Positions 1-5,107 of a stretch of 5,107 bases of DNA are shown here, in pieces (the first letter of the stretch is position 1; each line of letters begins with the position of its first letter). Below the pieces are notes generated by a model. That model was not told the DNA's origin and did no database searches. It saw only the letters and a program-made list of their open reading frames with translations. The translations under genes and the position numbers were made by a program. Source of the stretch: Planctomycetota bacterium (GTDB lineage: Bacteria; Planctomycetota; UBA11346); contig JAHEDF010000327.1 of the NCBI GenBank assembly GCA_024641365.1, positions 1 through 5,107 on the forward strand. Reading direction: 5' to 3'.

Positions 1-310
1 GTGATTTCCCAAAGAAAACCATAGGGTTAAATTTGGCTCAATATTGTATTAACTACATCTATTACTAATCAACTCGCATTGACAATGCTGTGGTTAATCG
101 AATTTCTGTAATCACTTTGGTAATTTGCTAATCGTGGTGTTGGCTTCGACACAATCTGTGATCATTAACGACTTCTGTTTATGCAAAGACTCACCTCATT
201 ATCCGCGCTCTTGTCCGCGCCATTCAATTTATCTTGAGGGCGAGACACATAATTCAGGCTGTCGGAATGCTTAGATCTTGTGCCAGATGTCTAACATGCA
301 GTATAATCCC
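1..310. other. Non-coding leader region upstream of the first gene
   Basis: No convincing gene lies here; all frames are broken by stops and the longest ATG-led frame (181-237) is 18 codons with no ribosome binding site. A perfect -35 hexamer TTGACA is at 79-84, inside the small palindrome CATTGACAATG (77-87), but no good -10 box follows at 16-18 bases, so I do not call a promoter. A 7-base direct repeat TCCGCGC occurs at 202-208 and 214-220. Its role, if any, is unknown. The region probably carries the promoter and 5' untranslated leader of the gene at 311. Confidence 0.5.
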
Positions 311-2590
311 ATGAAACATATTTGCTTACTCTTCTGCTTTTTTGGTGTTCTTGGCATTCTGTGTGGGGCATCGGAAGAAGAATTCATTGTCGCTGCAAAA
401 GAAAAACATGGCGATCACGGCGCTGAAGCGGCTCGCTTTTTGTATGCCAATATGCCGGATCAGGATCGCTCGGAGTTAGCATTAGCATTCCTGATTGAAA
501 ACCTTGATTTGGCATTGCGGTCACGCTCAGAATTTCCGTGGGGCAAGCAAATTCCTGACGATATTTTTCTCAATCATGTGTTACCTTATGCTGTATTTGA
601 TGAAAAAAGAGATCCATGGCGTGCCCAGTTTTTTGTACTCGCTAAAAAAATTGTAGCCGGATGCACAACGGCGACAGAAGCAACCCAGGCCCTAAATCGC
701 GAAATATTTAACCTAATTAATGTGCATTATAATACAGGACGGAAAATTCCGAATCAAAGTGCACAACAATCAATGGCATTGGGGAAAGCGACCTGCACTG
801 GTTTAAGTATTATTTTGGTAAACGCCTGCCGTTCAGTGGGAATTCCTGCACGCGCCGTTGGCACGCCATTGTGGGCGAATGATCGCGGTAACCATACCTG
901 GGTAGAAATTTGGGATGGTGAATGGAAATTTACTGGTGCCGATGAATATGATAAAAATGGGCTCAACCGTGGGTGGTTTGTTAATGATGCGCGTTTAGCT
1001 CATAACAGAGCACCGCAATATGCGATTTACGCCACCACCTGGAAACGTGACGGTTTGAGTTTTCCTTTGGTGTGGGATCCAGACAGCAAACAAGTGAGCG
1101 CTATAAATGTAACCGACCGTTATGCCGATCCACAGGCCGCTCAACAAGCAACCGTGCAATTAGGCATTCGCTTATTTGATAAATCAGGCGGCGAACGCTT
1201 ACCGGCACATATTGAAATAATTAATACGCAAGGCCAGATGTGCGGGAAAGTGCAAACAAAATCTGGCACCAGTGATCTTAATGACATGCCACGTTTTGAG
1301 GTGCCGGAGAAATTCCAAGGTACCTTACGCGTTCGCTACGGTGATGAAGTTCGGCTCCATACGTTTGGTCCGTTAGATGGCGCGCATCCAACGCTCGATT
1401 TATTGTGGAGTGAGCTCTCGTCAGAAACGACAGCTAATACAAATTCGTCTGCAATTAGTGCAATTAAAGCATGGCTTGATCTTCCCGTAGATAAGCGGCC
1501 GGCAGACGCGCCAGCCTTACAAATGCCACTCACAAAAGATGAAGCGCAAACAGTTAAGGACATGTTGCTTCACGATCGAAGGCAGTCTTTGTTAAAGCAA
1601 CGGCAAGCAGAAGTCACGGAAAAAGAAATCCTTATTGGCGATAAAAAATTACGCTGGTTAGAAAAGACCTTTGGAAATGCCAAAGAAGGCGAACGTAGTT
1701 TGTGGATCTCTATGCATGGTGGTGGCGGCGCGCCAACTGCCGTTAATGATCAACAATGGCAAAACCAAATTAAATTATATAGCCCTGAAGAAGGCATTTA
1801 CATCGCTCCGCGCGCGCCGGTTGATGCGTGGAATATGTGGCACATCAAAGAACTTGATGGTTTATTTGATCGTCTCATTGAGGACTTCATTGCCGTACGT
1901 GGTGTTAATCCCAATAAAATATATTTGATGGGTTATTCAGCGGGAGGTGATGGTGTTTGGAAATTAGCACCGCGCATGGCTGATCGATTTGCCGCAGCTT
2001 CCATGATGGCAGGTCATCCAAATGGAGCGCCATTATTACCACTGCGCAATTTGCCGTTTGGTATTTTTATGGGTGGCAACGATGCCGCCTATAAACGCAA
2101 TGAAATTGCGACTGAACGTGCAGCTGAAATGAAAAAGCTAGCCGAAGCAGATCCTGGCAGTTATGTGCATATAGCACGTATTTATCCCGGACTACCACAT
2201 TGGATGAATCGAAAAGATGCTGAATCCGTACCTTGGATGGCGCAATATACGCGCCAACCATGGCCAAAGAAAATAATTTGGATTCAGGATAACTGCATGC
2301 ATCAGCGTTTTTATTGGTTGCAGATACCAGATATGAGTGCGGCAAAAGACGGACAAAAAATTACCGCTACGGTCAAGGATAATTCCATTACTTTGGAGGG
2401 CGATATGCCAAAGGAGTTATCATTAGCCTTATCAGATGAATTAATTAATTTAGAGGCGCCAATTGCGGTAACTGTTGCTGATCAACCACAGCAAACATTT
2501 ACCGTAACGCGTACTGCTGCCGCCATGGTGCGTAGTCTGAATGGGCGCCTTGGTGCTGCGATTGCAAGTGCGTGGATTGATCTAAAATAA
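311..2590 (+). CDS. Secreted transglutaminase-like / alpha-beta hydrolase (esterase) fusion protein
   Basis: This is a 759-residue exported two-enzyme protein. The ATG at 311 is chosen because it begins a clean signal peptide: MKH, a hydrophobic run to about residue 18, and likely cleavage after CGAS. Candidate starts at 278 (TTG), 287 and 296 only add a polar tail, and none has a visible Shine-Dalgarno. Residues about 120-250 form a transglutaminase-like core: Cys162 in ATCTGLS, His195 in GNHTWVEIW and Asp211 in TGADEYD, spaced as in the papain-like triad. About 285-360 looks like a beta-sandwich linker. Residues about 465-655 are an alpha/beta hydrolase of the PHB-depolymerase/LpqC-like esterase type: oxyanion loop HGGGG (469-473), nucleophile Ser543 in GYSAGGDG, Asp591 in GGNDAAY and His630 in LPHWM. 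A beta-rich tail follows. Both triads are complete. The family is one I recall from PVC bacteria. The substrate is unknown; peptide or amide cleavage plus ester hydrolysis is inferred. It converges on the metallopeptidase gene. Confidence 0.9.
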   Translation: MKHICLLFCFFGVLGILCGASEEEFIVAAKEKHGDHGAEAARFLYANMPDQDRSELALAFLIENLDLALRSRSEFPWGKQIPDDIFLNHVLPYAVFDEKRDPWRAQFFVLAKKIVAGCTTATEATQALNREIFNLINVHYNTGRKIPNQSAQQSMALGKATCTGLSIILVNACRSVGIPARAVGTPLWANDRGNHTWVEIWDGEWKFTGADEYDKNGLNRGWFVNDARLAHNRAPQYAIYATTWKRDGLSFPLVWDPDSKQVSAINVTDRYADPQAAQQATVQLGIRLFDKSGGERLPAHIEIINTQGQMCGKVQTKSGTSDLNDMPRFEVPEKFQGTLRVRYGDEVRLHTFGPLDGAHPTLDLLWSELSSETTANTNSSAISAIKAWLDLPVDKRPADAPALQMPLTKDEAQTVKDMLLHDRRQSLLKQRQAEVTEKEILIGDKKLRWLEKTFGNAKEGERSLWISMHGGGGAPTAVNDQQWQNQIKLYSPEEGIYIAPRAPVDAWNMWHIKELDGLFDRLIEDFIAVRGVNPNKIYLMGYSAGGDGVWKLAPRMADRFAAASMMAGHPNGAPLLPLRNLPFGIFMGGNDAAYKRNEIATERAAEMKKLAEADPGSYVHIARIYPGLPHWMNRKDAESVPWMAQYTRQPWPKKIIWIQDNCMHQRFYWLQIPDMSAAKDGQKITATVKDNSITLEGDMPKELSLALSDELINLEAPIAVTVADQPQQTFTVTRTAAAMVRSLNGRLGAAIASAWIDLK

Positions 2591-2597
2591 AGCGATC

Positions 2598-2617
2598 CAT
2601 ACACGCCTGTGTGTATG
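2598..2617. terminator. Possible terminator hairpin between convergent genes
   Basis: CATACAC (2598-2604) pairs perfectly with GTGTATG (2611-2617) around a 6-base loop, starting 8 bases after the first gene's stop codon. No T-tract follows on either strand, so a classical Rho-independent terminator is not shown. The position between two converging genes is what makes it plausible. Confidence 0.35.
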
Positions 2618-2630
2618 TAATTCAATGCGC

Positions 2631-2648
2631 TAATCGTGACGCCGATTA
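2631..2648. terminator. Second small hairpin overlapping the metallopeptidase stop codon
   Basis: TAATCG (2631-2636) pairs perfectly with CGATTA (2643-2648) around a 6-base loop. On the plus strand it is followed by the pyrimidine-rich TCTTTCT, a weak T-tract that could help terminate the upstream gene. The right arm contains the stop codon (2646-2648) of the minus-strand gene. The 6-base stem is short, so chance is possible. Confidence 0.3.
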
Positions 2649-3239
2649 TCTTTCTAATTGTTTTAAGAACTTAGTTATTTCTGGATCGTACTCTGCAAGT
2701 TCCGCTCGATTGAACGGGAAAAAATCGTTTACGCCAAAATAAGCTTCGGCGGCTTCTGATAAATATTCTTTATGATCAGTTGAGCCATAATGTTTGACCA
2801 TGCGGCCGGAAATATGTTTTACTTTGCCATAGCGTTCCGATTTGAGTGCGCTCTCATAGAGTCCCTTGATCTCTTTATTATCAAAGTTCAACACTTGGTC
2901 ATGATAGGCATGAATTAATTCATGCAGCATAACCCATGGCTGGTGTTTGGTAACATGAACGAAGCTGCCGATATTACTTATTTCCACGCATTTTGCTTTG
3001 TTGGGACTAAACTTATGTTCGACTAACCACTCTTTACTCGGATGATATTCGGCGCCAGATTTTCCATCTTGTTTGATATCGACATAAATTTTCACTTTTT
3101 GCATATCTTTAATGACGTCATCTTTTAACACGCGCTTCATGCCAAATAATTGATTGCTCATGATGCGTTGGGCCATGGCCCAGTGTTCATCTTTCATGAC
3201 TTCAACATTAACCATGAACGTCCAGCCTTCGATGTCCAT
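2646..3239 (-). CDS. HExxH zinc metallopeptidase, catalytic part (signal peptide cut off by upstream stop)
   Basis: The 197-residue open frame holds a complete gluzincin-like metallopeptidase domain. It starts MDIEGWTFMVN, with a beta/alpha N-terminal half. The zinc-binding helix is HELIHAYHD (His106, Glu107, His110), and the likely third ligand is Glu162 in SEAAEAYFG, followed by NDFFPF (171-176). The spacing of HExxH and a downstream Glu-rich helix fits a zinc peptidase of a family seen in planctomycetes and relatives; substrate and biological role are unknown. The ATG at 3239 has only an AAGAG directly abutting it, which is poor spacing. The same frame continues upstream through one TAA (3243-3245) to a signal peptide and a strong ribosome binding site, so the ancestral gene is 3335-2646 (229 codons). 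As it stands, this part could be made only by re-initiation or readthrough, and by re-initiation it would lack the export signal. It converges on the gene at 311 and diverges from the sulfatase. Confidence 0.82.
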   Translation of the reverse strand: MDIEGWTFMVNVEVMKDEHWAMAQRIMSNQLFGMKRVLKDDVIKDMQKVKIYVDIKQDGKSGAEYHPSKEWLVEHKFSPNKAKCVEISNIGSFVHVTKHQPWVMLHELIHAYHDQVLNFDNKEIKGLYESALKSERYGKVKHISGRMVKHYGSTDHKEYLSEAAEAYFGVNDFFPFNRAELAEYDPEITKFLKQLER

Positions 3240-3242
3240 CTC

Positions 3243-3335
3243 TTAGAATGAACGATTAATGTGGTCATCTTTTACAATGGCTGATCCACCACTTCCCAAT
3301 AAGCAGAGGGCAAAAAGTGGTAAGAAATATTTCAT
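3243..3335 (-). pseudogene. Severed signal-peptide portion of the metallopeptidase gene
   Basis: ATG at 3335 opens a 30-codon frame starting MKYFLPLFALCLLGSGGSA, a textbook signal peptide (Lys2, hydrophobic core, small residues before a likely SxA cleavage), then IVKDDHINRSF and a TAA stop at 3243-3245. It is in the same frame as the metallopeptidase at 3239, with only one codon (GAG) between the stop and that ATG. It also owns the good Shine-Dalgarno. I therefore read it as the true 5' end of that gene, interrupted by one nonsense codon; AAA, CAA and GAA are each one substitution away. Alternatives are a sequencing error or stop readthrough. A free-standing 30-residue peptide gene is less likely. 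Confidence 0.75.
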
Positions 3336-3343
3336 GTCAGCGG

Positions 3344-3348
3344 TCCTT
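3344..3348 (-). promoter_or_regulatory. Shine-Dalgarno deciding the metallopeptidase start at 3335
   Basis: On the minus strand AAGGA lies 8 bases before the ATG at 3335, which is near-ideal spacing. By contrast the ATG at 3239 has no properly spaced site. This is the main reason to place the original gene start at 3335 rather than 3239. Confidence 0.75.
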
Positions 3349-3432
3349 GCTTATGATTGTATTAGTGAATTGGGTGTACATATGATTGAAGCTGATGGCT
3401 CGCGCCCCAGTCAGTTCAATAGGTAGGTAAGA

Positions 3433-3457
3433 CTGAAATTGCCCCGCGGTATTTCAG
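3433..3457. repeat. 7-base inverted repeat with an internal CCGCGG palindrome
   Basis: CTGAAAT (3433-3439) and ATTTCAG (3451-3457) are perfect inverted copies around an 11-base GC-rich centre containing the palindrome CCGCGG (3444-3449). It could be an operator for either divergent gene or an RNA hairpin. Its 3' arm overlaps the start of the next hairpin at 3456. Confidence 0.4.
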
Positions 3458-3475
3458 ACATTGCCTTGTCTTTTT
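3456..3475 (+). terminator. Weak terminator-like hairpin with T-run
   Basis: AGACA (3456-3460) pairs with TGTCT (3467-3471) around a 6-base loop. A run of five T begins at the last stem base (3471-3475). The stem is short and AT/GC-mixed, so strength is doubtful. No plus-strand gene ends nearby, so it would act on an upstream leader transcript, if at all. Confidence 0.25.
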
Positions 3476-3483
3476 GGGACGAA

Positions 3484-3501
3484 TTGCATTGCATCATGCA
3501 A
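3484..3501. repeat. 6-base inverted repeat TTGCAT / ATGCAA
   Basis: TTGCAT (3484-3489) and ATGCAA (3496-3501) are perfect inverted copies separated by 6 bases, and TGCAT is repeated directly inside. It lies about 35 bases upstream of the predicted sulfatase -10 element, around the -70 to -50 zone, where an activator or repressor could bind. No factor can be named. Confidence 0.35.
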
Positions 3502-3535
3502 AAGTTGTCGTTTGGGGTTAATAATTGTTGTTGTG

Positions 3536-3544
3536 TGCTATACT
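3536..3544 (+). promoter_or_regulatory. Extended -10 sigma-70-type promoter of the sulfatase
   Basis: TGCTATACT gives an extended -10 (TG, one base, then TATACT, which matches TATAAT at five of six bases). At 17 bases upstream the -35 position reads GGTTAA, a poor match, so it would rely on the extended -10 or an activator. Transcription would start near 3551 and leave a leader of about 110 bases. The -10 hexamer lies inside an inverted pair CTATAC (3538-3543) and GTATAG (3564-3569) that would straddle the start site. Confidence 0.45.
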
Positions 3545-3597
3545 ATCCAAGCTCTCGATTATTGTATAGAAAGCATGCGACGAAAAGCCGGATTGGA

Positions 3598-3621
3598 AAA
3601 ATTTAAATAAAAATAAATTTT
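3598..3621. repeat. 8-base AT-only inverted repeat in the sulfatase leader
   Basis: AAAATTTA (3598-3605) and TAAATTTT (3614-3621) are perfect inverted copies around an A-rich 8-base loop. They lie about 30 bases before the sulfatase ribosome binding site. The stem contains no G or C, so it would be weak in RNA. It may simply reflect AT-rich promoter DNA. Confidence 0.3.
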
Positions 3622-3652
3622 ACCATAGCGATAAAATAGTTTTTAACTTCTT

Positions 3653-3658
3653 AGGAGG
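3653..3658 (+). promoter_or_regulatory. Strong Shine-Dalgarno of the sulfatase
   Basis: AGGAGG ends 4 bases before the ATG at 3663. It is a full consensus match at slightly short spacing and fixes the start ahead of the next in-frame ATG at 3690. Confidence 0.8.
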
Positions 3659-3662
3659 CCAC

Positions 3663-5107
3663 ATGTTGTTTCGTCTATGTAACTTTCAAATGATTATCAT
3701 CACGTTGGCATTTGTTTGCAGTTGGGGTAATTATGCCACTGCAGCAGAGCGTTTACCAAATATCATTTTTATTCTAGCCGATGATTTAGGATATGGTGAA
3801 TTAGGATGTTATGGACAGCAAAAAATTAAGACGCCACATATTGATAAACTAGCCACCGGTGGCATGCGATTTACCCGTGCCTATTCTGGTAATGCGGTTT
3901 GTGCGCCGTCACGCTGCGTTCTGTTAACTGGTCGCCATCCTGGGCATGCGTATGTGCGTAATAACCGAGAAATTAAACCCGAAGGCCAAGAACCATTACC
4001 TGCCGGCACAGTAACCATTGGGACCATGCTACGTGACCGTGGCTATACGACCGGCGGATTTGGGAAATGGGGTCTTGGTGGTCCTGGCTCAAGTGGCGAT
4101 CCAATGAACCAAGGTTTTGACCGCTTTTTCGGCTATAACTGTCAACGCGTTGCCCATAGTTATTATCCCGCTTATTTATGGAGTAATCGCGAAAAATTCC
4201 CGCTGAATAATAATCCGCCTGTTCCTGGGCACGCACCTTTTCCAGCAGATGCTGATGCAAACAATGATGCCAGTTACGCTCAATTTAAAGGAACGGATTA
4301 CGCGCCAGCATTTATTCGTGATGAAGCGCTCAAATTTATTGATGCGAATAAAGATAAACCTTTCTTTCTTTATTATCCGACCGTTATTCCGCATTTAGCC
4401 TTACACGTACCGGATGCCGATTTGGAACAATACCATAAATTAAACTGGAACGACCCTCCATTCGCCGTGTCGAAAGGAAAAGGCTTGGGATATACTCCGC
4501 ATCGCACGCCGCGTGCTGCCTATGCGGCGATGATTAGTTATATGGATTCCGCCGTTGGTGCATTGGTTGCCCGACTCGAACAATATAATTTACGTAATGA
4601 CACGTTAATTATTTTCACCTCGGATAATGGCGCCACTCATTTAAATGCCGAAGTCGATGTTGAATTCTTTAATAGCGTCTCTGGATTACGTGGACTAAAG
4701 GGAGAGTTATATGAAGGGGGTGTTCGCGTACCTTTTATTGCTGAATGGCCCGGACGTATTGCCCCAGGAACAACCAGCGATCGCGTTATTGGTTTTGAAG
4801 ATGTGCTAGCTTCTGTCGCTGAATTAAGTGTCGCACCAGTTCCACAGAGTGATGGATTTTCATTTGTTCCGACCTTATTCGGTAAGCAGCAACCAGCACG
4901 GCCATTTCTGTATCGTGAATTTTCCTCGTACGGTAGCCAACAAGCTGTGTGGTTTGATGAATGGAAAGCGATTCGCTCAAAAATGAGCAAAGGCCCCATC
5001 GTCACGCAACTCTATAATTTAGCCACGGACCCGAACGAAAAAAACGACGTTGCCGCCATGCATCCTGCGGTGGTGAAACGTGCGGAAGCGTCGTTTTTTT
5101 CGTTCGG
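3663..5107 (+). CDS. Secreted type I (formylglycine) sulfatase, 3' end missing
   Basis: 481 complete codons run off the window without a stop. A signal peptide covers residues 1 to about 28 (hydrophobic MIIITLAFVCSW, then ATAAE). The sulfatase fold follows at once: NIIFILADDLGYG supplies metal ligands Asp40 and Asp41, and CAPSR gives Cys80, which is converted to the formylglycine nucleophile, with Arg84. Other expected residues are Lys135 in FGKWGLGG, His244 in VIPHLALH, Asp321/Asn322 in FTSDNGATH (calcium) and Lys346 in GLKGELYEGG. The histidine usually found two residues after Lys135 is glycine here. The enzyme would hydrolyse sulfate esters outside the cytoplasm, probably on sulfated polysaccharide; the exact substrate cannot be read. 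It needs a maturase (FGE or anSME) not in the window. Length up to LATDPNEKNDVAAMHP is near complete for the family. The last residues after RAEA (SFFSF) come from an inverted copy of upstream DNA and are probably not genuine. Confidence 0.93.
   Translation, partial: MLFRLCNFQMIIITLAFVCSWGNYATAAERLPNIIFILADDLGYGELGCYGQQKIKTPHIDKLATGGMRFTRAYSGNAVCAPSRCVLLTGRHPGHAYVRNNREIKPEGQEPLPAGTVTIGTMLRDRGYTTGGFGKWGLGGPGSSGDPMNQGFDRFFGYNCQRVAHSYYPAYLWSNREKFPLNNNPPVPGHAPFPADADANNDASYAQFKGTDYAPAFIRDEALKFIDANKDKPFFLYYPTVIPHLALHVPDADLEQYHKLNWNDPPFAVSKGKGLGYTPHRTPRAAYAAMISYMDSAVGALVARLEQYNLRNDTLIIFTSDNGATHLNAEVDVEFFNSVSGLRGLKGELYEGGVRVPFIAEWPGRIAPGTTSDRVIGFEDVLASVAELSVAPVPQSDGFSFVPTLFGKQQPARPFLYREFSSYGSQQAVWFDEWKAIRSKMSKGPIVTQLYNLATDPNEKNDVAAMHPAVVKRAEASFFSF
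5031..5107. repeat. Perfect 19-base inverted repeat ending exactly at the window edge
   Basis: Positions 5031-5049 (CCGAACG, seven A, CGACG) are the exact reverse complement of 5089-5107 (CGTCG, seven T, CGTTCGG), separated by 39 bases. Pairing stops inward at once (5050 versus 5088 mismatch) and outward at the window end. Both arms lie inside the sulfatase frame: the left arm encodes the family-typical DPNEKND and the right arm replaces the expected C-terminus. This looks like a fold-back or chimeric join at a contig end, not a natural terminator. Confidence 0.85.

What the first reader, a model, noticed from the sequence alone, without database searches (positions are those of the whole stretch)
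3240..3348. In-frame TAA splits a metallopeptidase from its signal peptide
A strong ribosome binding site (3348-3344) and a textbook signal peptide starting at 3335 are in the same frame as the HExxH domain, with a single TAA (3243-3245) between them. An ATG follows three bases after the stop. The catalytic half shows no decay (HELIH and SEAAEA intact). This is a very recent nonsense mutation, a sequencing error, stop readthrough, or stop-restart translation giving a cytoplasmic form. TAA also ends both this gene and the gene at 311, so general recoding of TAA is unlikely.
Basis: partly seen in the sequence, partly recalled or inferred. Interest (0 to 1): 0.7.

Follow-up and report, generated by a model that had tools for sequence, protein, structure and literature searches.

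The report
Secreted protease gene with premature stop
A gene for an ordinary, probably exported protein-cutting enzyme of an uncultured bacterium carries one stop signal between its export tag and its enzyme part; its relatives lack that stop, so this looks like a recent broken copy or a sequence error rather than a new mechanism.

Summary
On the minus strand a Shine-Dalgarno site and a 30-codon signal-peptide-like frame (ATG 3335) end at TAA 3245-3243; GAG, then ATG 3239 follow, in frame with a 197-residue HExxH domain. Relatives show two halves of one gene: the 17 nearest listed proteins (54-72% identical, 222-235 residues) run through the junction without a stop, as do 46 of 46 related DNA loci. 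The enzyme half shows no decay: 2 of 47 otherwise invariant columns differ, against 0-9 in relatives, and its branch is as long as its sisters'. It is predicted to fold alone (pLDDT 96.9), most like Pro-Pro endopeptidases. The stop is seen only on this 5.1-kb contig. A real recent nonsense allele is most likely; a consensus error cannot be excluded without reads. Restart at ATG 3239, 3 bases after the stop, is feasible and would give a cytoplasmic form. Readthrough has no support beyond conservation of both sides.

The parts
3344..3348 (-). Shine-Dalgarno AAGGA of the full gene, 8-base spacer to ATG 3335
3246..3335 (-). 30 sense codons: signal peptide plus linker, severed from the enzyme
   Evidence: similar to N-termini of relatives; hydropathy
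3243..3245 (-). in-frame TAA, codon 31; aligns to a variable column in relatives
3240..3242 (-). GAG codon between stop and ATG; this column is Val or Ile in 17 of 17 nearest proteins
   Evidence: Lys in L029 by eye; Glu in 17 of 99 remoter relatives
3237..3239 (-). possible restart ATG, 3 bases after the stop; internal Met in the 3 sister proteins P0002, P0003, P0006
2646..3239 (-). catalytic domain, 197 aa, predicted Pro-Pro endopeptidase/M34-type zincin fold
2910..2924 (-). HELIH zinc-binding motif, intact
   Evidence: H106, E107, H110 invariant in the 120-row alignment
2742..2759 (-). SEAAEA, carrying the invariant Glu162 that is probably the third zinc ligand (inferred, not tested)
3213..3215 (-). 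later in-frame ATG, the start of database entry P0001 (189 aa), preceded by GAAGG 3230-3226; a start here would lose the nearly invariant EGW

Best explanation
An ordinary gene for a secreted single-domain zinc metallopeptidase in an uncultured, probably Lentisphaeraceae-related bacterium carries a real, recent nonsense codon between its signal peptide and its enzyme domain. Shown: the two halves are one gene in relatives, the frame is kept, the enzyme half is not decayed, and the stop is found in none of the relatives whose sequence across the junction was available. Inferred: the exported enzyme is no longer made. Ribosomes that end at the TAA may restart at the ATG 3 bases on and make a little folded, unexported enzyme as a by-product, not as an evolved device.
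For: Relatives continuous across the junction: 17 of 17 nearest listed proteins and 46 of 46 DNA loci; no stop inside any of 28 matches in 25 of 387 genomes, of which 15 matches reach the junction column. Both halves in one frame without indel. Catalytic half under normal constraint: 2 of 47 invariant columns changed against 0 to 9 in relatives; end branch 0.26, against 0.14 plus 0.09 to 0.15 for its sister rows; codon score 0.10 in this frame, -0.07 and -0.19 in the two shifted frames, 0.16 to 0.17 for the two neighbouring genes from which the reference was made. The stop column is variable in relatives. The two neighbouring frames are undisturbed, one of them cut by the contig end.
Against: Reads are not held, so a consensus error is not excluded. 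No second copy of this organism is known: cluster P0001 has 2 member sequences on one contig of 5107 bases, and the next protein is 72% identical. The window's end branch (0.26) is above the median of end branches (0.15) and its mean similarity score is sixth lowest of 18, so slight relaxation is not excluded. The stop sits where a restart would spare the whole fold, which a random mutation would seldom do.
Confidence: 0.52

Rival explanations
1. The stop is an error in the consensus of a metagenome contig; the gene is intact in the organism.
For: Single contig, no independent near-identical copy listed; the rest of the gene looks functional.
Against: The frame is kept and no homopolymer run lies at the site, so the usual indel errors of long reads do not explain it; it would have to be a substitution error that survived into the consensus (general knowledge). 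The other two frames of the window are clean. The neighbouring GAG codon is also off the close-clade consensus, which a single-base error would not explain, although Lys occurs there in L029 and Glu in 17 of 99 remoter relatives.
Confidence: 0.27
2. Stop-restart: translation ends at TAA and restarts at ATG 3239, and the resulting cytoplasmic zincin is made in useful amount, whether or not selection has yet acted on it.
For: Stop-to-ATG gap of 3 bases; a gap of 2 bases lowered reinitiation by 5, 20 and 70% in three E. coli pairs (PMC10666635, passage). The product is predicted to be a complete fold. An in-frame ATG 0 or 3 bases on follows 18 of 228 codon positions, and only codons 31 and 32 of these lie in the linker (bounds 19-33 chosen by me). 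GAG, the one codon outside both products, is off the close-clade consensus. P0026 starts at the same residue.
Against: The ATG has little Shine-Dalgarno pairing (-1.7 kcal/mol, touching the ATG), less than the later ATG 3215 (-5.7) or ATG 3335 (-5.1). The Met is already present in the sister clade, so the start was not evolved for this. Both halves are still conserved, as after any recent event. Seen once. The coincidence was noticed after the fact.
Confidence: 0.14
3. Programmed readthrough or recoding of TAA, giving the full-length secreted enzyme.
For: Conservation on both sides of the stop.
Against: TAA ends this gene and the gene at 311-2590. No stop at this place in 17 of 17 nearest proteins or 46 of 46 loci. 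RNA fold around the stop is unremarkable (z -1.5, 15 of 200 shuffles at least as stable); no Rfam match at gathering scores. No A or T run at the stop for transcriptional frameshifting of the tssM kind (PMC4256274, search listing only; that such slippage uses runs is recalled).
Confidence: 0.03

Closest known systems
Pro-Pro endopeptidases (PPEP-1/Zmp1, PPEP-2, PPEP-3)
   Different: 21% identity or less to the PPEP rows shown; cleavage between prolines untested; signal peptide cut off by a stop in this copy.
Catalytic domain of the M34 / ATLF family (Pfam PF07737)
   Different: The window copy is a lone domain of 197 aa behind a signal peptide, with no second domain; the window protein itself has no PF07737 match.
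Peptidase_M90 (MtfA), Pfam PF06167
   Same: 98 of 120 members match at E 0.01 or better.
   Different: Weak (best 5.5e-7); no match for the window protein.
Nonsense-interrupted bacterial genes (recent pseudogenes)
   Same: One in-frame stop, rest intact, intact relatives.
   Different: Stop lies precisely between export signal and enzyme, one codon before an in-frame ATG.

Membership tests
recent nonsense pseudogene | intact homologues continuous through the site | tested here: met
   17 of 17 nearest listed proteins, 46 of 46 loci
recent nonsense pseudogene | stop present in the organism's DNA, not only in the consensus | not testable with these tools
   no reads; no genome held
recent nonsense pseudogene | little or no decay of the rest | tested here: met
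Pro-Pro endopeptidase | PPEP-like fold with HExxH | tested here: met
   (predicted model; Foldseek alone gave no match at E 0.001)
Pro-Pro endopeptidase | cleavage of Pro-Pro bonds | not tested
   needs an assay
Pro-Pro endopeptidase | sequence similarity to solved members | tested here: inconclusive
   no PDB sequence match at E 1, but only a single-sequence search was run
M34/ATLF Pfam family | window protein matches PF07737 | tested here: not met
   no PF07737 match for the window protein at E 1, although 102 of 120 in its alignment match
programmed stop readthrough | stop conserved among relatives | tested here: not met
   0 of 17 proteins, 0 of 46 loci
termination-reinitiation pair | stop and start within a few bases | tested here: met
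   3 bases between TAA and ATG
termination-reinitiation pair | downstream product made from the ATG | not testable with these tools
   needs a reporter or proteomics

The most novel reading that the evidence does not exclude
A small change turned an exported protease into a cytoplasmic one: the stop just before an ancestral internal Met makes ribosomes restart and make the complete enzyme domain without its export tag, and selection has kept it. P0026, annotated to start at the same residue in a remoter lineage, would be a parallel case.
Probability: 0.1. Interest if true: 0.5.

Novelty: new member of a known kind. Interest (0 to 1): 0.13.

Why it matters
As found, little: one interrupted copy of a widespread zincin family, seen on one contig. 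It is a clean example of how a single stop can separate export signal from enzyme. The family (829 proteins found, 3215; most of those listed carry no functional name; named loci are mainly planctomycete, armatimonadete and verrucomicrobial) has the fold of enzymes with very particular substrates, so its function is worth testing. If restart were real and selected it would show relocation of an enzyme by a minimal change.

Tried and rejected
General recoding of TAA: rejected, since TAA ends the window's one other complete gene and this gene itself; the genome could not be examined. Two separate genes with a chance signal peptide: rejected by similarity of both halves to single proteins. Frameshift: rejected, both sides are in one frame without gap. 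Viral context: two scans of viral contigs found no relative. RNA element at the stop: fold z -1.5, no Rfam match. The promoter/terminator scan gave no more than its shuffles. Two changed codons as proof of a multi-base event: weakened, because Lys sits at the second column in L029 and Glu in 17 of 99 remoter relatives. Dating by synonymous change: not attempted, as the nearest DNA held, L029, is 55% identical at protein level to P0002. Whole genomes: 25 of 387 in one phylum, 4 of 6 in one order and 5 of 197 in one class hold a relative, none closer than L029. Literature: searches listed no paper that I recognised as describing this gene; only listings were seen, except PMC10666635 (abstract and passages). 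The earlier script measured open frames before L029-L048 were put in the right orientation and is void for the reversed ones among those; one search replaced it. In one search the motif position of L045 was misplaced (an earlier HExxH was taken), but its frame is open far upstream either way. Family libraries gave only weak matches for the window protein (Peptidase_M13 E 0.011, Peptidase_M76 E 0.065, both below cut-off; NCBIfam none).

Full report
Observation. The minus strand carries AAGGA (3348-3344), ATG 3335, 30 sense codons that read as a signal peptide and linker, TAA 3245-3243, GAG, and ATG 3239 opening a 197-residue frame that ends at TAA 2646. The window is itself a public contig: the database entry P0001, 189 aa and starting at the later ATG 3215, stands for 2 member sequences on one contig of 5107 bases. 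No genome is held for it.

One gene in relatives. A protein search with the post-stop half found 829 proteins, 120 listed. The 17 nearest after the window's own (54-72% identical) are 222-235 residues long and carry an N-terminal part like the window's pre-stop frame, followed without a break by the enzyme. In 16 of the 17 that part holds a hydrophobic 12-residue stretch (mean hydropathy 1.5 or more); P0012, on a 994-base contig, is shorter. Of the 119 relatives in alignment A2, 108 have such a stretch. Of the other 15, 13 are, by eye, fused behind another domain with a shared motif, as is L024 among the 31. None of 28 matches in 25 of 387 phylum genomes has a stop inside, but only 15 of the 28 reach the junction column; the class search added none with a stop (5 of 197 genomes matched). 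The stop is therefore private to this contig as far as could be seen.

Against this. Of 238 proteins listed in two searches, 170 carry the E/D-G-W motif; two of these have under 18 residues before it: P0026 (44% identical, contig of 12,066 bases) begins at the residue equivalent to ATG 3239, and P0057 one residue before. Among the 68 without that motif, P0075, P0163 and P0180 begin after the junction, as does the window's own P0001. The DNA of these was not available, so they may be partial genes, start-calling errors or parallel cases.

The junction. Eight different residues occupy the column of the stop in 17 relatives, so no single ancestral codon can be inferred; the next column is Val (14) or Ile (3) in all 17, Lys in the genome homologue L029 (by eye), and varied, with Glu in 17 of 99, among remoter relatives. 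The window has Glu there. The Met of ATG 3239 is an internal Met in the three proteins of the sister clade, so the ATG is probably older than the stop.

State of the enzyme half. Left-one-out, the window departs at 2 of 47 columns invariant in the other 17; its relatives depart at 0 to 9 of 45 to 54. Its mean similarity score to the others is sixth lowest of 18. In a maximum-likelihood tree it groups with P0002, P0003 and P0006 (support 93/92, below the tool's star mark) with an end branch of 0.26, against 0.14 plus 0.09 to 0.15 for the sisters; the median end branch is 0.15. So there is no clear acceleration. Codon score is 0.10 in this frame and negative in the shifted ones. AlphaFold2 on the post-stop half alone gives pLDDT 96.9 and pTM 0.93, confident from the first ten residues on. 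The stop thus lies at the very edge of the predicted domain.

How it probably works. The most economical account is a fresh loss of the export signal by one stop in a gene that was under normal constraint until lately. A consensus error fits almost as well and only reads can tell. Restart is physically reasonable: in three E. coli pairs a gap of 2 bases lowered reinitiation by 5, 20 and 70% against native overlaps (PMC10666635, passage); here the gap is 3 bases. An in-frame ATG that close follows 18 of 228 codon positions, two of them in the linker as I bounded it. But this ATG has weaker Shine-Dalgarno pairing than ATG 3215 or ATG 3335, and the argument was made after seeing the case. Readthrough has no sign beyond the conservation of both sides.

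Verdict. Real observation, correct split-gene reading, ordinary explanation. Interest low.

Noticed in passing
window 311-2590: One protein joins a transglutaminase-like domain (PF01841, E 5.9e-15) to a C-terminal esterase-like part (weak, below-cut-off PHB-depolymerase and dienelactone-hydrolase matches).
   Followed up: no
window 2598-2617: Perfect 7-bp inverted repeat CATACAC/GTGTATG between the convergent stop codons at 2590 and 2646, possibly a shared terminator; read by eye.
   Followed up: no
L004, L005, L007-L009, L011-L013, L015, L017, L018, L022-L024: In 14 of 46 loci, by eye, the zincin is fused behind another domain ending in a shared motif (GHHEFGNAETYFLVGDALGKGM-like).
   Followed up: partly
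P0026 (212 aa, contig of 12,066 bases) and P0057 (213 aa): Remoter relatives whose annotated starts fall at or one residue before the equivalent of ATG 3239, without a signal peptide.
   Followed up: partly
L045: An extra HExxH seems to lie upstream of the matched zincin in the same 633-codon frame, perhaps a duplicated domain (searches compared, noticed when checking a misplaced motif).
   Followed up: no
window 3663-5105: Sulfatase (PF00884, E 8.8e-57) running off the contig, divergent from the protease gene.
   Followed up: no
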